A stretch of 64,000 bases of DNA. Origin: Methylobacterium sp. Leaf99 (GTDB lineage: Bacteria; Pseudomonadota; Alphaproteobacteria; Rhizobiales; Beijerinckiaceae). Positions 1 through 64,000 of this stretch are shown piece after piece. The notes under the pieces were generated by a model. That model saw nothing but the letters and a program-made list of their open reading frames with translations, ran no database searches and was not told the origin of the DNA. The translations under genes and the position numbers were made by a program. The stretch covers positions 187,006-251,005 of the forward strand of contig NZ_LMMU01000007.1 of the NCBI RefSeq assembly GCF_001422375.1, written 5' to 3'. Position 1 is the stretch's first letter. Each line of letters starts with the position of its first letter.

Positions 1-1404
1 GCCCTCGAAGCGATGCCGGATCGCTCGCCGGCCCTGCGCAAGGCCGTCTACGAACGCGCGCGCAGCGCCCTGATCGGCCAGCTCCGTTCCCTCGACCCGC
101 CCCTGTCGGACGCGGATATCGATCTCGAGGCCCGGGCCCTCGAGACCGCCATCGACCGCCTCGAGACCGAGCACGCCCCGCCGCCCGAGCCGGTGCGGGA
201 GCCCGAGCCGCTCCCCGAACCCGCTCCGCCCGTCCCGGTGGAGACCCCGCTGGACCTGCCCGAAGCGACGCCGCCCGAGCCCGAGCCCGAACGGAAGCCC
301 GAGCCCCTTCCCGCGGCCGCAGCGCCCGAGCCGGCCGCGCCGCCGTTCCTGCCCCCGGCGCCGCCGCCCGACCTCGGCGCGACGCCCTTCATGGCGCCGG
401 AGCCGCCCGCCGGCCCGCCGATCATCCCGATCCAGGCCCGCAAGGGCCGGCCTTCGGCCGCCTCGCCCGCCGCGCCCGAACTTGTCGAGGCGCCGGCCGA
501 ATCCGCTCCGCCGGAGCCGACGGGGGCCGACCTCGTGGCCGATCCCTCCGGCGGGCGGCAGCGCCCGCGCATCGACGTGGTCTCGCCGCGCGCCGGCCGG
601 TCGCGCCTGCTGCGCAACGCCGTGGTGGGCGCGGTGCTGTTCACGGTCATCGGCCTCATCGCCGTCGCGGCCTTCCTCCTGCGCGACAAGCCGGCGGACC
701 TGCAGCCCGTCGCCGCCGAGCAGCAGGACGCGGTACCGGACGGGGCCGAGAGCAAGTACGCCGACCGCATCGGCGGCGAGGCCGTCACCCCGCCGGCCGC
801 GCCGACGCGGGTCGCGCCGACGCCGGCGAGCCCCAACGCCGCCGCGCCCGACGTCACCGTGGCGCAGCGCGCCGTCCTCTACGAGGAGAACACTTCCGCC
901 ACCAACGCCCAGCCGACGACGATCCCGGGTCGGGTCCAGTGGCGGCTGGAGACGGTCAACGGCGAGCGTGGCCAGCCCCTGGAGACGGCCGTGCGGGCCA
1001 ATGTCGAGTTTCCGGATGCCGGAATCAGCCTTGCGATGACCCTCAAGCGCAACCTCGACGCGACCCTGCCGGCCTCGCACACCATCGAGCTCGTCTTCAC
1101 CACGGACAGCGCCAACGCCGCGCGCCGGACGGTGCAGGATATCGGACTGCTTCAGACCAAGGACGAGGAGAACACCCGCGGTTCGCCGGTCTCGGGACTG
1201 CCCGTGCGGGTCCGGGACAACCTGTTCCTCATCGGCCTGTCGTCCCTGCGCAACGACATCGACCGCAACACCGACATGCTGCTGCACCGGAACTGGATGG
1301 AGCTCGCCGTGAAGTTCAGCAGCGGCTCGCGGGCGATCCTCAACTTCGAGAAGGGCGCCGCCGGGACGCAGGTGCTGGAGAAAGCCTTCGCCCAGTGGCG
1401 CTGA
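1..1404 (+). CDS. Proline-rich single-pass membrane protein, unknown function (5' end cut by window)
   Basis: The reading frame is open to the left edge, and the first in-frame ATG is at 13. Four codons precede it without a stop, so the true start probably lies outside the window. Seen from that ATG (463 residues): a short charged N-terminal helix, a long Pro/Glu/Ala-rich low-complexity stretch (about residues 54-165), one hydrophobic segment at about 199-223, and a globular, probably periplasmic C-terminal domain of about 180 residues. Similar proline-rich membrane proteins occur next to rpoH in Rhizobiales. The function is unknown and I do not assign one. It is convergent with rpoH, and a strong hairpin follows its stop. 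Confidence 0.75.
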   Translation, partial: ALEAMPDRSPALRKAVYERARSALIGQLRSLDPPLSDADIDLEARALETAIDRLETEHAPPPEPVREPEPLPEPAPPVPVETPLDLPEATPPEPEPERKPEPLPAAAAPEPAAPPFLPPAPPPDLGATPFMAPEPPAGPPIIPIQARKGRPSAASPAAPELVEAPAESAPPEPTGADLVADPSGGRQRPRIDVVSPRAGRSRLLRNAVVGAVLFTVIGLIAVAAFLLRDKPADLQPVAAEQQDAVPDGAESKYADRIGGEAVTPPAAPTRVAPTPASPNAAAPDVTVAQRAVLYEENTSATNAQPTTIPGRVQWRLETVNGERGQPLETAVRANVEFPDAGISLAMTLKRNLDATLPASHTIELVFTTDSANAARRTVQDIGLLQTKDEENTRGSPVSGLPVRVRDNLFLIGLSSLRNDIDRNTDMLLHRNWMELAVKFSSGSRAILNFEKGAAGTQVLEKAFAQWR

Positions 1405-1411
1405 CGGACGG

Positions 1412-1437
1412 GGGCGGCCCGACGCATCGGGCCGCCC
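1412..1437. terminator. Bidirectional hairpin terminator between the first gene and rpoH
   Basis: A perfect 11-bp inverted repeat (GGGCGGCCCGA, loop CGCA, TCGGGCCGCCC) lies in the 52-base gap between two convergent stops. No long T-tract is visible on either side, so its strength is inferred from the stem alone. Confidence 0.6.
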
Positions 1438-1456
1438 TCCGTTCGAACGGCGAGGC

Positions 1457-2347
1457 TCAGGCGTGGGCCGCCGCGCGCGGAGCCTCGCGGGACGCCAGGT
1501 TGCGCTTGACCGCCTCCTGGATCTTCTCGAAGGCGCGGACCTCGATCTGACGGACGCGCTCGCGCGACACGCCGAACTCGCCGGACAGATCCTCCAGGGT
1601 GATGGGGTCGTCGGCGAGGCGCCGCGCCTCGAAGATCCGGCGCTCGCGGGCGTTGAGGACCGAGAGGGCGTCGCGCAGGGCCGTGAGGCGGTTCTGCCCC
1701 TCTTCCTCGCGGGCCAGCACGGTCTCCTGGCTCGGGCTGTTGTCCACGAGCCAGTCCTGCCACTCGCCCTCGCCTTCCTCGCGCAGGGGGGCGTTGAGGG
1801 AGGTGTCGCCGGAGAGGCGACGGTTCATGTCGATCACCTCCTGCTCGGGCACGCCGAGCTTGACGGCGATCTGCGCCACCTGGTCCGGCTTGAGGTCGCC
1901 CTCTTCCAGGGCCGAGATCCGGCCCTTGGCCTTGCGCAGGTTGAAGAACAGCTTCTTCTGGTTGGCGGTGGTGCCCATCTTCACCAGGGACCACGAGCGC
2001 AGGATGTATTCCTGGATCGCCGCCTTGATCCACCACATGGCGTAGGTGGCGAGCCGGAAGCCCTTGTCGGGCTCGAAGCGCTTGACCGCCTGCATCAGGC
2101 CGACATTGCCCTCGGACACGACCTCGCCGATGGGCAGGCCGTAGCCGCGATAGCCCATGGCGATCTTGGCCACGAGGCGCAGGTGCGAGGTCACGAGGCG
2201 GTGGGCCGCGCCGCGGTCGCCTTTCTCCCGCCAGTCCTTCGCGAGCGTGAACTCCTCGTTCGGCTCCAGCATCGGAAACTTGCGGATCTCATCGAGGTAG
2301 CGCGACAGGCCACCCTCGGTGGCGAGCACGGGCAATGCGCCGGCCAT
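1457..2347 (-). CDS. rpoH: RNA polymerase sigma-32 (heat-shock) factor RpoH
   Basis: The gene encodes a 296-residue sigma-70-family factor directing RNA polymerase to heat-shock promoters. The RpoH-box signature QKKLFFNLRK is at residues 130-139. Region 2 (about 50-115) includes the NVGLMQAVKRFEP and MWWIKAAIQEYI motifs, and region 4 near the C-terminus has the helix-turn-helix SGEFGVSRERVRQIE. I chose the ATG at 2347 because AGGGAG lies just upstream and homologues start with MA..LPVL. An upstream in-frame ATG at 2431 would add 28 low-complexity residues with no match to the family. Alphaproteobacteria often carry more than one rpoH paralogue, so this may not be the only copy. Confidence 0.95.
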   Translation of the reverse strand: MAGALPVLATEGGLSRYLDEIRKFPMLEPNEEFTLAKDWREKGDRGAAHRLVTSHLRLVAKIAMGYRGYGLPIGEVVSEGNVGLMQAVKRFEPDKGFRLATYAMWWIKAAIQEYILRSWSLVKMGTTANQKKLFFNLRKAKGRISALEEGDLKPDQVAQIAVKLGVPEQEVIDMNRRLSGDTSLNAPLREEGEGEWQDWLVDNSPSQETVLAREEEGQNRLTALRDALSVLNARERRIFEARRLADDPITLEDLSGEFGVSRERVRQIEVRAFEKIQEAVKRNLASREAPRAAAHA

Positions 2348-2476
2348 GGTCTTATCTCCCTGAATGGTCCCCCGACGGGGCGGACCCGATTCGAACCGCC
2401 GCTCCCTTGAGCCGGCGTTCCGATTCCCCATTTCTACCGGGAAACGCGAAACGCCGGAAGCCGGTCCGGTGCACGA

Positions 2477-2499
2477 ACATCGCAGTCAACGCGCGATGT
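2477..2499. promoter_or_regulatory. Inverted repeat in the rpoH upstream region
   Basis: ACATCGC and GCGATGT form 7-bp arms around a 9-base loop, about 130 bases upstream of the rpoH start. It may be an operator or a leader hairpin. No promoter hexamers could be fixed with confidence in this 253-base gap. Confidence 0.3.
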
Positions 2500-2576
2500 C
2501 GCCGTTCGGTCATGGGTGGCACGAAACGCCGCGTCCGGCGGTGCCGTTCCGCACCCCCACCGGGCCGAGGCTTGAC

Positions 2577-2594
2577 CGTGGCCGATGGGCCACG
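2577..2594 (-). terminator. Hairpin immediately downstream of rluD
   Basis: CGTGGCC and GGCCACG (4-base loop) pair just past the rluD stop codon. No T-tract follows, so termination here would be weak or factor-dependent. rpoH lies downstream on the same strand. Confidence 0.35.
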
Positions 2595-2600
2595 CCGGCC

Positions 2601-3605
2601 CTAGGTCGTCGCCCCCTTTTTCCGGAGGGCCGCCAGGAGCGCTTCCATTTCCGGCGGCAGCGGACTCTCGAAATGCAGGGTTTCCCCCGTGCGGGGATGG
2701 GCGAAGCCGAGGACGCTGGCATGCAGGGCCTGCCGCCCGAGGGACAGCAGGGCCGCGCGGGCTTCGTCCCCGAGGCGGGACGCCTTGGTCTTGAACGCGC
2801 TGCCGTAGACGGCGTCCCCGAGGAGCGGATGGCCGCGATGGCTCATGTGCACCCGGATCTGGTGGGTGCGGCCCGTCTCCAGCTCGCACCGGACCAGGGC
2901 GACGAGGCCCGTGGCGTCGAGGGCTTCCTCGACGTGGTAGTGGGTGATGGCCTCGCGCCCGGTCTCGCCTCGGACCACGGCGATCTTTTCGCGATTGCGG
3001 ATGCTGCGGGCGAGGAACGCGTCGATGGTGCCGACGCGCGGCTCCGGCACGCCCCAGACCAGGGCACGGTAGACCCGCTCGAGGGGCCCGGTGCGGCCGT
3101 GATCGGCGAACTGCTCGGTCAGGCCCTTGTGGGCCCGGTCGTTCTTGGCCACCACCAGGAGCCCGCTGGTGTCCTTGTCGAGGCGGTGGACGATGCCCGG
3201 ACGCCGGACCCCGCCGATGCCCGACAGGCTGTCGCCGCAATGGGCGATAAGGCCGTTGACCAGGGTGCCGGAATCGTGGCCGGGCGCTGGATGCACCACG
3301 AGGCCCGCCGGCTTGTCGATGACGATGAGGTCGTCGTCCTCGTAGACCACGACGAGGTCCTGGGTCTCGCCCCGCGGCGTCGGCGCGATCGCCGTCGGGA
3401 TCGTCACGGCGAGTTCCGTGCCCGGCCCGACCTTCACCGACAGGTCGAGCACCACCGTTCCGTTGCGCGTCACCTGGCCCGTTCGGATGAGTTCCTGAAG
3501 GCGCGCCCGCGACACATCGGGAAACGCCCGCGCCAGGGCGCGGTCGAGGCGCTCCGGCGTCACATCGTCGGCGAGCGTCGCCCGACGGTCCTCTGGTTGC
3601 TGCAA
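2601..3605 (-). CDS. rluD: 23S rRNA pseudouridine synthase, RluA/RluD family
   Basis: The 334-residue protein converts uridines of 23S rRNA (helix 69 in RluD) to pseudouridine. An N-terminal S4-like RNA-binding domain (about 15-75, RLDRALARAFPDVSRARLQELI) is followed by the catalytic domain. The catalytic aspartate is in the family motif HRLDKDTSGLLVVAKN, near residue 145. The motifs ETGRTHQIRVHMSHRGHPLLGD and LHASVLGFAHP further confirm the family. Length is typical. It is transcribed in the same direction as rpoH with about 250 bases between. RluD is preferred over RluC because of the S4 domain layout and overall motif spelling, but the exact target uridines are inferred. Confidence 0.9.
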   Translation of the reverse strand: MQQPEDRRATLADDVTPERLDRALARAFPDVSRARLQELIRTGQVTRNGTVVLDLSVKVGPGTELAVTIPTAIAPTPRGETQDLVVVYEDDDLIVIDKPAGLVVHPAPGHDSGTLVNGLIAHCGDSLSGIGGVRRPGIVHRLDKDTSGLLVVAKNDRAHKGLTEQFADHGRTGPLERVYRALVWGVPEPRVGTIDAFLARSIRNREKIAVVRGETGREAITHYHVEEALDATGLVALVRCELETGRTHQIRVHMSHRGHPLLGDAVYGSAFKTKASRLGDEARAALLSLGRQALHASVLGFAHPRTGETLHFESPLPPEMEALLAALRKKGATT

Positions 3606-3804
3606 CGATCGTCCCTCCGCCTCGAAGATCGCGACCCGGACGGGCCACGTAAAATCACGTCCGGGGGCACTTGCCCCCTCGCGGGACCGTCGCTATACGA
3701 TCGCCACACCGCCGGGAAGCTTCCCCCGCCGGACGGTCCCACGGGATCGGAACCACCCGGAAGCGACGCAGGCACCCGACGGGTGTCGCGTAGGATTGAA
3801 GACC

Positions 3805-3879
3805 GCGCCCATCGTCTAGCGGTTAGGACAGGTCCCTCTCACGGATCAGACCGGGGTTCGATTCCCCGTGGGCGCGCCA
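3805..3879 (+). tRNA. tRNA-Glu, anticodon CTC, CCA encoded
   Basis: A complete cloverleaf can be drawn. The acceptor arm is GCGCCCA with TGGGCGC at 3869-3875. The D-arm contains TAGCGGTTAGGA. The anticodon stem GGTCC/GGATC has loop CTCTCAC, giving anticodon CTC at 3838-3840. The T-arm is CGGGGTTCGATTCCCCG. The discriminator is G, followed by genomic CCA. GCGCCCATCGTCTAG is typical of bacterial tRNA-Glu. Confidence 0.96.
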
Positions 3880-4191
3880 ATCCACGATACTGGAATTCCA
3901 GATGTGTTCGAGGGCTTGGCAATCATACTTTGTATGTGGCTAAGTATCTCCTGGGCCGGTCAAGCTCGGTGAAATCGTATGCCGCCCGCATGACGCGGTG
4001 CGAAACGTCCAAGCGCCCCCAGGACCTTGCGAAATTCGGTATCGACCCGGCCCTGTGCTGCCCCGATGGCGCGCTGCCGCATCGAAAGTCTTGTGCGCGT
4101 TCTGTCGCAGCGCTTGCCTCCGATTAAGGATGGGTTACCATCGGCGCCTCCACAGCGTTCGACGTCTACCCCTCGAGACAAGGTGTTCGCC
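3880..4191. other. 312-base intergenic region after tRNA-Glu
   Basis: The first hundred bases are visibly more AT-rich than the surroundings. They contain a small inverted repeat CATAC-TTT-GTATG at 3924-3936. No gene, integrase or duplicated tRNA 3' end was found here. The right-hand part holds a candidate promoter for the small gene at 4192. Confidence 0.5.
4113..4141 (+). promoter_or_regulatory. Candidate promoter for the 57-residue protein
   Basis: CTTGCC, a 17-base spacer and TACCAT resemble the alphaproteobacterial housekeeping pattern CTTGAC-N17-CTATAT. A transcript would start about 45 bases before the ATG at 4192. This rests on sequence resemblance only. Confidence 0.35.
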
Positions 4192-4365
4192 ATGTCCCAG
4201 ACGATTCGCGTCAAGCCGACCCACGACGGCACCTATACTGTCTATCGTGGCAGTGAGGTCTTGGTGAGCGGCCTCACCCGCCCGCAGGCCGAGCACTACG
4301 AAGCGAGCCTCGGCCTGCTTCCGTCCCTCGCCGCCGCACGGGGGCCGGCCACGCTCTCCGCCTGA
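4192..4365 (+). CDS. Small hypothetical protein (57 aa)
   Basis: This short gene encodes a soluble protein with the pattern IRVKPTHDGTYTVYRGSEVLVSGL followed by an alanine-rich end. The alternating polar/hydrophobic pattern of the first 35 residues suggests a small beta-rich fold that I cannot name. The ATG at 4192 is chosen because the coding character begins there and AAGGTG lies about 7 bases upstream. The in-frame extension to 4027 is arginine/proline-rich and looks non-coding. It stands alone after tRNA-Glu and is convergent with the metallophosphoesterase gene. Function unknown. Confidence 0.6.
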   Translation: MSQTIRVKPTHDGTYTVYRGSEVLVSGLTRPQAEHYEASLGLLPSLAAARGPATLSA

Positions 4366-4420
4366 AAAGAAATTTTCGCGGACAAAGAATTTTCACGCGT
4401 CGCCCGCACGCGGGCGGCGC

Positions 4421-5320
4421 TCACGACGGCGTCAGGCGCACCGGACCGAGATCGGCGATGAGGCCGGCTTCCGTGAGGCCCCGCGCCGCGCCGGTGATGC
4501 CGAACCCGTCCGGGCCCCGGACGATGGTGTAGAGGTAGTAGCTCGCCCGCCGGGTCGGACCGCCCTCGCGGGCCGAGGCGGAGGGACAGCCGACCACCGG
4601 CACGGGCCGGCCCCCCGGACCGGGCGCGAAATGCACGCTGCCGACGTGGTTGTGGCCGTGCAGGATGAGATCGGCCCCGGCCTGCGCGATCATCGCCATG
4701 AACGCCGCGGCATCCTTCAGTTCCCGCCCCGACGAGGCCCCGCCCGGATGGGGCGGATGGTGGATCATCACCACCCGGCACGGCGGCTCGGCCTCGGCGC
4801 CGAGGCGCTCCAGCATGCCGCGCGCCGCCACGATCTGCGGCGGGCCGAGGCGTCCGCTCGCCACGAAGGGTTTCGTCGGAATCGCCGAGGACAGGCCGAT
4901 GAGGGCCACGGGGCCGCGCCGGCGCAGGTAGGGGAACACCCCCGGCGCGCCGTCGTCGTCCGTGGTCCAGGCGCCGCAGGCGGCGAGCAGACCTTCGAGG
5001 GAGCCGCGCACGTAGGCGTCGTGGTTGCCCGGCACGAAGCTCACGGCGTCCGGGTTGCCCAGGGCCTCCAAGAACACCCGCGAGGTCGCCCACTCGCTCG
5101 GCAGGCCGATGTTGCAGAGGTCGCCCGTGCAGGCGATGTGGTCGTGGGGCTGGCCCTGGAGATCGGCTACGAGGGCGGCGAGCAGATCCATGTCGTGGGC
5201 GTGCTTGCGGCCGCGCCGCCAGTTCACGTAGCCGGTGGCGCGCTTGCTGAAGAGCTGGCGCAGGCGCGGGCGCGGCAGCGGCCCGACATGCGGGTCGGTG
5301 ATGTGGGCGAGGCGGAACAT
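4421..5320 (-). CDS. Calcineurin-like metallophosphoesterase (class III cyclic nucleotide phosphodiesterase type)
   Basis: The 299-residue protein carries all five metal-binding blocks of the calcineurin-like phosphoesterase fold: ITDPHVG near residue 8, CTGDLCN near 70, GNHDAY near 105, MIHHPPHP near 190 and HGHNHVG near 227. The dinuclear metal site therefore looks intact. Family members hydrolyse phosphodiesters such as cAMP, or phosphomonoesters, and the substrate cannot be read from the sequence. The ATG at 5320 (MFRLAHITDPH) matches the start of relatives; upstream extension codes for low-complexity residues. It lies downstream of, and in the same direction as, the VIT1-type gene. Confidence 0.85.
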   Translation of the reverse strand: MFRLAHITDPHVGPLPRPRLRQLFSKRATGYVNWRRGRKHAHDMDLLAALVADLQGQPHDHIACTGDLCNIGLPSEWATSRVFLEALGNPDAVSFVPGNHDAYVRGSLEGLLAACGAWTTDDDGAPGVFPYLRRRGPVALIGLSSAIPTKPFVASGRLGPPQIVAARGMLERLGAEAEPPCRVVMIHHPPHPGGASSGRELKDAAAFMAMIAQAGADLILHGHNHVGSVHFAPGPGGRPVPVVGCPSASAREGGPTRRASYYLYTIVRGPDGFGITGAARGLTEAGLIADLGPVRLTPS

Positions 5321-5391
5321 GCGTGTCCGTTTCGGCTGGGAAATTTCCTCCGCATCGCCACTCGCGTCCCCGGGGTCAACCCAGACTCCCG

Positions 5392-5991
5392 TCACGCGCT
5401 TCCGATCACGACGCCGGCCGCCAGGACGAGGGCGCCGCCCAGCACCACCTGCATGGCCGCCCGCCAGAAGGGTGTGGCCATGTAGCGCGTGCGGATGCCG
5501 GCGATGACGGCGAGTTCGACGACGACCACGACGATGGCGAGGCCCGTCGCCAGGGCGAACGCGTTCGGCCAGGTATCGGGGATGAGGTAGGGCAGCGTGT
5601 GCCCGAGGCCGCCCAAAGCGGTCATCGCCCCGCAGACGAGGCCGCGCATCCACGGCGAGCCGCGCCCGGTGATCGATCCGTTGTCCGACAGCGCCTCGGT
5701 GAAGCCCATGCTGATCCCGGCGCCGAGGGAGGCCGCGAGCCCGACAAGAAAGGTCGCTCCGTTGCTGTGCGTGGCGAAGGCCGCGGCGAAGATCGGCGCA
5801 AGGGTCGAGACCGAGCCGTCGATGAGGCCGGCCAGGGCCGGCTGTACGTAACGCAGGACATGGGCCCGGTGGGCCTCGGCGGCCGCGTCGAGGGCGGGGT
5901 TTTCGTCGCGGGCCGTTCTCGGATCGCGGAGTCTCCCCGGGTCGAGGGCGAGGGTCGGTAAGGGCGGCGCGGCGCCGGCATCCAGGATCAT
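5392..5991 (-). CDS. VIT1/CCC1-family membrane protein (MbfA-like transporter domain without ferritin domain)
   Basis: This 199-residue membrane protein has the VIT-domain signature LAGLIDGSVSTLAPIFAAAF near residue 57, then ISMGFTEALSD, GLGHTLPYLIP and about five hydrophobic segments. In Rhizobiales the same domain forms the C-terminal half of MbfA, a membrane-bound ferritin that exports iron. Here the N-terminal ferritin-like domain is absent, so only the transporter half is encoded. Iron or manganese transport is inferred from the family. The start at 5991 gives the N-terminus MILDAGAAPP; an extension to 6120 would run through the palindrome at 6006-6045. Control by that palindrome is likely. 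Confidence 0.75.
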   Translation of the reverse strand: MILDAGAAPPLPTLALDPGRLRDPRTARDENPALDAAAEAHRAHVLRYVQPALAGLIDGSVSTLAPIFAAAFATHSNGATFLVGLAASLGAGISMGFTEALSDNGSITGRGSPWMRGLVCGAMTALGGLGHTLPYLIPDTWPNAFALATGLAIVVVVVELAVIAGIRTRYMATPFWRAAMQVVLGGALVLAAGVVIGSA

Positions 5992-6005
5992 CGGACGGAC
6001 TCCAG

Positions 6006-6045
6006 TTTGTATTTGTTCTAATCTATAGATTGGAACAGCTACAAA
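6006..6045. promoter_or_regulatory. 40-bp palindrome, probable operator of the VIT1-type gene
   Basis: Two 20-base arms meet at position 6025/6026. The left arm reads TTTGTATTTGTTCTAATCTA. The right arm, reverse-complemented, reads TTTGTAGCTGTTCCAATCTA, giving 17 of 20 matches. It is distinctly AT-rich for this genome and ends 14 bases before the VIT1 start codon. It could be the site of a Fur/Irr-type or other dimeric repressor. It does not match the published Irr (ICE) consensus closely enough for me to name the regulator. Confidence 0.6.
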
Positions 6046-6234
6046 CAATGGGGTTTTACCCTTGGTGGCCGGGATTTGAGGGTTGCAAGGGCGTCCGCCA
6101 CCCGCGCAGGGCGGGTGCACGGCGTTGCGTCGGCCCGGGGAACGGCGCTAGACACCGCCCGGCGCCGGCCGGAGGCAGTCCTCTCCGGACCTCGCACCGG
6201 GTGGGTCGCGAGCGGCGCCGCGAAGGCGATCTCC

Positions 6235-6957
6235 ATGAGTGTCCTCAAGCGCATCGGCCGCGCCCCGGCGGTCCAGCAGGCCCTCGGCCGTGTCGCCGGC
6301 GGCTACCTGCGCCTCGTGCGCGCCACCAACCGCTTTGCCGTGGAGCCGGCCGATCCCGATCCGTGGCTCGACGATCTCGGGCCGTTCATCGCCGGCATGT
6401 GGCACGGCCAGCATACGATGATCTCGTTCATGCGCCGGCCCCACGACCGCATCGCCACGATCATCTCCCGCTCGGCCGACGGCAACATCAACACCATCGC
6501 GCTGGAGCGCATGGGTGTGCGGGTGATCCGCGCGTCGGGGGCTCGCGGGCGGCCCGTGCGCGACGTCAAGGCCAAGGGCGGGGCCGAGGGCCTGCGTGCC
6601 ATGCTGCGGGCCTTGAAGAACGGCGAATCCGTCGCCTTCAGCGCCGACGTGCCGAAGGTCTCGCGCCGGTGCGACGCCGGCATCCTGACGCTGGCCCGCT
6701 TCTCCGGCCGGCCCATCGTGCCCGTGGCCGTGGTCACGAGCCGCCACCTGCGGCTCAACAGCTGGGACCGCGCCTGCTTCGGCCTGCCGTTCGGCCGGGG
6801 CGCCATGGTGTTCGGGACGCCGATCCGGGTGCCGCGCGACGCCGAGCCCGAGGCGTTCGAGGTTTTGCGCCTGGCGGTGGAGGCCGAGATGAACCGCGTC
6901 CACGACCGCGCCTACACCCTCGTGGGGCGCCCCGACCGCGTCGGACCTCCCGCATGA
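6235..6957 (+). CDS. DUF374 lysophospholipid acyltransferase-family protein
   Basis: The 240-residue protein belongs to the DUF374 branch of the LPLAT superfamily. The motif GMWHGQHTMISF (about residues 54-65) corresponds to the HX4D-type acyltransferase block. ISRSADGNINTIALERMGV and the acceptor-site block SVAFSADVPK follow. It overlaps waaA by ATGA and precedes lpxK, so it probably acts on lipid A or Kdo-lipid A at the inner membrane. That role is inferred from context. The ATG at 6235 gives MSVLKRIGRAP, the usual N-terminus; the upstream in-frame extension is arginine-rich and untypical. Confidence 0.8.
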   Translation: MSVLKRIGRAPAVQQALGRVAGGYLRLVRATNRFAVEPADPDPWLDDLGPFIAGMWHGQHTMISFMRRPHDRIATIISRSADGNINTIALERMGVRVIRASGARGRPVRDVKAKGGAEGLRAMLRALKNGESVAFSADVPKVSRRCDAGILTLARFSGRPIVPVAVVTSRHLRLNSWDRACFGLPFGRGAMVFGTPIRVPRDAEPEAFEVLRLAVEAEMNRVHDRAYTLVGRPDRVGPPA

Positions 6958-8273
6958 AGCCGCCCGTGACCAAGGCCCCGCCCCTGACGGCGATCCTGAA
7001 GCTCTATCGCTACGGCCTCATGGTCGGCGAGCCGGCGGTGGCCGGCCTGCTGGCGTGGCGCTCGCGTCAGGGCAAGGAGGACCCCGGCCGCCTGCCCGAG
7101 CGCCGGGGCCTGCCGGGACGCGCCCGCCCCATCGGCCGCCTCGTCTGGATGCACGGGGCCAGCGTCGGCGAGATCCTCTCCCTCGTCGGCCTCGTCGACG
7201 GCATGATCGCCCGGGGCTTCTCCGTCCTCGTCACCACGGGCACCCGCAGCGCCGCCGACCTCATCGGCAGCCGCCTCCCCTCCGGGGCCGTGCATCAGTA
7301 CGTGCCCCTCGACGCGCCGCGCTGGGTCGGGCGCTTCCTCGACCATTGGCGCCCGGACCTCGCCCTCGTGGCCGAATCCGAGATCTGGCCCAACACCCTC
7401 GTCGGCCTGCACGCCCGCGCGATCCCCCTCATCCTCGTCAACGGGCGGATGTCCGCGCGCTCGTACAAGGGCTGGGGCCGCAGCCCGCGCACGGCCCGCG
7501 CCCTCCTGTCGCGCATCGCCGTCTGCCTCGCGCAGACGGACGAGGATGCGGCGCGCTTCGCCCGGCTCGGAGCCCCCCGGGTCAGCGTCTCGGGCAACCT
7601 CAAATACGATTCCGACGTGCCCCCCGTGGACGAGCAGCAGCTGGCCCACCTGCGCGACTGCGTCGGCGACCGCCCGGTCTGGGTCGCGGCCAGCACCCAT
7701 CCGGGCGAGGACGCCGTGGCGGCCCGCGTCCATGCGGCCCTGAAACGGCGCTGGCCGACGCTCCTCACCATCGTGGTGCCGCGCCATCCCCATCGCGGCG
7801 GCGACGTCGTCGCCCGCGCCGCGACGGAAGGCCTGCGCAGCGCCCGGCGCTCCCAGGGCGGACGCCCGCACGGGGACGTCGACCTCTACGTCGCCGACAC
7901 CCTCGGCGAGCTCGGCCTGTTCTACCGCCTGACCGCGCTGGTCTACCTCGGCGGCTCCCTGGTGGAGCGGGGCGGGCAGAACCCCATCGAGCCGACGCGG
8001 CTGGGCGCCGCCGTCCTGCACGGCCCCCACATCTTCAACTTCACCCAGGTCTACCGGGCCCTCGACGGGGCCCGCGGCGCCCGCTGCGTCGCCGACGAGG
8101 CCGAGCTCACGGCGGCCCTCGCCGACCTCCTCGCCGATCCGACCCGCATCGACGCCATGGTCCGGGCGGGGGCGGCGGCGCTGGCGCCGTTCGAGGGCGC
8201 CGTCGACCGCACCCTGGCGGTGCTCGATCCCTTCATCGCGCAGATGCGGCTCACCGCCCTGGCGGCCCAGTGA
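6954..8273 (+). CDS. waaA: 3-deoxy-D-manno-octulosonic acid (Kdo) transferase
   Basis: The 439-residue inner-membrane glycosyltransferase adds Kdo from CMP-Kdo to lipid IVA. An N-terminal hydrophobic anchor is followed by the conserved HGASVGE at residues 67-73, which contains the catalytic glutamate. VTTGTRSAAD, AESEIWPN, NGRMS and GNLKYD follow, and the C-terminal nucleotide-sugar domain holds LGELGLFYRLT and GGSLVERGGQNPIEP. Length is typical of the family. It overlaps the DUF374 gene (ATGA) and lpxK follows after 10 bases, forming a three-gene lipid A operon. kdsB, which supplies CMP-Kdo, is about 21 kb away in the same window. Confidence 0.94.
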   Translation: MKPPVTKAPPLTAILKLYRYGLMVGEPAVAGLLAWRSRQGKEDPGRLPERRGLPGRARPIGRLVWMHGASVGEILSLVGLVDGMIARGFSVLVTTGTRSAADLIGSRLPSGAVHQYVPLDAPRWVGRFLDHWRPDLALVAESEIWPNTLVGLHARAIPLILVNGRMSARSYKGWGRSPRTARALLSRIAVCLAQTDEDAARFARLGAPRVSVSGNLKYDSDVPPVDEQQLAHLRDCVGDRPVWVAASTHPGEDAVAARVHAALKRRWPTLLTIVVPRHPHRGGDVVARAATEGLRSARRSQGGRPHGDVDLYVADTLGELGLFYRLTALVYLGGSLVERGGQNPIEPTRLGAAVLHGPHIFNFTQVYRALDGARGARCVADEAELTAALADLLADPTRIDAMVRAGAAALAPFEGAVDRTLAVLDPFIAQMRLTALAAQ

Positions 8274-8283
8274 GCCCGGCCTG

Positions 8284-9261
8284 ATGCGGCCCCCGGCCTT
8301 CTGGCATGCCGGACCGGGGCACCCCGCCGCGCGGGCGCTGGCGCCCCTCGCCGCCCTCTACGGCCGCCGCAGCGCCGCGCGGATGGACCGGCCGGGCGCG
8401 GCCGGCCCCTGCCCCATCCTGTGCGTCGGCAATTTCACCCTCGGCGGCGCCGGCAAGACGCCGACCGCCCTGGCCCTGGCCGGATTCCTGCGCGGCCTCG
8501 GCGCCGCTCCCGCCTTCCTGACCCGCGGCTACGGCGGGCGCCTCGCCGGCCCGGTCCGCGTCGATCCCCACCGGCACGGAGCCGCCGACACCGGCGACGA
8601 GCCCCTGCTGCTGGCCCGCCACGCTGCCACCATCGTGGCGCGTGACCGGTCGGCCGGGGCGCGCCTCTGCGTCGCCCACGGCGCCGACGTGATCGTCATG
8701 GACGACGGGCTCCAGAACCCGGCGCTGGCCAAGGATCTCGCCCTCGCGGTGGTGGATGCCGGCGGGGGCGTCGGCAACGGGCTCGTGTTCCCGGCCGGCC
8801 CCCTCCGGGTGCCGCTGGCCCGGCAATGGCGCCACATCCACGGCCTCGTCCTCATCGGCGACGGCGCAGGGGGCGAGGCCGTGGCCGGGGAAGCCGCCCG
8901 GCGCGGCCTGCCGGTGCACCGCGCCCACCTCGTCCCCGGAGGCGACTGGGCCGGGCGCCGGGTCCTGGCCTTCGCCGGGATCGGCCGACCCGAAAAAATG
9001 TTCGCGACCCTTCGCGAGGCCGGCGCCGACCTCGCCGGCACACGCGCCTTCGCCGACCACCATCCCTACACGCGCGCCGAGCTCGATGCCCTCTCGGCCG
9101 AGGCGGCGCGCCTCGGGGCCGACCTCGTCACCACCCACAAGGACCATGTCCGCTTGCCGCCGGCTTTTTCCGGCCGTGTCGCGATCCTGCCCGTGACCCT
9201 CGAATTTCGGGAGTCCCGCCCCCTCCTCGCGCAGCTCGCGAAAAGTCTCGGCCGGCCCTGA
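8284..9261 (+). CDS. lpxK: Tetraacyldisaccharide 4'-kinase
   Basis: The 325-residue kinase phosphorylates the 4' position of the lipid A disaccharide, producing lipid IVA at the inner membrane. The P-loop GGAGKT is at residues 54-59, followed by LTRGYGG, GDEPLLLARH and VIVMDDGLQNPAL, all diagnostic of LpxK. The C-terminal part has VLAFAGIGRPEKMF and the block FADHHPYT. Length matches the family. It is the last gene of the DUF374-waaA-lpxK operon, 10 bases after waaA. The enzyme acts immediately before WaaA in the pathway. Confidence 0.94.
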   Translation: MRPPAFWHAGPGHPAARALAPLAALYGRRSAARMDRPGAAGPCPILCVGNFTLGGAGKTPTALALAGFLRGLGAAPAFLTRGYGGRLAGPVRVDPHRHGAADTGDEPLLLARHAATIVARDRSAGARLCVAHGADVIVMDDGLQNPALAKDLALAVVDAGGGVGNGLVFPAGPLRVPLARQWRHIHGLVLIGDGAGGEAVAGEAARRGLPVHRAHLVPGGDWAGRRVLAFAGIGRPEKMFATLREAGADLAGTRAFADHHPYTRAELDALSAEAARLGADLVTTHKDHVRLPPAFSGRVAILPVTLEFRESRPLLAQLAKSLGRP

Positions 9262-9326
9262 CTGTCCGGCGCAACGGCGAAGAACTGTCCCTGGCCCGGA
9301 GCGTGCTGCGAGCTTAGCCTTGGGTC

Positions 9327-9959
9327 ATGCCCGACCTGTCCAGCCTCCTCGCCTTCGCCCTCGTCTCCCTCGGCCTGGTGCTGACGCCGGGGCCGAACAT
9401 GATCTACCTCGTCTCGCGCTCCATCGCCCAGGGGCCCCACGCCGGTCTGATCTCGCTGGGCGGCGTGGCGCTGGGCTTCGTCGTCTACATGCTGTGCGCG
9501 GCCTTCGGCATCACCGCCCTGCTGCTGGCCGTGCCGTTCGCCTACGACACCCTGCGCTGGGCCGGAGCGGCCTACCTGCTCTATCTCGCCTGGCAGGCCG
9601 TGCGGCCGGGCGGGCGCAGCCCGTTCGCGGCGCGTTCCCTGCCTCATGATGGCCCCGGCCGGCTGTTCGCCATGGGGTTCGTCACCAACCTGCTGAACCC
9701 CAAGATCGCGGTGATGTACCTGTCGCTGCTGCCGCAGTTCATCGATCCCGCGCGGGGCAGCGTCCTCGCCCAGGCGCTGATCCTCGGCGCGATCCAGATC
9801 GTGGTGAGCGTCGGCGTCAACGCCCTCATCGCCGTCGGTGCCGGATCGGTGTCCGCGTTCCTCGGCGGCCGCCCGGCCTGGCAGGTGGCGCAACGCTGGC
9901 TCATGGGCACGGTGCTGGCCGGCCTCGCCCTGCGCATGGCCGCCGAATCGCGGCGCTGA
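9327..9959 (+). CDS. LysE/RhtB-family amino-acid exporter
   Basis: The 210-residue integral membrane protein has about six hydrophobic segments. The family motif LTPGPNMIYLVSRSIAQGPHAG is near residue 14 and GFVTNLLNPK near residue 113. LysE/RhtB proteins export amino acids or derivatives such as homoserine, threonine or lysine; the substrate cannot be predicted. It stands alone, 65 bases after lpxK, and is convergent with znuA across a large inverted-repeat element. Confidence 0.85.
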   Translation: MPDLSSLLAFALVSLGLVLTPGPNMIYLVSRSIAQGPHAGLISLGGVALGFVVYMLCAAFGITALLLAVPFAYDTLRWAGAAYLLYLAWQAVRPGGRSPFAARSLPHDGPGRLFAMGFVTNLLNPKIAVMYLSLLPQFIDPARGSVLAQALILGAIQIVVSVGVNALIAVGAGSVSAFLGGRPAWQVAQRWLMGTVLAGLALRMAAESRR

Positions 9960-10115
9960 GATCGACCATCCCGTAGCAGTTTTGACCGACGCGTGGGGCG
10001 CGGCGGGCTCCCTCTCCTTCCAGGCTACTGGATTCACACAAATGCGAACGAGCCGATCTCGTGCAGAGACAGGGCACCTGACGGCATCCGGATGCGGGCG
10101 TGAGGCTCACGGGTG

Positions 10116-10209
10116 CTCCCTCTCCTGGAAGGAGAGGGTTGGGGTGAGGTGTGCGGACTCTCCGGAATAGTCACACACCTCACCCTGTCCCTCTCCTTCC
10201 AGGAGAGGG
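10116..10209. repeat. Long inverted-repeat (REP-like) element between convergent genes
   Basis: A left arm at 10116-10153 and a right arm at about 10174-10209 are near-reverse complements about 36 bases long, around a 20-base loop. Each arm also contains its own smaller dyad (CTCTCCTGGAAGGAGAG, CTCTCCTTCCAGGAGAG). A truncated relative, CTCCCTCTCCTTCCAGG, occurs at about 10008-10024. The form matches dispersed intergenic REP-like elements of proteobacteria. It probably also acts as a two-way terminator for the LysE-type gene and znuA. The rest of the 298-base gap holds nothing else I can name. Confidence 0.65.
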
Positions 10210-10257
10210 GACCCGAGCATCCCGTGAGATGCCGAAATCCCGCGGCGTTCAGGAGCG

Positions 10258-11190
10258 TCAGCGCGGGCCGAGCGCCTTGGCGAAGGCGTTCAGGTTGCTG
10301 CGCATCATCGCCACGTAGGTCGGTGCCGGTCCGTTCGGGCCTGACAGGGCGTCGGAATAGACCTTGCCGCCGATGGCGGCCCCGCTCTCGCGGGCGATCT
10401 GCTCCATGAGGCGCGGATCGGCGATGGTCTCGAGGAACACCGCCGGAATCTTCTCCGCCCGGATCTGCCGGACGATGCGGGCCACGTCGCGCGGGCTCGC
10501 CTCGCTGTCCGTCGAGACCCCCTGCGGCGCGATGAAGGTGAGGCCGTAGGCGGCGGTGAAGTAGCCGAAGGCGTCGTGGGTGGTGATGATCCGGCGCTGC
10601 GCGGGGGGGATTTTCGCGATGGTGGCGCGGACCTCGCCCTCCAGGGCGTCGAGCTCGGCGAGATAGGCCGTGGCGCGGGCGGCGTAGTCCGCCGCATGGG
10701 CCGGATCGCGCTTGGCCAGACCGTCGCGGATGTTGGCGACGTAGACCTTGGCGTTGGCGATGCTCTGCCACGCATGCGGGTCGGCGTGATGGTCGTGGGC
10801 ATGGCCGTGGCCGTGGTCGTCTGCTTCCTCGATGGCCTTGATCCCCTTCGAGGCCACCACCACGGGCGCCTTGGCACCGGACGCCTTGATCAGGCGGTCG
10901 ATCCAGCCCTCCAGGCCGAGGCCGTTGACGACGACGAGGTCGGCCGCCGCCAGGGTGCGGGCGTCACCGGGGGCAGGGGCGTAGCCGTGGGCGTCGGCAT
11001 CGGGCTTGACCAGGGTCGTCACCCGCACGCGGTCGCCGCCGACTTGGGCGGCGAGGTCGCCCAGGATCGAGAACGTCGCCACCACGCCGAGTTTTTCGGT
11101 GTCCGCCAGGGCTGGCCGCACGCCGCAGAGGACGGCGAGCAGCAGGACGAACGCCATCGGCAGTCCGGTCGAGGGGCGTCCACGGGGCAT
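10258..11190 (-). CDS. znuA: Zinc (or manganese) ABC transporter substrate-binding protein, ZnuA family
   Basis: The 310-residue exported protein binds metal in the periplasm for a cluster A-I ABC importer. A signal peptide ends near ALA-DTE. The conserved ligand histidines lie in DADAHGYAPAP, in DPHAW and in TTHDAFGYF, with an acidic ligand near VFLETIADP. The His/Asp-rich loop DDHGHGHAHDHH (around residue 125) is typical of zinc-specific members. The ATG at 11190 is preferred over an in-frame TTG at 11196. Permease and ATPase genes are not adjacent, so it must pair with a system elsewhere. A small palindrome upstream may be a Zur site. Confidence 0.88.
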   Translation of the reverse strand: MPRGRPSTGLPMAFVLLLAVLCGVRPALADTEKLGVVATFSILGDLAAQVGGDRVRVTTLVKPDADAHGYAPAPGDARTLAAADLVVVNGLGLEGWIDRLIKASGAKAPVVVASKGIKAIEEADDHGHGHAHDHHADPHAWQSIANAKVYVANIRDGLAKRDPAHAADYAARATAYLAELDALEGEVRATIAKIPPAQRRIITTHDAFGYFTAAYGLTFIAPQGVSTDSEASPRDVARIVRQIRAEKIPAVFLETIADPRLMEQIARESGAAIGGKVYSDALSGPNGPAPTYVAMMRSNLNAFAKALGPR

Positions 11191-11225
11191 CGGCAAAAGT
11201 CCTCGGTTCAGGGTATTTCAGCCAG

Positions 11226-11238
11226 TAATGTAACATTA
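11226..11238. promoter_or_regulatory. Candidate Zur-type operator upstream of znuA
   Basis: TAATGT-A-ACATTA is a perfect dyad in an AT-rich patch 35 bases upstream of the znuA start. It resembles AT-rich zinc-repressor boxes in composition and symmetry. It is shorter than the usual alphaproteobacterial Zur site, so the assignment is tentative. Confidence 0.4.
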
Positions 11239-11339
11239 TCACATTGCCAAGCCTGGATGCCTCGACTTGATCTCTCGCCCCCCCGGCCGCAAACACCGGC
11301 CGGGCCTGTGTGCAAGGGCATTGGGACTTACGAAAAAGC

Positions 11340-13121
11340 ATGGCGCGTCGGCCGCTCCTGAGGGGTGACACCCTCCCCCTCCTCGGCCGCGTCTGGCGCG
11401 AATGGCTGAGCCCCCACCGGGCGACCCTCGCCGTGGTCCTCGTGCTCATCGCCATCGTGGGCGCCGCGACGGGGTTCTACCCGGCCCTGATCAAGGGCGC
11501 CTTCGACGCCTTCGACGGCAAGGACACGGCGGCCCTCGCCTACGGTCCCCTCATCGTCATCGCCATCACGTCGATCCGGGGCTTCGCCCTGTTCGGCCAG
11601 ACGGTGCTGACCAACCGGGTGGTGACGCGGGTCGAGGCCGACATGCAGGCGGCGCTCTACGCCCACCTCATCGATTCGGACCTGGCCCAGCTCGGCCGCG
11701 AGAGCCCGGCCGCCTTCACCCAGCGCTTCACCACGGATTTCGCCTTCATCAAGGAGGCGCTCACCCGCATCTCCACGGTGCTCCTGCGCGACATCGCCAT
11801 GCTCATCGCCCTGGTGGCGGCGCTCGTCTGGATGGACCCGCTCCTGACCCTGGTGGCGGGCGTCACCGTGCCGTTCGTCGCCGGACCCATCGGCCGCGTC
11901 GGCAAGAAGCTGCGACGGGTCTCGACGACGACGCAGGAGCAGATGGGGCTGACCGCGAGCCTCATCTCCGAGAGCCTGCAGGGTGCGCGCATCGCCAAGA
12001 CCTACGCCCTCGAAGGCTACCTCAAGGGCCGGGCGCAGGGCGCCTTCGACGAGGTGCGGCGCCTCAAGATGAAGGCCGCCAACGCGCGCGGGCGCCTCGA
12101 TCCCCTGCTTGAGATCGGCGGCGGCTTCGCCGTGGCCGCCGTGCTGGTGCTGGTCGGGCAGCGGGTGATGTCGGGCGAGCGCACGGTGGGGGATTTCACC
12201 GGCTACGTCGCCGCCCTCCTGCTCGCCGCCCAGCCGGCCCGGGCGCTCGGCACCCTCAACGCCATCCTGCAGGAGGCGGGCGCGGCCCTGCAGCGCTACT
12301 TCGCCCTCATGGACGAGGCGCCGCTGATCCGCGAGGCGGCGGATGCCAAGGCGTTGCAGGTCGCGGGCGGGGCGATCCGCTTCACCGACGTGCGCTTCCG
12401 CTATCGCCCCGACGCGCCGGCCCTGGAGGGCATCGACCTCGCCGTGCCGGCCGGCGCCACCGTGGCCCTCGTGGGGCGCTCGGGCTCGGGCAAGTCCTCG
12501 CTCCTCAACCTGGTGCCGCGCCTCTACGACGTCGAGGCCGGGGCGGTGTCCATCGACGGGCAGGACATCCGCGGCGTCACCCTCGCGTCCCTGCGCCGGG
12601 CCGTCGCGGTGGTGTCCCAGGAGGTGGTGCTGTTCGACGACACCATCGCGGCCAATATCGGCTTCGGGCGACCGGGGGCGAGCCGGGCCGAGATCGAGGC
12701 GGCGGCGGAGGCGGCGGCGGCCCACGGCTTCGTCGCGCGCCTGCCCGAGGGCTACGAGTTCCGCGTCGGCCCCGCGGGCGGGCGCCTGTCGGGGGGCGAG
12801 CGCCAGCGCATCTCGCTGGCCCGCGCCTTCCTCAAGGACGCGCCGATCCTCCTCCTCGACGAGGCGACGAGCGCGCTGGATAGCGAATCCGAGCGCCTCG
12901 TTCAGGCCGCGCTCCTGCGCCTCATGCGCGGGCGCACCACCCTCGTCATCGCCCACCGCCTCTCGACGGTGCGCGACGCCGACCTCATCGTGGTGATGGA
13001 GGCCGGCCGCGTCGCCGAGACCGGCACCCACGACGACCTGATGCGCCGCGGCGGCGCCTATGCCCGCCTGCACCGGATGCAGCTCTCGGGCGATGCGCCC
13101 GACGAGACCCTGGCGCCCTGA
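11340..13121 (+). CDS. ABC exporter, fused permease-ATPase (MsbA-like)
   Basis: The 593-residue half-transporter has an N-terminal six-helix exporter domain (about 25-325) and a C-terminal nucleotide-binding domain. Walker A is GRSGSGKS near residue 379, the signature LSGGERQRISLARAFL near 485, Walker B ILLLDEATSALD near 506, and the switch histidine lies in VIAHRLSTV. Such proteins act as homodimers and flip lipids, LPS precursors or drugs. An MsbA-type role fits the lipid A genes nearby but is not proven. The ATG at 11340 is chosen; an in-frame GTG at 11310 would add 10 residues. It is divergent from znuA. Confidence 0.85.
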   Translation: MARRPLLRGDTLPLLGRVWREWLSPHRATLAVVLVLIAIVGAATGFYPALIKGAFDAFDGKDTAALAYGPLIVIAITSIRGFALFGQTVLTNRVVTRVEADMQAALYAHLIDSDLAQLGRESPAAFTQRFTTDFAFIKEALTRISTVLLRDIAMLIALVAALVWMDPLLTLVAGVTVPFVAGPIGRVGKKLRRVSTTTQEQMGLTASLISESLQGARIAKTYALEGYLKGRAQGAFDEVRRLKMKAANARGRLDPLLEIGGGFAVAAVLVLVGQRVMSGERTVGDFTGYVAALLLAAQPARALGTLNAILQEAGAALQRYFALMDEAPLIREAADAKALQVAGGAIRFTDVRFRYRPDAPALEGIDLAVPAGATVALVGRSGSGKSSLLNLVPRLYDVEAGAVSIDGQDIRGVTLASLRRAVAVVSQEVVLFDDTIAANIGFGRPGASRAEIEAAAEAAAAHGFVARLPEGYEFRVGPAGGRLSGGERQRISLARAFLKDAPILLLDEATSALDSESERLVQAALLRLMRGRTTLVIAHRLSTVRDADLIVVMEAGRVAETGTHDDLMRRGGAYARLHRMQLSGDAPDETLAP

Positions 13122-13179
13122 GGCGAACGGGCGCCGAACGCGTTCACCCCATCGCAAGCGCGGCGGAGGGCCGGACCCG

Positions 13180-14217
13180 ATGACTCAAGAATCCTACGGC
13201 CGCACGAAGGACGGACACGCCGTCTCGTGCTACACCCTCGCGCGGGGACGCCTCACCGTGCAGATCCTCGATTACGGCGGGATCGTCACCCGGATCGAGG
13301 CGCCCGACCGCGCGGGCCGGATCGCCAACGTGGTCCTGGGCGCCGCCGACCTCGCCGGCTACGAGGCCAGCGACGCGCATTTCGGTGCCCTCATCGGGCG
13401 CTACGCCAACCGCATCGCGAACGGCCGGTTCAGCCTCGACGGTCAAGTCTACGACCTTCCCCGCAACGAGGGCCGCAACACCATGCATGGCGGCCCGCGC
13501 GGGTTCGACCGCGCGGTCTGGCGCGTCGAGGCGGCCACCGGCACGGCGCTCACCCTCGCCCACCGCTCGCCCGACGGGGACCAGGGCTTTCCCGGCACCC
13601 TCGACGTGCGGGTGACCTACAGCCTGTCCGACGACGAGACCCTGTCCATCGCCTACGCAGCCGCGACCGACCGGCCGACGATCCTCAACCTGACCAACCA
13701 CAGCTACTTCAACCTCGCCGGCGAGGGTGCGGGCAGCGTGCTCGATCACGCGGTCACGGTGGCGGCCGACGCGTATCTCACTGTCGACGAGAGCCAGATC
13801 CCCACGGGCGAGCGCCGTTCCGTCGCCGGCACCCCCTTCGATTTTCGCGCGGCCACGGCCCTCGGCGCCCGCATCCGCGCGGCCGACCCCCAGCTGATCC
13901 GGGGCCGCGGCTACGACCACACCTACGTCCTGCGCGACCCCGGTACCCTCCGCCCCGTCGCCACGGCCCACGATCCGTCGAGCGGCCGGCACCTCGCCGT
14001 CGCCACCACCGCGGCGGGCCTGCAGCTCTACACCGCCAACATGCTCGACGGCACGGTGACGGGCTCGGGCGGCGGGCTCTACCGCGCCGGGGACGCCGTG
14101 TGTTTCGAGGCGCAGGGGTTTCCCGACGCGCCGAACCATCCGGATTTCCCGAGCACCACCCTGCGTCCGGGCGAGCGGTTCGCGGCCCTCACCACCTACC
14201 GGTTCACCGTCCGATGA
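13180..14217 (+). CDS. galM: Aldose 1-epimerase (galactose mutarotase)
   Basis: The 345-residue enzyme interconverts alpha and beta anomers of aldoses such as galactose in the cytoplasm. Family motifs are present in order: [37 protein letters not shown] with a catalytic-site histidine, [23 protein letters not shown] and [17 protein letters not shown] carrying the catalytic glutamate. The ATG at 13180 follows GGAGGG at a good distance. It overlaps the next gene by ATGA, so the two are probably co-transcribed. It is 58 bases after the ABC exporter gene. Confidence 0.9.
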
Positions 14218-14534
14218 CGGTCCTCGTCTACGCCGCCGCCGCCCTGTTCGAGATCGGCGGATGCTTCTCGGTCTGGGCCTGGCTGCGGCTCGGACGCTCG
14301 GCCTGGTGGCTCGTGCCGGGGGCCGTGGCCCTGGGGCTGTTCGCCTGGCTCCTCACCCGCGTCGAGAGCGAGGCGGCGGGCCGCGCCTACGCCGCCTATG
14401 GCGGCCTCTACATCGTCGCCTCGCTCCTGTGGATGTGGGGCGCGGAAGGCCAGCGACCCGACCGCTTCGACGGGTTGGGGGCCGCCCTGTGCCTCGCCGG
14501 CGCCGGGGTGATCCTCTACGGGCCCCGGGCCTGA
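14214..14534 (+). CDS. YnfA-family (UPF0060) small membrane protein
   Basis: The 106-residue protein has four hydrophobic segments and the family hallmarks [48 protein letters not shown] and [13 protein letters not shown]0060/YnfA proteins are distant relatives of small multidrug-resistance exporters and their substrate is unknown in most organisms. The start overlaps the stop of the epimerase gene (ATGA), which fixes the start and suggests translational coupling. Confidence 0.88.
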
Positions 14535-14578
14535 CGGGCGTCTCAACCTCGGGATGCAGCCGGGACACACCCCAGAAA

Positions 14579-14609
14579 TTTGCACTGCAACATGCCTGGT
14601 TTGCACTGC
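14579..14609. promoter_or_regulatory. Two direct repeats upstream of the FMN dehydrogenase gene
   Basis: TTTGCACTGC occurs at 14579-14588 and again at 14600-14609. The copies are 21 bases apart, about two helical turns, so both face the same side of the DNA. They lie 76-106 bases before the start codon at 14685, a suitable distance for an activator site. The regulator is unknown. Confidence 0.45.
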
Positions 14610-14684
14610 GGTAGGTTGGCCCTGGAATTCGAATAGATCAAAACGACAATTGATCGACTTCGGCCAGCGAGATAGATATTTCCT

Positions 14685-15974
14685 ATGTCACGACCCACTC
14701 AGCAGAATAACGGCGAGACGACCACGCTCAATCGCAGGAAACTGCTGGAGTTCCTGTCGGCCAGCCCGATCCTGGCGCCCGGTGCCGTCAGCGCCGTGGC
14801 CGGGTTCCTCGCCGCCGGCACGTCCGGCGCCCTGGCCCAGAGCTACGACGTCCTCCGGCAGGCCCCCGTCATGGACGGCGACCTCATCGCCAATCCGGCC
14901 CAGGCCCTCAACGTGTTCGATTTCGAGGCGGTGGCGAAGAAGGCCCTGCCCCCGGCCCATTACGGCTACCTCGCCAGCGGCGTCGACGGCGACGAGACCC
15001 TGAAGGCCAACCGCGACGGCTTCGAGAAGATCGCCATCCGCGCCCGCCGCCTCATCGACGTGCGCAAGATCGACACCACGGTGAAGATCTTCGGCGAGAC
15101 CTGGGGCAGCCCCATCGCCCTGGCACCCATCAGCAGCCAGGGCGCGTTCCACCCCGAGGCCGAGGGCGCCGTCGCCCGCGCCTGCAAGGCGAAGAACCAC
15201 CAGATGATCCTGTCCACCGTGGGCAGCACCTCCATCGAGGACGTGATCAAGGAGCGCGGCGCGCCGGTCTGGTACATGCTGTACCCCACCGACGACTGGG
15301 CCGTGACCGAGGCCCTGGTGAAGCGCGCCGAGAAGGCCGGCGCCCCCGCCATCGTCCTCACCGTCGACCGCCAGGGCGGCCGCAACACCGAGACCCTGTT
15401 CCGCGAACGCCGGAGCGACACCCGCACCTGCACCGACTGCCACACCCCCGGCTTCAAGAACGAGGTGAGCCGCAAGCCGATGTTCGACGACCTCGACGTG
15501 TCGAAGGTGACGAACCTCTACGGCACCGGCATGACCTGGGACTACGTCAAGCGCCTGCGCGGCATCGTGAAGGGCAAGCTCGTCCTCAAGGGTATCGTCA
15601 CCCACGAGGACGCCAAGAAGGCCCTGGAATACGGCGTCGACGCGCTCATCGTCTCGAACCACGGCGGCCGCGCCGAGGAGAGCCTGCAATCGACCATCGG
15701 CGTCCTGCCCGAGATCGTGTCGGCCGTGAACGGCAAGGTCCCGGTCCTCATCGACGGCGGGTTCCGCCGCGGCACCGACGTGATCAAGGCCCTGGCGCTC
15801 GGCGCCACCGCCGTCTGCGTCGGGCGTCCCTACGCCTGGGGCCTCGCCGCCTTCGGCCAGCCCGGCGTCGAGATGGTGCTGACCCTCATGCAGCGCGAGT
15901 TCGAGACGATCATGCGCCAGGTCGGTGCGACGAAGATCGCCGAGATCAACGCCGCCAGCGTCAGCCGCGTCTAG
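14685..15974 (+). CDS. Exported FMN-dependent alpha-hydroxy acid dehydrogenase with a CXXCH motif
   Basis: The 429-residue protein belongs to the lactate/glycolate oxidase family, which oxidises 2-hydroxy acids with FMN. Active-site elements are present: K302 (LVLKGI), H326 and R329 (SNHGGR), D357 (DGGFRRGTD) and GRPYAWGLA. Two features are unusual. Residues 16-51 form a twin-arginine-like signal (NRRKLLEF, hydrophobic stretch, AxA-type end), pointing to export. Residues 249-253 read CTDCH, a c-type heme-binding motif, in the variable loop before the last third of the barrel. An electron-transferring periplasmic dehydrogenase is inferred. It could instead be cytoplasmic, with the cysteines binding a metal. 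Confidence 0.88.
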   Translation: MSRPTQQNNGETTTLNRRKLLEFLSASPILAPGAVSAVAGFLAAGTSGALAQSYDVLRQAPVMDGDLIANPAQALNVFDFEAVAKKALPPAHYGYLASGVDGDETLKANRDGFEKIAIRARRLIDVRKIDTTVKIFGETWGSPIALAPISSQGAFHPEAEGAVARACKAKNHQMILSTVGSTSIEDVIKERGAPVWYMLYPTDDWAVTEALVKRAEKAGAPAIVLTVDRQGGRNTETLFRERRSDTRTCTDCHTPGFKNEVSRKPMFDDLDVSKVTNLYGTGMTWDYVKRLRGIVKGKLVLKGIVTHEDAKKALEYGVDALIVSNHGGRAEESLQSTIGVLPEIVSAVNGKVPVLIDGGFRRGTDVIKALALGATAVCVGRPYAWGLAAFGQPGVEMVLTLMQREFETIMRQVGATKIAEINAASVSRV

Positions 15975-16028
15975 TTTTCGCCGCGCGAGGCGGGACCCGG
16001 CCCCGCCTCGAGATCGGGTCCCGCACAA

Positions 16029-16067
16029 CGAAAACCGCCCCGGGGTGTCCCTCCGGGGCGGTTTTCG
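16029..16067. terminator. Bidirectional terminator between the FMN dehydrogenase gene and ftsK
   Basis: The arms CGAAAACCGCCCCGG and CCGGGGCGGTTTTCG are exact 15-bp reverse complements around a 9-base loop. The outer A/T runs provide a T-tract on both strands. The element sits between two convergent stops, so it can serve both genes. Confidence 0.85.
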
Positions 16068-16088
16068 TATGGGGACGATGGCGCCGGA

Positions 16089-18728
16089 TCAGCCGGCGTG
16101 GGCCTCCGCCTCCACCAGGATCTCGCGCTTGCCGGCGTGGTTGGCCGGGCCGACGATGCCCTCCATCTCCATCTTCTCCATGAGGGAGGCGGCGCGGTTG
16201 TAGCCGATCTGCAGGCGGCGCTGGATGTAGGAGGTCGAGGCCTTCTTGTCCCGGAGCACCACCTGCATGGCCTGGGCGTAGAGGTCGCCGCCGGCCTCGC
16301 CGAAGCTGCCCTGGTCGAACACGGCGCCGTCGAGTTCGACCTCGTCGGAGGCCCCCTTGCCACCCTCGCCCTTGCCGCCCTCGCCATCGTCGGCGGTGAC
16401 CGCCTCGAGGTAGGACGGCCGGCCCTGGCGCTTGAGATGGGCCACCACGCTCTCGACTTCCGAATCCGAGCAGAACGGCCCGTGCACGCGGGTGGTGCGT
16501 CCGCCGCCGGCCATGAACAGCATGTCGCCCTGGCCCAGGAGCTGCTCGGCGCCCATCTCGCCGAGGATGGTGCGCGAATCGATCTTCGACGTGACCTGGA
16601 AGGAGATCCGGGTCGGGAAGTTCGCCTTGATGGTGCCGGTGATGACGTCGACGGACGGCCGCTGCGTCGCCATGATGAGGTGGATGCCCGCCGCCCGCGC
16701 CATCTGGGCGAGGCGCTGGATCGCCCCCTCGATGTCCTTGCCGGCCACCATCATCAGGTCGGCCATCTCGTCGACCACGATGACGATGTAGGGCAGCGGA
16801 GTGAGGTCCATCTCCTCGTTCTCGTAGACGGCCTCGCCGGTGTTGCGGTCGAAGCCGGTCTGCACGGTCCGGGTCAGGACCTCGCCGCGCCCCCGCGCCT
16901 CGGCGAGGCGGGCGTTGAACCCATCGATGTTGCGGACACCGACCTTGGACATCTTCTTGTAGCGCTCCTCCATCTCGCGCACGGCCCATTTGAGGGCGAT
17001 GACCGCCTTCTTAGGGTCGGTGACCACGGGGGAGAGCAGGTGCGGGATGCCGTCGTAGACCGACAGTTCGAGCATCTTCGGGTCGACCATGATCAGGCGG
17101 CACTGCTCCGGCGTCATCCGGTAGAGCAGGCTGAGGATCATGGTGTTGATGGCGACCGACTTGCCGGAGCCGGTGGTGCCGGCCACCAGCAGGTGCGGCA
17201 TGCGGGCGAGGTCGGCGATGATCGGCTCGCCGCCGATGTTCTTGCCGAGGCACAGGGCGAGGCTCTGCTTGGTCTCGGCGAAATCGACGGACGCCAGCAA
17301 CTCGCGCAGGTACACGGTCTCGCGCCGGGCGTTGGGCAGCTCGATGCCGATGGCGTTGCGGCCCGGCACCACGGCGACGCGGGCCGAGACCGCCGACATG
17401 GAGCGGGCGATGTCATCGGCGAGCGAGATGACGCGGCTCGACTTGGTGCCGGGGGCCGGCTCCAGCTCGTAGAGGGTGACGACGGGGCCGGGGCGCACGG
17501 CCAGGATGTCGCCGCGCACGCCGAAATCGCCGAGCGTGGCTTCGAGCAGGGTGGCGTTCTGCTCCAGGGCCTCCGACGAGACCTGGGCCGAGGGCGAGAC
17601 AAGGGGCGGCTCGGCCAGGAGGCCCAGGGCCGGATGGGCGTAGGAGCCCGGATCGTGCGGCGGCGCCGGCGCGGGCCGGCGCTGGGGCACGGGGGGCGCC
17701 GGCGGGGCCGCGACGCGCGAGCGCGCATCCGCGGCCGGGGGCTGCGGCGCCGGCGCGAAAACCGGCTCTTCGCCGCCGTCGTCGGGCTCGTCGTCGTGCA
17801 GGACCGGGGCGGCCCGGCGCGCGGGCGCGGGGGCGGTTCCGGGCACGGCCTCGAAGACGGGCTCGCGGCGCGCGTCGTGCGGTGCCGGCGCCTCCCAGGG
17901 CGCCGCATCGTCGGAGAAGGCGCGCCGGGCCGCGAGCGCCGGCGACGCCCCGTCATGCGCCAGGACCGCCTGGGCGGCCCGGCCCTCGCGCCAGGTCTCG
18001 ACCCGCGAGGCCAGGGCCGCGCGGCCGCCCATGAGCATCTGCGCCAGGGCGCCCAGGGACACGATCCCGAGGCTCGGTTCGTCGTCCTCGTAGCGGTCGT
18101 CGGCGCGGGCGCGGGACGCCGTCCGGACCGGATGGACGGGCTCTTCCTCCTCGTCCGGGACCTCGCCGACGCGGCAGGCGCCGGTGAGGCTGAGGATGGC
18201 GAGGCCGGCGAAGACGAAGCCCACGAGGGCGGCGGCCGGGGATGCGACGATGCCCACGATGGTGCGGGCGGCATGGATCAGGGCATCGCCGGCGACGCCG
18301 CCGAGGCCCGTCGGCAGGGGCCAGCGCGCCGTCGACGGCAGGGCGCTCGCCACGGCGCTCGCCGAGAAGAAGCCGATGATCCAGAGCGTGATGCGCAGGC
18401 CCCCGCGCGGCAGGGCGCGGGAGCGCATGAGCTGCACCCCCCACAGGGCCGGCGGCAGGACGAAGGCGAGGGAGCCGAGCCCAAGGAGCTGCATGGCGAG
18501 GTCGGACATCACCGCCCCGCTGGTGCCGAGCACGTTGTGGGCGGCGTGGTCGGTGGCGTGGTTCAGGCTCGGGTCGTCGATGGACCACGTCGCCAGGGCG
18601 ACGGTGAGCGCCATGGCAGAGGCGAACAGGATGAGACCGCCCAACTCCGTCATCCGCTTGGCCAGGAACGGGCGAAAGCTGTCGACGAACGTGTCGTAGG
18701 GCGATGCGGAACGGCGAAGCGAGCGCAT
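16089..18728 (-). CDS. ftsK: DNA translocase FtsK
   Basis: The 879-residue protein links septation to chromosome segregation. Four or more N-terminal membrane helices (about 28-185) are followed by a Pro/Ala-rich linker (about 190-385) and the alpha/beta motor domains. Walker A is GTTGSGKS at 517-524 and Walker [11 protein letters not shown] around 650. The C-terminal winged-helix gamma domain (about 812-870, [17 protein letters not shown]) reads DNA orientation sequences. An acidic/glycine spacer ([12 protein letters not shown]) precedes gamma. The ATG at 18728 gives MRSLRRSAS; a GTG further upstream is possible. A shared terminator lies beyond its stop. Confidence 0.95.
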
Positions 18729-18805
18729 GCTGTACCAGACGCGATGGGGAAACGGTCCGGTAACGCTAACGGGCACGCGGTTAATGCGGGTTTAAGTGCC
18801 CCGTC

Positions 18806-19168
18806 TCACGCCGGATCGATGACGCTGGCGACCCGGGCGGCGATCTCCGCCGCGACTTCGGGCCGGGCCTCGCCCGCATAGGTGGCGCTGCCGTCCGCCA
18901 TCCGAGCCCGAATATCGAAGCTCCGGACCTGGTTGCAGACGGCCACGCCCGTGACGCCGCCGCCGCTCACCGGGACGGTGAGTCCGGCGGCGCGGGCGCC
19001 GTGCGCGACGGTGTTGATCACGACCACGATGGAGACCCCGTGGGCGTTGATGGCTTCCGGGGTCACCACCATCCAGTAGTGCCGGTTCTTCATCTCCCGG
19101 CCCGCCACCGGGTTCGGATCGACGGAATAGATCTCGCCCCGCTTCGGAATCTTCGGCTTCGGGCCCAT
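18806..19168 (-). CDS. MazF/PemK-family toxin (mRNA interferase)
   Basis: The 120-residue protein starts with PKRGEIYSVDPNPVAGREMKNRHYWMVVTP, the N-terminal pattern of MazF/PemK ribonucleases (GxIY..D..P..G.E....R). MazF toxins cleave single-stranded mRNA at short sequences and are held inactive by the partner antitoxin. The ATG at 19168 shares a base with the stop codon of the upstream antitoxin gene (TGATG), which fixes the start and implies coupling. The C-terminal half (NQVRSFDIRAR) keeps the conserved Q/R-containing block. The cleavage sequence cannot be predicted. It lies 77 bases upstream of ftsK on the same strand. Confidence 0.82.
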   Translation of the reverse strand: MGPKPKIPKRGEIYSVDPNPVAGREMKNRHYWMVVTPEAINAHGVSIVVVINTVAHGARAAGLTVPVSGGGVTGVAVCNQVRSFDIRARMADGSATYAGEARPEVAAEIAARVASVIDPA

Positions 19169-19446
19169 CAGCCGGCCTCGTGGCCGACCGGATCGCCGTC
19201 GAGGGCGCCGGCCACGCCGGCAGAGACCTCCGGCAGATGCTCGGCCCCGACCAGAAGCTCGGCCAGGGTGTAGCGCCGCCCCGGCGCGGCCGCGGCATCG
19301 GGAACCGGCGTGGCGACGATCGCCCCATCCCGAACGGAGAAGGCGAAGGCCGCCCCCGTATCGGCGCCCACCTGTGCCAGGATCGCGGCTGGCAGGGTAA
19401 TGATGCGTGCGCCACCCTGCTTGCGCACTCTCGATACGGCTGCCAC
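19168..19446 (-). CDS. MazE-like antitoxin
   Basis: The 92-residue protein has an N-terminal swapped-hairpin/AbrB-like pattern (VRKQGGARIITLPAAILAQVG) suited to DNA binding. Its variable, acidic C-terminal half (YTLAELLVGAEHLPEVSAG) is the expected toxin-binding tail. The gene immediately precedes the MazF-like toxin and overlaps it by one base. A perfect 20-bp palindrome 20 bases upstream of its start is the likely autoregulatory operator. Assignment rests mainly on this context, because antitoxin sequences diverge quickly. Confidence 0.72.
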   Translation of the reverse strand: MAAVSRVRKQGGARIITLPAAILAQVGADTGAAFAFSVRDGAIVATPVPDAAAAPGRRYTLAELLVGAEHLPEVSAGVAGALDGDPVGHEAG

Positions 19447-19466
19447 GGACGCTCCACCTCGAACAC

Positions 19467-19486
19467 TGTGCTACTCGAGTAGCACA
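19467..19486. promoter_or_regulatory. Perfect 20-bp palindrome, probable autoregulatory operator of the toxin-antitoxin pair
   Basis: The half-site TGTGCTACTC is followed directly by its exact reverse complement GAGTAGCACA. It lies 20 bases upstream of the antitoxin start codon, in the position usual for repression by an antitoxin dimer. Confidence 0.7.
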
Positions 19487-19520
19487 TTCCCGGCGCTTTC
19501 GGAGCGGGCCGACGGACGAA

Positions 19521-19552
19521 AAAAGCCCCGGATCGCGCGATCCGGGGCTTTC
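19521..19552 (-). terminator. Intrinsic terminator downstream of amtB
   Basis: AAGCCCCGGATCG and CGATCCGGGGCTT form a long GC stem. On the minus strand it is followed by a run of six T residues (the AAAAAA at about 19519-19524). It lies about 50 bases past the amtB stop and ends the glnK-amtB transcript before the toxin-antitoxin operator. Confidence 0.85.
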
Positions 19553-19602
19553 CGCCAAAGGCCGTTTCGGGCCGCCCCGAGGGGCGGGCCCGAACGCTCG
19601 TC

Positions 19603-21108
19603 CTAGTAGTTGTAGGCGCGCTCGCCGTGATCGGCGATGTCGAGGCCTTCGCGCTCCTCGTCCTGGGTCACGCGCAGGCCGATGGTGAGATCGACGAGCT
19701 TGTACAGGATCGCCGAGCCGATGCCGGACCACAGGATGGTGAAGCCCACCGCCTTGAGCTGCGAGAGCAGCGCGGCGGCGGTCTCGTAGGTGCCCACCGC
19801 GAGTTCACCGGGCTTCGAGGCATAGTCCGGCAGGCCGACGCCGCCGAAATCGGGGTTCACCAGGATGCCCGTGGCGACGGCGCCGAGGATGCCGCCGATG
19901 CAGTGCACGCCGAACACGTCGAGGGAATCGTCGTAGCCGAGGGCGTTCTTCACCGTGGAGCACATGACGAAGCAGACGGCGCCGGCCACGAGGCCGAGGA
20001 CGATGGAGCCCATGGGGCCGGCGAAGCCGGCGGCCGGGGTGACGGCCACGAGGCCCGCGATGGCGCCGGAGAGCATGCCCAGCAGCGACGGCTTGCCCTT
20101 CAGCATCCACTCCACGAACAGCCAGGAGAGGGCGGCGGCGGCGGTGGCGACGAAGGTGTTCAGCATCGCCATGGCGGCGGTGCCGTTGGACTCGAGGTTG
20201 GAGCCGGCGTTGAAGCCGAACCAGCCGACCCAGAGCAGGGAGGCGCCGATGGCCGTCATGGTCAGGGAGTGCGGCGCGAGCAGGTCACGGCCGTAGCCGA
20301 TGCGCTTGCCGAGCATGAGGCAGCCGACGAAGCCCGCGACGCCTGCATTGATGTGCACCACGGTGCCGCCGGCGAAGTCGAGGGCGCCCCACTTGAACAG
20401 CAGGCCGGCATCGGCGTTCACGGCGTCGAGGGCCGCCTGCGCGGTCGCCTTCGAGGCGTCGTCGGTGGCGGCGGCCAGCGCCTTGGCGGCGTTGCCGACG
20501 GCATCCGGGCCGCCCCAGTACCAGACCATGTGGGCCATGGGGAAGTAGATGAGCGTGGTCCAGAGGATCATGAACACGACCAGGGCCGAGAACTTCATCC
20601 GCTCGGCGAAAGCGCCGACGATGAGGGCCGGGGTGATCATCGCGAACGTCATCTGGAAGCAGATGTAGACGTATTCGGGGATCACGACGCCGTTGGAGAA
20701 GGTGGCGACGGTGGAGTTCGCGTCGATCCCCTTGAGGAAGGCCTTGGAGAAGCCGCCGACGAAATCGTTGAGGCCGCCGCCGTTGGTGAAGGCGAGGCTG
20801 TAGCCGAAGATCACGAACAGGAGGCTGGAGATGCAGGCGATGGCGAAGACCTGCGTCAGCACCGAGAGCATGTTCTTGGTGCGCACGAGGCCGCCGTAGA
20901 ACAGGGCGAGGCCGGGCACGACCATCAGCAGCACCAGGGCGCTGGAGATGAGCATCCAGGCGGTGTCGCCCTTGTTCGGGACGGGCGCGGCGCTGGCGGC
21001 GGCCGGCACGGCCTCCGTGGTCGGCGACTGCGCGAGGGATGGCTCGACGAACAGGAGCGCCAGGGCGGCGCCTCCCATTCCGAGCGCCAGGGCATTGCGA
21101 AGTTTCAT
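19603..21108 (-). CDS. amtB: Ammonium transporter AmtB
   Basis: The 501-residue inner-membrane channel imports ammonium. A cleavable N-terminal leader (ends near SLAQS) is followed by a Pro/Ala linker and about eleven membrane helices. Family blocks include GLALFYGGLVRTKNMLS (near residue 65), PMAHMVWYWGG, DFAGGTVVHINAGVAGFVGCLMLGKR with a pore histidine, GWFGFNAGSNLE and DVFGVHCIGGILGA with the second pore histidine. The C-terminal tail LRVTQDEEREGLDIADHGERAY is the GlnK-binding region. It follows glnK on the same strand, the classic pairing in which GlnK blocks AmtB after an ammonium shock. Confidence 0.96.
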   Translation of the reverse strand: MKLRNALALGMGGAALALLFVEPSLAQSPTTEAVPAAASAAPVPNKGDTAWMLISSALVLLMVVPGLALFYGGLVRTKNMLSVLTQVFAIACISSLLFVIFGYSLAFTNGGGLNDFVGGFSKAFLKGIDANSTVATFSNGVVIPEYVYICFQMTFAMITPALIVGAFAERMKFSALVVFMILWTTLIYFPMAHMVWYWGGPDAVGNAAKALAAATDDASKATAQAALDAVNADAGLLFKWGALDFAGGTVVHINAGVAGFVGCLMLGKRIGYGRDLLAPHSLTMTAIGASLLWVGWFGFNAGSNLESNGTAAMAMLNTFVATAAAALSWLFVEWMLKGKPSLLGMLSGAIAGLVAVTPAAGFAGPMGSIVLGLVAGAVCFVMCSTVKNALGYDDSLDVFGVHCIGGILGAVATGILVNPDFGGVGLPDYASKPGELAVGTYETAAALLSQLKAVGFTILWSGIGSAILYKLVDLTIGLRVTQDEEREGLDIADHGERAYNY

Positions 21109-21238
21109 GGAAACAGGACTCCCGGTCGCTGTGCGGTGCTGAAGGGGACAATCAGAAGGACGGGCAGAAGGGCGGGGGCCTGTGGCCCGACTCTCCCCAG
21201 GCCCGTCGAAACGGGCGCGCGGTGGAAGCGGCCGGCCC

Positions 21239-21577
21239 TCAGAGGGCGTCGACGTCGGTCTCGCCGGTGCGGATGCGCACCGCCTTCTCGAGGGGCAGGA
21301 CGAAGATCTTGCCGTCGCCGATCTGGCCCGTGCGGGCGGCGGCCGCGATGGCGTCGATGACGCTGCCGGTGAGGTCGGAGGCCACCGCCACCTCGATCTT
21401 CAGCTTGGGCAGGAAGCTCACGGCGTATTCGGCACCGCGGTAGATCTCGGTATGGCCCTTCTGGCGGCCGTAGCCCTTGACCTCGGTGACGGTGAGCCCG
21501 TGCACGCCGATGCCGGTCAGGGCGTCCCGGACCTCCTCCAGCTTGAACGGCTTGATGATAGCCATCACGATTTTCAT
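21239..21577 (-). CDS. glnK: Nitrogen regulatory protein P-II (GlnK)
   Basis: The 112-residue trimeric signal protein senses 2-oxoglutarate, ATP/ADP and, through uridylylation, glutamine. Tyr51 in the T-loop (GAEYAVSFLPKLK) is the uridylylation site, and the B- and C-loop blocks GQIGDGKIFVLPLEKAVRIRTGE are intact. The ATG at 21577 gives MKIVMAIIKPFK, the standard start. It precedes amtB by 130 bases on the same strand, so GlnK rather than GlnB is the better name. Two weak sigma-54-like sequences lie upstream, which would fit NtrC control. Confidence 0.95.
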   Translation of the reverse strand: MKIVMAIIKPFKLEEVRDALTGIGVHGLTVTEVKGYGRQKGHTEIYRGAEYAVSFLPKLKIEVAVASDLTGSVIDAIAAAARTGQIGDGKIFVLPLEKAVRIRTGETDVDAL

Positions 21578-21771
21578 GGGCGGCGCCCCCTTGTCCCGAG
21601 TGGTCACCCGGCCGGCGCGCTTTCGCGTCGCGACCCGGCTGGTCCGGTTGATTCCGCGCGGATCGGAATGACCCTGACGCTCGACCGCCTCATTCAAGGA
21701 CTATGCCAACGGGAACTTTTTCCCCATGGCCGGTTCTGCCCAGAAACTGTCCGTCCCCTGCCGCCGATGCA

Positions 21772-21787
21772 GGCGTGATTCCAGCCA
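21772..21787 (-). promoter_or_regulatory. Weak candidate sigma-54 promoter upstream of glnK
   Basis: On the minus strand TGGCTGGAATCACGCC keeps the GG-N10-GC spacing of the -24/-12 consensus but matches the rest poorly. A second candidate, TGGCATAGTCCTTGAA, lies at 21693-21708 and fits the -24 box better but lacks the GC of the -12 box. Neither is convincing alone. Confidence 0.25.
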
Positions 21788-21865
21788 AGTTTGCAATCTT
21801 TGAGGGCATGTTGCCGTAAAAACCGGCAAACCCGGGGCTGGCGGACCCGCCTCCGTGGCGGAAAC

Positions 21866-22744
21866 TCAGGCCTTCGGGCGACGTGGCCGGATCATGCCCT
21901 CCTGGGCGACGGAGGCCACCAGGGTGCCGTCCCGGGAAAAGATCTGGCCGCGGGCAAAGCCGCGGGCGCCCTCGGCGCTCGGGCTGTCCTGGGCGTAGAG
22001 CAGCCAGTCGTCGGCCCGGAACGGGCGGTGCAGCCACAGGGCGTGGTCGAGGCTCGCCGACTGGATCTCGCCGTCGAACACCGTCTGCCCGTGCGGGATC
22101 AGGGTGGCGTCGAGCAGGGTCATGTCGGAGGCGTAGGCGAGCACCGCGCGGTGGATCGCCGGATCGTCGGGGAGCCGGTCGACGGCGCGCATCCAGACGT
22201 GGAAGCGCGGATCGCGGGGCGCGCGGCGGAGATACCGCTCGATCTCCACGGGCCGCAGCTCGATGGGACGCTGGCGCCCGAAGTAGGACAGGATCGGCGC
22301 CGGGATCACCGCGCCGTCGCGGGCCGCCTGCGCGGCGGCGGCCGGCGCCTCGGCCACGTCCTCGGGCGGCGGCACGTCCGGCATCGTCGCCTGGTGGACG
22401 GCCCCCTCCTCCGCATCGTGGTAGGACACTGACATGGCGAAGATCGCCCGGTCGTGCTGGGTCGCCACCACCCGGCGGGTGGCGAAGCTGCGCCCGTCGC
22501 GGATGCGCTCGACGGCGTAGTCGATGGGGGCCTTGGGGTCGCCGCCGAGCAGGAAGTAGGCATGCAGGGAATGCGGCGGCCGCGTCTCCGGCACCGTGCG
22601 CGAGGCCGCCACCAGGGCCTGCGCCACCACCTGCCCGCCGAACACCCGGAACCAGCCGGTCTGCAGGCTCTCGCCCCGGAAGCGATCCGCCCCCAAGGGC
22701 GCGAGATCGAGGATGTCGAGGAGTTCGGCGACGATGCCGGCCAT
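21866..22744 (-). CDS. tesB: Acyl-CoA thioesterase II
   Basis: The 292-residue protein has the tandem hotdog arrangement of TesB, which hydrolyses medium- and long-chain acyl-CoA. Hallmarks are FGGQVVAQAL (near residue 35), LHAYFLLGGDPKAPIDYAVERIRDGRSF, a second-domain block FHVWMRAVDRLPDD, YASDMTLLDATL and SLDHALWLHRPFRADDWLLY with the catalytic Asp/Thr/Gln region. The ATG at 22744 gives MAGIVAELLDIL. It is divergent from the UbiH-family gene and upstream of glnK on the same strand, but the 288-base gap suggests separate transcription. Confidence 0.9.
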   Translation of the reverse strand: MAGIVAELLDILDLAPLGADRFRGESLQTGWFRVFGGQVVAQALVAASRTVPETRPPHSLHAYFLLGGDPKAPIDYAVERIRDGRSFATRRVVATQHDRAIFAMSVSYHDAEEGAVHQATMPDVPPPEDVAEAPAAAAQAARDGAVIPAPILSYFGRQRPIELRPVEIERYLRRAPRDPRFHVWMRAVDRLPDDPAIHRAVLAYASDMTLLDATLIPHGQTVFDGEIQSASLDHALWLHRPFRADDWLLYAQDSPSAEGARGFARGQIFSRDGTLVASVAQEGMIRPRRPKA

Positions 22745-22912
22745 GGGGACCCCCGGTGGTGGAACGGACGATCCGGCCGCCATAGCAAGCTTGGGTGGCG
22801 CGATCCATGTTGCGTGATCCCTGCGGGCGGCGACGATGCCGCGGCCGGCCTCCGTGCGTTGCCCTGAGGTCCGGGGAGTGGCACTCCGGGCGGATCGGGA
22901 CGGGGACGCGAC

Positions 22913-24232
22913 ATGGCGGGATCGGGGCAGCGCAGGGTGGTGGTGGCCGGGGCCGGGATTCCGGGTCTGAGCCTGGCGCTCGCCCTCAAGCAGGCCCACG
23001 GCCCGGCCCTCTCCGTCACCGTCTGCGATCCGGCCCTGGCCTCCGGCGCGGCGCGTCACCGCGGCCGGGCCTTCGCCGTGGCGGCGGGCGGGCGGCGGAT
23101 GTTCGAACGCCTCGGGGTCTGGGACACGGTGCTCGCGGCGGCCGAGCCGATCCGCGACATGGTGGTGAGCGACAGCCGCCTCGCCGACCCGGTCCGCCCG
23201 GTCTTCCTCACCTTCGCGCAAGAGGCTTCCGCGCAAGAGGCTTCCGCGCAAGAGGCTTCCGCTCAAGACGCTTCCGCACAGGACGCGCAGGCCGGCGAAC
23301 CCTTCGCCCACATGGTCGAGGCCGAGCCCCTGGTCGACGCGCTGCTGGCGGCCTGCGCGGCGGCGGGCGTGGTCCTCGATGCCGTCGGGATCGCGGCGGC
23401 CGATCCCGGCCCCGAAGCCATCGAACTCCGGCGCACGGACGGACGGACCGAATCCGCAACCCTCCTCGTGGCGGCGGACGGGGCGCGCTCGCGCCTGCGC
23501 GAGGGGGCCGGCATCGGCTGGGTCGGCTGGTCGTATCCGCAAGCGGGCATCGTTGCGACCATCGGGCACGAGCGCCCGCACGGGGGCCGCGCCTGGGAGC
23601 ATTTCCTGCCGAGCGGCCCCTTCGCCATCCTGCCCCTGGTCGACGGCGGCGACCTTGGAGGTGGGAAACCCGGGCACCGCTCGTCCATCGTCTGGACCGA
23701 GCGGGCGGCCGATGTCCCCGCCCTCCTCGGCGGCGGCCCGGACGAGATCCTGGCGGAGATCGAGCGCCGGTTCGGCCACGGCCTCGGCCGGATCGTGCTG
23801 GAGGCGGGCCCGAGCGCGCATCCCCTCGCCTTCGGCATCGCGCGCCGGTTCCGGGCCGACAGGCTGGCGCTGCTGGGCGACGCCGCCCACGTCATCCATC
23901 CCATCGCCGGCCAGGGGCTGAACCTCGGGCTCGCGGGCGCGGCCTCCCTCGCCGAGGCCGTCACCGACGCCCTGCGCCTCGGCCTCGATCCGGGCGCGCC
24001 CGACGTGCTCCGGGCCTACGAGCGCGACCGCCGGTTCGAGACCCTCGCCATGGGGGCGATGACGGACGGGCTCAACCGCCTGTTCTCCACGGACGCCCTG
24101 CCGGTGCGCCTCGCGCGCGACCTCGGCCTCGGCCTCGTCGACCGCCTGCCCGGCCTCAAGCGCCTGTTCATCGGGCAGGCCGCCGCCGCGCGCGGCACCC
24201 TGCCGAGGTTGTTGCGCGGGCAGGCCCTGTAG
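22913..24232 (+). CDS. UbiH/UbiF/VisC/COQ6-family FAD-dependent monooxygenase
   Basis: The 439-residue flavoprotein has an N-terminal FAD fold (VVVAGAGIPGLSLALALKQ), the motif LLVAADGARSRLREGAGI near residue 183, and the second FAD motif LALLGDAAHVIHPIAGQGLNLGL near residue 319. These define ubiquinone-ring hydroxylases of the UbiH/UbiF/UbiL group; which ring position it hydroxylates is not readable. Residues 102-126 are a low-complexity insert of five-residue repeats (AQEAS x3, AQDAS, AQDAQ), encoded by a 15-bp minisatellite. The insert sits in the substrate domain, away from the FAD motifs, so function may be kept. Confidence 0.88.
   Translation: MAGSGQRRVVVAGAGIPGLSLALALKQAHGPALSVTVCDPALASGAARHRGRAFAVAAGGRRMFERLGVWDTVLAAAEPIRDMVVSDSRLADPVRPVFLTFAQEASAQEASAQEASAQDASAQDAQAGEPFAHMVEAEPLVDALLAACAAAGVVLDAVGIAAADPGPEAIELRRTDGRTESATLLVAADGARSRLREGAGIGWVGWSYPQAGIVATIGHERPHGGRAWEHFLPSGPFAILPLVDGGDLGGGKPGHRSSIVWTERAADVPALLGGGPDEILAEIERRFGHGLGRIVLEAGPSAHPLAFGIARRFRADRLALLGDAAHVIHPIAGQGLNLGLAGAASLAEAVTDALRLGLDPGAPDVLRAYERDRRFETLAMGAMTDGLNRLFSTDALPVRLARDLGLGLVDRLPGLKRLFIGQAAAARGTLPRLLRGQAL
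23216..23287 (+). repeat. In-frame 15-bp minisatellite inside the UbiH-family gene
   Basis: GCGCAAGAGGCTTCC is repeated three times exactly (23216-23260), then GCTCAAGACGCTTCC, then a partial diverged copy. Being 15 bases long it keeps the reading frame, so copy number could change without a frameshift. Confidence 0.9.
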
Positions 24233-24271
24233 CCGCCCGCGCCCGTTTGCGCTTGCTTGGCCTTTTCGAGC

Positions 24272-24811
24272 CTACTTGGCCTTGTTGGCCTTGGCGCGCT
24301 CGACGCCCTCGAGGATGAGGCGGTGGGCCTCGGTCTTGTCGCCCCAGCGCACGATCTTGACCCACTTGCCGGGCTCGAGATCCTTGTAGTGCTCGAAGAA
24401 GTGCTGGATCTGGTGGATCGTGATGTCGGGCAGGTCGGTGTAGTTCTCGACGCGGTCGTACCGCATGGTGAGGTGGCGCGACGGCACGGCGATGATCTTC
24501 TCGTCCTCGCCGGCATTGTCCTCCATCACCAGCACGCCGACGGGGCGCACGCTCATGACGGCGCCCGGCGCGATGGCGCGGGTGTTGGCGACGAGCACGT
24601 CGCACGGGTCGCCGTCGCCCGAGAGGGTGTGGGGAATGAAGCCGTAATTGCCCGGGTAGTGCATCGCCGTGTAGAGGAACCGGTCGACCACGAGGGCGCC
24701 GGATTCCTTGTCCATCTCGTACTTGATCGGGTCGCCGCCGATGGGAACCTCGATGATGACGTTCACGTCGTCGGGCGCGTTCTTTCCGATCGAGACGTTG
24801 TCGATGATCAT
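24272..24811 (-). CDS. ppa: Inorganic pyrophosphatase
   Basis: The 179-residue soluble enzyme hydrolyses pyrophosphate to two phosphates. Family I features are [17 protein letters not shown] (near residue 19), the signature DGDPCDVLV with metal-binding aspartates near residue 66, DEKIIAVPS and a C-terminal [14 protein letters not shown] block. Length is typical of bacterial family I enzymes. It is convergent with the UbiH-family gene, 39 bases away. Confidence 0.96.
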
Positions 24812-24968
24812 GAGCTGTTTCTCCCGCGTTTTCCGGGCCGCCAGGGCCTCTCCCGGCGTGTCTTAGGGCCGTTGCGTCACCAAGGAAATCGCCGGCTCCG
24901 TTGCCCGGCTACGTTTGGCGGGGATTATCACGCGTCCGCCGGCAACATCCCGACCACCCGGAGGACGT

Positions 24969-25292
24969 CTATCGCTTGAAGGACGCCTTCGCGCGCGCCC
25001 AGGTCGCCGCGATCCAGCGCGCGCTGCGCTCCAGGGGCACCTTGAGGCCGGGAATGTCCTCGCTCAGGAGGGCGAGGCCCACGGGCAGCATCCACAGGCC
25101 GAGGACGGGCAGGATCGAGAACACCCCGCCGAGGATGAACAGGCCGGCCGCGACCATCCGGATGATCCGCCGCGACGGTTCGCGCAGCCAGTCGAGGGCC
25201 CGGCCCAGGCGCGCCGGCAGCTTCTCCGTGAGCCGCGCGACGCGGTCGTCCCAGTCCCGCGCGGTGACGGTCTCGTGCCCGGTGGCGTCCAT
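24969..25292 (-). CDS. Small membrane protein, unknown function (107 aa)
   Basis: The protein has a basic, amphipathic N-terminal half with tryptophans (DWLREPSRRIIRM), one or two hydrophobic segments (about 45-80, GLFILGGVFSILPVLGLWMLPVGLALLSEDIP) and a basic C-terminal helix. The glycine/proline-rich pair of membrane segments resembles the PGPGW-type small transmembrane proteins of Rhizobiales, but I assign no function. It stands between ppa and an acetyltransferase gene on the same strand. Confidence 0.72.
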   Translation of the reverse strand: MDATGHETVTARDWDDRVARLTEKLPARLGRALDWLREPSRRIIRMVAAGLFILGGVFSILPVLGLWMLPVGLALLSEDIPGLKVPLERSARWIAATWARAKASFKR

Positions 25293-25364
25293 CGGCTCTC
25301 CCTCCGGCCGGCGACCCGGCCCGGGCTTCAGGTGGGGAGGCCATCGCGGTTTGGCGAGGCGGCG

Positions 25365-25871
25365 TCAGGCGAAGCGATAGCCGACCTTGGGCAGCACCGA
25401 GCCGGCGATGCTGTCGGTGCCCCGCCCGGCGACGGTGGCGCCGAGCCCTAAATAGAACGTCTCCGCCCGGTCGTTGCCCTCCAGCGCCCAGACCCCGACC
25501 GTGTGGAGACCGTGGTCGTGCATGTCGTTGCGCACGGCGCGGAACAGGCGGCGGCCGAGGCCGAGGCCCTGGTGCTCCGGGCGGATGTAGAGCTCGTCGA
25601 TCTCGCCCTCCGTGCCGAGGCCGCGGCTCCGGGCCGGTCCGTAGACGGCGTAGCCCACCACGCCCTCGCCCGTCTCCACCACCACGAGGGGGCGCCGGCG
25701 CTGGGCGGCGCCGAGCCACCATTGCGCGCTGCGCCGGGCGATCATCCGTTCCAGGGAGACGCCCGGAATCAGCCCCCGATACGCCTCGCGCCAGGTCTCG
25801 TCGAACACGTCCGACAGGCGGTCGGCATCGGTGGGGCGGGCGCGGCGGATGCTGGTGGTGCTCGTGCTCAT
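25365..25871 (-). CDS. GNAT-family N-acetyltransferase
   Basis: The 168-residue protein has the acetyl-CoA-binding motif A, IRPEHQGLGLGRRLF, near residue 97 (Q-x-x-G-x-G). VGYAVYGPARS precedes it and the C-terminal motif ALEGNDRAETFYLGLGATVAG follows. The N-terminus (IRRARPTDADRLSDVFDETW) is the usual first strand and helix. The acceptor is unknown. The start at 25871 is chosen because motif spacing fits a single GNAT domain. It is divergent from the tyrosine phosphatase-like gene, with about 200 bases between. Confidence 0.83.
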   Translation of the reverse strand: MSTSTTSIRRARPTDADRLSDVFDETWREAYRGLIPGVSLERMIARRSAQWWLGAAQRRRPLVVVETGEGVVGYAVYGPARSRGLGTEGEIDELYIRPEHQGLGLGRRLFRAVRNDMHDHGLHTVGVWALEGNDRAETFYLGLGATVAGRGTDSIAGSVLPKVGYRFA

Positions 25872-26075
25872 GACGGTCCCCGCGCTCGACGGCATCGCTC
25901 CGACGACGGTATCGGAGATGACGATCCGGGCAAAGACAAGGCAAGGCCGATGCCGGATGGCTCGTGCCCTCCGGTGGCGCCGATGCCGGATCGCCTGCCC
26001 GGCGGTTTGCCCGGCCGATGCCCGCCTGTTAGACGCGGGGCCTTCCCCCCAGACAGCCGCGACGTTCCCCGCCCC

Positions 26076-26801
26076 GTGTTCAAGCGCTTCCTCAAGCCAG
26101 AGACCCGCTACGCGCGGCGCATGGCCCGCATCGCCCGGTTCGAGCGGCCCATCGCCGGCCCGGTCTCGCGGGCGAAGGCCTGGGCCAACATGCTGCTCGT
26201 CGATCACGGCGTGTTCCGGCTGGCCTATCTCAACCGCCACCGGGTCGGCGAGGGCAAGCTGTGGCGCTCGGCCCAGCCGACGCCGCACCAGCTCGCCTGG
26301 TTCAAGCGCCAGGGCGTGCGCACGGTGATCTCGCTGCGGGGCGGGCGCGAGCACGGTTCGTGGCCGCTCCAGCGCGAGGCCTGCGAACGCCAGGGCCTGA
26401 CCCTGGTGGAATTCGTCCTGCGCTCGCGGGAGGCCCCGTCCCGCGAGACGATCCTGGCCGCCAGGGACTTCTTCGCGGGCGTCGAATATCCGGCGATGAT
26501 GCACTGCAAGTCGGGCGCCGACCGGGCCGGCATGGGCGCGGTGCTCTACCTCATCCTGCACGAGGGCCGGCCCGTCGCCGAGGCCATGGGCCAGCTCTCG
26601 GCCCGCTACGGCCATTTCCGCTTCGCCAAGACCGGCATCCTCGACGCGTTCTTCGCCACCTACCTGCGCGAGGGCGAGGCGCGCGGCCTCGATTTCCTCA
26701 CCTGGGTCGAGACGGCCTACGACCCCGAGGCCCTGAAGCGCGACTTCCGCCCGGGCTTCTGGTCCGACCTCGTGGTCGATCGGCTGATCAAGCGCGAGTA
26801 A
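26076..26801 (+). CDS. Dual-specificity/tyrosine phosphatase-like protein
   Basis: The 241-residue protein contains HCKSGADRAGMG with C144 and R150, the cysteine-phosphatase HCX5R signature. It is preceded by LWRSAQPTPHQLAWFKRQGVRTVISLRGG, the typical first part of the DSP/DUF442-like fold with the phosphate-loop arginine context. It probably dephosphorylates proteins or small phosphorylated molecules in the cytoplasm; the substrate is unknown. The GTG at 26076 (VFKRFLKPETRYARR) is preferred because the basic N-terminal stretch looks conserved; the first ATG, at 26121, would remove 15 residues. Confidence 0.8.
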   Translation: MFKRFLKPETRYARRMARIARFERPIAGPVSRAKAWANMLLVDHGVFRLAYLNRHRVGEGKLWRSAQPTPHQLAWFKRQGVRTVISLRGGREHGSWPLQREACERQGLTLVEFVLRSREAPSRETILAARDFFAGVEYPAMMHCKSGADRAGMGAVLYLILHEGRPVAEAMGQLSARYGHFRFAKTGILDAFFATYLREGEARGLDFLTWVETAYDPEALKRDFRPGFWSDLVVDRLIKRE

Positions 26802-26858
26802 CCCTCCGTTAACCAAATCGGGCCGAACTGGTGCTTCCGCACAGTGACTGGACCCGCG

Positions 26859-27320
26859 ATGGCAGCCTCTCCCCTCCGGCCGACCGCGCCGACCCTGGCG
26901 AAGTATCCGATCCCCGTCGAGCTCATCACCACCCTGTACCGGGCGCGGGGCGCCGAGCTCGACGCCCTCATCGCCGGCATGCCGGAATATGCCCGCGCCC
27001 GGGTGGCGGCCTACTGCGTCGAGCGCGAGCGCCTCCTCGACCTCGGGGAGCGCATGGCCGGCACCTGCGGCGAGGCCACCCTGATCAAGGCGGCCGGCGC
27101 CAAGGCGGGCGCCGACCTGTTCGCCCGGTCGCGCCCGGCGCCCGTTGACGAGGCCCTGCTCCCCGAGCCGACCCCGTCAGAGTCTGCCGCGCCCGAGCCG
27201 GAGGCATCCGCCACGGCGGTCCTGCGCATCCTCGAGTTTCCGCCGGCCCCCGTCCCGGGTGAGGCCGATACGGCACAGTCGCCGGCGACGTGCGCCGCAG
27301 CCCGTCCGAAAGCCGCCTGA
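26859..27320 (+). CDS. Hypothetical protein (153 aa) with Pro/Glu/Ala-rich tail
   Basis: The N-terminal half (PIPVELITTLYRARGAELDALIAGMPEYARARVAAYCVERERLLDLGERMA) is predicted helical and ordered. The C-terminal half is low-complexity and probably disordered. No membrane segment or known motif is visible. The ATG at 26859 is chosen, and an in-frame GTG at 26844 would add five residues. It follows the phosphatase gene on the same strand by 57 bases and may be co-transcribed. Function unknown. Confidence 0.65.
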   Translation: MAASPLRPTAPTLAKYPIPVELITTLYRARGAELDALIAGMPEYARARVAAYCVERERLLDLGERMAGTCGEATLIKAAGAKAGADLFARSRPAPVDEALLPEPTPSESAAPEPEASATAVLRILEFPPAPVPGEADTAQSPATCAAARPKAA

Positions 27321-27410
27321 CCTCGGGCGCTGCCCGAAAAAGACCCGAATGACGGCCAAGCCTGACCGTCACCCATCGCCCCGGCCCCGCGCCACGGCGG
27401 ACACATCACC

Positions 27411-28115
27411 ATGGAGCGAGACGGCATGCAGGGTTCTTGGGCGGCGAAAACGGGTTCTCTCCTCGGTCTAATCGTGGCGATCCCCTCCCTCGGTGCCTGC
27501 AATTCCACCCTGATTCCCGGCCAGACCACGGGCTCCCTCGTCCAGCCCGTCGCCGCCACGGAGGCGGAGCGCGACTGCCTCGGGCGGGCCATGTACTTCG
27601 AATCGAACCGCAGCGACCGCGACGGGCTGCTGGCCGTCGGCACCGTGGTGATGAACCGCGTGCAATCGGCGCCCCAGGGCAGCGGCATCTGCTCCGTGGT
27701 CGGCCAGCCCCGGCAATTCGCGCCCGGCGTGCTGACGAAATCCATGGAGGCCAAGGATCTCCAGCGCGTCGCCGAGGTGACGGACGCGGTGCTCGACGGG
27801 CAGCGCCATCCCAAGGTCGGCCGGGCCATGCACTTCCACACGGCTGGCCTGCGCTTCCCCTACAACAACATGCATTACGTGGCGGTGGCGGGCGGCAACG
27901 CCTTCTACGAGAAGCGCAAGCCGGGGGCTCCCGCGGCCCCGAGCGTTCCCACCACCGCCATGGCCTACGCGTCCGCCTCCCCGGCGGTCTCGCCGATCCA
28001 GGCCCGTATGGTCGAGGCCGACCGCGACGTGCCGGCGGCCCAGACCATCCTCAACGAACCCGCCAAGGACATCTGCCGGACGGCGGGGCTGGCCGGCACC
28101 AGCCGGGGCGGCTAG
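27411..28115 (+). CDS. SleB-type cell wall hydrolase, lipoprotein signal
   Basis: The 234-residue protein has an N-terminal signal ending in a lipobox-like SLGAC at about residues 26-30. The hydrolase_2/SleB domain follows (ERDCLGRAMYFESNRSDRDGLLAVGTVVMNRVQS, then HFHTAGLRFPYNNMHYVAVAGGNAFYEK). The glutamate in YFESN is the expected catalytic residue. SleB-type enzymes cleave peptidoglycan glycan strands or remodel septal wall. The ATG at 27411 is used, although 27426 is equally possible. A 7-bp hairpin follows the stop. Confidence 0.82.
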   Translation: MERDGMQGSWAAKTGSLLGLIVAIPSLGACNSTLIPGQTTGSLVQPVAATEAERDCLGRAMYFESNRSDRDGLLAVGTVVMNRVQSAPQGSGICSVVGQPRQFAPGVLTKSMEAKDLQRVAEVTDAVLDGQRHPKVGRAMHFHTAGLRFPYNNMHYVAVAGGNAFYEKRKPGAPAAPSVPTTAMAYASASPAVSPIQARMVEADRDVPAAQTILNEPAKDICRTAGLAGTSRGG

Positions 28116-28125
28116 GGCCGCTCCC

Positions 28126-28142
28126 GCCGGGTCGAACCCGGC
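28126..28142 (+). terminator. Short hairpin after the SleB-type gene
   Basis: GCCGGGT-CGA-ACCCGGC, 11 bases after the stop codon. There is no T-tract, so terminator activity is uncertain. Confidence 0.35.
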
Positions 28143-28241
28143 TTCGAGACTGCGTCCCGGCCGGCCCTCGGGTGACGCAAAGCGGCCATCGCGTCGGAAA
28201 CCAGTTCGATCCGCCTTCGCGTTGATGGCGCCGAGGCCGGA

Positions 28242-28328
28242 TCAGCTGTCCGGTTCCCCGATCCGCAGGACGGTCGAGCCATGGTGGATCTCGAAGAGGC
28301 AAGGCGTGGTGTCTGAGGTGTCGGGCAT
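28242..28328 (-). CDS. Possible 28-residue peptide
   Basis: On the minus strand an ATG at 28328, preceded by GGAAG, opens a frame ending at 28242. Its product contains CLFEIHHGSTVLRIGEPDS, which has a protein-like mix of residues rather than the Arg/Pro/Ala bias of shadow frames. It lies 43 bases downstream of pheA on the same strand. There is no family match I recognise; it could be chance. Confidence 0.3.
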   Translation of the reverse strand: MPDTSDTTPCLFEIHHGSTVLRIGEPDS

Positions 28329-28371
28329 CCCGCTTCCATTCGGTTCGCTCTGTCTCGTTCGAGCGATGCGC

Positions 28372-29229
28372 CTACTCCGCCGCCAGCCGGCTCACCTCGC
28401 GATAGGGATCGGCCGGATAGGTGCCGATGATCCGGACCTCCCGCGAAAAGTAGGCGAGCTCCTCGAGCGCCCGGGCGAGGCCCGGCTCGTCGGGGTGGCC
28501 GTCGACCTCGGCGTAGAACTGGGTCGCCGAGAACTGGCCCTCGACCATGTAGCTCTCGAGCTTCGACATGTTGACGCCGTTGGTGGCGAAGCCCCCCAGC
28601 GCCTTGTAGAGGGCGGCCGGAATGTTGCGCACCCGGAAGATGAAGCTCGTCACCGCCGGGCCGGCACCGGCGCCGAGGGGCTCCGGCTCGGGCGAAAACA
28701 CCACGAAGCGGGTGGTGTTGTGGCTCTCGTCCTCGACGTCCCGCGCCACGATCTCCAGGCCGTAGACCTCGGCCGCCAGGGCCGGCGCCAGGGCGCCCCG
28801 GCTCGGGTCGTTCGCCTCGGCGACCTCGCGGGCGGCCCCGGCCGTGTCGCCCGCCACCACGGCGCGCAGCCCCAGGCGCCGGATGATCTTGCGGCACTGG
28901 CCCAGGGCGTGGACGTGGCTGTGCACGGATCGCAGCGCCTCGACCTTCGTCCCCGGCAGGACCATCAGCTGGAAGTGGATCGGCAGGAAGTGCTCGGCGA
29001 CGATGTGCAGGCGCGCCGTGGGGATGAGGTGGTGGATGTCGGCGACGCGGCCCGCGATGGAGTTCTCGATGGGGATCATCGCCCGGTCGGCGCGGCCCTC
29101 GTTCACCGCCGCGAAGGCGTCCTCGAAGGTCGGGCACGGCAGCGGCGTCCAGTCGGGATAGGCCTGGGCGCAGAGGATGTGCGAGTTGGCGCCGGGCTCG
29201 CCCTGGTAGGAGATGGTGCGGTGGGGCAT
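28372..29229 (-). CDS. pheA: Prephenate dehydratase
   Basis: The 285-residue enzyme converts prephenate to phenylpyruvate in phenylalanine synthesis. The periplasmic-binding-like catalytic domain spans about 5-180, with YQGEPGANSH, IPIENSIAGRVADIHHLI, HSHVHALGQCRKII and the TRF motif in SHNTTRFVVF. A C-terminal ACT domain (about 195-280, FIFRVRNIPAALYKALGGFATNGVNMSKLESYM) is the expected phenylalanine-feedback site. There is no fused chorismate mutase domain, as is usual in alphaproteobacteria. kdsB lies directly upstream with 10 bases between, so they are probably co-transcribed. Confidence 0.95.
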   Translation of the reverse strand: MPHRTISYQGEPGANSHILCAQAYPDWTPLPCPTFEDAFAAVNEGRADRAMIPIENSIAGRVADIHHLIPTARLHIVAEHFLPIHFQLMVLPGTKVEALRSVHSHVHALGQCRKIIRRLGLRAVVAGDTAGAAREVAEANDPSRGALAPALAAEVYGLEIVARDVEDESHNTTRFVVFSPEPEPLGAGAGPAVTSFIFRVRNIPAALYKALGGFATNGVNMSKLESYMVEGQFSATQFYAEVDGHPDEPGLARALEELAYFSREVRIIGTYPADPYREVSRLAAE

Positions 29230-29239
29230 CGGATTCTTC

Positions 29240-29983
29240 TCAGTTCAGGCGCCGGGCCGAGAGCACGGCGCGCGCCCGCTCCAGGTCGGCCGGCGTGTCG
29301 ACGCCCAGCGGCAGGTCGTCGACCAGGATGGCGTCGATGCGCAGGCCGGCCTCCAGCGCCCGCAGCTGTTCGAGCTTTTCGCGGACCTCGAGGGTGCCGG
29401 GCGGCAGGGCCATGAACTTCGCCAGGGCCCGGCGGCGATACGCGTAGAGGCCGATGTGATGGTAATGCGGCCCCTCCCCCCACGGCGCCCGCGCCCGGGT
29501 GAAGTAGAGCGCCCGTAGGCGGTGCGGGCTGAGGTGATGACCCACGAGCTTGACCACGTTGGGATCGTCGCGCTCCGCCTCGTCGGTGATAAGGGCGCAC
29601 AGGGTGGCGATGTCCACCGCCTTGTCGGCGAGCGGCAGGATCGCGGCGCCGATGATGGCCGGATCGATGGTCGGCAGGTCGCCCTGCACGTTGACGACGA
29701 TGTCGTGGTTGCCCTGCGGATCGATGATCTCCAGGGCCTCGGCGAGGCGGTCGGACCCCGACGGATGGTCGGCCCGCGTCATCACCGCGATGCCGCCCTC
29801 GGCCTCGATGACGTCGCGGATGGCCGTCGTGTCCGTCGCCACCACCACGGGGCCGATCCCGGCCTCCACGGCCCGGCGCCAGACATGGACGATCATCGGC
29901 GCGCCGCAGAGATCGAGGAGCGGCTTGTCCGGCAGGCGCGTCGCGGCGAGGCGCGCGGGGATGAGCACGAGGGGGTCGGACAT
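29240..29983 (-). CDS. kdsB: CMP-Kdo synthetase (3-deoxy-manno-octulosonate cytidylyltransferase)
   Basis: The 247-residue enzyme activates Kdo with CTP to give CMP-Kdo, the donor for WaaA. Diagnostic blocks are [27 protein letters not shown] at the N-terminus, [50 protein letters not shown] and [12 protein letters not shown]. All match KdsB. It forms a probable two-gene unit with pheA and is divergent from the cytochrome gene. Confidence 0.95.
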
Positions 29984-30164
29984 GGTTTTCGCCCATCGCT
30001 CCGGCTGGCCGCCGCGGGTCTCGTCTCGTAGAGGCCCGTTCGCGGCGCGTTCGAGGCCCGTCGCTTAGCAGCGGGGGGGGATGTTGTCATGCGCCGGGCC
30101 GATCCCCGGCGGCCACACCGGTGACGGATCGGCCTCTGCGACTACGCGGCGTCCCCGCCCGCCA

Positions 30165-30193
30165 TTGTCAAGATCGGGCTCCAGCGGCTAAGC
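30165..30193 (+). promoter_or_regulatory. Candidate promoter of the cytochrome c gene
   Basis: TTGTCA, a 17-base spacer and CTAAGC lie about 90 bases before the ATG at 30282. The -35 box is good and the -10 box weak. The rest of the 298-base kdsB/cytochrome gap shows nothing else I can name. Confidence 0.4.
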
Positions 30194-30281
30194 ACCCTCG
30201 ACTGTTTCCAAAGTCCGACACGCCTTCGTGTCCGGACCCGCCCGCAAGCGCGCCCAGCCGGACGCATCGGAGTTGTCGAGA

Positions 30282-31052
30282 ATGGACTCTTTCGAGCTGA
30301 ACAAGGTCGCGGGTGCTGCGCTCGGCGCACTCCTGTTCGCCGTGGGGTCCGGGTTCGTCGCCGAGCTGATCTATCATCCCAAGCCCCCCGGTGCCGCGGG
30401 CTACGCCCTGCCCGAGCCCCAGGCCAAGGCCGCCGGCGGCGGCGCCCCCGAGGCGAAGGCCGAGCCCCTGCCGATCCGGCTCGCCAGCGCCAGCGCCGAC
30501 AAGGGCCAGTCGGCGGCCAAGAAGTGCGCCTCGTGCCACAGCTTCGACAAGGGCGGCCCCAACAAGGTCGGTCCCCATCTCTGGGGCGTCGTCGAGCGCC
30601 AGAAGGCCCACGAGAGCGGATTCGAGTACTCGGCCGCCCTCAAGGAGAAGGGCGGCGCCTGGACCTACGACGACCTCGACCACTTCCTGACGAGCCCCAA
30701 GGGCTACGCCGCCGGCACCAAGATGGCGTTCGCGGGCATCACCTCGCCCACCGAGCGCGCCGACGTGATCGCGTATCTGCGCACCCTCGCCGACACCCCG
30801 GCGCCCCTGCCGGCGGCCGAGAAGAAGGCCGAGGCCAAGCCCGCCGAAGCCAAGCCGGCCGAAGCCAAGCCCGATGCTGCGAAGCCGGCCGACAAGCCCG
30901 CCGAGGCGAAGCCGCCCGCGTCCGAAAAGCTCCCGGCGCCCCCGGCCGAGACGCCGCCCGCCCCGCCGGCTCCCCCGGCCGACGCCCCCCCTGCCCCGCC
31001 GGCGCCCCCGGCCGACGCTCCGCCGGCCCCGGCGCCGAAGCCGGCCGAGTAG
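30282..31052 (+). CDS. Membrane-anchored c-type cytochrome, CycM-like, with Pro/Ala/Lys-rich tail
   Basis: The 256-residue protein has an uncleaved N-terminal anchor (about 8-30) and a class I cytochrome c domain with heme motif CASCH (C82, C85, H86) and axial Met148 in GTKMAF. The domain resembles CycM of Bradyrhizobium, which passes electrons to terminal oxidases. The last 85 residues are low-complexity: KPAEA-type repeats followed by PPAPPAPPADA repeats, an extension not needed for heme binding. The start at 30282 (MDSFELNKVAG) is the family start. The long tail may cross or contact the peptidoglycan, which is inference. Confidence 0.88.
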   Translation: MDSFELNKVAGAALGALLFAVGSGFVAELIYHPKPPGAAGYALPEPQAKAAGGGAPEAKAEPLPIRLASASADKGQSAAKKCASCHSFDKGGPNKVGPHLWGVVERQKAHESGFEYSAALKEKGGAWTYDDLDHFLTSPKGYAAGTKMAFAGITSPTERADVIAYLRTLADTPAPLPAAEKKAEAKPAEAKPAEAKPDAAKPADKPAEAKPPASEKLPAPPAETPPAPPAPPADAPPAPPAPPADAPPAPAPKPAE

Positions 31053-31288
31053 GTCGGCGAATCCCATCACGATCGCGAAGGCCGGGCTCAGTCCCAGCCT
31101 TCTTCGTTTGGGGGTCAGGGAGAGCTGCGAGGAGGCGCACCCTTGCCCTGCGCGGACGCGCACACTCCACTGCGCGGACGCGCGCTCTTGGCGCCTCCCC
31201 TCCGTCCGTCCTAGAACGGCGGCCTGCTGTCGTCGCGCGGACGGCATGCGGGAGGCCCTGGACCAACCGGAAAGACCGCCCCATCGTG

Positions 31289-33187
31289 ATGCGACACGCC
31301 CTGATCGGACGATCCTTCGCCCTGTCCCTGGCCGCCGCCCTGGCCCTCGGCGCGATGGCGCCCGCGGCGCGCGCCGCCCCCGATCCGGTGGCACAAGCCC
31401 CCTCCGGCGACTGGCGCCACGCCGTCACCCTCATGGGCGAGCCGAAGTACCCGGCCGACTTCAAGCATTTCGAGTACGCCGACCCGGCCGCCCCCAAGGG
31501 CGGCCTCGTGCGCCTCGGGGCGCAGGGCGGGTTCGACAACTTCAACATCGTCGTGGCGGGCCGCAAGGGCGACCTCGAGAACGGCATTGCGCAGCTCTAC
31601 GATACCCTGACGACGGAATCCGCCGACGAGCCGTTCTCGTCCTACGGCCTCGTCGCCGAGGGGTTGCGCCTCGCCGACGACCTCTCGGCCGTGACCTACC
31701 GCCTGCGCGAGGGCGCGCGCTGGCACGACGGCAAGCCGATCACCCCCGAGGACGTGGTGTGGTCCTTCACCGTGCAGAAGGAGAACAGCCCGTCGCTCGC
31801 CGCCTACTACCACAGCGTGACCAGGGCCGAGGTTACCGGCCCGCGCGAGGTGACCTTCCGCTTCGCCGAGGCCGGCAACCGCGAGCTGCCGCAGGTCATC
31901 GGCCAGCTGCGCGTGCTGCCAAAGCACTGGTGGACGGGCACGGACGCGCAGGGGCGCCCCCGCGACGTGACGCAGACCACCCTGGAGATGCCGCTGGGCT
32001 CCGGTCCCTATCGCCTCGCGAAGTTCGAGCCCGGCCGCAGCGCCACCTACGAGCGCGTGGCCGATTACTGGGGCAAGGATCTGCCCGTGAACGTCGGCCG
32101 CAACAACTTCGGCACCATGCGGTTCGAGTATTTTCGCGATTCCACCGTGCAGATCGAGGCCCTGAAGGGCGACCTCTACGACTTCCGGGCCGAGAACGTC
32201 GCCCGCAATTGGGCCACGGCCTACGACGAGTTCCCGGCCGTGAAGGAGGGCCGCCTTCTCAAGGAGGAGTTCCCTGATCGCGGCAACGGCAACATGCAGG
32301 CCTTCGCCTTCAACACCCGCCGGGCGAAGTTCGCCGATCCGCGCGTGCGCCGGGCCTTCAACCTCGCCATGAACTTCGAGGAGATGAACCGGTCGCTGTT
32401 CTTCGGCCTCTACAAGCGCATCGACTCGTACTTCTACGGCTCGGAACTCGCGTCCTCCGGCCTGCCCCAGGGCGACGAACTCGCCATCCTGGAGAGCGTC
32501 CGCGACAAGGTCCCGGCCTCCGTCTTCACCACGCCCTACACCAACCCCGTCGCCGGGACGCCGGATGCCGTGCGGACCAACCTGCGCGAGGCCGTGCGCC
32601 TCCTGAAGGAGGCCGGCTACGAGCTCCGCGGCGGCCAGATGGTCAACGCCAAGACCGGCGAGCCCCTGACCGTCGAGTTCCTCGAGTTCCAGAGCGTGTT
32701 CGAGCGGGTGGTGCTGCCGTTCGCGGCCCAGCTCAAGCTCATCGGCATCCAGAGCAACCTGCGGGTCATCGACCAGGCGCAGTACCAGAACCGCCTGCGC
32801 GCCTTCGACTTCGACATCACCACGAGCTCGTGGCCCGAATCCCTCTCGCCCGGCAACGAGCAGCGCGAGTACTGGGGCTCGGCCGCCGCCGACAAGGAGG
32901 GCTCGCGCAACCTCATCGGGATCAAGGACGCGGGTATCGACGCCCTGGTGGAGAAGGTCGTCTACGCGAAGGACCGGCCGGGCGTGCTGGCCGCCACCCA
33001 TGCGCTGGACCGGGTGCTGCTCGCCCACGATTACGTGGTGCCGCAATGGGCCTCCAACGTCTCGCGGACGATCCGCTGGAACCGGTTCGCCCGCCCCAGG
33101 ATCCTGCCGACCTACGGCAGCTCGGGCTTCCCGACCACGTGGTGGTACGACGAAACCCTCGCCGCCAAGACCGGGGCCCCGCGTTGA
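31289..33187 (+). CDS. Extracellular solute-binding protein family 5, YejA-type (first of two)
   Basis: The 632-residue exported protein binds oligopeptides or related ligands for an ABC importer. A signal peptide (MRHALIGRSFALSLAAALALG...ARAA) is followed by the SBP_bac_5 fold with YPADFKHFEYADPAAPKGG, the YejA-type opening, and RVADYWGKDLPVNVGRNNF in the middle. The ATG at 31289 is used; a GTG lies one codon upstream. The next gene begins inside its stop codon and encodes a paralogue. Ligands of YejABEF-type systems include microcin C-like and other peptides, but the ligand here is unknown. Confidence 0.88.
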   Translation: MRHALIGRSFALSLAAALALGAMAPAARAAPDPVAQAPSGDWRHAVTLMGEPKYPADFKHFEYADPAAPKGGLVRLGAQGGFDNFNIVVAGRKGDLENGIAQLYDTLTTESADEPFSSYGLVAEGLRLADDLSAVTYRLREGARWHDGKPITPEDVVWSFTVQKENSPSLAAYYHSVTRAEVTGPREVTFRFAEAGNRELPQVIGQLRVLPKHWWTGTDAQGRPRDVTQTTLEMPLGSGPYRLAKFEPGRSATYERVADYWGKDLPVNVGRNNFGTMRFEYFRDSTVQIEALKGDLYDFRAENVARNWATAYDEFPAVKEGRLLKEEFPDRGNGNMQAFAFNTRRAKFADPRVRRAFNLAMNFEEMNRSLFFGLYKRIDSYFYGSELASSGLPQGDELAILESVRDKVPASVFTTPYTNPVAGTPDAVRTNLREAVRLLKEAGYELRGGQMVNAKTGEPLTVEFLEFQSVFERVVLPFAAQLKLIGIQSNLRVIDQAQYQNRLRAFDFDITTSSWPESLSPGNEQREYWGSAAADKEGSRNLIGIKDAGIDALVEKVVYAKDRPGVLAATHALDRVLLAHDYVVPQWASNVSRTIRWNRFARPRILPTYGSSGFPTTWWYDETLAAKTGAPR

Positions 33188-35040
33188 GCGGCCCGAGCCG
33201 GCGCACCCTCGTCCTCGGGGCCGGGGCCCTCGCCGGTGCCGCCGCCCTGCCGGGGCTCGGCCGGGCCCAAGGGACGGCCCGCCACGGCCTGTCGAGCTTC
33301 GGCGAACTCAAGTACCCCGCCGACTTCCGGAGCTTCGACTACGTCAACCCGGAGGCGCCGCGCGGCGGGCGTTTCTCGGCGCAGCTCGCCTCCACCCTGG
33401 GCAATCAGGCGAGCGACACCTTCAACACCCTTAACGTCTACGTCCTGCGCGGCGACGGCGCGGCCGGCATGAACCTCACCTTCGATTCCCTGATGGTGCG
33501 GGCGCTGGACGAGCCCGACGCCCTCTACGGGCTGCTCGCCCGCTCGGTGGAGATCTCCGAGGACGGCCTGACCCACCGCTTCGCCCTGCGGCCCCAGGCC
33601 CGGTTCCACGACGGCTCCCGGCTCACCGCCCGCGACGTCGCTTTCTCCCTCATGATCCTCAAGGCCAAGGGCCATCCGAGCATCGCCCAGATGCTCGGGG
33701 ACATGAGCGAGGCCGTCGCCGAGGGCGACGAGACCGTCATGATCCGCTTCGCTCCCGGCCGCAGCCGCGACCTGCCCCTGTTCGTGGCCGGCCTGCCGGT
33801 GTTCTCGGCGGCGTACTACGACAAACGCGACTTCGAGGCCTCGACCTTGGAGGCGCCGCTGGGCTCCGGCCCGTATCAGGTCGGCCGCTTGGAGCCCGGC
33901 CGCTTCATCGAGCTGCAGCGCGTGGCCGATTACTGGGCCGCGGACCTGCCGGTGAATGTCGGCCAGAACAACTTCGAGGCGATCCGGTACGAGTATTTTC
34001 GCGATCGGCAGGTGGCGTTCGAGGCGTTCAAGAGCGGCGCCTTCACCTTTCGCGAGGAATTCACGTCGCGGGTCTGGGCAACGCTCTACGATTTTCCCGC
34101 CGTCACCGAGGGCCGGGTCCGCAAGGAGATCGTGCCCGACGCGCGCCCCTCCGGTACCCAGGGCTGGTTCCTCAACACCCGCCGCGAGGCGTTTCGCGAT
34201 GCCCGGGTGCGGGAGGCCATCGGCCTGTGCTTCGATTTCGCCTGGTCGAACAAGAACCTGTTCTACGGGGCCTACATCCGCACGGCCTCGTACTTCGAGA
34301 ATTCCGACCTCAAGGCCACGGGCACGCCGCACCCCGACGAGCTCGCCCTCCTCGATCCCCTCCGCGCCGACCTCCCGGCTGCGGTGTTCGGCGAGGCCTG
34401 GAGCCCCCCGGAGTCCGACGGCTCGGGCCAGGACCGGGCCAACCTCAGCCGCGCCGTGGCTTTGCTGCGCGAGGCCGGCTGCACCCGCGACGGCGGAATC
34501 GTCCGGCTCCCCGGCGGCAAGCCCCTGGAGATCGAGTTCCTCGACAGCGATCCCGTGTTCGAGCCGGTGACGCACCCGTTCATCCGCAACCTCGGCCTCA
34601 TCGGCATCAAGGCCCGCATGCGGGTGGTCGACGCCTCGCAGTACCAGTCCCGGCTCAAGGATTTCGACTTCGACGTGACCTCCCGGCGCTACGCCAGCGG
34701 GATGACGCCGGGCGCCGAGCTGCGCGAGGCCTACGGCTCCGGGAGCGCGGCCACGCCCGGCTCAAACAACCTCGCGGGCATCGCCAGTCCGGCCATCGAC
34801 CGGCTCATCGACAAGGTCGCCAACGCGGCCTCGCGGGCCGACCTCGTCACCGCCTGCCGCGCCCTCGACCGGACCCTGCGGGCCGGGCGCTACTGGGTGC
34901 CCATGTGGTACAAGGCCGACCATCGCCTTGCCCTGTGGGACGTCTACGGCCGCCCGGCCAAGGGTCCCGCCTACGACCTCGGCGCGCCCGCCCTGTGGTG
35001 GTACGATGCCGCCAAGGCCCGGCGCATCGGCCGAAACTGA
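33184..35040 (+). CDS. Extracellular solute-binding protein family 5, YejA-type (second of two)
   Basis: The 618-residue paralogue shares the landmark LGSGPY...EPGR...RVADYWAADLPVNVGQNNF...YEYFRD with its neighbour, so the pair arose by duplication. The N-terminus, PSRRTLVLGAGALAG, is a twin-arginine-like signal, unlike the Sec-type signal of the first copy. The likely start is TTG at 33184, which overlaps the preceding stop as TTGA; no ATG exists nearby. yejB follows after 10 bases. The two copies may bind different ligands for one permease. Confidence 0.86.
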   Translation: MSGPSRRTLVLGAGALAGAAALPGLGRAQGTARHGLSSFGELKYPADFRSFDYVNPEAPRGGRFSAQLASTLGNQASDTFNTLNVYVLRGDGAAGMNLTFDSLMVRALDEPDALYGLLARSVEISEDGLTHRFALRPQARFHDGSRLTARDVAFSLMILKAKGHPSIAQMLGDMSEAVAEGDETVMIRFAPGRSRDLPLFVAGLPVFSAAYYDKRDFEASTLEAPLGSGPYQVGRLEPGRFIELQRVADYWAADLPVNVGQNNFEAIRYEYFRDRQVAFEAFKSGAFTFREEFTSRVWATLYDFPAVTEGRVRKEIVPDARPSGTQGWFLNTRREAFRDARVREAIGLCFDFAWSNKNLFYGAYIRTASYFENSDLKATGTPHPDELALLDPLRADLPAAVFGEAWSPPESDGSGQDRANLSRAVALLREAGCTRDGGIVRLPGGKPLEIEFLDSDPVFEPVTHPFIRNLGLIGIKARMRVVDASQYQSRLKDFDFDVTSRRYASGMTPGAELREAYGSGSAATPGSNNLAGIASPAIDRLIDKVANAASRADLVTACRALDRTLRAGRYWVPMWYKADHRLALWDVYGRPAKGPAYDLGAPALWWYDAAKARRIGRN

Positions 35041-35050
35041 GGTCCCCCGC

Positions 35051-36160
35051 TTGCTCTCCTACATCCTGCGCCGCCTCGCCCTCATGGTGCCGACCATCCT
35101 CGGCATCATGCTCATCACCTTCGTCATCGTGCAGTTCGCCCCCGGCGGGCCCGTCGAGCGGGTGCTGGCCCAGCTCCAGGGCCAGGGCGAGGGCAGCCTG
35201 TCGCGGGTGACCGGCGGGGCCGGCGACCTCGGCGGGGCGGCCAAGTCCGGGGCCGGCGGCGGCGGCGAGGGCAGCGCGCGCTACCGCGGGGCGCAGGGTC
35301 TCGACCCGGCCTTCATCAAGAAGCTCGAACAGCAGTTCGGCTTCGACAAGCCGGCCCCCGAGCGCTTCCTGAAGATGATCTGGGACTACGCCCGGTTCGA
35401 TTTCGGCAACAGCTACTTTCGCGATGTGTCGGTGCTGCAATTGATCCGCGAGCGGCTGCCGGTTTCGATTTCCCTGGGGCTGTGGATGACGCTGATCTCC
35501 TACGCCATCTCGATTCCGCTGGGCATCCGCAAGGCCGTGCGCGACGGCTCGCGCTTCGACCTCTGGACCTCGGGCGTCGTCATCGTCGGCTACGCGATCC
35601 CGAGCTTCCTGTTCGGCATCGCCCTCATCATCCTGTTCGCCGGCGGCTCGTTCTTCCAGATCTTCCCCTTGCGCGGCCTCACCAGCGAGAACTTCGACAC
35701 CTTAAGCCTGTGGGGCAAGGCGGTGGACTACGCCTGGCACATGGCCCTGCCGCTGGCCGCCCTGGTGCTCGGGGCCTTCGCCACCTCGACCCTGCTGACG
35801 AAGAACTCGTTCCTCGACGAGATCCGCAAGCAGTACGTGCTCACCGCGCGGATGAAAGGCCTGTCCGAGCGCCGGGTCCTCTACGGGCACGTGTTCCGCA
35901 ACGCCATGCTCATCGTCATCGCGGGCTTCCCGGCGGCGTTCATCTCGGCCTTCTTCACCGGCTCGCTCCTCATCGAGACGATCTTCTCCCTCGACGGTCT
36001 CGGGCTCCTGTCCTTCACCTCCATCGTCGGGCGCGACTATCCGGTGGTGTTCGCGACCCTGTACATCTTCTCCCTCGTGGGGCTCGCGGTGAACCTCCTG
36101 TCGGACCTGATCTACACCTGGATCGACCCGCGCATCGACTTCTCGGCCCGGGCCACGTGA
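35051..36160 (+). CDS. yejB: ABC transporter permease, YejB-type
   Basis: The 369-residue inner-membrane permease has an N-terminal helix (ILRRLALMVPTILGIMLITFVIVQFAPGGP) and, further on, about five more helices in a binding-protein-dependent transport domain with the EAA-like loop DEIRKQYVLTARMKGLSERRVLYGHVFRNAM. A glycine-rich segment (about 60-78) inserts between helix 1 and the rest, as in YejB rather than DppB. The start is TTG at 35051. yejE (second permease) and yejF (ATPase), normally adjacent, do not follow in this window, although both are needed for transport. Confidence 0.88.
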   Translation: MLSYILRRLALMVPTILGIMLITFVIVQFAPGGPVERVLAQLQGQGEGSLSRVTGGAGDLGGAAKSGAGGGGEGSARYRGAQGLDPAFIKKLEQQFGFDKPAPERFLKMIWDYARFDFGNSYFRDVSVLQLIRERLPVSISLGLWMTLISYAISIPLGIRKAVRDGSRFDLWTSGVVIVGYAIPSFLFGIALIILFAGGSFFQIFPLRGLTSENFDTLSLWGKAVDYAWHMALPLAALVLGAFATSTLLTKNSFLDEIRKQYVLTARMKGLSERRVLYGHVFRNAMLIVIAGFPAAFISAFFTGSLLIETIFSLDGLGLLSFTSIVGRDYPVVFATLYIFSLVGLAVNLLSDLIYTWIDPRIDFSARAT

Positions 36161-36660
36161 CCTCCCTGCCGCTCATCCTGCGGACGGAGCATCCCGGGGA
36201 CGCCGAGGCCATCGAGCGCCTGCATGCCCGCGCCTTCGGGCCGGGGCGCTTCGCCCGCACCGCCTACCGCCTGCGCGAGGGCGCCACGCCCCTGACCGAC
36301 CTGTGCTTCACGGCGCTGGTCGGCACCTACCTCGTCGGCTCCGTGCGCCTCGGGCCGGCGGAGGCGCAAGGCCCGCTCCTCGTGCTCGGACCCCTCACCG
36401 TCGATCCGAGCTTCGAGGGGCGCGGCATCGGCGGCGCACTGATGCGGGCGAGCCTGGACGCCGCCCGCGCCGCCGGCCACGGCCTCGTCGTGCTGGTGGG
36501 CGACGCCCCCTATTACCGCCGCTTCGGCTTCAGCCCGGTGCCGCCGGGCCGGCTGATCCCGCCCGGCCCCGTCGATCCCGCCCGCTTCCTGTGGTGCGAA
36601 CTCGTGCCCGGCGCCGCCGAGACGGTTGCGGGGAACGTGAGCGCGGTGCGCACGCGTTGA
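36157..36660 (+). CDS. GNAT-family N-acetyltransferase
   Basis: The 167-residue protein has the acetyl-CoA motif LTVDPSFEGRGIGGALM near residue 78, followed by VVLVGDAPYYRRFGFSPVPPG, typical of the YhbS-like subgroup. The substrate is unknown. The start is GTG at 36157, overlapping the yejB stop as GTGA, so it is probably translated from the yej transcript. It occupies the place where yejE would be expected. Confidence 0.84.
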   Translation: MTSLPLILRTEHPGDAEAIERLHARAFGPGRFARTAYRLREGATPLTDLCFTALVGTYLVGSVRLGPAEAQGPLLVLGPLTVDPSFEGRGIGGALMRASLDAARAAGHGLVVLVGDAPYYRRFGFSPVPPGRLIPPGPVDPARFLWCELVPGAAETVAGNVSAVRTR

Positions 36661-36692
36661 CCCTCCGCGCGACGGCCGCGCGGGAGCGAACG

Positions 36693-37589
36693 ATGACGGA
36701 CAGCCCCTCGACGATCCGCCACGAGACCGTGCGCGCCAACGGCATCGACCTCCACGTCGCGCGCGCGGGACAGGGCCAGCCCCTCGTGCTCCTGCACGGC
36801 TGGCCGGAATTCTGGTTGACCTGGGAGCCGGTCATGACCCGGCTGGCCGACCGCTTCGACCTCATCGTCCCGGATCTGCGGGGCTTCGGCGCCAGCGAGA
36901 AGCCCGATCCCGGCCCCTCGGACAAGGCCGGCGCTGACGTCCACGCCGCCGACATTCTGGGACTTCTCGACGTCCTCGGGATCGAACGCGCCGGACTCGT
37001 CGGCCACGATGTCGGCGCCTATGTCGGCCAGTCCCTGGGCCGCCGCGCCCCCGAGCGCCTCACCGGCCTGTTCTTCTTCGATTGCCCCTATCCGGGCATC
37101 GGCCCGCGCCTGGCGGCACCCGAGATGCTCGCCGAGATCTGGTACCAGTCGTTTCACGTGAAGCCGTTCGCCGCCGCCCTCGTCGGCACCTCGCGCGAAG
37201 CCTGCCGGCTCCATATCGGCCACTTCCTGCGGCACTGGGCCGGCGGCAACCCGGCCGCCTTCGACGACGTGCTCGACGCCTTCACGGACAATTTCATGGC
37301 CCCGGGCAACCTCCAGGGCGGCTTCAACTGGTACGTCAGCGCGCAAGGTGGCCGCCTCGCCATGATCGAAGGCAAGGCCCCGCCCCAGGCCCCCATCGCC
37401 GTGCCGACCTGCATCCGCTGGGGCACCGCCGACCCGCTGTTCCCCTACGCCTGGACCGACCGCCTTGGCGAGACGTTTTCGGACCTCGACCTCGCGCCCC
37501 TGGAGGGCGTCGGGCACTTCCCGCATCGGGAGGCCCCGGACCGGGCGGCGGCGGAGATCGCGCGGTTCTTCGCCGGCCGGGGGGCGTGA
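36693..37589 (+). CDS. Alpha/beta hydrolase, epoxide hydrolase/haloacetate dehalogenase type
   Basis: The 298-residue enzyme has the oxyanion block LLHGWPEFWLTW, the nucleophile elbow VGHDVGAYVG with Asp106 as nucleophile, and the catalytic histidine in VGHFPHREAPDR. An aspartate nucleophile separates it from esterases and indicates an epoxide hydrolase or haloalkanoate dehalogenase; the choice between them cannot be made from sequence alone. The ATG at 36693 follows GGGAGCGA. It lies 32 bases after the acetyltransferase gene. Confidence 0.83.
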   Translation: MTDSPSTIRHETVRANGIDLHVARAGQGQPLVLLHGWPEFWLTWEPVMTRLADRFDLIVPDLRGFGASEKPDPGPSDKAGADVHAADILGLLDVLGIERAGLVGHDVGAYVGQSLGRRAPERLTGLFFFDCPYPGIGPRLAAPEMLAEIWYQSFHVKPFAAALVGTSREACRLHIGHFLRHWAGGNPAAFDDVLDAFTDNFMAPGNLQGGFNWYVSAQGGRLAMIEGKAPPQAPIAVPTCIRWGTADPLFPYAWTDRLGETFSDLDLAPLEGVGHFPHREAPDRAAAEIARFFAGRGA

Positions 37590-37610
37590 GGTCGGCCCCC
37601 GGCGGGGCGG

Positions 37611-39005
37611 TCAGGCCGCGTCCCGGAGCGCGTCGAGCTTCGACAGCGCCCGTTCCAGGGCCGCGAAGCACCGCGGGTCGAACGACGTCCCGACCTCGGC
37701 CCGCATGATCCCGAGGGCCTTCGGGATCGGCATCGCCGCCCGGTAGGGGCGGTTGGCCGTGAGGGCGTCGAACACGTCCGAGACCGAGACGATGCGGGTC
37801 TCCATGCAGATGGCCTCACCCGCGAGGCCCCGGGGATAGCCCTTGCCGTCGAGGCGCTCGTGGTGCCCGCCGCCGATGCGCGCCATGTCCCGGAAGGCGA
37901 TGACCCGGCCGAGGATGTTCTCGGAGAGGGCCGCGTGGTTGCGCATCGCCACCCATTCGGCGTCGTCGAGCTTGCCGTTCTTGTCGAGGATGGCGTTGGA
38001 GACCCCGAGCTTGCCGATGTCGTGCAGGAGGGCGGCGCGCTTGAGCCAGCGACGGCGCTCGCAATCGAAGCCGAGTTCCTCCGCGATGAGGTCGGCATAG
38101 ACCGCGACGCGCTCGGAATGGCCGGAGGTGAACGGGCTCTTCGAGTCGATGATCTGCGCGAAGGCCCGGGCGATGTCGTCGAGGTAGTCGGCATCGACCA
38201 CGATCTGGCGCCGGGCCGGCTCGAGGGCGAACACCGCGTCCTCGACATCGTCCGACGCCAGGACCGTCCAGAACGCCTCCGATCCGGCGACGCGCTCGAA
38301 GGCCGCCACCACCTGCGGATCGAACCACGTGCCCGTGCGCGAGCGGATCTCCGCCATGGCCGCGTCGCGGCCGGCCGAGCGGTGGAACACGTCCACGATC
38401 TGCGCCAGCAGGGCGATGCGGGCATAGAGCGGGATCGCCGGGCCTTCGAGCTTGTTCGGCTTGCCCTGCCCGTTCCAGTGCTCGTCCAAGGCCAGGATGC
38501 CGCCGCAGACGGCCTCGGGAAACCGCATCTGCCGGGCGATCTCGGCGCCGCGCTGGCAGCGGGTCTCGATGAGTTCCTGGGCGATCTCGCCGCCGTTCTG
38601 CAGGATGTTGAGGATGGCGCGGAAGCGGTCGGCCAGTCCCGCGTTGAGGCCCGTATGCGAGAACACGAAGCCGAGCACCTGGGGCAGGCGGTCGCTCACG
38701 GTCTTGTAGTCGTGCTTGAACGTGAGATCGTCGGCCAGATAGAGCTGGCAGATCCGGGCGGCGTTGGACGAGCAGCCGAGGTCCTTCAGCAGGATCGCGT
38801 AGTACAGCTCCCAGAGCTGCAGATCGGGCAGCCCCATGGTCCGGCCGACATGGACGCCGATCCAGCAGGCGCGCACGCAATGGCCCACGGGCTGACCCTC
38901 CGTGAGGTCAAGGGCGTGGCTCAGGGCGCCCAGAAGCTCCGAAAGCCGCATGCTGTCCGCTTCGACCTGGGAGGGCGCGGCGGTGTCGACGAGGGTCAGG
39001 GGCAT
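37611..39005 (-). CDS. Tandem HD-domain protein with C-terminal HD-GYP domain
   Basis: The 464-residue soluble protein has two HD-type domains. The C-terminal one is intact: H328-D329 in LLHDIGKLG, paired histidines H381-H382, and the GYP loop DGKGYP at 386-391, as in c-di-GMP phosphodiesterases. The N-terminal one (about 40-200) is degenerate: KD replaces HD at 74-75 and NGQGKP replaces DGxGYP. The second half should therefore be catalytic and the first regulatory. No sensor domain or membrane segment is seen. The ATG at 39005 is chosen over 39083. It stands alone between convergent and same-strand neighbours. Confidence 0.84.
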   Translation of the reverse strand: MPLTLVDTAAPSQVEADSMRLSELLGALSHALDLTEGQPVGHCVRACWIGVHVGRTMGLPDLQLWELYYAILLKDLGCSSNAARICQLYLADDLTFKHDYKTVSDRLPQVLGFVFSHTGLNAGLADRFRAILNILQNGGEIAQELIETRCQRGAEIARQMRFPEAVCGGILALDEHWNGQGKPNKLEGPAIPLYARIALLAQIVDVFHRSAGRDAAMAEIRSRTGTWFDPQVVAAFERVAGSEAFWTVLASDDVEDAVFALEPARRQIVVDADYLDDIARAFAQIIDSKSPFTSGHSERVAVYADLIAEELGFDCERRRWLKRAALLHDIGKLGVSNAILDKNGKLDDAEWVAMRNHAALSENILGRVIAFRDMARIGGGHHERLDGKGYPRGLAGEAICMETRIVSVSDVFDALTANRPYRAAMPIPKALGIMRAEVGTSFDPRCFAALERALSKLDALRDAA

Positions 39006-39126
39006 GGGCTCGGTTCGGTCCGGGGCACGCGGGGCGATCGTATACCGTATGCAATCCTCGCCCTTCGCGGACCTTAAACGCACCGCCCGTCGACGGAACG
39101 TGGTTTCCCGTCCCTGACCGCCGGCG

Positions 39127-41208
39127 TCACGCCGTCCGGCCGCGCCGGCCCTCCACCAGCCACATGGCCAGCACCGCGGCTGCCAGCGCCGCCAGGGCCC
39201 ACAGGCCGAGGGCGAGGGGATAGACCGCGACGCCGCGGATGTTGGCGCTGTCGCTCGGGCGGAAGCCGATCCAGTCGGCGCCGCTCGCCCGCCCGCCGCG
39301 CACGGCCTGGAGGCGCGGCACCACCGTGCCGCCGGCCTCGGCGACGCGGCGGATCGAGCCGCCCGTGGCCTCGGCCAGGGCCTTGAGGCGCTCGGTGTCG
39401 CTGAACACGTCGGCGAGTTCGCGCGGGTTCGGCGGGCCGACGCTGACGAAGGCGACGAGGCCGCCCGAGCGCAGGGTGTGCAGCCCGAGCTGGTCCGCCT
39501 CGAAGGTCGCCGAGAACAGGCCGGGCTCGGCCTGCGCCAGGGTCAGTGTGCGCTCTGTGCCCGTGGGGCCCGTGACGGTGACGGGCTCGACGGTGTCGGC
39601 CATGGTCTGGCGCTCGACGCGGACCTCGCGCCCGCGCCCGGTGGTCTGCGCCCGCAGGGCCTCCTCCTCCAGGGCCGGCTCCTTCATGAGCCAGTGGCCG
39701 AGGCGGCGCAGGAGGTCGAGGTACGGACCGCCCTCCTGGTAGCCCCGCGCCCACAGCCAGGCATGATCCGACAGCAGCAGGGCGACGCGGCCCTTGTCCT
39801 CGCGCGACAGGGCCAGGAGCGGCAGGGCGTTCGGACCCTGCAGGATCGGCTGGATGCCGGGCTTCACCTGGGCCGAGACGATGCGCAGCCAGTCGCCCCA
39901 GGCCGGGGGCGACGCCTCCGAGCCCGGCAGCGCCCGGGTGACGGGATGGCGGGTGCCGATGCCCGTGAGCCCGGCCTTGTAGGGCTGCTCGACGACGCGG
40001 CCGTTGGGCTCGCCCGGCAGGATCGCCGACAGCCGGGTGCGCGACAGGCTCGCCTGGCCCGCGAATTCCGGTCCCGCCGCCACGAGGAGCGCCCCGCCCT
40101 CGCGGACGTAGCGGACGATGTTGTCAAAATAGGCCTGCGGCAGCACGCTCTGATTGGCGTAGCGGTCGAAGATGATCAGGTCGAAATCCTTGATCTTCTG
40201 GACGAACAGCTCCCGCGTCGGAAAGGCGATGAGCGACAGCTCCGAGATCGGCGTGCCGTCTTGCTTCTCCGGCGGCCGGAGAATCGTGAAGTGCACGAGG
40301 TCGACGTTGGCGTCGGATTTGAGCAGGTTGCGCCAGGTGCGCTCGCCCTGGTGCGGCTCGCCCGAGACCAGCAGCACCCGGAGTTTTTCGCGGATGCCCT
40401 CGATGGGCAGCACGGCGCGATTGTTCACGACGGTGAGTTCGCCGGGCAGCGGCTCGACCTCGATCTCGACGACGTTGGGGCCGCCGTGCTCGATCCGCAT
40501 GGTCAGGGAGAACGGCCGTCCCGTCGGGAAGGTGCGCCGTCCCACTTCCTCGCCGTCCCGGCGCACGGTGACGACGGCGTTGCCGGTGCCGCCGCGCTCC
40601 ATCACCTCGGCGCGGACCGTGAGATCGCGCCCGACGATGCCGAAGCGCGGCGCCTCGATGAGCCTGATCTGGCGGTCGCGCTCATCCGGATGGCCGGTGA
40701 CGAGGACGTGGAGCGGCCCCTTGATGCCGAGGGCTGCCGCGGAGGCCGGGATGTCGTGCACCACGCCGTCGGTGAGCATCACCACCCCGGCCAGCCGCTC
40801 GGGCGGCACGTCGGCGAGCGCCTGCGACAGGGCGGTGAACAGCTTGGTGCCGTCGTCGCTGTCCTTGGCGTCGGGCACGTCGACGAAGCGCGGTTCGATC
40901 CCCGTGAGCGCACCGAAGCGGCGCTGGAGCTCGGCCCGCACGGCATCGGTCATGGCCGGCCGGTCCCCGAGGCCCTGCGAGCCCGAACGGTCCACCACCA
41001 CGGCGACGATGTCCTTCACCGGCTCGCGATCCTCCCGGACCAGGGCCGGGTTGGCGATGGCGAGGAGCACCAGGGCCAGCGCCAGGGCGCGCAGGAGGGC
41101 CGTCCCGCCCCGCGCCAGGAGCGCCAGCACGGCGAAGACCGCCACGAGGATTCCGAAGCCGACGAGCACCGGCCACGGCACGAGGGGGGTGAAGCTGAGG
41201 CTCAGCAT
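39127..41208 (-). CDS. Membrane protein of the MoxR/DUF58/DUF4159 cluster (VWA- and glutamine-amidotransferase-like regions)
   Basis: The 693-residue protein has two N-terminal membrane helices (about 10-55) and a von Willebrand A-like block (VAVVVDRSGSQGLGDRPAMTD...VVMLTDGVVHD). A glutamine-amidotransferase-like region follows (RVLLVSGEPHQGERTWRNLL...IIFDRYANQSVLPQAYFDNIVRYV). A C-terminal helix ends the protein (about 660-683). It is the last gene of the moxR cluster. By analogy with BatA/BatB-type proteins it may be a membrane partner of the MoxR chaperone ATPase. It is separated from the rest of the cluster by hicAB. Confidence 0.78.
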   Translation of the reverse strand: MLSLSFTPLVPWPVLVGFGILVAVFAVLALLARGGTALLRALALALVLLAIANPALVREDREPVKDIVAVVVDRSGSQGLGDRPAMTDAVRAELQRRFGALTGIEPRFVDVPDAKDSDDGTKLFTALSQALADVPPERLAGVVMLTDGVVHDIPASAAALGIKGPLHVLVTGHPDERDRQIRLIEAPRFGIVGRDLTVRAEVMERGGTGNAVVTVRRDGEEVGRRTFPTGRPFSLTMRIEHGGPNVVEIEVEPLPGELTVVNNRAVLPIEGIREKLRVLLVSGEPHQGERTWRNLLKSDANVDLVHFTILRPPEKQDGTPISELSLIAFPTRELFVQKIKDFDLIIFDRYANQSVLPQAYFDNIVRYVREGGALLVAAGPEFAGQASLSRTRLSAILPGEPNGRVVEQPYKAGLTGIGTRHPVTRALPGSEASPPAWGDWLRIVSAQVKPGIQPILQGPNALPLLALSREDKGRVALLLSDHAWLWARGYQEGGPYLDLLRRLGHWLMKEPALEEEALRAQTTGRGREVRVERQTMADTVEPVTVTGPTGTERTLTLAQAEPGLFSATFEADQLGLHTLRSGGLVAFVSVGPPNPRELADVFSDTERLKALAEATGGSIRRVAEAGGTVVPRLQAVRGGRASGADWIGFRPSDSANIRGVAVYPLALGLWALAALAAAVLAMWLVEGRRGRTA

Positions 41209-41233
41209 CGGCGTGTGGCCTCCCGAGCCATGG

Positions 41234-41563
41234 TCATGCGGTCGCCCGCTCCAGGGTGCGGGCCACCCACTTGTTCAGGCTGATCCCGGCACGCTTGGCG
41301 GCCGAGACGACGGCCCGGTGAAGAACCGGCTCGACGCGGACGACGAACTGCCCCGAATAGGGCTTCTCCGGCTCCTCGCCGCGCTCGGCGCAGAAGGCGA
41401 GGTAATCGTCGATGCTGTCGGACAAGGCCTGCTTCAACTCATCGACGGATCGCCCCTGGAAGGTGATCACGTCGCGTAAGTTGATCACTTCGCCATGAAA
41501 CAGATCGGCCTCCTCGTCGTATTCGACGAGGGCCTCGTAACCCTTGCAACGCATCATCGTCAT
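41234..41563 (-). CDS. hicB: HicB-family antitoxin
   Basis: The 109-residue protein has the HicB partial RNase H-like fold (YEALVEYDEEADLFHGEVINLRDVITFQG), then SVDELKQALSDSIDDYLAFC. A C-terminal ribbon-helix-helix (FVVRVEPVLHRAVVSAAKRAGISLNKWVARTLE) should bind DNA and autoregulate. Its start overlaps the hicA stop as ATGA. It neutralises HicA. The gene pair interrupts the MoxR cluster, and the next gene starts 25 bases after this stop. Confidence 0.88.
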   Translation of the reverse strand: MTMMRCKGYEALVEYDEEADLFHGEVINLRDVITFQGRSVDELKQALSDSIDDYLAFCAERGEEPEKPYSGQFVVRVEPVLHRAVVSAAKRAGISLNKWVARTLERATA

Positions 41564-41820
41564 GGCGTCATCTCCGCCTCGGTGAGGAAGCGCCTCACGG
41601 ATTTCACCGCACCCCTGTCAGTTTCCTTCTGCGGATGCGGTCGATGGAAGACCGCCCGCACACCATTCAGGGCGACCCGCACGCGGGAGCCCCGGCCTTC
41701 CTCGATCTGCGCGCCGGAGGCCCTCAGCATGGCTTCGATGTCCGACCAGGCGATGCCGGCCCGAACCGGCTCGGCGAAGATCGCTTCGAGGGTCGCGCGA
41801 TGCCTGCCGCTCAAGTTCAT
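41560..41820 (-). CDS. hicA: HicA-family toxin (variant)
   Basis: The 86-residue protein has the HicA double-stranded-RNA-binding-like layout (LEAIFAEPVRAGIAWSDIEAMLRASGAQIEEG, then VFHRPHPQKETDRGAVKSVRRFLTEAEM). HicA toxins are mRNA interferases. The canonical catalytic histidine (GSH) reads GSR here, while the HRPHP block retains histidines, so the active-site residue may differ. No ribosome site is evident before the ATG at 41820. hicB overlaps it by four bases. Toxin-first order is normal for hicAB. Confidence 0.84.
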   Translation of the reverse strand: MNLSGRHRATLEAIFAEPVRAGIAWSDIEAMLRASGAQIEEGRGSRVRVALNGVRAVFHRPHPQKETDRGAVKSVRRFLTEAEMTP

Positions 41821-41824
41821 ATAG

Positions 41825-41839
41825 TATCGCTTTTCGATA
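41825..41839. promoter_or_regulatory. Inverted repeat at the hicA start
   Basis: TATCG-CTTTT-CGATA lies just upstream of the hicA ATG in an AT-rich patch. It is a candidate HicB operator overlapping the promoter. Confidence 0.45.
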
Positions 41840-41887
41840 TCACAAATCGGGGCGATTGCCTCCCCCGGCGTGGTCGCACCCGCCGCC

Positions 41888-44710
41888 TCACTGACCCAAC
41901 CGCTCCAGCAGGGCCGGCACGTGGACCTGATCCGCCTTGTAGTTGCCGGTGAGGGTGTAGATCACGAAGTTGACCCCCCCGCGAAACGCCATCTCGCGCT
42001 GGCGCTCCTCGCCGCCGACGACGGGGTAGAGCGGCTCGCCGCGCTTGCCCACGGCCCAGGCGGCGGCGAGATCGTTGCCCGTGATGACGATGGGCGACAC
42101 CCCGTCCCCGGCCCGCGCCGGGCGACGCTCGGTGCCCTCCGCGGCCGGGGGCAGTGCCTCGACCCAGGTCTGACCGGTGGCGTAGCGGCCGGGGAACGTG
42201 TCCACGAGGTAGAACGCCTTGGTCAGCACGTGGTCGGCCGGGATCGGCTCGAGCTCGGGAACCTCGAGGGTGGAGAGCATGGTGCGGAGATACAGGGCTT
42301 CCGGCGTCGGCGGCCCGCCGGGGCGTGCGGTGAGCGCATCGCGGGTGTCGAACAGGACGGTGCCGCCGTTGCGCATGAATGCGTCGATGCGCCGGATCGC
42401 AACGGCGCTTGGCTGGGGCCTGCCGGCGACGATGGGCCAGTAGATCAGCGGATAGAACGCGAGCTCGTCCTTGGCCGGGTCGATGCCGATGGGGTCGCCC
42501 GGCTCCAGGGCTGTCCGGTTGGCGAGCACCTGCGTCAGGCCGGCGAGGCCGGCGCGGCTCGCCGTGTCCGCCGCCTCGTCGCCGGTGACGACGAAGACCA
42601 GACGCGTGGCGAGGGCCGAGTCGATGCCGTTCGGCCGTCCGGCCGCCTGGGGTTGGCTCTGGGCTTGGGCTTGGGCCCGCGCCGGCATGAGGTTCGGTGC
42701 CGCGAGGCAGAGGATGACGGCGGCGGCCGTGGCGGCGCGGCCGCCGACGCGGCGAAGGAAGCCGCCGAGCCAGAGGCCCGCGAGGGTGTCGAGCAGAAGG
42801 AGCATGAGGGCCAGGGTGAAGAGCGTGGCGCGGAGATCGAGGGTCTCGGCGCCGGCGAGCGACCCCGTGCGGGCGGCGGCCAGGGGGGCGAAGTCGAGGG
42901 GCTTGAGGCGGTCGGCCGCCGTCAGGGCGTTGACGGCGACGCCGCCATCGGCGGGACCGTAGAAGCCGGGCGGATGCTCGAACGAGCCGCGTTCGGCGTA
43001 ATCCCCCGGGACGGCGGTGGCGCCGGCCGGCGGCGTGCCGAGGGCCCCGAACCCATCGAGGGTCAGGCGCGGGGCGAGCACGGCGGCGGGGGGACGGGCG
43101 ACGTCGCCGGCCGGGGCCGCGCCGGTGCCGGCGAGCGCCACCACCCGGCGCAGCATGTCGATGAACAGGCCCGACAGGGGCAGGTTCGACCACGTGGTGT
43201 CGGCGGTGACGTGGAACAGAACCACGAGGCCTTGGCCCCGCTTCTGCGCCGTCACGATGGGCGTGCCGTCCTGCAGGGAGGCCCAGGTGCGGCCGGGCAG
43301 CTCGCCGTCTGGCTCGGCGAGGATCTGGCGCCGCACCCCGATATCGGCCGGGGAGACGAGGCCGGCGAACGGGCTCTCGGGGGCGAAGGCCGCCAGGGTC
43401 TTCGGGCTGTCCCAAGACAGGGTGCCGCCGAGGGTCCGGCCGCCCCGGCGCAGGCGCACGGGCACGAGGGGGTCGTTGCCGGCGGCGAGCCGCGGCCCGG
43501 CGAAGCGCAGGAGCAGGCCGCCCCCGTCCACGAAGGCTTCGACGCGCTCCAGGGTGGCGGCGTCGAGGGCCCCGACATCGGCCAGCACCAGGACGGAGAC
43601 CTGCCCGTCGAGCATCTGCGCCACGGATTCGGCGACGCCCTTGACGCCGCGCGGCTCCTGCACGTCGGCGAAGGGCACCAGGGCGCGGGACAGGTAGTGG
43701 GTCGGGGCCAGGAGCGGCTGGGCCTGATCGCTGGTGCCGCCGAAGACGAGGCCGACGCGGCGGCGCTTGCCGCGCTCGTCCACGAGGGTCACGGCACCGG
43801 CCGAGCGCTCGCCGAGGATCTCCAGGCGGCTGATGCCGTTGCGCAGTTCCACCGGCAGGTCGAAGCCGATCTCGGCCTCCGTGGCACCGTCCGCGAAGGT
43901 GAAACCCTGCTCGGCGAGCGGCAGGCCCTTCTGATCGAGGGCGCGCACGGTTCCGGCGTCGCGGCCATTGGGCGATGCGCGCAGGGCGTGGGCGGTCAGC
44001 CGGCCGCCGGATTCGGCGGCAGACAGGGCGAGGGCCGGCGGACGGTCGGCCCTCAGAATGGTGAGACTGGTGCCGTGCTTGCGGACGAGGTCGGCGAGGC
44101 CCCCGGCGAAGGCGTCCTCGCCCGGCCCCGCGACGCCGTCGCTGATCCACAGGGCGGCCGCACCGGGGCTGCGGTCGAAGAACGCCGCGAGGGCGGGCAG
44201 ATGCGCGCCGCGCGTCGCGAGATGCGGCCGGGGCGCGATGGCGCGCAGGCGTTCGAGCGCGTCGGCGGGCACGCGCACCTCGATGGGCGCGGCCGGTTCC
44301 GCCAGGGCCACCAGGGCCACGGGCCGCCCGTCGCGAGCGGCGGTCTCGACGGCGTCGTCGGCGACCCTCAGGCGCTTGCGCCAGTCGTGGGCGGCAGTGA
44401 ATCCGTTGTCGATCAGCACCACGAGGGGCGTGCGGCCGGCCTCCCCGCCGAGGCCCGACGGATTCCAGACCGGGCCGGAGACGGCGAGGATCAGGAAGGC
44501 GGCGACGAGCAGGCGCAGGATCAGGAGCCAGGGCGGCGTGCGGGCCGGCGTCTCGCGCCTGGGCAGCAGGTCGGCCATGATCGCCAGGGGCGGAAAGTCG
44601 ATGCGGCGCGGGCGCGGCGGCGTCACCCGCAGGAGGAACCACAGGGCCGGCAGGGCGATGAGCGCGGCGAGCGCCAGGGGCGCGGCGAAGGTCAGGGGCA
44701 ATCCGAGCAC
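41888..44710 (-). CDS. DUF4159 membrane protein with BatA-like N-terminus
   Basis: The 940-residue protein has two N-terminal membrane helices with the aerotolerance-regulator pattern (PPRPRRIDFPPLAIMADLLPRRETPARTPPWLLILRLL). A VWA-like or amidotransferase-like periplasmic middle follows. Further helices lie near 630-680, and the C-terminal DUF4159 domain (LVFVVTGDEAAD...FYPLIYWPIVAGRPQPS...GGTVLFDTRDA...HVLTKAFYLVDTFPGRY) closes it. The start is GTG at 44710 with GAGGA upstream, 11 bases after the DUF58 gene. Such proteins accompany MoxR ATPases and DUF58 proteins; the exact role is unknown, and envelope stress or assembly of exported complexes is proposed in the family. Confidence 0.82.
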   Translation of the reverse strand: MLGLPLTFAAPLALAALIALPALWFLLRVTPPRPRRIDFPPLAIMADLLPRRETPARTPPWLLILRLLVAAFLILAVSGPVWNPSGLGGEAGRTPLVVLIDNGFTAAHDWRKRLRVADDAVETAARDGRPVALVALAEPAAPIEVRVPADALERLRAIAPRPHLATRGAHLPALAAFFDRSPGAAALWISDGVAGPGEDAFAGGLADLVRKHGTSLTILRADRPPALALSAAESGGRLTAHALRASPNGRDAGTVRALDQKGLPLAEQGFTFADGATEAEIGFDLPVELRNGISRLEILGERSAGAVTLVDERGKRRRVGLVFGGTSDQAQPLLAPTHYLSRALVPFADVQEPRGVKGVAESVAQMLDGQVSVLVLADVGALDAATLERVEAFVDGGGLLLRFAGPRLAAGNDPLVPVRLRRGGRTLGGTLSWDSPKTLAAFAPESPFAGLVSPADIGVRRQILAEPDGELPGRTWASLQDGTPIVTAQKRGQGLVVLFHVTADTTWSNLPLSGLFIDMLRRVVALAGTGAAPAGDVARPPAAVLAPRLTLDGFGALGTPPAGATAVPGDYAERGSFEHPPGFYGPADGGVAVNALTAADRLKPLDFAPLAAARTGSLAGAETLDLRATLFTLALMLLLLDTLAGLWLGGFLRRVGGRAATAAAVILCLAAPNLMPARAQAQAQSQPQAAGRPNGIDSALATRLVFVVTGDEAADTASRAGLAGLTQVLANRTALEPGDPIGIDPAKDELAFYPLIYWPIVAGRPQPSAVAIRRIDAFMRNGGTVLFDTRDALTARPGGPPTPEALYLRTMLSTLEVPELEPIPADHVLTKAFYLVDTFPGRYATGQTWVEALPPAAEGTERRPARAGDGVSPIVITGNDLAAAWAVGKRGEPLYPVVGGEERQREMAFRGGVNFVIYTLTGNYKADQVHVPALLERLGQ

Positions 44711-44721
44711 GGTGTCGATCC

Positions 44722-45657
44722 TCAGCCGGTCCCGCGCGCGGCGGCGACGAGGGTGAGCAGGCGAAGGGCGGCTTCGCTGGCCGGTCGGTCGGTGCGGTGG
44801 ATGGTCAGGGTCCAGCCCTGGGCGCGGGCGACCTCGGAGAGGCCGGCCCGGTGCTCGGCGATGCGCGCGCGGTAGGCCTCGCCCCAGGCCCCGGCATCGC
44901 CGATGGCGAGGCTCCGGCTCGTCTCGGGGTCGTGCAGGACGGCCTGGCCCGAGAACGGGAAGGTTTCCTCCACGGGATCGACGATCATCACGAGGTGACC
45001 GTGGGTGCCGTGCGCCGCGATGGTCTCCACGGCGGCGCGCACGTCGGCCAGCGGCGACAGGAAATCGCTGATCAGGATCGCTTCGTCGAAGCGGCCCGGC
45101 GTGGCGCGGGGCGGCGTGTCGCGGGTGAGGCCGGCCCGGTCGCCGACGAGGGCCTGGGCCAGGGTCTCGACGATGCGGCGCGAGGTGACGGCGCGGGTGA
45201 GGCCCAGGAGCCCCGTGCGCTCGCCGCCCTCCACCAGGGTGTCGGCGAGGGCGAAGGCCAGGACCAGGGCGCGCTCGACCTTGGGGGCCTGGGCGAGGTG
45301 CGAGGCGAAGCCCATGGAGGCGGAGCGGTCGATCCAGAACCAGATGTTGTGGGCCGCCTCCCATTCGCGCTCGCGCACATACAGCCGGTCGTCGCGGGCC
45401 GAGCGGCGCCAGTCGATGCGCGCGGCGGCCTCGCCGGCGACGAAGGGGCGGAACTGCCAGAAGCTCTCGCCCGGTCCGGCCCGGCGGCGGCCGTGCAGGC
45501 CGTGGGCCAGGGTGGTCGAGACGCGGCGCGCCTCGAGGATCAGGCGCGGCATCCGCTCGGCGAGGGAGAGGGCGCTCTCGGTCTCGCGCCGCCCCGGCGA
45601 TCGGGCCTCGGCGGCGAGCACCCGCGTGGGGGCCATCCGCGTGGGGACCATGGCCAT
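44722..45657 (-). CDS. DUF58 domain protein
   Basis: The 311-residue protein has the DUF58 core GLHGRRRAGPGESFWQFRPFVAGEAAARIDWRRSARDDRLYVREREWEAAHN (near residues 53-104). A MIDAS-like FWIDRSASMGF and a VWA-type remainder (EAILISDFLSPL) follow. DUF58 proteins partner MoxR ATPases. It lies 3 bases after moxR and 11 bases before the DUF4159 gene, so the three are one operon. The start at 45657 is the first in-frame ATG; a start a few codons in is possible. Confidence 0.88.
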   Translation of the reverse strand: MAMVPTRMAPTRVLAAEARSPGRRETESALSLAERMPRLILEARRVSTTLAHGLHGRRRAGPGESFWQFRPFVAGEAAARIDWRRSARDDRLYVREREWEAAHNIWFWIDRSASMGFASHLAQAPKVERALVLAFALADTLVEGGERTGLLGLTRAVTSRRIVETLAQALVGDRAGLTRDTPPRATPGRFDEAILISDFLSPLADVRAAVETIAAHGTHGHLVMIVDPVEETFPFSGQAVLHDPETSRSLAIGDAGAWGEAYRARIAEHRAGLSEVARAQGWTLTIHRTDRPASEAALRLLTLVAAARGTG

Positions 45658-45660
45658 GGG

Positions 45661-46665
45661 CTAGAGCTTGGCCGCGAGCCCGGCGATGAGACCCGGAATG
45701 GTCTCGCCGTCGGCGCGCGCGGCGAAGCTCAGGGCCATGCGGTGCTTGAGGACGGGTTCGGCCAAAGCCTTCACGTCGGCGATGGAGGGCGCGACGCGGC
45801 CCTCGATGAGGGCGCGGGCACGCACCGCCAGGGTCAGGGCCTGGCTGGCGCGGGGGCCGGGTCCCCACAGGAGCTTGCCCTTGAGGGACGGGTCGCCGCC
45901 CTCGGGGCGGGCCGAGCGCACGAGGTCGAGGATCGCATCGACCACGGCATCGCCCACGGGCAAGCGGCGCACGAGGCGCTGGGCCGTGAGGAGCTGCTCC
46001 GTCGTCATCACCGCCTGGGGCTTGTGGTCGTCGACACCCGTGGTCTCGATGAGGATGCGGCGCTCGGCGGCCCGGTCGGGATAGCCGACGTCGATCTCCA
46101 GCAGGAACCGGTCGAGCTGGGCTTCCGGCAGCGGATAGGTGCCCTCCTGCTCGATGGGGTTCTGGGTCGCCAGGACGTGGAAGGGCCGGGGCAGGTCGTG
46201 GCGCTCGCCGGCGACGGAGACGAAATGCTCCTGCATCGCCTGCAGCAGGGCCGACTGGGTGCGCGGACTGGCGCGGTTGATCTCGTCGGCCATGAGGAGC
46301 TGGGTGAAGACCGGCCCCTTCACGAACCGGAACGAGCGGTGCCGGTTGGCGTCCTCGTCCAAGATTTCGGTGCCGAGGATGTCCGAGGGCATCAGGTCGG
46401 GGGTGAACTGGACCCGGCGGCCGTCGAGGCCGAGCACGGTGCCGAGGGTCTCCACCAGCTTGGTCTTGGCGAGGCCGGGTAGGCCGACGAGCAGGCCGTG
46501 GCCGCCGGAGAGGATGGTGATCAGCGAGAGATCGACCACCTGCTCCTGGCCGAAGATGACCTTGTGGACCGCCTCGCGTGCGCCGCCCACGGCCCCGAGA
46601 CACGCCTCCGCCGTGGCGACGATGCCGTCGTCGAGGGTCGTGGCCGGCTGGGAGCCCTGCGTCAT
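45661..46665 (-). CDS. MoxR-family AAA+ ATPase
   Basis: The 334-residue ATPase has Walker A GLPGLAKT near residue 54, Walker B LLMADEINRA near 115, sensor 1 in HVLATQNPIEQEGTYPLPEAQLDRF and the C-terminal lid domain. MoxR ATPases act as chaperones that mature protein complexes; in methylotrophs the founding member acts on methanol dehydrogenase, but this one belongs to the general DUF58-linked group. The ATG at 46665 gives MTQGSQPATT. It heads the operon and is divergent from the DUF1285 gene. Confidence 0.92.
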   Translation of the reverse strand: MTQGSQPATTLDDGIVATAEACLGAVGGAREAVHKVIFGQEQVVDLSLITILSGGHGLLVGLPGLAKTKLVETLGTVLGLDGRRVQFTPDLMPSDILGTEILDEDANRHRSFRFVKGPVFTQLLMADEINRASPRTQSALLQAMQEHFVSVAGERHDLPRPFHVLATQNPIEQEGTYPLPEAQLDRFLLEIDVGYPDRAAERRILIETTGVDDHKPQAVMTTEQLLTAQRLVRRLPVGDAVVDAILDLVRSARPEGGDPSLKGKLLWGPGPRASQALTLAVRARALIEGRVAPSIADVKALAEPVLKHRMALSFAARADGETIPGLIAGLAAKL

Positions 46666-46915
46666 GCGGTGTCGGTCCTCGCGGTCCGCTTCGACGTCTT
46701 GAGGTCGATGGCGGGGAAATGGGATCGGCCGGAGGCCGGCCGTGAGCGACAAGTGTGGCGCCGTTTGCGCCACCCTGGCAAGGTCGGCGCGACGACGCAG
46801 GCGGCGCCTTGCGTTTGACAGTGCCTTTCCGGCCGCGAATCGGACGCAGGCGCCCATCGCGCCGATTGCGGTCGCGGGCGTTCCCAAGCCGTCCCCAAGC
46901 GCTATCTTGATGGGT

Positions 46916-47485
46916 ATGACGCCGTCGCAATCCGATCCGACCATCGACCGCCTGAGCGCCGCCCTCGGTGACCTGCCCCGGCGCGGACCGCCGCCCGTCG
47001 AGCAGTGGAACCCACCCTATTGCGGGCCCATCGACATGCGCATCGCCGCCGACGGGACGTGGTTCCACGATGGCGCGCCGATCCGGCGCCCGGCGCTCGT
47101 CAAGCTGTTCGCCTCGATCCTGCGGCGCGAGCCCGATGGCCGCGTCGTGCTGGTGACGCCCGTGGAGAGCGTCGGGATCACCGTGGAGGACGCCGCCTTC
47201 GTCGCCGTCGAGATGGCGGTGGAGGGGGACGGCGACGGCCGCCGCATCGCGCTCCGCACCAACGTCGACGACCTCGTGGCGGTGGATTCCGATCACGCCC
47301 TGCGGTTCGAGGAGGACGAGGCCGGGGGCCTGCGCCCCTACGTCCACGTCCGGCGCGGCCTGTGGGCCCTGGTCACCCGGGCTCTGACCTACGACCTCGT
47401 CGCCCTGGCCGAAGAGCGCGACGGCTGGCTCGGCATCGCGGCCGGCGGCACGTTCCACCGGATCGCGCCCAGCGGCGTCGCATGA
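46916..47485 (+). CDS. DUF1285 protein
   Basis: The 189-residue protein fits DUF1285 (WNPPYCGPIDMRIAADGTWFHDGAPIRRPALVKLFASILRRE, then PVESVGITVEDAAFVAVEM). No biochemical function is established for the family. The ATG at 46916 is used, with another two codons upstream at 46910. Its stop overlaps the start of the NUDIX gene (ATGA). The four genes from here to the CCA transferase read as one operon, divergent from moxR, an arrangement I recall in other alphaproteobacteria. Confidence 0.85.
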   Translation: MTPSQSDPTIDRLSAALGDLPRRGPPPVEQWNPPYCGPIDMRIAADGTWFHDGAPIRRPALVKLFASILRREPDGRVVLVTPVESVGITVEDAAFVAVEMAVEGDGDGRRIALRTNVDDLVAVDSDHALRFEEDEAGGLRPYVHVRRGLWALVTRALTYDLVALAEERDGWLGIAAGGTFHRIAPSGVA

Positions 47486-48114
47486 GCGATGCTGCCGTCG
47501 CCGATCTCGTCCGGCGCGCCGCCCGGTATCTCGATGCGGAACCGCCGGGGCCGGGCGACCCGACGGCCAACCCGCGCGGCGACCACGACCTCGACGGCAT
47601 CGACGTGGTGCCGGAGGGGCCGCACCGGCACGCGGCGGTGCTGGTGCCGGTGGTGCCGCGGCCCGATGGGCTCGGCGTCGTGTTCACCGTCCGCTCGGCG
47701 CACCTGCGCGACCATTCCGGCCAAATCGCGTTTCCGGGCGGCAAGATCGACCCCACGGACGCCACGCCCGCCGACGCCGCCCTGCGCGAGGCCCACGAGG
47801 AGATCGGCCTCGCGGCCGGCGCGATCCGGACGCTGGGCTACCTCGATCCCTACCTCTCGGCCACGGGATTCCTGGTAACGCCAGTGCTCGGCCTCGTCGA
47901 TCCGGACGCCACCCTGCGCCTCAACCCCGACGAGGTCGCCGAGACCTTCGAGGCACCCCTGTCCTACCTCTTCGACCCGGGCCGACGCCGGATCGAGAGT
48001 GCGATCTGGCGGGGACGCACCCGGCGCTACTATGTGATCGCCTACGGCGCCCATCGGATCTGGGGCGTGACGGCCGGCATCGTGAACAACCTGCACGAGC
48101 GCCTGTATCCCTGA
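47482..48114 (+). CDS. NUDIX hydrolase, CoA pyrophosphatase type
   Basis: The 210-residue protein contains the Nudix box FPGGKIDPTDATPADAALREAHEEIGL (G-x5-E-x7-REUXEE-x-G-U, near residues 85-110). It is preceded by the CoA-pyrophosphatase pattern VRSAHLRDHSGQIAFPGG, as in NudL/Nudt7-like enzymes that split CoA into phosphopantetheine and 3',5'-ADP. The substrate is assigned by family resemblance. Translation is coupled to the DUF1285 gene through ATGA. Confidence 0.88.
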   Translation: MSDAAVADLVRRAARYLDAEPPGPGDPTANPRGDHDLDGIDVVPEGPHRHAAVLVPVVPRPDGLGVVFTVRSAHLRDHSGQIAFPGGKIDPTDATPADAALREAHEEIGLAAGAIRTLGYLDPYLSATGFLVTPVLGLVDPDATLRLNPDEVAETFEAPLSYLFDPGRRRIESAIWRGRTRRYYVIAYGAHRIWGVTAGIVNNLHERLYP

Positions 48115-48150
48115 TCCGGCGCGCCGCGCGCCGGCCCGAATGAGAATGTC

Positions 48151-48408
48151 ATGATCCGCAAGCTCGTCGAGGAAGTCCTGATCTTCCTCCTGCCGTTCCT
48201 GCTGTTCGCGGGGTATCTCGCCCTCAGCGGCCGGCATCCCCGGCACCATGCCCATTGGCAGGGCCAAGTCTTCCGCCTGACCCTGGCGGGAATCGTTCTG
48301 GTGATCCTGTCCCTCGTGGCGACGGGCCTGTTCGGCGAGCGCCATCGCGGCGGCTACGTGCCCCCGCACATGGAGAACGGCGTGGTGGTGCCGGGCCAGT
48401 TCCAGTGA
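48151..48408 (+). CDS. Small membrane protein (85 aa), DUF6111-like
   Basis: Two hydrophobic segments (about 8-27 and 43-62) flank a short basic loop, and the C-terminus reads GGYVPPHMENGVVVPGQ. Proteins of this size and ending accompany the CCA transferase gene in Rhizobiales, and the DUF name is from memory. Function unknown. The next gene starts within its stop codon (GTGA). Confidence 0.75.
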   Translation: MIRKLVEEVLIFLLPFLLFAGYLALSGRHPRHHAHWQGQVFRLTLAGIVLVILSLVATGLFGERHRGGYVPPHMENGVVVPGQFQ

Positions 48409-49637
48409 GCGGGCACCGCCTCGATCCCGATGGACCGGGCCGTCTCCTCACGGCGCCCGGCCTCGCCCGGGTGCTGACGGCCCTGAGCGTCCCGGGCGAG
48501 CACACCCGCCTCGTCGGCGGCTGCGTCCGCGACGCGCTCCTCGGCCACCCGTCCAACGACATCGATCTCGCCACCACGCTCCTGCCCGAGGCCGTCATCG
48601 CCCGCGCCCGTGCCGCCGGCCTGCGCAGCATCCCCACGGGGATTGCGCACGGCACCGTCACGCTCATGGCCGAGGGGGCGACGTTCGAGGTCACCACCCT
48701 GCGGGAGGACATCGAGACCGACGGGCGCCACGCCGTGGTCCGCTTCGGCCGCGATTTCGGCCTCGACGCGGCGCGGCGGGATTTCACCATCAACGCCCTC
48801 TCGGTCGATGCGAACGGGGAACTGCACGACACGACGGGGGGCTTGGCGGACCTCGCGGCCGGCCGCGTCCGCTTCATCGGCGAGGCCGCGACCCGCATCC
48901 GCGAGGATGCCTTACGCATCCTGCGGTTCTTCCGGTTCCAGGCCCGCTACGGCGCCGGGGCGCCCGATCCCGAGGGGCTGGCGGCCTGCATCGGCGCGCG
49001 GGCTTCCCTCGATGGCCTGTCGCGCGAGCGGGTGCGGGCGGAATTCCTGAAGCTGCTCCTCGCCCCCGGTGCGGTGCCGGCGATGACGACCTTGAGCGAG
49101 ACCGGGCTCCTCGGCCGCCTTGTCGGCGGAATCGGCGACCTGCGGCGGTTCGAACGGGTGGCGCGGCCGAATTGGGACGAGACCGCACGGTTGGCGGCCC
49201 TCGCGGTGTTCTCGGTGGACGACGCCGAGCGGCTGGCCCAGCGGCTGCGCCTGTCGAAGGCGGAGCAGAACGGGCTCGTGGCCTATGCCGGGGCGCTCGT
49301 CGCCGTGAAGGACAGGGCCGAGATCGACGGTTTCGGCGTCCGCAGCCTGACGGTGGTGCACGGAATCCGGGCGCTCGCGCTCGCTTTCGCCGCTCTGGAC
49401 GGCGGCGACCGGGTGCATCTGACGGCGGAGGCCCGCGACCTGCTCGGGCGGATGGTGCGGGGCGACGTGCCCGTCCCGGTCTTCCCCCTCACCGGGGGCG
49501 ACCTCATGGCCCTGGGCATCCCGGCCGGGCCGGAGATCGGGCGGCGGCTCGGCCGCGCCCGGGCGGTCTGGCTCGCCGGAGGCTGTCAGGCCGATGCGGG
49601 CACGCGCAGGATTCTGCTCGCCCGCGCCCTGGACTGA
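48405..49637 (+). CDS. CCA tRNA nucleotidyltransferase / poly(A) polymerase family
   Basis: The 410-residue enzyme adds or repairs the CCA end of tRNA. The nucleotidyltransferase head has RLVGGCVRDALLG and the catalytic DID in NDIDLAT (near residues 30-50). RRDFTINALSVD, GRVRFIGEAATRIREDALRILRFFRF and a helical C-terminal part follow. The start is GTG at 48405, overlapping the preceding stop. It is convergent with atpC, 17 bases away. Confidence 0.9.
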   Translation: MSGHRLDPDGPGRLLTAPGLARVLTALSVPGEHTRLVGGCVRDALLGHPSNDIDLATTLLPEAVIARARAAGLRSIPTGIAHGTVTLMAEGATFEVTTLREDIETDGRHAVVRFGRDFGLDAARRDFTINALSVDANGELHDTTGGLADLAAGRVRFIGEAATRIREDALRILRFFRFQARYGAGAPDPEGLAACIGARASLDGLSRERVRAEFLKLLLAPGAVPAMTTLSETGLLGRLVGGIGDLRRFERVARPNWDETARLAALAVFSVDDAERLAQRLRLSKAEQNGLVAYAGALVAVKDRAEIDGFGVRSLTVVHGIRALALAFAALDGGDRVHLTAEARDLLGRMVRGDVPVPVFPLTGGDLMALGIPAGPEIGRRLGRARAVWLAGGCQADAGTRRILLARALD

Positions 49638-49654
49638 GCCTCGGAGCGCCGGTC

Positions 49655-50056
49655 TCAGAACGCGAGGGCGACCTTGGCGTCCTGAAGCTGGACGATCTGG
49701 CCGTTGAGCTCGTCCTTCTTGGCGAAATCCGTCGTCGCGTCGCGCTGGAGTTCGATGGCGGCGATGTCGCGATCGAGGGATTCCGGCGTGATCTCCTCGA
49801 ACGGGTTGGCCCGCTCGGCGATGACCGTGACGGAGGTGGGGCCGATATCGGCGAAGCCGCCGCGCACCAGCACGCGCTTGCCGGTGTGACCCGCCTCGTT
49901 GATGACGATGACGCCGACCTTGAGGGCGGTCAGGACGGGGGCGTGCCCCGGCAGGACGGTCATCTCGCCCTCGACGCCGGGCAGCTGAACGGCCTCGATG
50001 GGGCCGGAATACACCGTCCGCTCGGGACCGACGAAATCGAACTGGAAGGTGGCCAT
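49655..50056 (-). CDS. atpC: ATP synthase epsilon subunit
   Basis: The 133-residue F1 subunit couples rotation and inhibits ATP hydrolysis. The N-terminal beta-sandwich (FDFVGPERTVYSGPIEAVQLPGVEGEMTVLPGHAPVLTAL) and VLVRGGFADIGPTSVTVIAERA are diagnostic. A C-terminal helical pair follows. It is the last gene of the atp operon, 77 bases after the small membrane gene rather than directly after atpD. Confidence 0.95.
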   Translation of the reverse strand: MATFQFDFVGPERTVYSGPIEAVQLPGVEGEMTVLPGHAPVLTALKVGVIVINEAGHTGKRVLVRGGFADIGPTSVTVIAERANPFEEITPESLDRDIAAIELQRDATTDFAKKDELNGQIVQLQDAKVALAF

Positions 50057-50133
50057 GACGTCGCGAATCCCGGTTCGGGGTGTCTGTCGTTGAGGGACGG
50101 CGCGCGGCCCGGGGCCGTGCGCCGTGGAACGGT

Positions 50134-50382
50134 TCAGGCCCGGCCGCGACCGGCGACGAAGCCGGCGCCGAGGCCGAGAGCCGCGCCGATGACGGCGAAG
50201 ATGCCGATATGCTGCATCTGGCCGGTGGTCAGGGAGCCGCCGCCCGTACCGGCCGGCTTGTCCCCCTGAACCTCGAGGCTGAAGTCACCGATCTTGATCT
50301 CGGCGGCCTGGGGCCGGGTCAGGTACCCGACGAGGCCGCCGACCACGAGGCCGACGAGGAGAAGTCCGATCCTGGTGTTCAA
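50134..50382 (-). CDS. Small two-helix membrane protein inside the atp operon (82 aa)
   Basis: The gene lies between atpD and atpC, 2 bases after the atpD stop, so it must be on the atp transcript. The start is TTG at 50382 (no ATG is available before residue 56). The product has a helix at about 5-21 (GLLLVGLVVGGLVGYLT), a polar middle (EIKIGDFSLEVQGDKPAGTGGGS) and a glycine-rich helix at about 58-78 ending GRGRA. It does not resemble atpI, atpZ or the zeta subunit. Function unknown. Confidence 0.68.
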   Translation of the reverse strand: MNTRIGLLLVGLVVGGLVGYLTRPQAAEIKIGDFSLEVQGDKPAGTGGGSLTTGQMQHIGIFAVIGAALGLGAGFVAGRGRA

Positions 50383-50384
50383 GA

Positions 50385-51872
<1,488 letters not shown>

Positions 51873-51890
51873 TCAGGGTGCCGGAGCGGC

Positions 51891-52766
51891 CTAGAGGGCC
51901 TCGGCGCCCGAGATGATTTCGATGAGTTCCTTGGTGATCATGGCCTGACGCGTGCGGTTGTAGATCTGCGTCTGCTTCTTGATCATCTCGCCGGCGTTGC
52001 GCGTGGCGGAGTCCATGGCACCCGTGCGGGCGCCCTGCTCGGAGGCGGCGTTCTCGAGGAGGGCCCGGAACACCTGCACCGTGAGATTGCGCGGCAGCAG
52101 GGTGTCGAGGATCGCCTCTTCGTTCGGCTCGAACTGCAGGGCGGCGTCGGGGGCGGTGGCGCCGGTCACGGGCAGTTCGGCCGGGATCAGCTTCTGGGCG
52201 GTGGGCACCTGCGCGATCACCGAGCGGAAACGCGAGTAGAACAGCGTCGCGACATCGAACTCGCCGGCCTCGAAGCGGGCGATGACGCTGTCGGCGATCT
52301 CGGCGGCGAACTCGTAATCCACCGGCCTGTTGCCGCGCAGGTCCCGGTTCTCGACGATCTGATCGCGGTACTGGCGGCGCAGGAGGTCGTAGCCCTTCTT
52401 GCCCACGGTGACGATCTTCACCGTCTTGCCCTCGGCGGTGAGCCGGCGGATGTGCTCGCGGGCCAGACGCACGATGGACGAATTGAAGCCGCCGCACAGG
52501 CCGCGATCGGCCGTGCAGACGATGAGCAGGTGGGTCTTCTCCGCGCCGGTGCCGGACAGGAGCTTCGGACCCTGGACGCCGCCGACGAGGTTCGCGGCGA
52601 GGTTGCCGAGCACCTGGGACATCTTCTCGGCGTAGGGACGCGCGCTCTCGGCGGCCATCTGGGCGCGCCGCAGCTTGGCGGCGGCGACCATCTGCATGGC
52701 CTTGGTGATCTTCTGCGTCCCCTTCACCGAAGCGATGCGGTTACGCAGATCCTTCAAACTCGCCAT
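51891..52766 (-). CDS. atpG: ATP synthase gamma subunit
   Basis: The 291-residue central stalk subunit has the N-terminal coiled-coil helix [36 protein letters not shown] and the C-terminal signature [41 protein letters not shown]. The middle [21 protein letters not shown] is also diagnostic. It lies between atpA and atpD. Confidence 0.98.
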
Positions 52767-52878
52767 GGGTGTCTTCCAGATCCATCCGCTGCGGCTCGAA
52801 GAGGGCCCGGCCTTCCGGGCGCCTCGTTCACACTGACGTTCGGCCGGTCCGTGGGGACCGGCCGAGGGTCGTTCAGGC

Positions 52879-55074
<2,196 letters not shown>

Positions 55075-55161
55075 CTAGGGTTCCGGCCGCCGTGTACCGT
55101 GTCCGGCGCAGGCGTGCGAAACCGTCAGGATTGGGAACGTGCCGGTCTGCGCGGGTCATGG

Positions 55162-55191
55162 AAAAACCCGCCCTTCCGGCGCGGCGAGGGC
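55162..55191 (-). terminator. Possible terminator or leader hairpin between the DsbA-like gene and atpH
   Basis: On the minus strand GCCCT and AGGGC flank a GC-rich loop, followed by GGG and five T residues. It could end the upstream DsbA-like transcript, or act as a leader hairpin if the atp promoter lies just above it. The two readings compete. Confidence 0.35.
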
Positions 55192-55218
55192 CTAGCATGC
55201 GGGTTGTGGGGGCGCAAG
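55190..55218 (-). promoter_or_regulatory. Candidate promoter of the atp operon
   Basis: CTTGCG, a 17-base spacer and CTAGGC on the minus strand resemble the alphaproteobacterial housekeeping pattern, about 140 bases upstream of the atpH start. The -10 box is weak. Confidence 0.35.
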
Positions 55219-55348
55219 ACGAACGGCCACGCTGGCGGGGGACGGCGGGAGGGCGCAGCGCGGCCCGGACGGGGACGCGCCGGCTTGTGCAGTGCGGCGG
55301 AACGCGACGGCATCGGTCGCGCCAAACGGTGGCGAAGGTGAGGCGGGT

Positions 55349-56044
55349 TCAGCAGGCGATCCGGTCGCAGCGCCGCGTGGCGGCGATCATCCGGGCCAGG
55401 GACTTGGCGCCGGGATGGCCGAGGAGTCCGGTGTTGCCGAGCACGTAGGACGGGGTCGCGGCCAGCCCGAGATCGGCCGCCATCCGCATCTGCGCCTTGA
55501 GGGCGAGGCGGACCTCCTCGCTGTCGCCGATGGCCTCCAGCTCGGCCGACGGCACGCCGAGCTTGGCCGCCGCCTTCAGGGCCCCGGTCCCGTCGATGGT
55601 GCCGCGCCCGGCCAGCAGGGTCCTGTACAAGCTCCAGGCGGCGGCCGAGCCGAGCTTGCGCTGGACGGCCAGGGCCACCTTGGCGGCCTGGGCCGATTGC
55701 GGCGACAGGATCGGATTGTTGACGAGGCCGATCCGCAGGGTCGGGTCGCTTTCGGCGAGCGACACCATGTCGGAGGCGGCTTTGCGACAGTACGGGCAAT
55801 TGTAGTCGAAGAACTCGTACAGGGTCGTCTCGGCCTCGGCCGGTCCGACATAGGTCACACCCTTCAGCCCCGGGATCTCGCCGACGATCTCGCCCGGCAG
55901 ACGGGTGTTGGCCACGGGCCGACCCTCGTCGCTGTCGACCTTGTAGGCCTGGCCGTAGCCCTGGGCGGAGGCCCGGCCGGCCCCGAGGAGGCCGAGGCCG
56001 AGGCCGGCGGTGGAGGCGAGGAAGTGCCGGCGGTCGAAGCGCAT
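55349..56044 (-). CDS. DsbA-family exported thiol oxidoreductase
   Basis: The 231-residue thioredoxin-fold protein has a twin-arginine-like signal (FDRRHFLAS at residues 3-11, hydrophobic run, cleavage near ASA-QG). The active-site motif FDYNCPYCRKA has C83 and C86. The C-terminal cis-proline region reads GLAATPSYVLGNTG. DsbA/DsbG-like members oxidise or isomerise disulfides in the periplasm. The CPYC dipeptide and short linker resemble the 27-kDa outer-membrane-protein-like DsbA group common in Rhizobiales. Two further cysteines lie at the extreme C-terminus. Confidence 0.86.
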   Translation of the reverse strand: MRFDRRHFLASTAGLGLGLLGAGRASAQGYGQAYKVDSDEGRPVANTRLPGEIVGEIPGLKGVTYVGPAEAETTLYEFFDYNCPYCRKAASDMVSLAESDPTLRIGLVNNPILSPQSAQAAKVALAVQRKLGSAAAWSLYRTLLAGRGTIDGTGALKAAAKLGVPSAELEAIGDSEEVRLALKAQMRMAADLGLAATPSYVLGNTGLLGHPGAKSLARMIAATRRCDRIAC

Positions 56045-56110
56045 GGGGTGGCCCGGGAGCGAGGAACGATCGGCCCGGTTTCTAGTCCCGATCGGCCCGG
56101 GACGAAACGT

Positions 56111-56740
56111 CTACTCGCGCATCGCTCCGGGCCGGTCGCCCGCAGCCCAGGCCAGGGCCTGTTCCAGGCGGTCGTTGCCCCAGAACAATTCGCCGTCGCC
56201 GGTGAGGAAGGTGGGTGCGCCGAAGATGCCGCGCGAGCGCGCCTCCTCGCCGTTGACGCGCAGGCGCCCCTTGTTCGATTCGGCCGCCGCCTGCTTCAGG
56301 ATGATCGTCCCGTCGAGGCCGAGGCCGTTGAGGAGCGACACCACGGCGGGCGGTTCGGCGATGGACTGTCCGCGGGCGAACGCCGCCTCGTAGACCGCCT
56401 TGGAGAACGGCACGAGCCAGTCGTGGTCCATGCCGTAGGTGGCGGCCCGCGTGGCGCTGAGGCTGTTCTGCGGGAACGGATCGGGGCGCGTCACCGACGG
56501 CAGGCCGAGGCGCGCGGCCTCGCGCTCGACGTCGCGCCACATGTGGCGGCCCTTGGCCGGGTAGAGGTTGAACGGCGACGAATTCCAGCCCTGCGCGGCG
56601 AAGATCGGGCCGACGAGGAACGGGCGCCAGCGCACCTCGACCCCGGCCGCATCCGCCAGGGCCTCGATCCGCATGGCCGCGAGGTAGGAGTAGGTGGACG
56701 CGAACTCGTACCAGAATTCGAGGGTCGGCCGGCGCGGCAT
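56111..56740 (-). CDS. 2-hydroxychromene-2-carboxylate isomerase family protein (DsbA-fold, glutathione type)
   Basis: The 209-residue protein has FWYEFASTYSYLAAMRIE at the N-terminus, where the serine of the family pattern FxSPYSYL binds glutathione. RWRPFLVGPIFAAQGWN and GIFGAPTFLTGDGELFWGNDRLEQ follow, typical of HCCA isomerases and kappa-class glutathione transferases. No CXXC is present. The substrate is unknown; ring-cleavage isomerisation is one option. It lies 66 bases upstream of the DsbA-like gene on the same strand and is divergent from argG. Confidence 0.85.
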   Translation of the reverse strand: MPRRPTLEFWYEFASTYSYLAAMRIEALADAAGVEVRWRPFLVGPIFAAQGWNSSPFNLYPAKGRHMWRDVEREAARLGLPSVTRPDPFPQNSLSATRAATYGMDHDWLVPFSKAVYEAAFARGQSIAEPPAVVSLLNGLGLDGTIILKQAAAESNKGRLRVNGEEARSRGIFGAPTFLTGDGELFWGNDRLEQALAWAAGDRPGAMRE

Positions 56741-56925
56741 ACGTCGAAACTCCGGATTTGGTGAGGGGACGAGCTTCGCCCGTCACGGTGGTTCCAGCAA
56801 GGCCGCGGGAGCCGTGTCCACCGGGAGCGAACGCGCCCGCGGCACGACGGTTGCACCGATCGGCGGTCCGCTGATAAGCCGCGACCAGCCCCTTCCGATA
56901 CCCGTTCCAACCCGAAGCGAGTCCG

Positions 56926-58167
<1,242 letters not shown>

Positions 58168-58181
58168 GGCCCCCGCGCGTC

Positions 58182-58206
58182 GGGTCCCCGCCCCGGGCGG
58201 GGACCC
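58182..58206. terminator. Strong shared hairpin between argG and the dehydratase gene
   Basis: GGGTCCCCGCCC and GGGCGGGGACCC are exact reverse complements separated by one base. In practice a few central bases must stay unpaired. It lies 14 bases after the argG stop and 16 bases after the convergent stop. No T-tract is visible. Confidence 0.6.
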
Positions 58207-58222
58207 GTCCGCGAAGAGCCGG

Positions 58223-59113
58223 CTAAGCCGATGCGGTTTTGGCGAAGGTCCGCAGGATCTGCGGGACCTCGCCGGAGATCTCGCGCGCCAGGAAGCCCAC
58301 CGGCCCGACCGAGGCGGCGAGGCGGGCCCCCGCCTCGCCGTGCAGGTAGACGCCCCACAGCGCGGCCATGAACGGGTCGGCACCCCGCGCCAGGATGCCG
58401 GCGACGATGCCCGCGAGGGCGTCGCCGGACCCGGAGGTGGCGAGGCCGACCCCGCCGCCGCCATAGTTCCAGCACGTGCCGTCCGGGGCCACGATCCAGC
58501 TCTCGGCGCCTTTCATGATCACCACGGCCCGCAGCCGCTCCGCCGCATGGCGCGCCGCCCGCAGGGGGTCTGCCTCGACGGCATCCCGCCCCCAGCCGAG
58601 CAGTTGCGCCATCTCGCCGGCATGGGGCGTGATGATGGGAGGCCGGCCGAGGGCGCGCACGATCTCGGGGTCGAGGCCGCAGATCGCCCCGGCATCGAGG
58701 ACGTAGGCGGTGTCCGGCCGATCCGAGAGGAGTGCGCAGGCCAGGATCGTGGTGTTCGGGCAGGTGTTCATCCCGGGGCCGACGAGGACGGCGTCGCAAG
58801 GCTCGGCCGCCTCGACGACCCTGGCGGCGGACGGGTGCGGATCGATCTCCCCGGCCTCGGTCTCGGGCAGTCCGATCACCATCGCCTCCGGCACGGCCAG
58901 CGCCATCGCCGTGGCGACGCTGCGGACGGAGGCGATCTTGAGCTTGCCCGCGCCGGCCCGCAGGGCCGCGATGCCGGCGAGGAACACCGCACCCGGCACC
59001 TCGGCACAGCCGCCGAGGACGAGGACGCTGCCGCGGTCGTCCTTGCTGCCCGCCTCGGGCGTCGACAGCGGAAGCTCCCGCAGCCGCTCCGCCGTGAGCC
59101 GGGTCCCGGTCAT
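58223..59113 (-). CDS. nnrD: ADP/ATP-dependent NAD(P)H-hydrate dehydratase (NnrD/YjeF C-terminal domain)
   Basis: The 296-residue ribokinase-like enzyme repairs damaged NAD(P)H hydrates. Motifs include RGSVLVLGGCAEVPGAVFLAGIAALRAGAGKLKIAS, VLVGPGMN, TPHAGEMAQLLG and the catalytic block ATSGSGDALAGIVAGILA near residue 232. In many bacteria this domain is fused to the NnrE epimerase; here it is free-standing. Its ATG overlaps the stop of the histidine phosphatase gene (ATGA), so the two are translated together. Confidence 0.9.
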   Translation of the reverse strand: MTGTRLTAERLRELPLSTPEAGSKDDRGSVLVLGGCAEVPGAVFLAGIAALRAGAGKLKIASVRSVATAMALAVPEAMVIGLPETEAGEIDPHPSAARVVEAAEPCDAVLVGPGMNTCPNTTILACALLSDRPDTAYVLDAGAICGLDPEIVRALGRPPIITPHAGEMAQLLGWGRDAVEADPLRAARHAAERLRAVVIMKGAESWIVAPDGTCWNYGGGGVGLATSGSGDALAGIVAGILARGADPFMAALWGVYLHGEAGARLAASVGPVGFLAREISGEVPQILRTFAKTASA

Positions 59114-59871
59114 CGAGCATCCTCCTTCGAGAACTCGGCGGTGACGGGCGCGCCGGCCTGCTCCATCGGCGCCACGAAGTTGTAGCGCTCGAGGGCGAGT
59201 CGCCCGGTGGAACCGGCCTCCGCCGCGAATCCGTACTCGGTGACCGAGCAGTTCAGGACGTCGCCCTCGGCATCGATCCCCAGGATCTCCGCCTCGGTCA
59301 TGTTCTCGAGGAGGTAGCGCAGGCAGAGCACGACGACCTGATGGGCGACGATGAGGACGCGCTTCTCGCCGTGATGCAGGGAGACGGTGTCCATGGCCCC
59401 GCGAAGGCGCAGGATCACGTCGCACCAGCTCTCGCCGCAGGTGGGGCGATAGTAGAACTTGCCCAGGCGCGCGCGCAGCTGCGCCTGCTCGGGATGGAAT
59501 TCCTCGATGCCGGTGCGGGTCAGGCGATCGAGGAGCCCGAGCTCCTTCTCGCGCAGCCGCTCGTCGACGAAATCCCGGGACGCGTCGCCGGCGACGCCCC
59601 CGGCGTCCCGGATGCCGGTCACGGTCTGCCGGGCCCGCGCGTAGGGGGAGGTCAGGACGACGTTCGGGCGCTCGGAGTCCGGCATGGCTGCGAACCAGCG
59701 TCCGAGGGCCGTGGCCTGCTGCCGGCCGCGATCGCTCAAGGGGACGTCCACATCGCGCTCCGCGATGTCGATCCGCGTCAGGCCCGCATCGACGGCCGCA
59801 TCGCGGGCCACGTTGCCGGCGCTCTCGCCGTGGCGGACGATCCAGATCCGGCTCGGCCAGCGTTGCATCAT
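59110..59871 (-). CDS. Histidine phosphatase family protein
   Basis: The 253-residue protein has the catalytic motif IWIVRHGESAGN (RHG near residue 13), the second arginine in LTSPYARARQT, the acid residue in DERLREKELGLLD and the second histidine in VLIVAHQVVVLCLRYLL. All four phosphate-pocket elements are present. The branch-1 phosphatase/mutase substrate is unknown. It overlaps the dehydratase gene by four bases, suggesting a linked role, possibly in nucleotide or cofactor clean-up (inference). Confidence 0.85.
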   Translation of the reverse strand: MMQRWPSRIWIVRHGESAGNVARDAAVDAGLTRIDIAERDVDVPLSDRGRQQATALGRWFAAMPDSERPNVVLTSPYARARQTVTGIRDAGGVAGDASRDFVDERLREKELGLLDRLTRTGIEEFHPEQAQLRARLGKFYYRPTCGESWCDVILRLRGAMDTVSLHHGEKRVLIVAHQVVVLCLRYLLENMTEAEILGIDAEGDVLNCSVTEYGFAAEAGSTGRLALERYNFVAPMEQAGAPVTAEFSKEDAR

Positions 59872-59982
59872 CCGTCACATCCCCGGCACGATCGGGCGCA
59901 CCACCGCACGATTCCCCTCGCTAACGTCCGTGCCGACCGGACGTTCGTGGCTGCGTCCTTTCCGCCGGGCCCGGCCGCGGGG

Positions 59983-60552
59983 TCAGACCGGTCGCCAGCC
60001 CTCGGCGGCGCGGCGGAACGCGCCGGGGCCGAGGTCGGCGTAGCGCAGGAAGATCTGGAGGGCCGGCTGCATCTCGTGGTGCTGCTCCGGCAGGCCGGTG
60101 CGCGCACCGTAGGGCGCATCGGCATCGACGGCCGGCACGTCGCGGCTCGCATCCCAGCGGATCGCGAGGCCGCGGACCAGGGCGATGTGCTCCGCCGTGA
60201 CGTCGAAGGTGACGTGCTCGGGCGTCTCGCCGGTGGCGTCGTCGCGAAACACGTCGCCGACATCCGACGAATCGAGCTTGGCCAGGGTGTTGTGGTAGGC
60301 GTAGCGCCCCGGCTTCAGGACGGCGTTGGCGCAGAACACCGCCAGGCCGTCGCCGAGCGCCCGGTGCTCCTCGTCCGCCCCGTCGTCGTCGCCGGTGACG
60401 TTGAAGATGTCGCCGTCCCGGTCGGTGCTGCCGTAGGGCGCGTCCGGGTGGACGATGGGGGCGCCGGCGCCCTCCCGGTTCCAGGCCACCACCATCCGGC
60501 GGATCAGCGCGATGCGCTCCAGGGTGAGTTCGAAGGTGTTCGCGTCGGCCAA
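59983..60552 (-). CDS. Unknown protein (189 aa) with internal duplication
   Basis: Two copies of about 40 residues are recognisable. One, near residues 8-46, runs FELTLERIALIRRMVVAW...DAPYGSTDR. The other, near residues 116-154, runs VTFDVTAEHIALVRGLAIRW...DAPYGARTG. The full halves are about 95 residues each, so the protein is an internal tandem duplication of a small alpha/beta unit. No membrane segment or signal is seen. I recognise no family. It lies between the histidine phosphatase gene and mtgA on the same strand. Confidence 0.75.
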   Translation of the reverse strand: MADANTFELTLERIALIRRMVVAWNREGAGAPIVHPDAPYGSTDRDGDIFNVTGDDDGADEEHRALGDGLAVFCANAVLKPGRYAYHNTLAKLDSSDVGDVFRDDATGETPEHVTFDVTAEHIALVRGLAIRWDASRDVPAVDADAPYGARTGLPEQHHEMQPALQIFLRYADLGPGAFRRAAEGWRPV

Positions 60553-60655
60553 CGTGCTGTCCGTCCCTGATGCGGCCCTTGGCGATCGGGCCGGGTCCTC
60601 GGTTTCGAACGGCTCTATGACACGACTTCCCCTCCGGCGACACGGGGGCCGGAGG

Positions 60656-61426
60656 CTACCGCTTGAGGCAGCCCATCAGGCCGCCGACCCCGTTCATCCG
60701 CGCCTGGATGCGGGCGGCCTGGGCCCGCACCCCGCGTGACGGCAGGGCCGGATTGCGCAGGATCGGGTTGGGCAGCACGGCGGCGAGCAACGCCGCCTCC
60801 CCGCGCGTCAGGTCGCGGGCGGGCTTGCCGAACCAGCGCTGCGCGGCGGTCTCGGCCCCGAACACCCCCTCCCCCCACTCGGCGACGTTGAGGTAAACCT
60901 CCAGCATCCGGCGCTTGCCCCACAGGGCGTCCGTCGCCAGGGCCAGGGGGATTTCCAGGCCCTTGCGCAGGACCGAGCGGCCCGGCCACAGGAACACGTT
61001 CTTCACCGTCTGCATCGAGATCGTCGAGGCGCCCCGGCTCGGGCCCTCCTCGTCGTCGACCACGTCCCGCAGGGCGCCCCAATCGACGCCGGCATGCAGG
61101 CAGAAGCGCTGGTCCTCCGAGGCGATCACCGCCTGGACGAGGTGGGGCGAGATCGCCGCCAGGGCCACGGACTGCCGGTCCACGGGCTTCAAGACCGCCC
61201 ACCGCCCGAGCATCAGGGTTGAGGGCGGGGTCACCGCGCTATAGACGAGCGCCATGGCGAGCAGGAACCCCAGGGCGAGGGCGGGCAGCAGCAGGACGAG
61301 GCCGACGATCCGGCGCAGGCTCCGGCCGCGCGCCGGCCGTGCGGCCGCCTGCGGCGACCGGCGGCGCAGGGGCTGTTCGGCTCGCTCCGCCTCGTCCTGA
61401 ATTCGAACCTCCCGCACTCGCGCCAC
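60656..61426 (-). CDS. mtgA: Monofunctional peptidoglycan glycosyltransferase
   Basis: The enzyme (about 256 residues) polymerises lipid II into glycan strands outside the inner membrane. A basic N-terminus and one helix (about 41-65) precede the GT51 domain. That domain has IASEDQRFCLHAGVDW with the catalytic glutamate, RGASTISMQTVKNVFLWPGRS, KRRMLEVYLNVAEWG with the second glutamate, and FGKPARDLTRGEAALLAAVLPNP. The start is uncertain. GTG at 61426 is used here; an ATG at 61456 would overlap the divergent prenyl synthase start codon. Confidence 0.92.
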   Translation of the reverse strand: MARVREVRIQDEAERAEQPLRRRSPQAAARPARGRSLRRIVGLVLLLPALALGFLLAMALVYSAVTPPSTLMLGRWAVLKPVDRQSVALAAISPHLVQAVIASEDQRFCLHAGVDWGALRDVVDDEEGPSRGASTISMQTVKNVFLWPGRSVLRKGLEIPLALATDALWGKRRMLEVYLNVAEWGEGVFGAETAAQRWFGKPARDLTRGEAALLAAVLPNPILRNPALPSRGVRAQAARIQARMNGVGGLMGCLKR

Positions 61427-61454
61427 GTTCCCACTTCCGAAGGCCCGCCCGACC

Positions 61455-62417
61455 ATGACGTCAACGCAAGGTTCTCACGCTTCGGTCAAGGCGGATGCCC
61501 CGGTCGACGCGTTTTCCCACAGGCTCGCCACGGTGGCCGACGCCGTCGAGGCCTGGCTCGCCGACCGCCTGACCGCCGAGACGCAAGCCGGCGAGATCAC
61601 CCGGCCCGTGCGGCTCATGGAGGCCATGCGCCACGCCGTGCTGGGTGGCGGCAAGCGCCTGCGGCCGTTCCTCGCCGTCGAGACCGCCCGCATGCTCGGC
61701 GGGCCCGAGGCCGGCGCCCTCGCCGCCGGCTCGGCCATCGAGCTCGTGCACTGCTACTCCCTCGTCCACGACGACATGCCGGCCATGGACGACGACGACC
61801 TGCGCCGCGGCAAGCCCACCGTCCACAAGGCCTACGACGAGGCCACCGCCATCCTGGTCGGCGATGCGCTCCAGACCCTGGCCTTCGAGGTGCTGGCCGA
61901 TTCGGCGTGGCAGCCCGACCCCGCCATCCGCGCCGACCTCGTGCTCGGCCTCGCCAAGGCCTCGGGCCTCGGCGGCATGGTCGGCGGCCAGCTCCTCGAC
62001 CTCGGGGCGGAGGGGCGCTTCGGCCCGGTCTCCCTCACCGTCGACGACACCCTCCGGCTCCAGGCCATGAAGACCGGCGCGATCCTGGCGTTCTCGGTGG
62101 AAGCCGGCGCCATCGTCGGCGGCGCGACGCCGGACCAGCGCCGCGCGCTCCTGCGCTACGGCCACGCCCTCGGTCAGGCCTTCCAGATCGCCGACGACAT
62201 CCTCGACCGCGAAGCCTCGGCGGAAGCCATGGGCAAGGCCACGGGCAAGGACAAGGACGCCGGCAAGGCCACCCTCGTCGACCGCCTCGGCCTCGACGGC
62301 GCGCGCGCCGAGTGCGACCGGCTGGTGGGCGTCTGCGAGGACGCCGTCTCGGCCTGGGGTGACAGGGCGCAGATCCTTAGGGATGCGGCGCGGTTCACCG
62401 TGGCGCGGAAGGTCTGA
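61455..62417 (+). CDS. ispA: Short-chain polyprenyl diphosphate synthase (farnesyl/geranylgeranyl type)
   Basis: The 320-residue enzyme condenses isopentenyl diphosphate with allylic diphosphates. The first aspartate-rich motif is in LVHDDMPAMDDDDLRRGKPT near residue 104, the second in QAFQIADDILD near residue 242, and GGGKRLRP near 64 binds diphosphate. Residues before the first motif favour a C15-C20 product, but chain length is uncertain. Two aspartates more than usual extend the first motif. It is divergent from mtgA and convergent with the antitoxin gene. Confidence 0.9.
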   Translation: MTSTQGSHASVKADAPVDAFSHRLATVADAVEAWLADRLTAETQAGEITRPVRLMEAMRHAVLGGGKRLRPFLAVETARMLGGPEAGALAAGSAIELVHCYSLVHDDMPAMDDDDLRRGKPTVHKAYDEATAILVGDALQTLAFEVLADSAWQPDPAIRADLVLGLAKASGLGGMVGGQLLDLGAEGRFGPVSLTVDDTLRLQAMKTGAILAFSVEAGAIVGGATPDQRRALLRYGHALGQAFQIADDILDREASAEAMGKATGKDKDAGKATLVDRLGLDGARAECDRLVGVCEDAVSAWGDRAQILRDAARFTVARKV

Positions 62418-62467
62418 GTTCAACCGTGCCCCGCCCATCGGTGTCTGGGCCGGTGGGTGGCGGCCGC

Positions 62468-62773
62468 TTAGGGCTGCCCGGCGTCCGCGAGGGTTCCGGC
62501 GCGGGCGAACAGCCGGATATTCATGGCTTTCAGGACACGCAGGGCGGTGTCGAGGCTCGGGTTCCCGTCATCGGACAACGCCCGGTAGAGGCTTTCGCGG
62601 GAGAGTCCGGCCTCCCGCGCGATCTGCGTCATGCCACAGGCCCGCGCCGCAACGCCGAGAGCGGTCCGAAACAGGGCGGCATCGCCGTCTTCGATGGCGG
62701 CTGACAGATATTCCGCTACGGCTTCCTTCGTATCGAGATAGTCCGCCGAGTCGTAGGGCTGCGTCTCGCTCAT
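62468..62773 (-). CDS. HigA-like helix-turn-helix antitoxin
   Basis: The 101-residue protein matches the putative addiction-module antidote pattern: DYLDTKEAVAEYLSAAIEDGDAALFRTALGVAARACGMTQIAREAGLSRESLYRALSDDGNPSLDTALRVLKAM, with the helix-turn-helix near residues 48-70. It follows the RelE-like toxin gene by 12 bases on the same strand. In HigBA-type pairs the antitoxin comes second, as here. It should bind the toxin and repress the operon. Confidence 0.85.
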   Translation of the reverse strand: MSETQPYDSADYLDTKEAVAEYLSAAIEDGDAALFRTALGVAARACGMTQIAREAGLSRESLYRALSDDGNPSLDTALRVLKAMNIRLFARAGTLADAGQP

Positions 62774-62785
62774 GCCGGTATCTCC

Positions 62786-63076
62786 TCAAACGGTGCTCGC
62801 CAGGGCCTTCGCGCGGCGGATGTCCCGTTCCTGGCCGCCCTTGTCGCCTCCGCACAGCAGCATGATCCAAAGATCGCCGCGACGGACGAAGTAGACGCGG
62901 TAGCCGGGCCCGACATCGATCCGCAACTCGCTGACGCCTTCGCCGACGGGCCTCACGTCACCGGGATTCCCCAGCATCAGCCGATCGATCCGCAGCGCGA
63001 TCCGCGCTTTCGCCCGGATATCGCGCAGATGCCTGAGCCACTGGTCGAACTCGGGCGTTCGTCGAACATCTACCAT
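62786..63076 (-). CDS. RelE/ParE-superfamily toxin (HigB/Gp49-like)
   Basis: The 96-residue basic protein has TPEFDQWLRHLRDIRAKARIALRIDRLMLGNPGDVRPVGEGVSELRIDVGPGYRVYFVRRGDLWIMLLCGGDKGGQERDIRRAK, the addiction-module killer pattern. Such toxins are usually ribosome-dependent mRNA interferases. The ATG at 63076 is used; extension to 63172 adds residues without family character. The pair lies between the prenyl synthase gene and leuB. Confidence 0.85.
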   Translation of the reverse strand: MVDVRRTPEFDQWLRHLRDIRAKARIALRIDRLMLGNPGDVRPVGEGVSELRIDVGPGYRVYFVRRGDLWIMLLCGGDKGGQERDIRRAKALASTV

Positions 63077-63266
63077 GCATGTGGCCCATGGGCTACGATT
63101 TGCAGCGACCTTCAGAAGCGGATCGCCACAGGAGACATTCGTTTTTGGGTTGAACCGGGCTCGATGATGCAACCCCTGTTTTTATGCCGTGCGTCACGCG
63201 CTTGCCAATGCCCCGATGGTCTGGATACAGCCCCGCGATACGGTTTGGCCCAAGCGAGTGCATCCC

Positions 63267-64000
<734 letters not shown>

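Follow-up and report, generated by a model that had tools for sequence, protein, structure and literature searches.

Introduction

Genes whose stop and start codons overlap can be coupled by termination-reinitiation, at junctions of the types ATGA, TGATG or ATGnnnnTGA. Experiments in E. coli and Haloferax indicate that reinitiation drops steeply with distance and is nearly abolished at ~20 bases, such that overlaps or very short distances are required (PMC10666635). For translated inserts between genes, the nearest precedent is the mycobacterial MIRU, which a 2025 review presents as a mobile repeat whose short ORF has a coupling distance of -4 (PMC12548453). In the case of a Salmonella Mg2+ transporter, an intergenic small ORF likewise serves the gene after it by promoting the translation of that gene (PMC8092293).

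Here we describe an operon junction that resembles these systems in that its links are of the known overlap types. Based on sequence comparison, the junction between a DUF4159 gene and a GATase1_like gene accepts foreign DNA, yet it is quite likely under selection to remain open to translation over its whole length. In the open-licence literature searched, we found no publication on such a frame rule at this operon, and a DUF4159-directed search of that literature matched no paper containing the word DUF4159.

Results

The hicAB pair and its operon context

The window is the 64,000-nucleotide stretch of Methylobacterium sp. Leaf99 DNA that was analysed, and on its minus strand the genes of interest run in the order moxR, DUF58, BatA/DUF4159, hicA, hicB and GATase1_like. 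Pfam profiles identified a MoxR-type AAA+ ATPase gene (AAA_3; 45661..46665, with the ATG at 46665 picked by eye), a DUF58 gene (44722..45657), and a gene encoding 940 aa with a BatA N-terminal domain and DUF4159 (41888..44710), which starts with GTG at 44710 and ends in GTGA. The moxR-DUF58 gap is 3 bases and the DUF58-DUF4159 gap, with the GTG start at 44710, is 11 bases, in keeping with the tight packing reported in the initial annotation. The large membrane gene at 39127..41208 (minus strand, 693 aa; hereafter GATase) had been placed in the same family cluster; a GATase1_like match was recovered at 20.6 bits, below the Pfam cut-off of 27.

The hicAB pair proposed between the last two genes is real. 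The hicA toxin-family gene (41560..41820; 86 aa) begins with ATGA and matches PF07927 at 45.8 bits (cut-off for HicA_toxin, 27 bits), while the hicB antitoxin gene (41234..41563; 109 aa) terminates in ATGA and its C-terminal HicB (RHH-type) domain matches PF05534 at 73.7 bits (cut-off, 21 bits). Both genes are intact, overlap each other by 4 bases, and lie 67 bases from DUF4159 and 25 bases from GATase. The AT-rich operator postulated for the pair has a putative counterpart in the AT-rich hicA leader, at 41823..41841 (minus strand), where TATCG-AAAAG-CGATA forms a perfect 5-base dyad within GATATC-N7-GATACT as judged by eye; a comparable operator-like site, likewise judged by eye, is found directly upstream of hicA in 6 of 8 copies at other loci in the genus. 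A whole-genome profile scan returned 4 HicA_toxin matches in total in the 4.65 Mb source genome.

Two short reading frames, which we term bridges, join these genes into a chain (DUF4159-bridge 1-hicA-hicB-bridge 2-GATase) in which every link overlaps: GTGA, ATGA, ATGA, ATGA and ATGCTGA. The DUF4159 gene ends at 41888, and its stop is overlapped by the GTG of bridge 1 (41891-41817; 24 codons), which reads through the operator-like dyad before its TGA overlaps the hicA start; hicA (41820-41560) is followed by hicB (41563-41234), whose stop is overlapped by the ATG of bridge 2 (41237-41202; 11 codons, MTMAREATRRC). The TGA of bridge 2 lies within the ATGCTGA of the GATase gene, the final link, which starts at 41208. 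A sigma-70 scan of this chain, which relied on a crude consensus, found neither a promoter-like nor a terminator-like site.

Frame rule at the DUF4159-GATase junction

The GATase protein was present in 109 of 111 same-genus genomes, and the junction was readable in 108 (G019 was cut at a contig end, and G024 and G086 had no match). Across these 108 junctions, the gap between the DUF4159 and GATase genes ranged from 4 to 1159 bases, and its length was 1 mod 3 in 99. In 94 of them, a bridge frame of 4 to 389 codons stayed open as far as +7 of GATase, starting at a GTG or ATG that overlaps the DUF4159 stop and ending at a TGA (once TAA) inside ATGCTGA. At every link in the window, and in these 94 junctions, stop and start codons overlap or are no more than a few bases apart, and the gap length is 1 mod 3 because the bridge frame is kept open.

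On a tree of 106 of the 108 rows (two short fragments were omitted), length differences were multiples of 3 in 38/44 phylogenetically independent pairs, and in 35/37 when rows with hicAB or DUF559 genes were left aside (p 6e-15 against one third). The 69 long gaps (79 bases upwards; 16,388 bases in total, with the same rows excluded) contained 3 stops in the bridge frame compared to 95 and 127 in the other sense frames and 58, 62 and 119 in the antisense frames; the bridge frame was wholly stop-free in 66 of them. Substitutions by themselves argue only weakly for frame selection: in equal-length pairs, the frame would survive a random placement of the same substitutions with a probability of 48-88% per pair.

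An ORF that stays open across a whole genus usually implies a product, which would point to a functional but rapidly evolving small protein encoded in the bridge. However, bridges range from 4 to 389 codons, the only common core among them is the region over the ribosome-binding site, and dN/dS pooled over 10 sister pairs was 0.86 for the bridge compared to 0.10 for GATase (pairs were aligned without gaps, a shift is the probable cause of the GATase value of 0.33 for L038/L057, and L086 occurs in two pairs). We therefore regard a functional peptide as extremely improbable. Taken together, these comparisons indicate that the bridge reading frame is kept while the bridge peptide is not, the latter evolving near-neutrally.

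The bridge frame is also the -1 frame relative to DUF4159. By itself, it therefore does not distinguish the reinitiation reading from programmed -1 frameshifting that would add a tail to the DUF4159 protein. Nevertheless, frameshifting has no need of a TGA stop, and the DUF4159 stop is TGA within GTGA or ATGA, giving the GTG or ATG, in 104/108 junctions; moreover, the resulting tails would share no sequence. This explanation thus seems scarcely tenable. Readthrough and +1 shifting were discarded as causes of the frame: the former would require a gap of 0 mod 3, and the latter would use the frame after the stop, which holds stops in long gaps.

The frame rule compared with other junctions

The atpH-atpA, atpA-atpG and atpG-atpD gaps of 41 of the same genomes span all phases. 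Multiples of 3 accounted for 5/13, 7/16 and 2/14 independent pairs at these junctions, or 14/43 when pooled, compared to 18/20 at the DUF4159-GATase junction of the same 41 genomes (Fisher p 2.5e-5); two small atp gaps, with 1/3 and 1/6, were kept outside the pooled count. TGA stops were found in 17/41 atpH, 19/41 atpA and 23/41 atpG genes, in contrast with 104/108 for DUF4159. The frame constraint is therefore absent from the atp operon.

Within the operon itself, 37 of 38 DUF58-DUF4159 rows had gaps of 4-13 bases (one mis-joined row gave -296), and no inserts were present in those rows. Although 28/38 gaps were 1 mod 3, 10 and 13 bases dominate, and since these lengths barely vary, they provide no test of the frame rule. 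The GATase-to-HD-gene junction yielded 2 usable rows and was dropped as a control.

Outside the genus, we sampled 40 family members, of which 38 were readable, together with 9 named records, giving 47 readable rows (L361 of the named-record set appears to be L190 of the family set). Most family gaps were shorter than 30 bases; in the five longer ones (57-322 bases), the end of the bridge fell at positions -4 to +13 relative to the GATase start. Four of the 9 named records had gaps of 35-232 bases, with three ending in TGATG (-1 overlap) and one ending 3 bases short. Counted together, the 9 outgroup gaps of at least 35 bases all have bridges that end in this -4 to +13 interval, three of them in TGATG, which suggests that other lineages reach the same result by another type of overlap. 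Single outgroup cases are weak evidence, since the DUF4159 stop of L186 is TAG with no overlapping start, and several of the long gaps hold a second stop-free sense frame.

Inserts and exceptions

The inserts differ in sequence and in composition (0.51 to 0.75 GC). Exact inverted repeats with arms of at least 10 bases were present in 47 of the 69 long gaps and absent from 22, and the insert RNA showed more structure than its shuffled counterparts (mean z of -4.9, using mononucleotide shuffles that keep base composition only and gaps cut at 400 bases). From their sequence, the inserts look like palindromic repeats of several kinds. The longest gap, the 1159 bases of L019 (G074), consists of near-identical tandem palindromic repeats with one 389-codon bridge.

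Because untranslated RNA is the target of polarity (PMC12548453), and many inserts are long and structured, the bridge could be open to avoid Rho-dependent polarity over a repeat-rich spacer rather than to feed the GATase start. Several observations argue against this idea, which we consider unlikely: bridges of only 4 to 15 codons follow the rule too, bridges end at or beside the GATase start codon and not merely near it, and atp gaps reaching 211 and 301 bases, which look untranslated and lie in an essential operon, show no frame rule. Delivery of ribosomes to the GATase start accordingly remains our preferred explanation.

The simple bridge was missing in 14 of the 108 junctions, and most of these exceptions are explained by hicAB, DUF559 genes, two-step relays or a gene remnant. 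Three are the hicAB junctions. In L094, L100, L103 and L109, a DUF559 gene itself supplies the frame ending at +7, and L110 looks like the remnant of such a gene; the three of these four genes that were scanned matched the DUF559 profile with 120-130 bits, and L100 consists partly of N. L067 and L114 relay in two steps, the bridge of L095 is open but has no start codon, that of L097 ends at +13, and that of L101 ends 9 bases short of the GATase start. Finally, L056 (G029) has a frame-breaking length and, by eye, a run of G that is one base shorter than in its neighbours, which could be either a true frameshift or an assembly error.

The DUF559 (PF04480) genes are nuclease-like and lie on the minus strand (L103:2670-3104, L094:2673-3107, L109:2667-3104 and L060:2676-3347); L060 belongs to the 94 open junctions, with its DUF559 domain inside a 223-codon bridge. 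They occur in two separate clades and adjoin palindromic repeats, and may represent a small mobile unit.

hicAB is an insertion at this junction

Three of the 108 readable same-genus junctions carry hicAB: those of the window genome (G000), G015 and G085. The closest relatives, G081, G058 and G020, have hicAB-free junctions with gaps of 37, 37 and 34 bases. The pair was therefore inserted and is not ancestral to the genus, as the initial annotation had proposed; the uninterrupted operon that it suggested seeking in related genomes exists in the closest ones, and hicAB is far from being present in all relatives, which it had named as the mark of an ancestral pair.

All three hicAB junctions share features of the window chain. 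G015 has the same chain with a bridge 1 of 26 codons, whereas bridge 1 of G085 stops early and gives way to a two-step relay, the last step having a 6-base gap (by eye). The hicA leader measures 67, 73 and 61 bases in G000, G015 and G085, respectively, which is 1 mod 3 in each case, and the hicB-GATase gap is 25 bases in all three.

The low-GC junction of G068 (L012) was considered as a possible hicAB remnant and discarded, since its 199-base gap gave no tblastn match to HicA or HicB at 1e-3. This insert has a GC content of 0.57, and a 69-codon bridge nevertheless stays open through it, while another sense frame holds 7 stops (a count that includes the DUF4159 stop).

The number of entries was assessed from trees of the flanking genes and of hicAB. 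In the flank tree, G000 groups with empty relatives and G015 and G085 adjoin 6 other empty relatives; monophyly of the three hicAB flanks was rejected (p-AU 7.65e-131), and 2 changes suffice, whereas one gain requires ~5 losses. These results would fit two independent gains at this junction in two subclades. However, in a tree that also included 9 further copies from the genus and 10 from the family (L271, which has no hicA, was left out), the three junction copies form one clade (99/96) apart from the others, branching G000,(G015,G085). Third-position divergence of hicA/hicB is also close to that of the flanks, with identities of 0.56-0.68 between G000 and either G015 or G085 (flanks, 0.64-0.73) and of 0.85/0.75 between G015 and G085 (flanks, 0.77-0.80). 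Furthermore, all three hicAB junctions share a joint, TGGCTCGGGAGGCC, after hicB that is absent from empty junctions (by eye), and TGGCTC precedes the native GGGAGGCC in 3/3 of them. Given the single clade and the common right-hand joint, we favour a single hicAB entry with subsequent loss, movement or strain-to-strain exchange, and consider two gains rather unlikely.

Allelic transfer by flank conversion was also tried and rejected. Sliding identity along DUF4159 and GATase, an approach that would miss short tracts, revealed no long tract in which G000 is closer to G015 or G085 than to G081; the exception is the first 150 bases of GATase (0.88 vs 0.86 and 0.84).

The initial annotation had also held that loss of the pair may be costly. 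This suggestion finds no support, since a single entry would imply the losses counted above within its clade, and relatives whose junctions are empty have retained the frame, such that clean loss of hicAB looks possible.

Judging by its relatives, the hicAB module is mobile elsewhere. HicB proteins with 65-86% identity are encoded at other loci in 8 genus genomes, and relatives on plasmids reach 77% (Shinella), with 6 records at 60-80% and 1107 below; one plasmid relative adjoins parDE and a mobA gene. Such mobility is what would be expected if a toxin-antitoxin module had landed by chance at an ordinary site where the overlaps are coincidental, the more so because start/stop overlaps are common among bacteria generally (PMC10666635), and 3/8 of the other-locus genus copies likewise end their hicB in ATGA or GTGA. 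On the other hand, the frame rule holds in hicAB-free genomes and fails at atp junctions, and in all three hicAB junctions the hicB stop is an ATGA that opens a bridge to ATGCTGA and the hicA leader keeps its phase. A chance landing is, in our assessment, very unlikely.

A proposed translational relay across the junction

We propose that the junction acts as a relay. A ribosome terminating at the DUF4159 stop would restart at the overlapping GTG or ATG, translate the bridge ORF whatever its length or sequence, terminate at the GATase start or a few bases away from it, and restart there. Since reinitiation falls steeply with distance, a bridge ORF would be needed to pass ribosomes over a longer insert, and GATase output would then depend on the relay. 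hicAB would have been captured at the junction, most likely once, and its fit to the relay would explain why it is tolerated: one ATGA forms the hicA start, another the hicA-hicB overlap, and a third, at the end of hicB, opens bridge 2. The coupling of the last gene suggested in the initial annotation survives in modified form, with sequence signs of translational coupling that belong to the junction with or without hicAB. The operator-like site of the module, if it functions as such, would make both autoregulation and reading from the moxR operon possible.

The predicted HicA fold and the position of the catalytic histidine

The predicted structure of the window HicA (pLDDT 89.2) had E. coli HicAB (6hpb chain A) as its top Foldseek match (probability 1.00, E 0.059, TM 0.54/0.76), with no Foldseek match at E 0.001 or better; the model thus predicts a fold like that of E. 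coli HicA. Characterised HicA toxins carry a catalytic His, which is His28 in HicA3 (PMC11594946). In an alignment to HicA3 (4p78), the GSH His position corresponds to Arg46 in the window HicA, and this Arg is invariant in 16/16 aligned relatives, as is His62 of the FHRPH motif. These proteins belong to a large HicA branch with GSRV, in which Arg replaces the catalytic His, plus the invariant FHRPH motif. A catalytic His is not among the criteria of the Pfam HicA family; because of the Arg, we assign HicA to the family by profile and fold and make no claim of RNase activity. PADLOC returned no match for the HicA or HicB of the window.

Discussion

Our analyses point to an operon junction that is probably selected for being translated without selection on its content, so that inserts become bridges, modules of overlapping genes find a landing place, and new ORFs arise. 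If this is true, every tolerated insert, be it a repeat, a foreign fragment, a nuclease gene or a toxin-antitoxin pair, turns into a translated bridge; the junction would offer a ready landing place for mobile modules made of overlapping genes, and would continually give rise to new ORFs of up to 389 codons that are translated and near-neutral. It would also account for a toxin-antitoxin pair settling within a conserved operon without breaking it. The junction provides a natural test, replicated over more than 100 species, of whether translational coupling requires overlap rather than scanning, and a place to observe the rise and disappearance of translated, unselected ORFs.

The pair itself resembles type II HicAB systems (PF07927/PF05534) in its profiles, in the hicA-hicB order and overlap, in the upstream dyad and in the predicted HicA-like fold, but differs in being embedded in an operon of the host, to which it is joined by overlaps at either end. 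Unlike known pairs coupled by termination-reinitiation, the two genes here would be coupled not by touching each other but through a non-conserved spacer ORF of 4 to 389 codons. MIRUs form one repeat family that occupies many sites and brings its own ORF, which is not what we find: one site takes unrelated inserts (palindromic repeats, a low-GC insert, DUF559 genes and hicAB), and the frame would be kept by selection on the site. The ORF of the Salmonella Mg2+ transporter (PMC8092293) is one regulatory ORF in one organism, whereas here a rule operates at a variable insertion site. What appears to be new is that a single site keeps this rule over more than 100 species with unrelated inserts, a toxin-antitoxin pair included.
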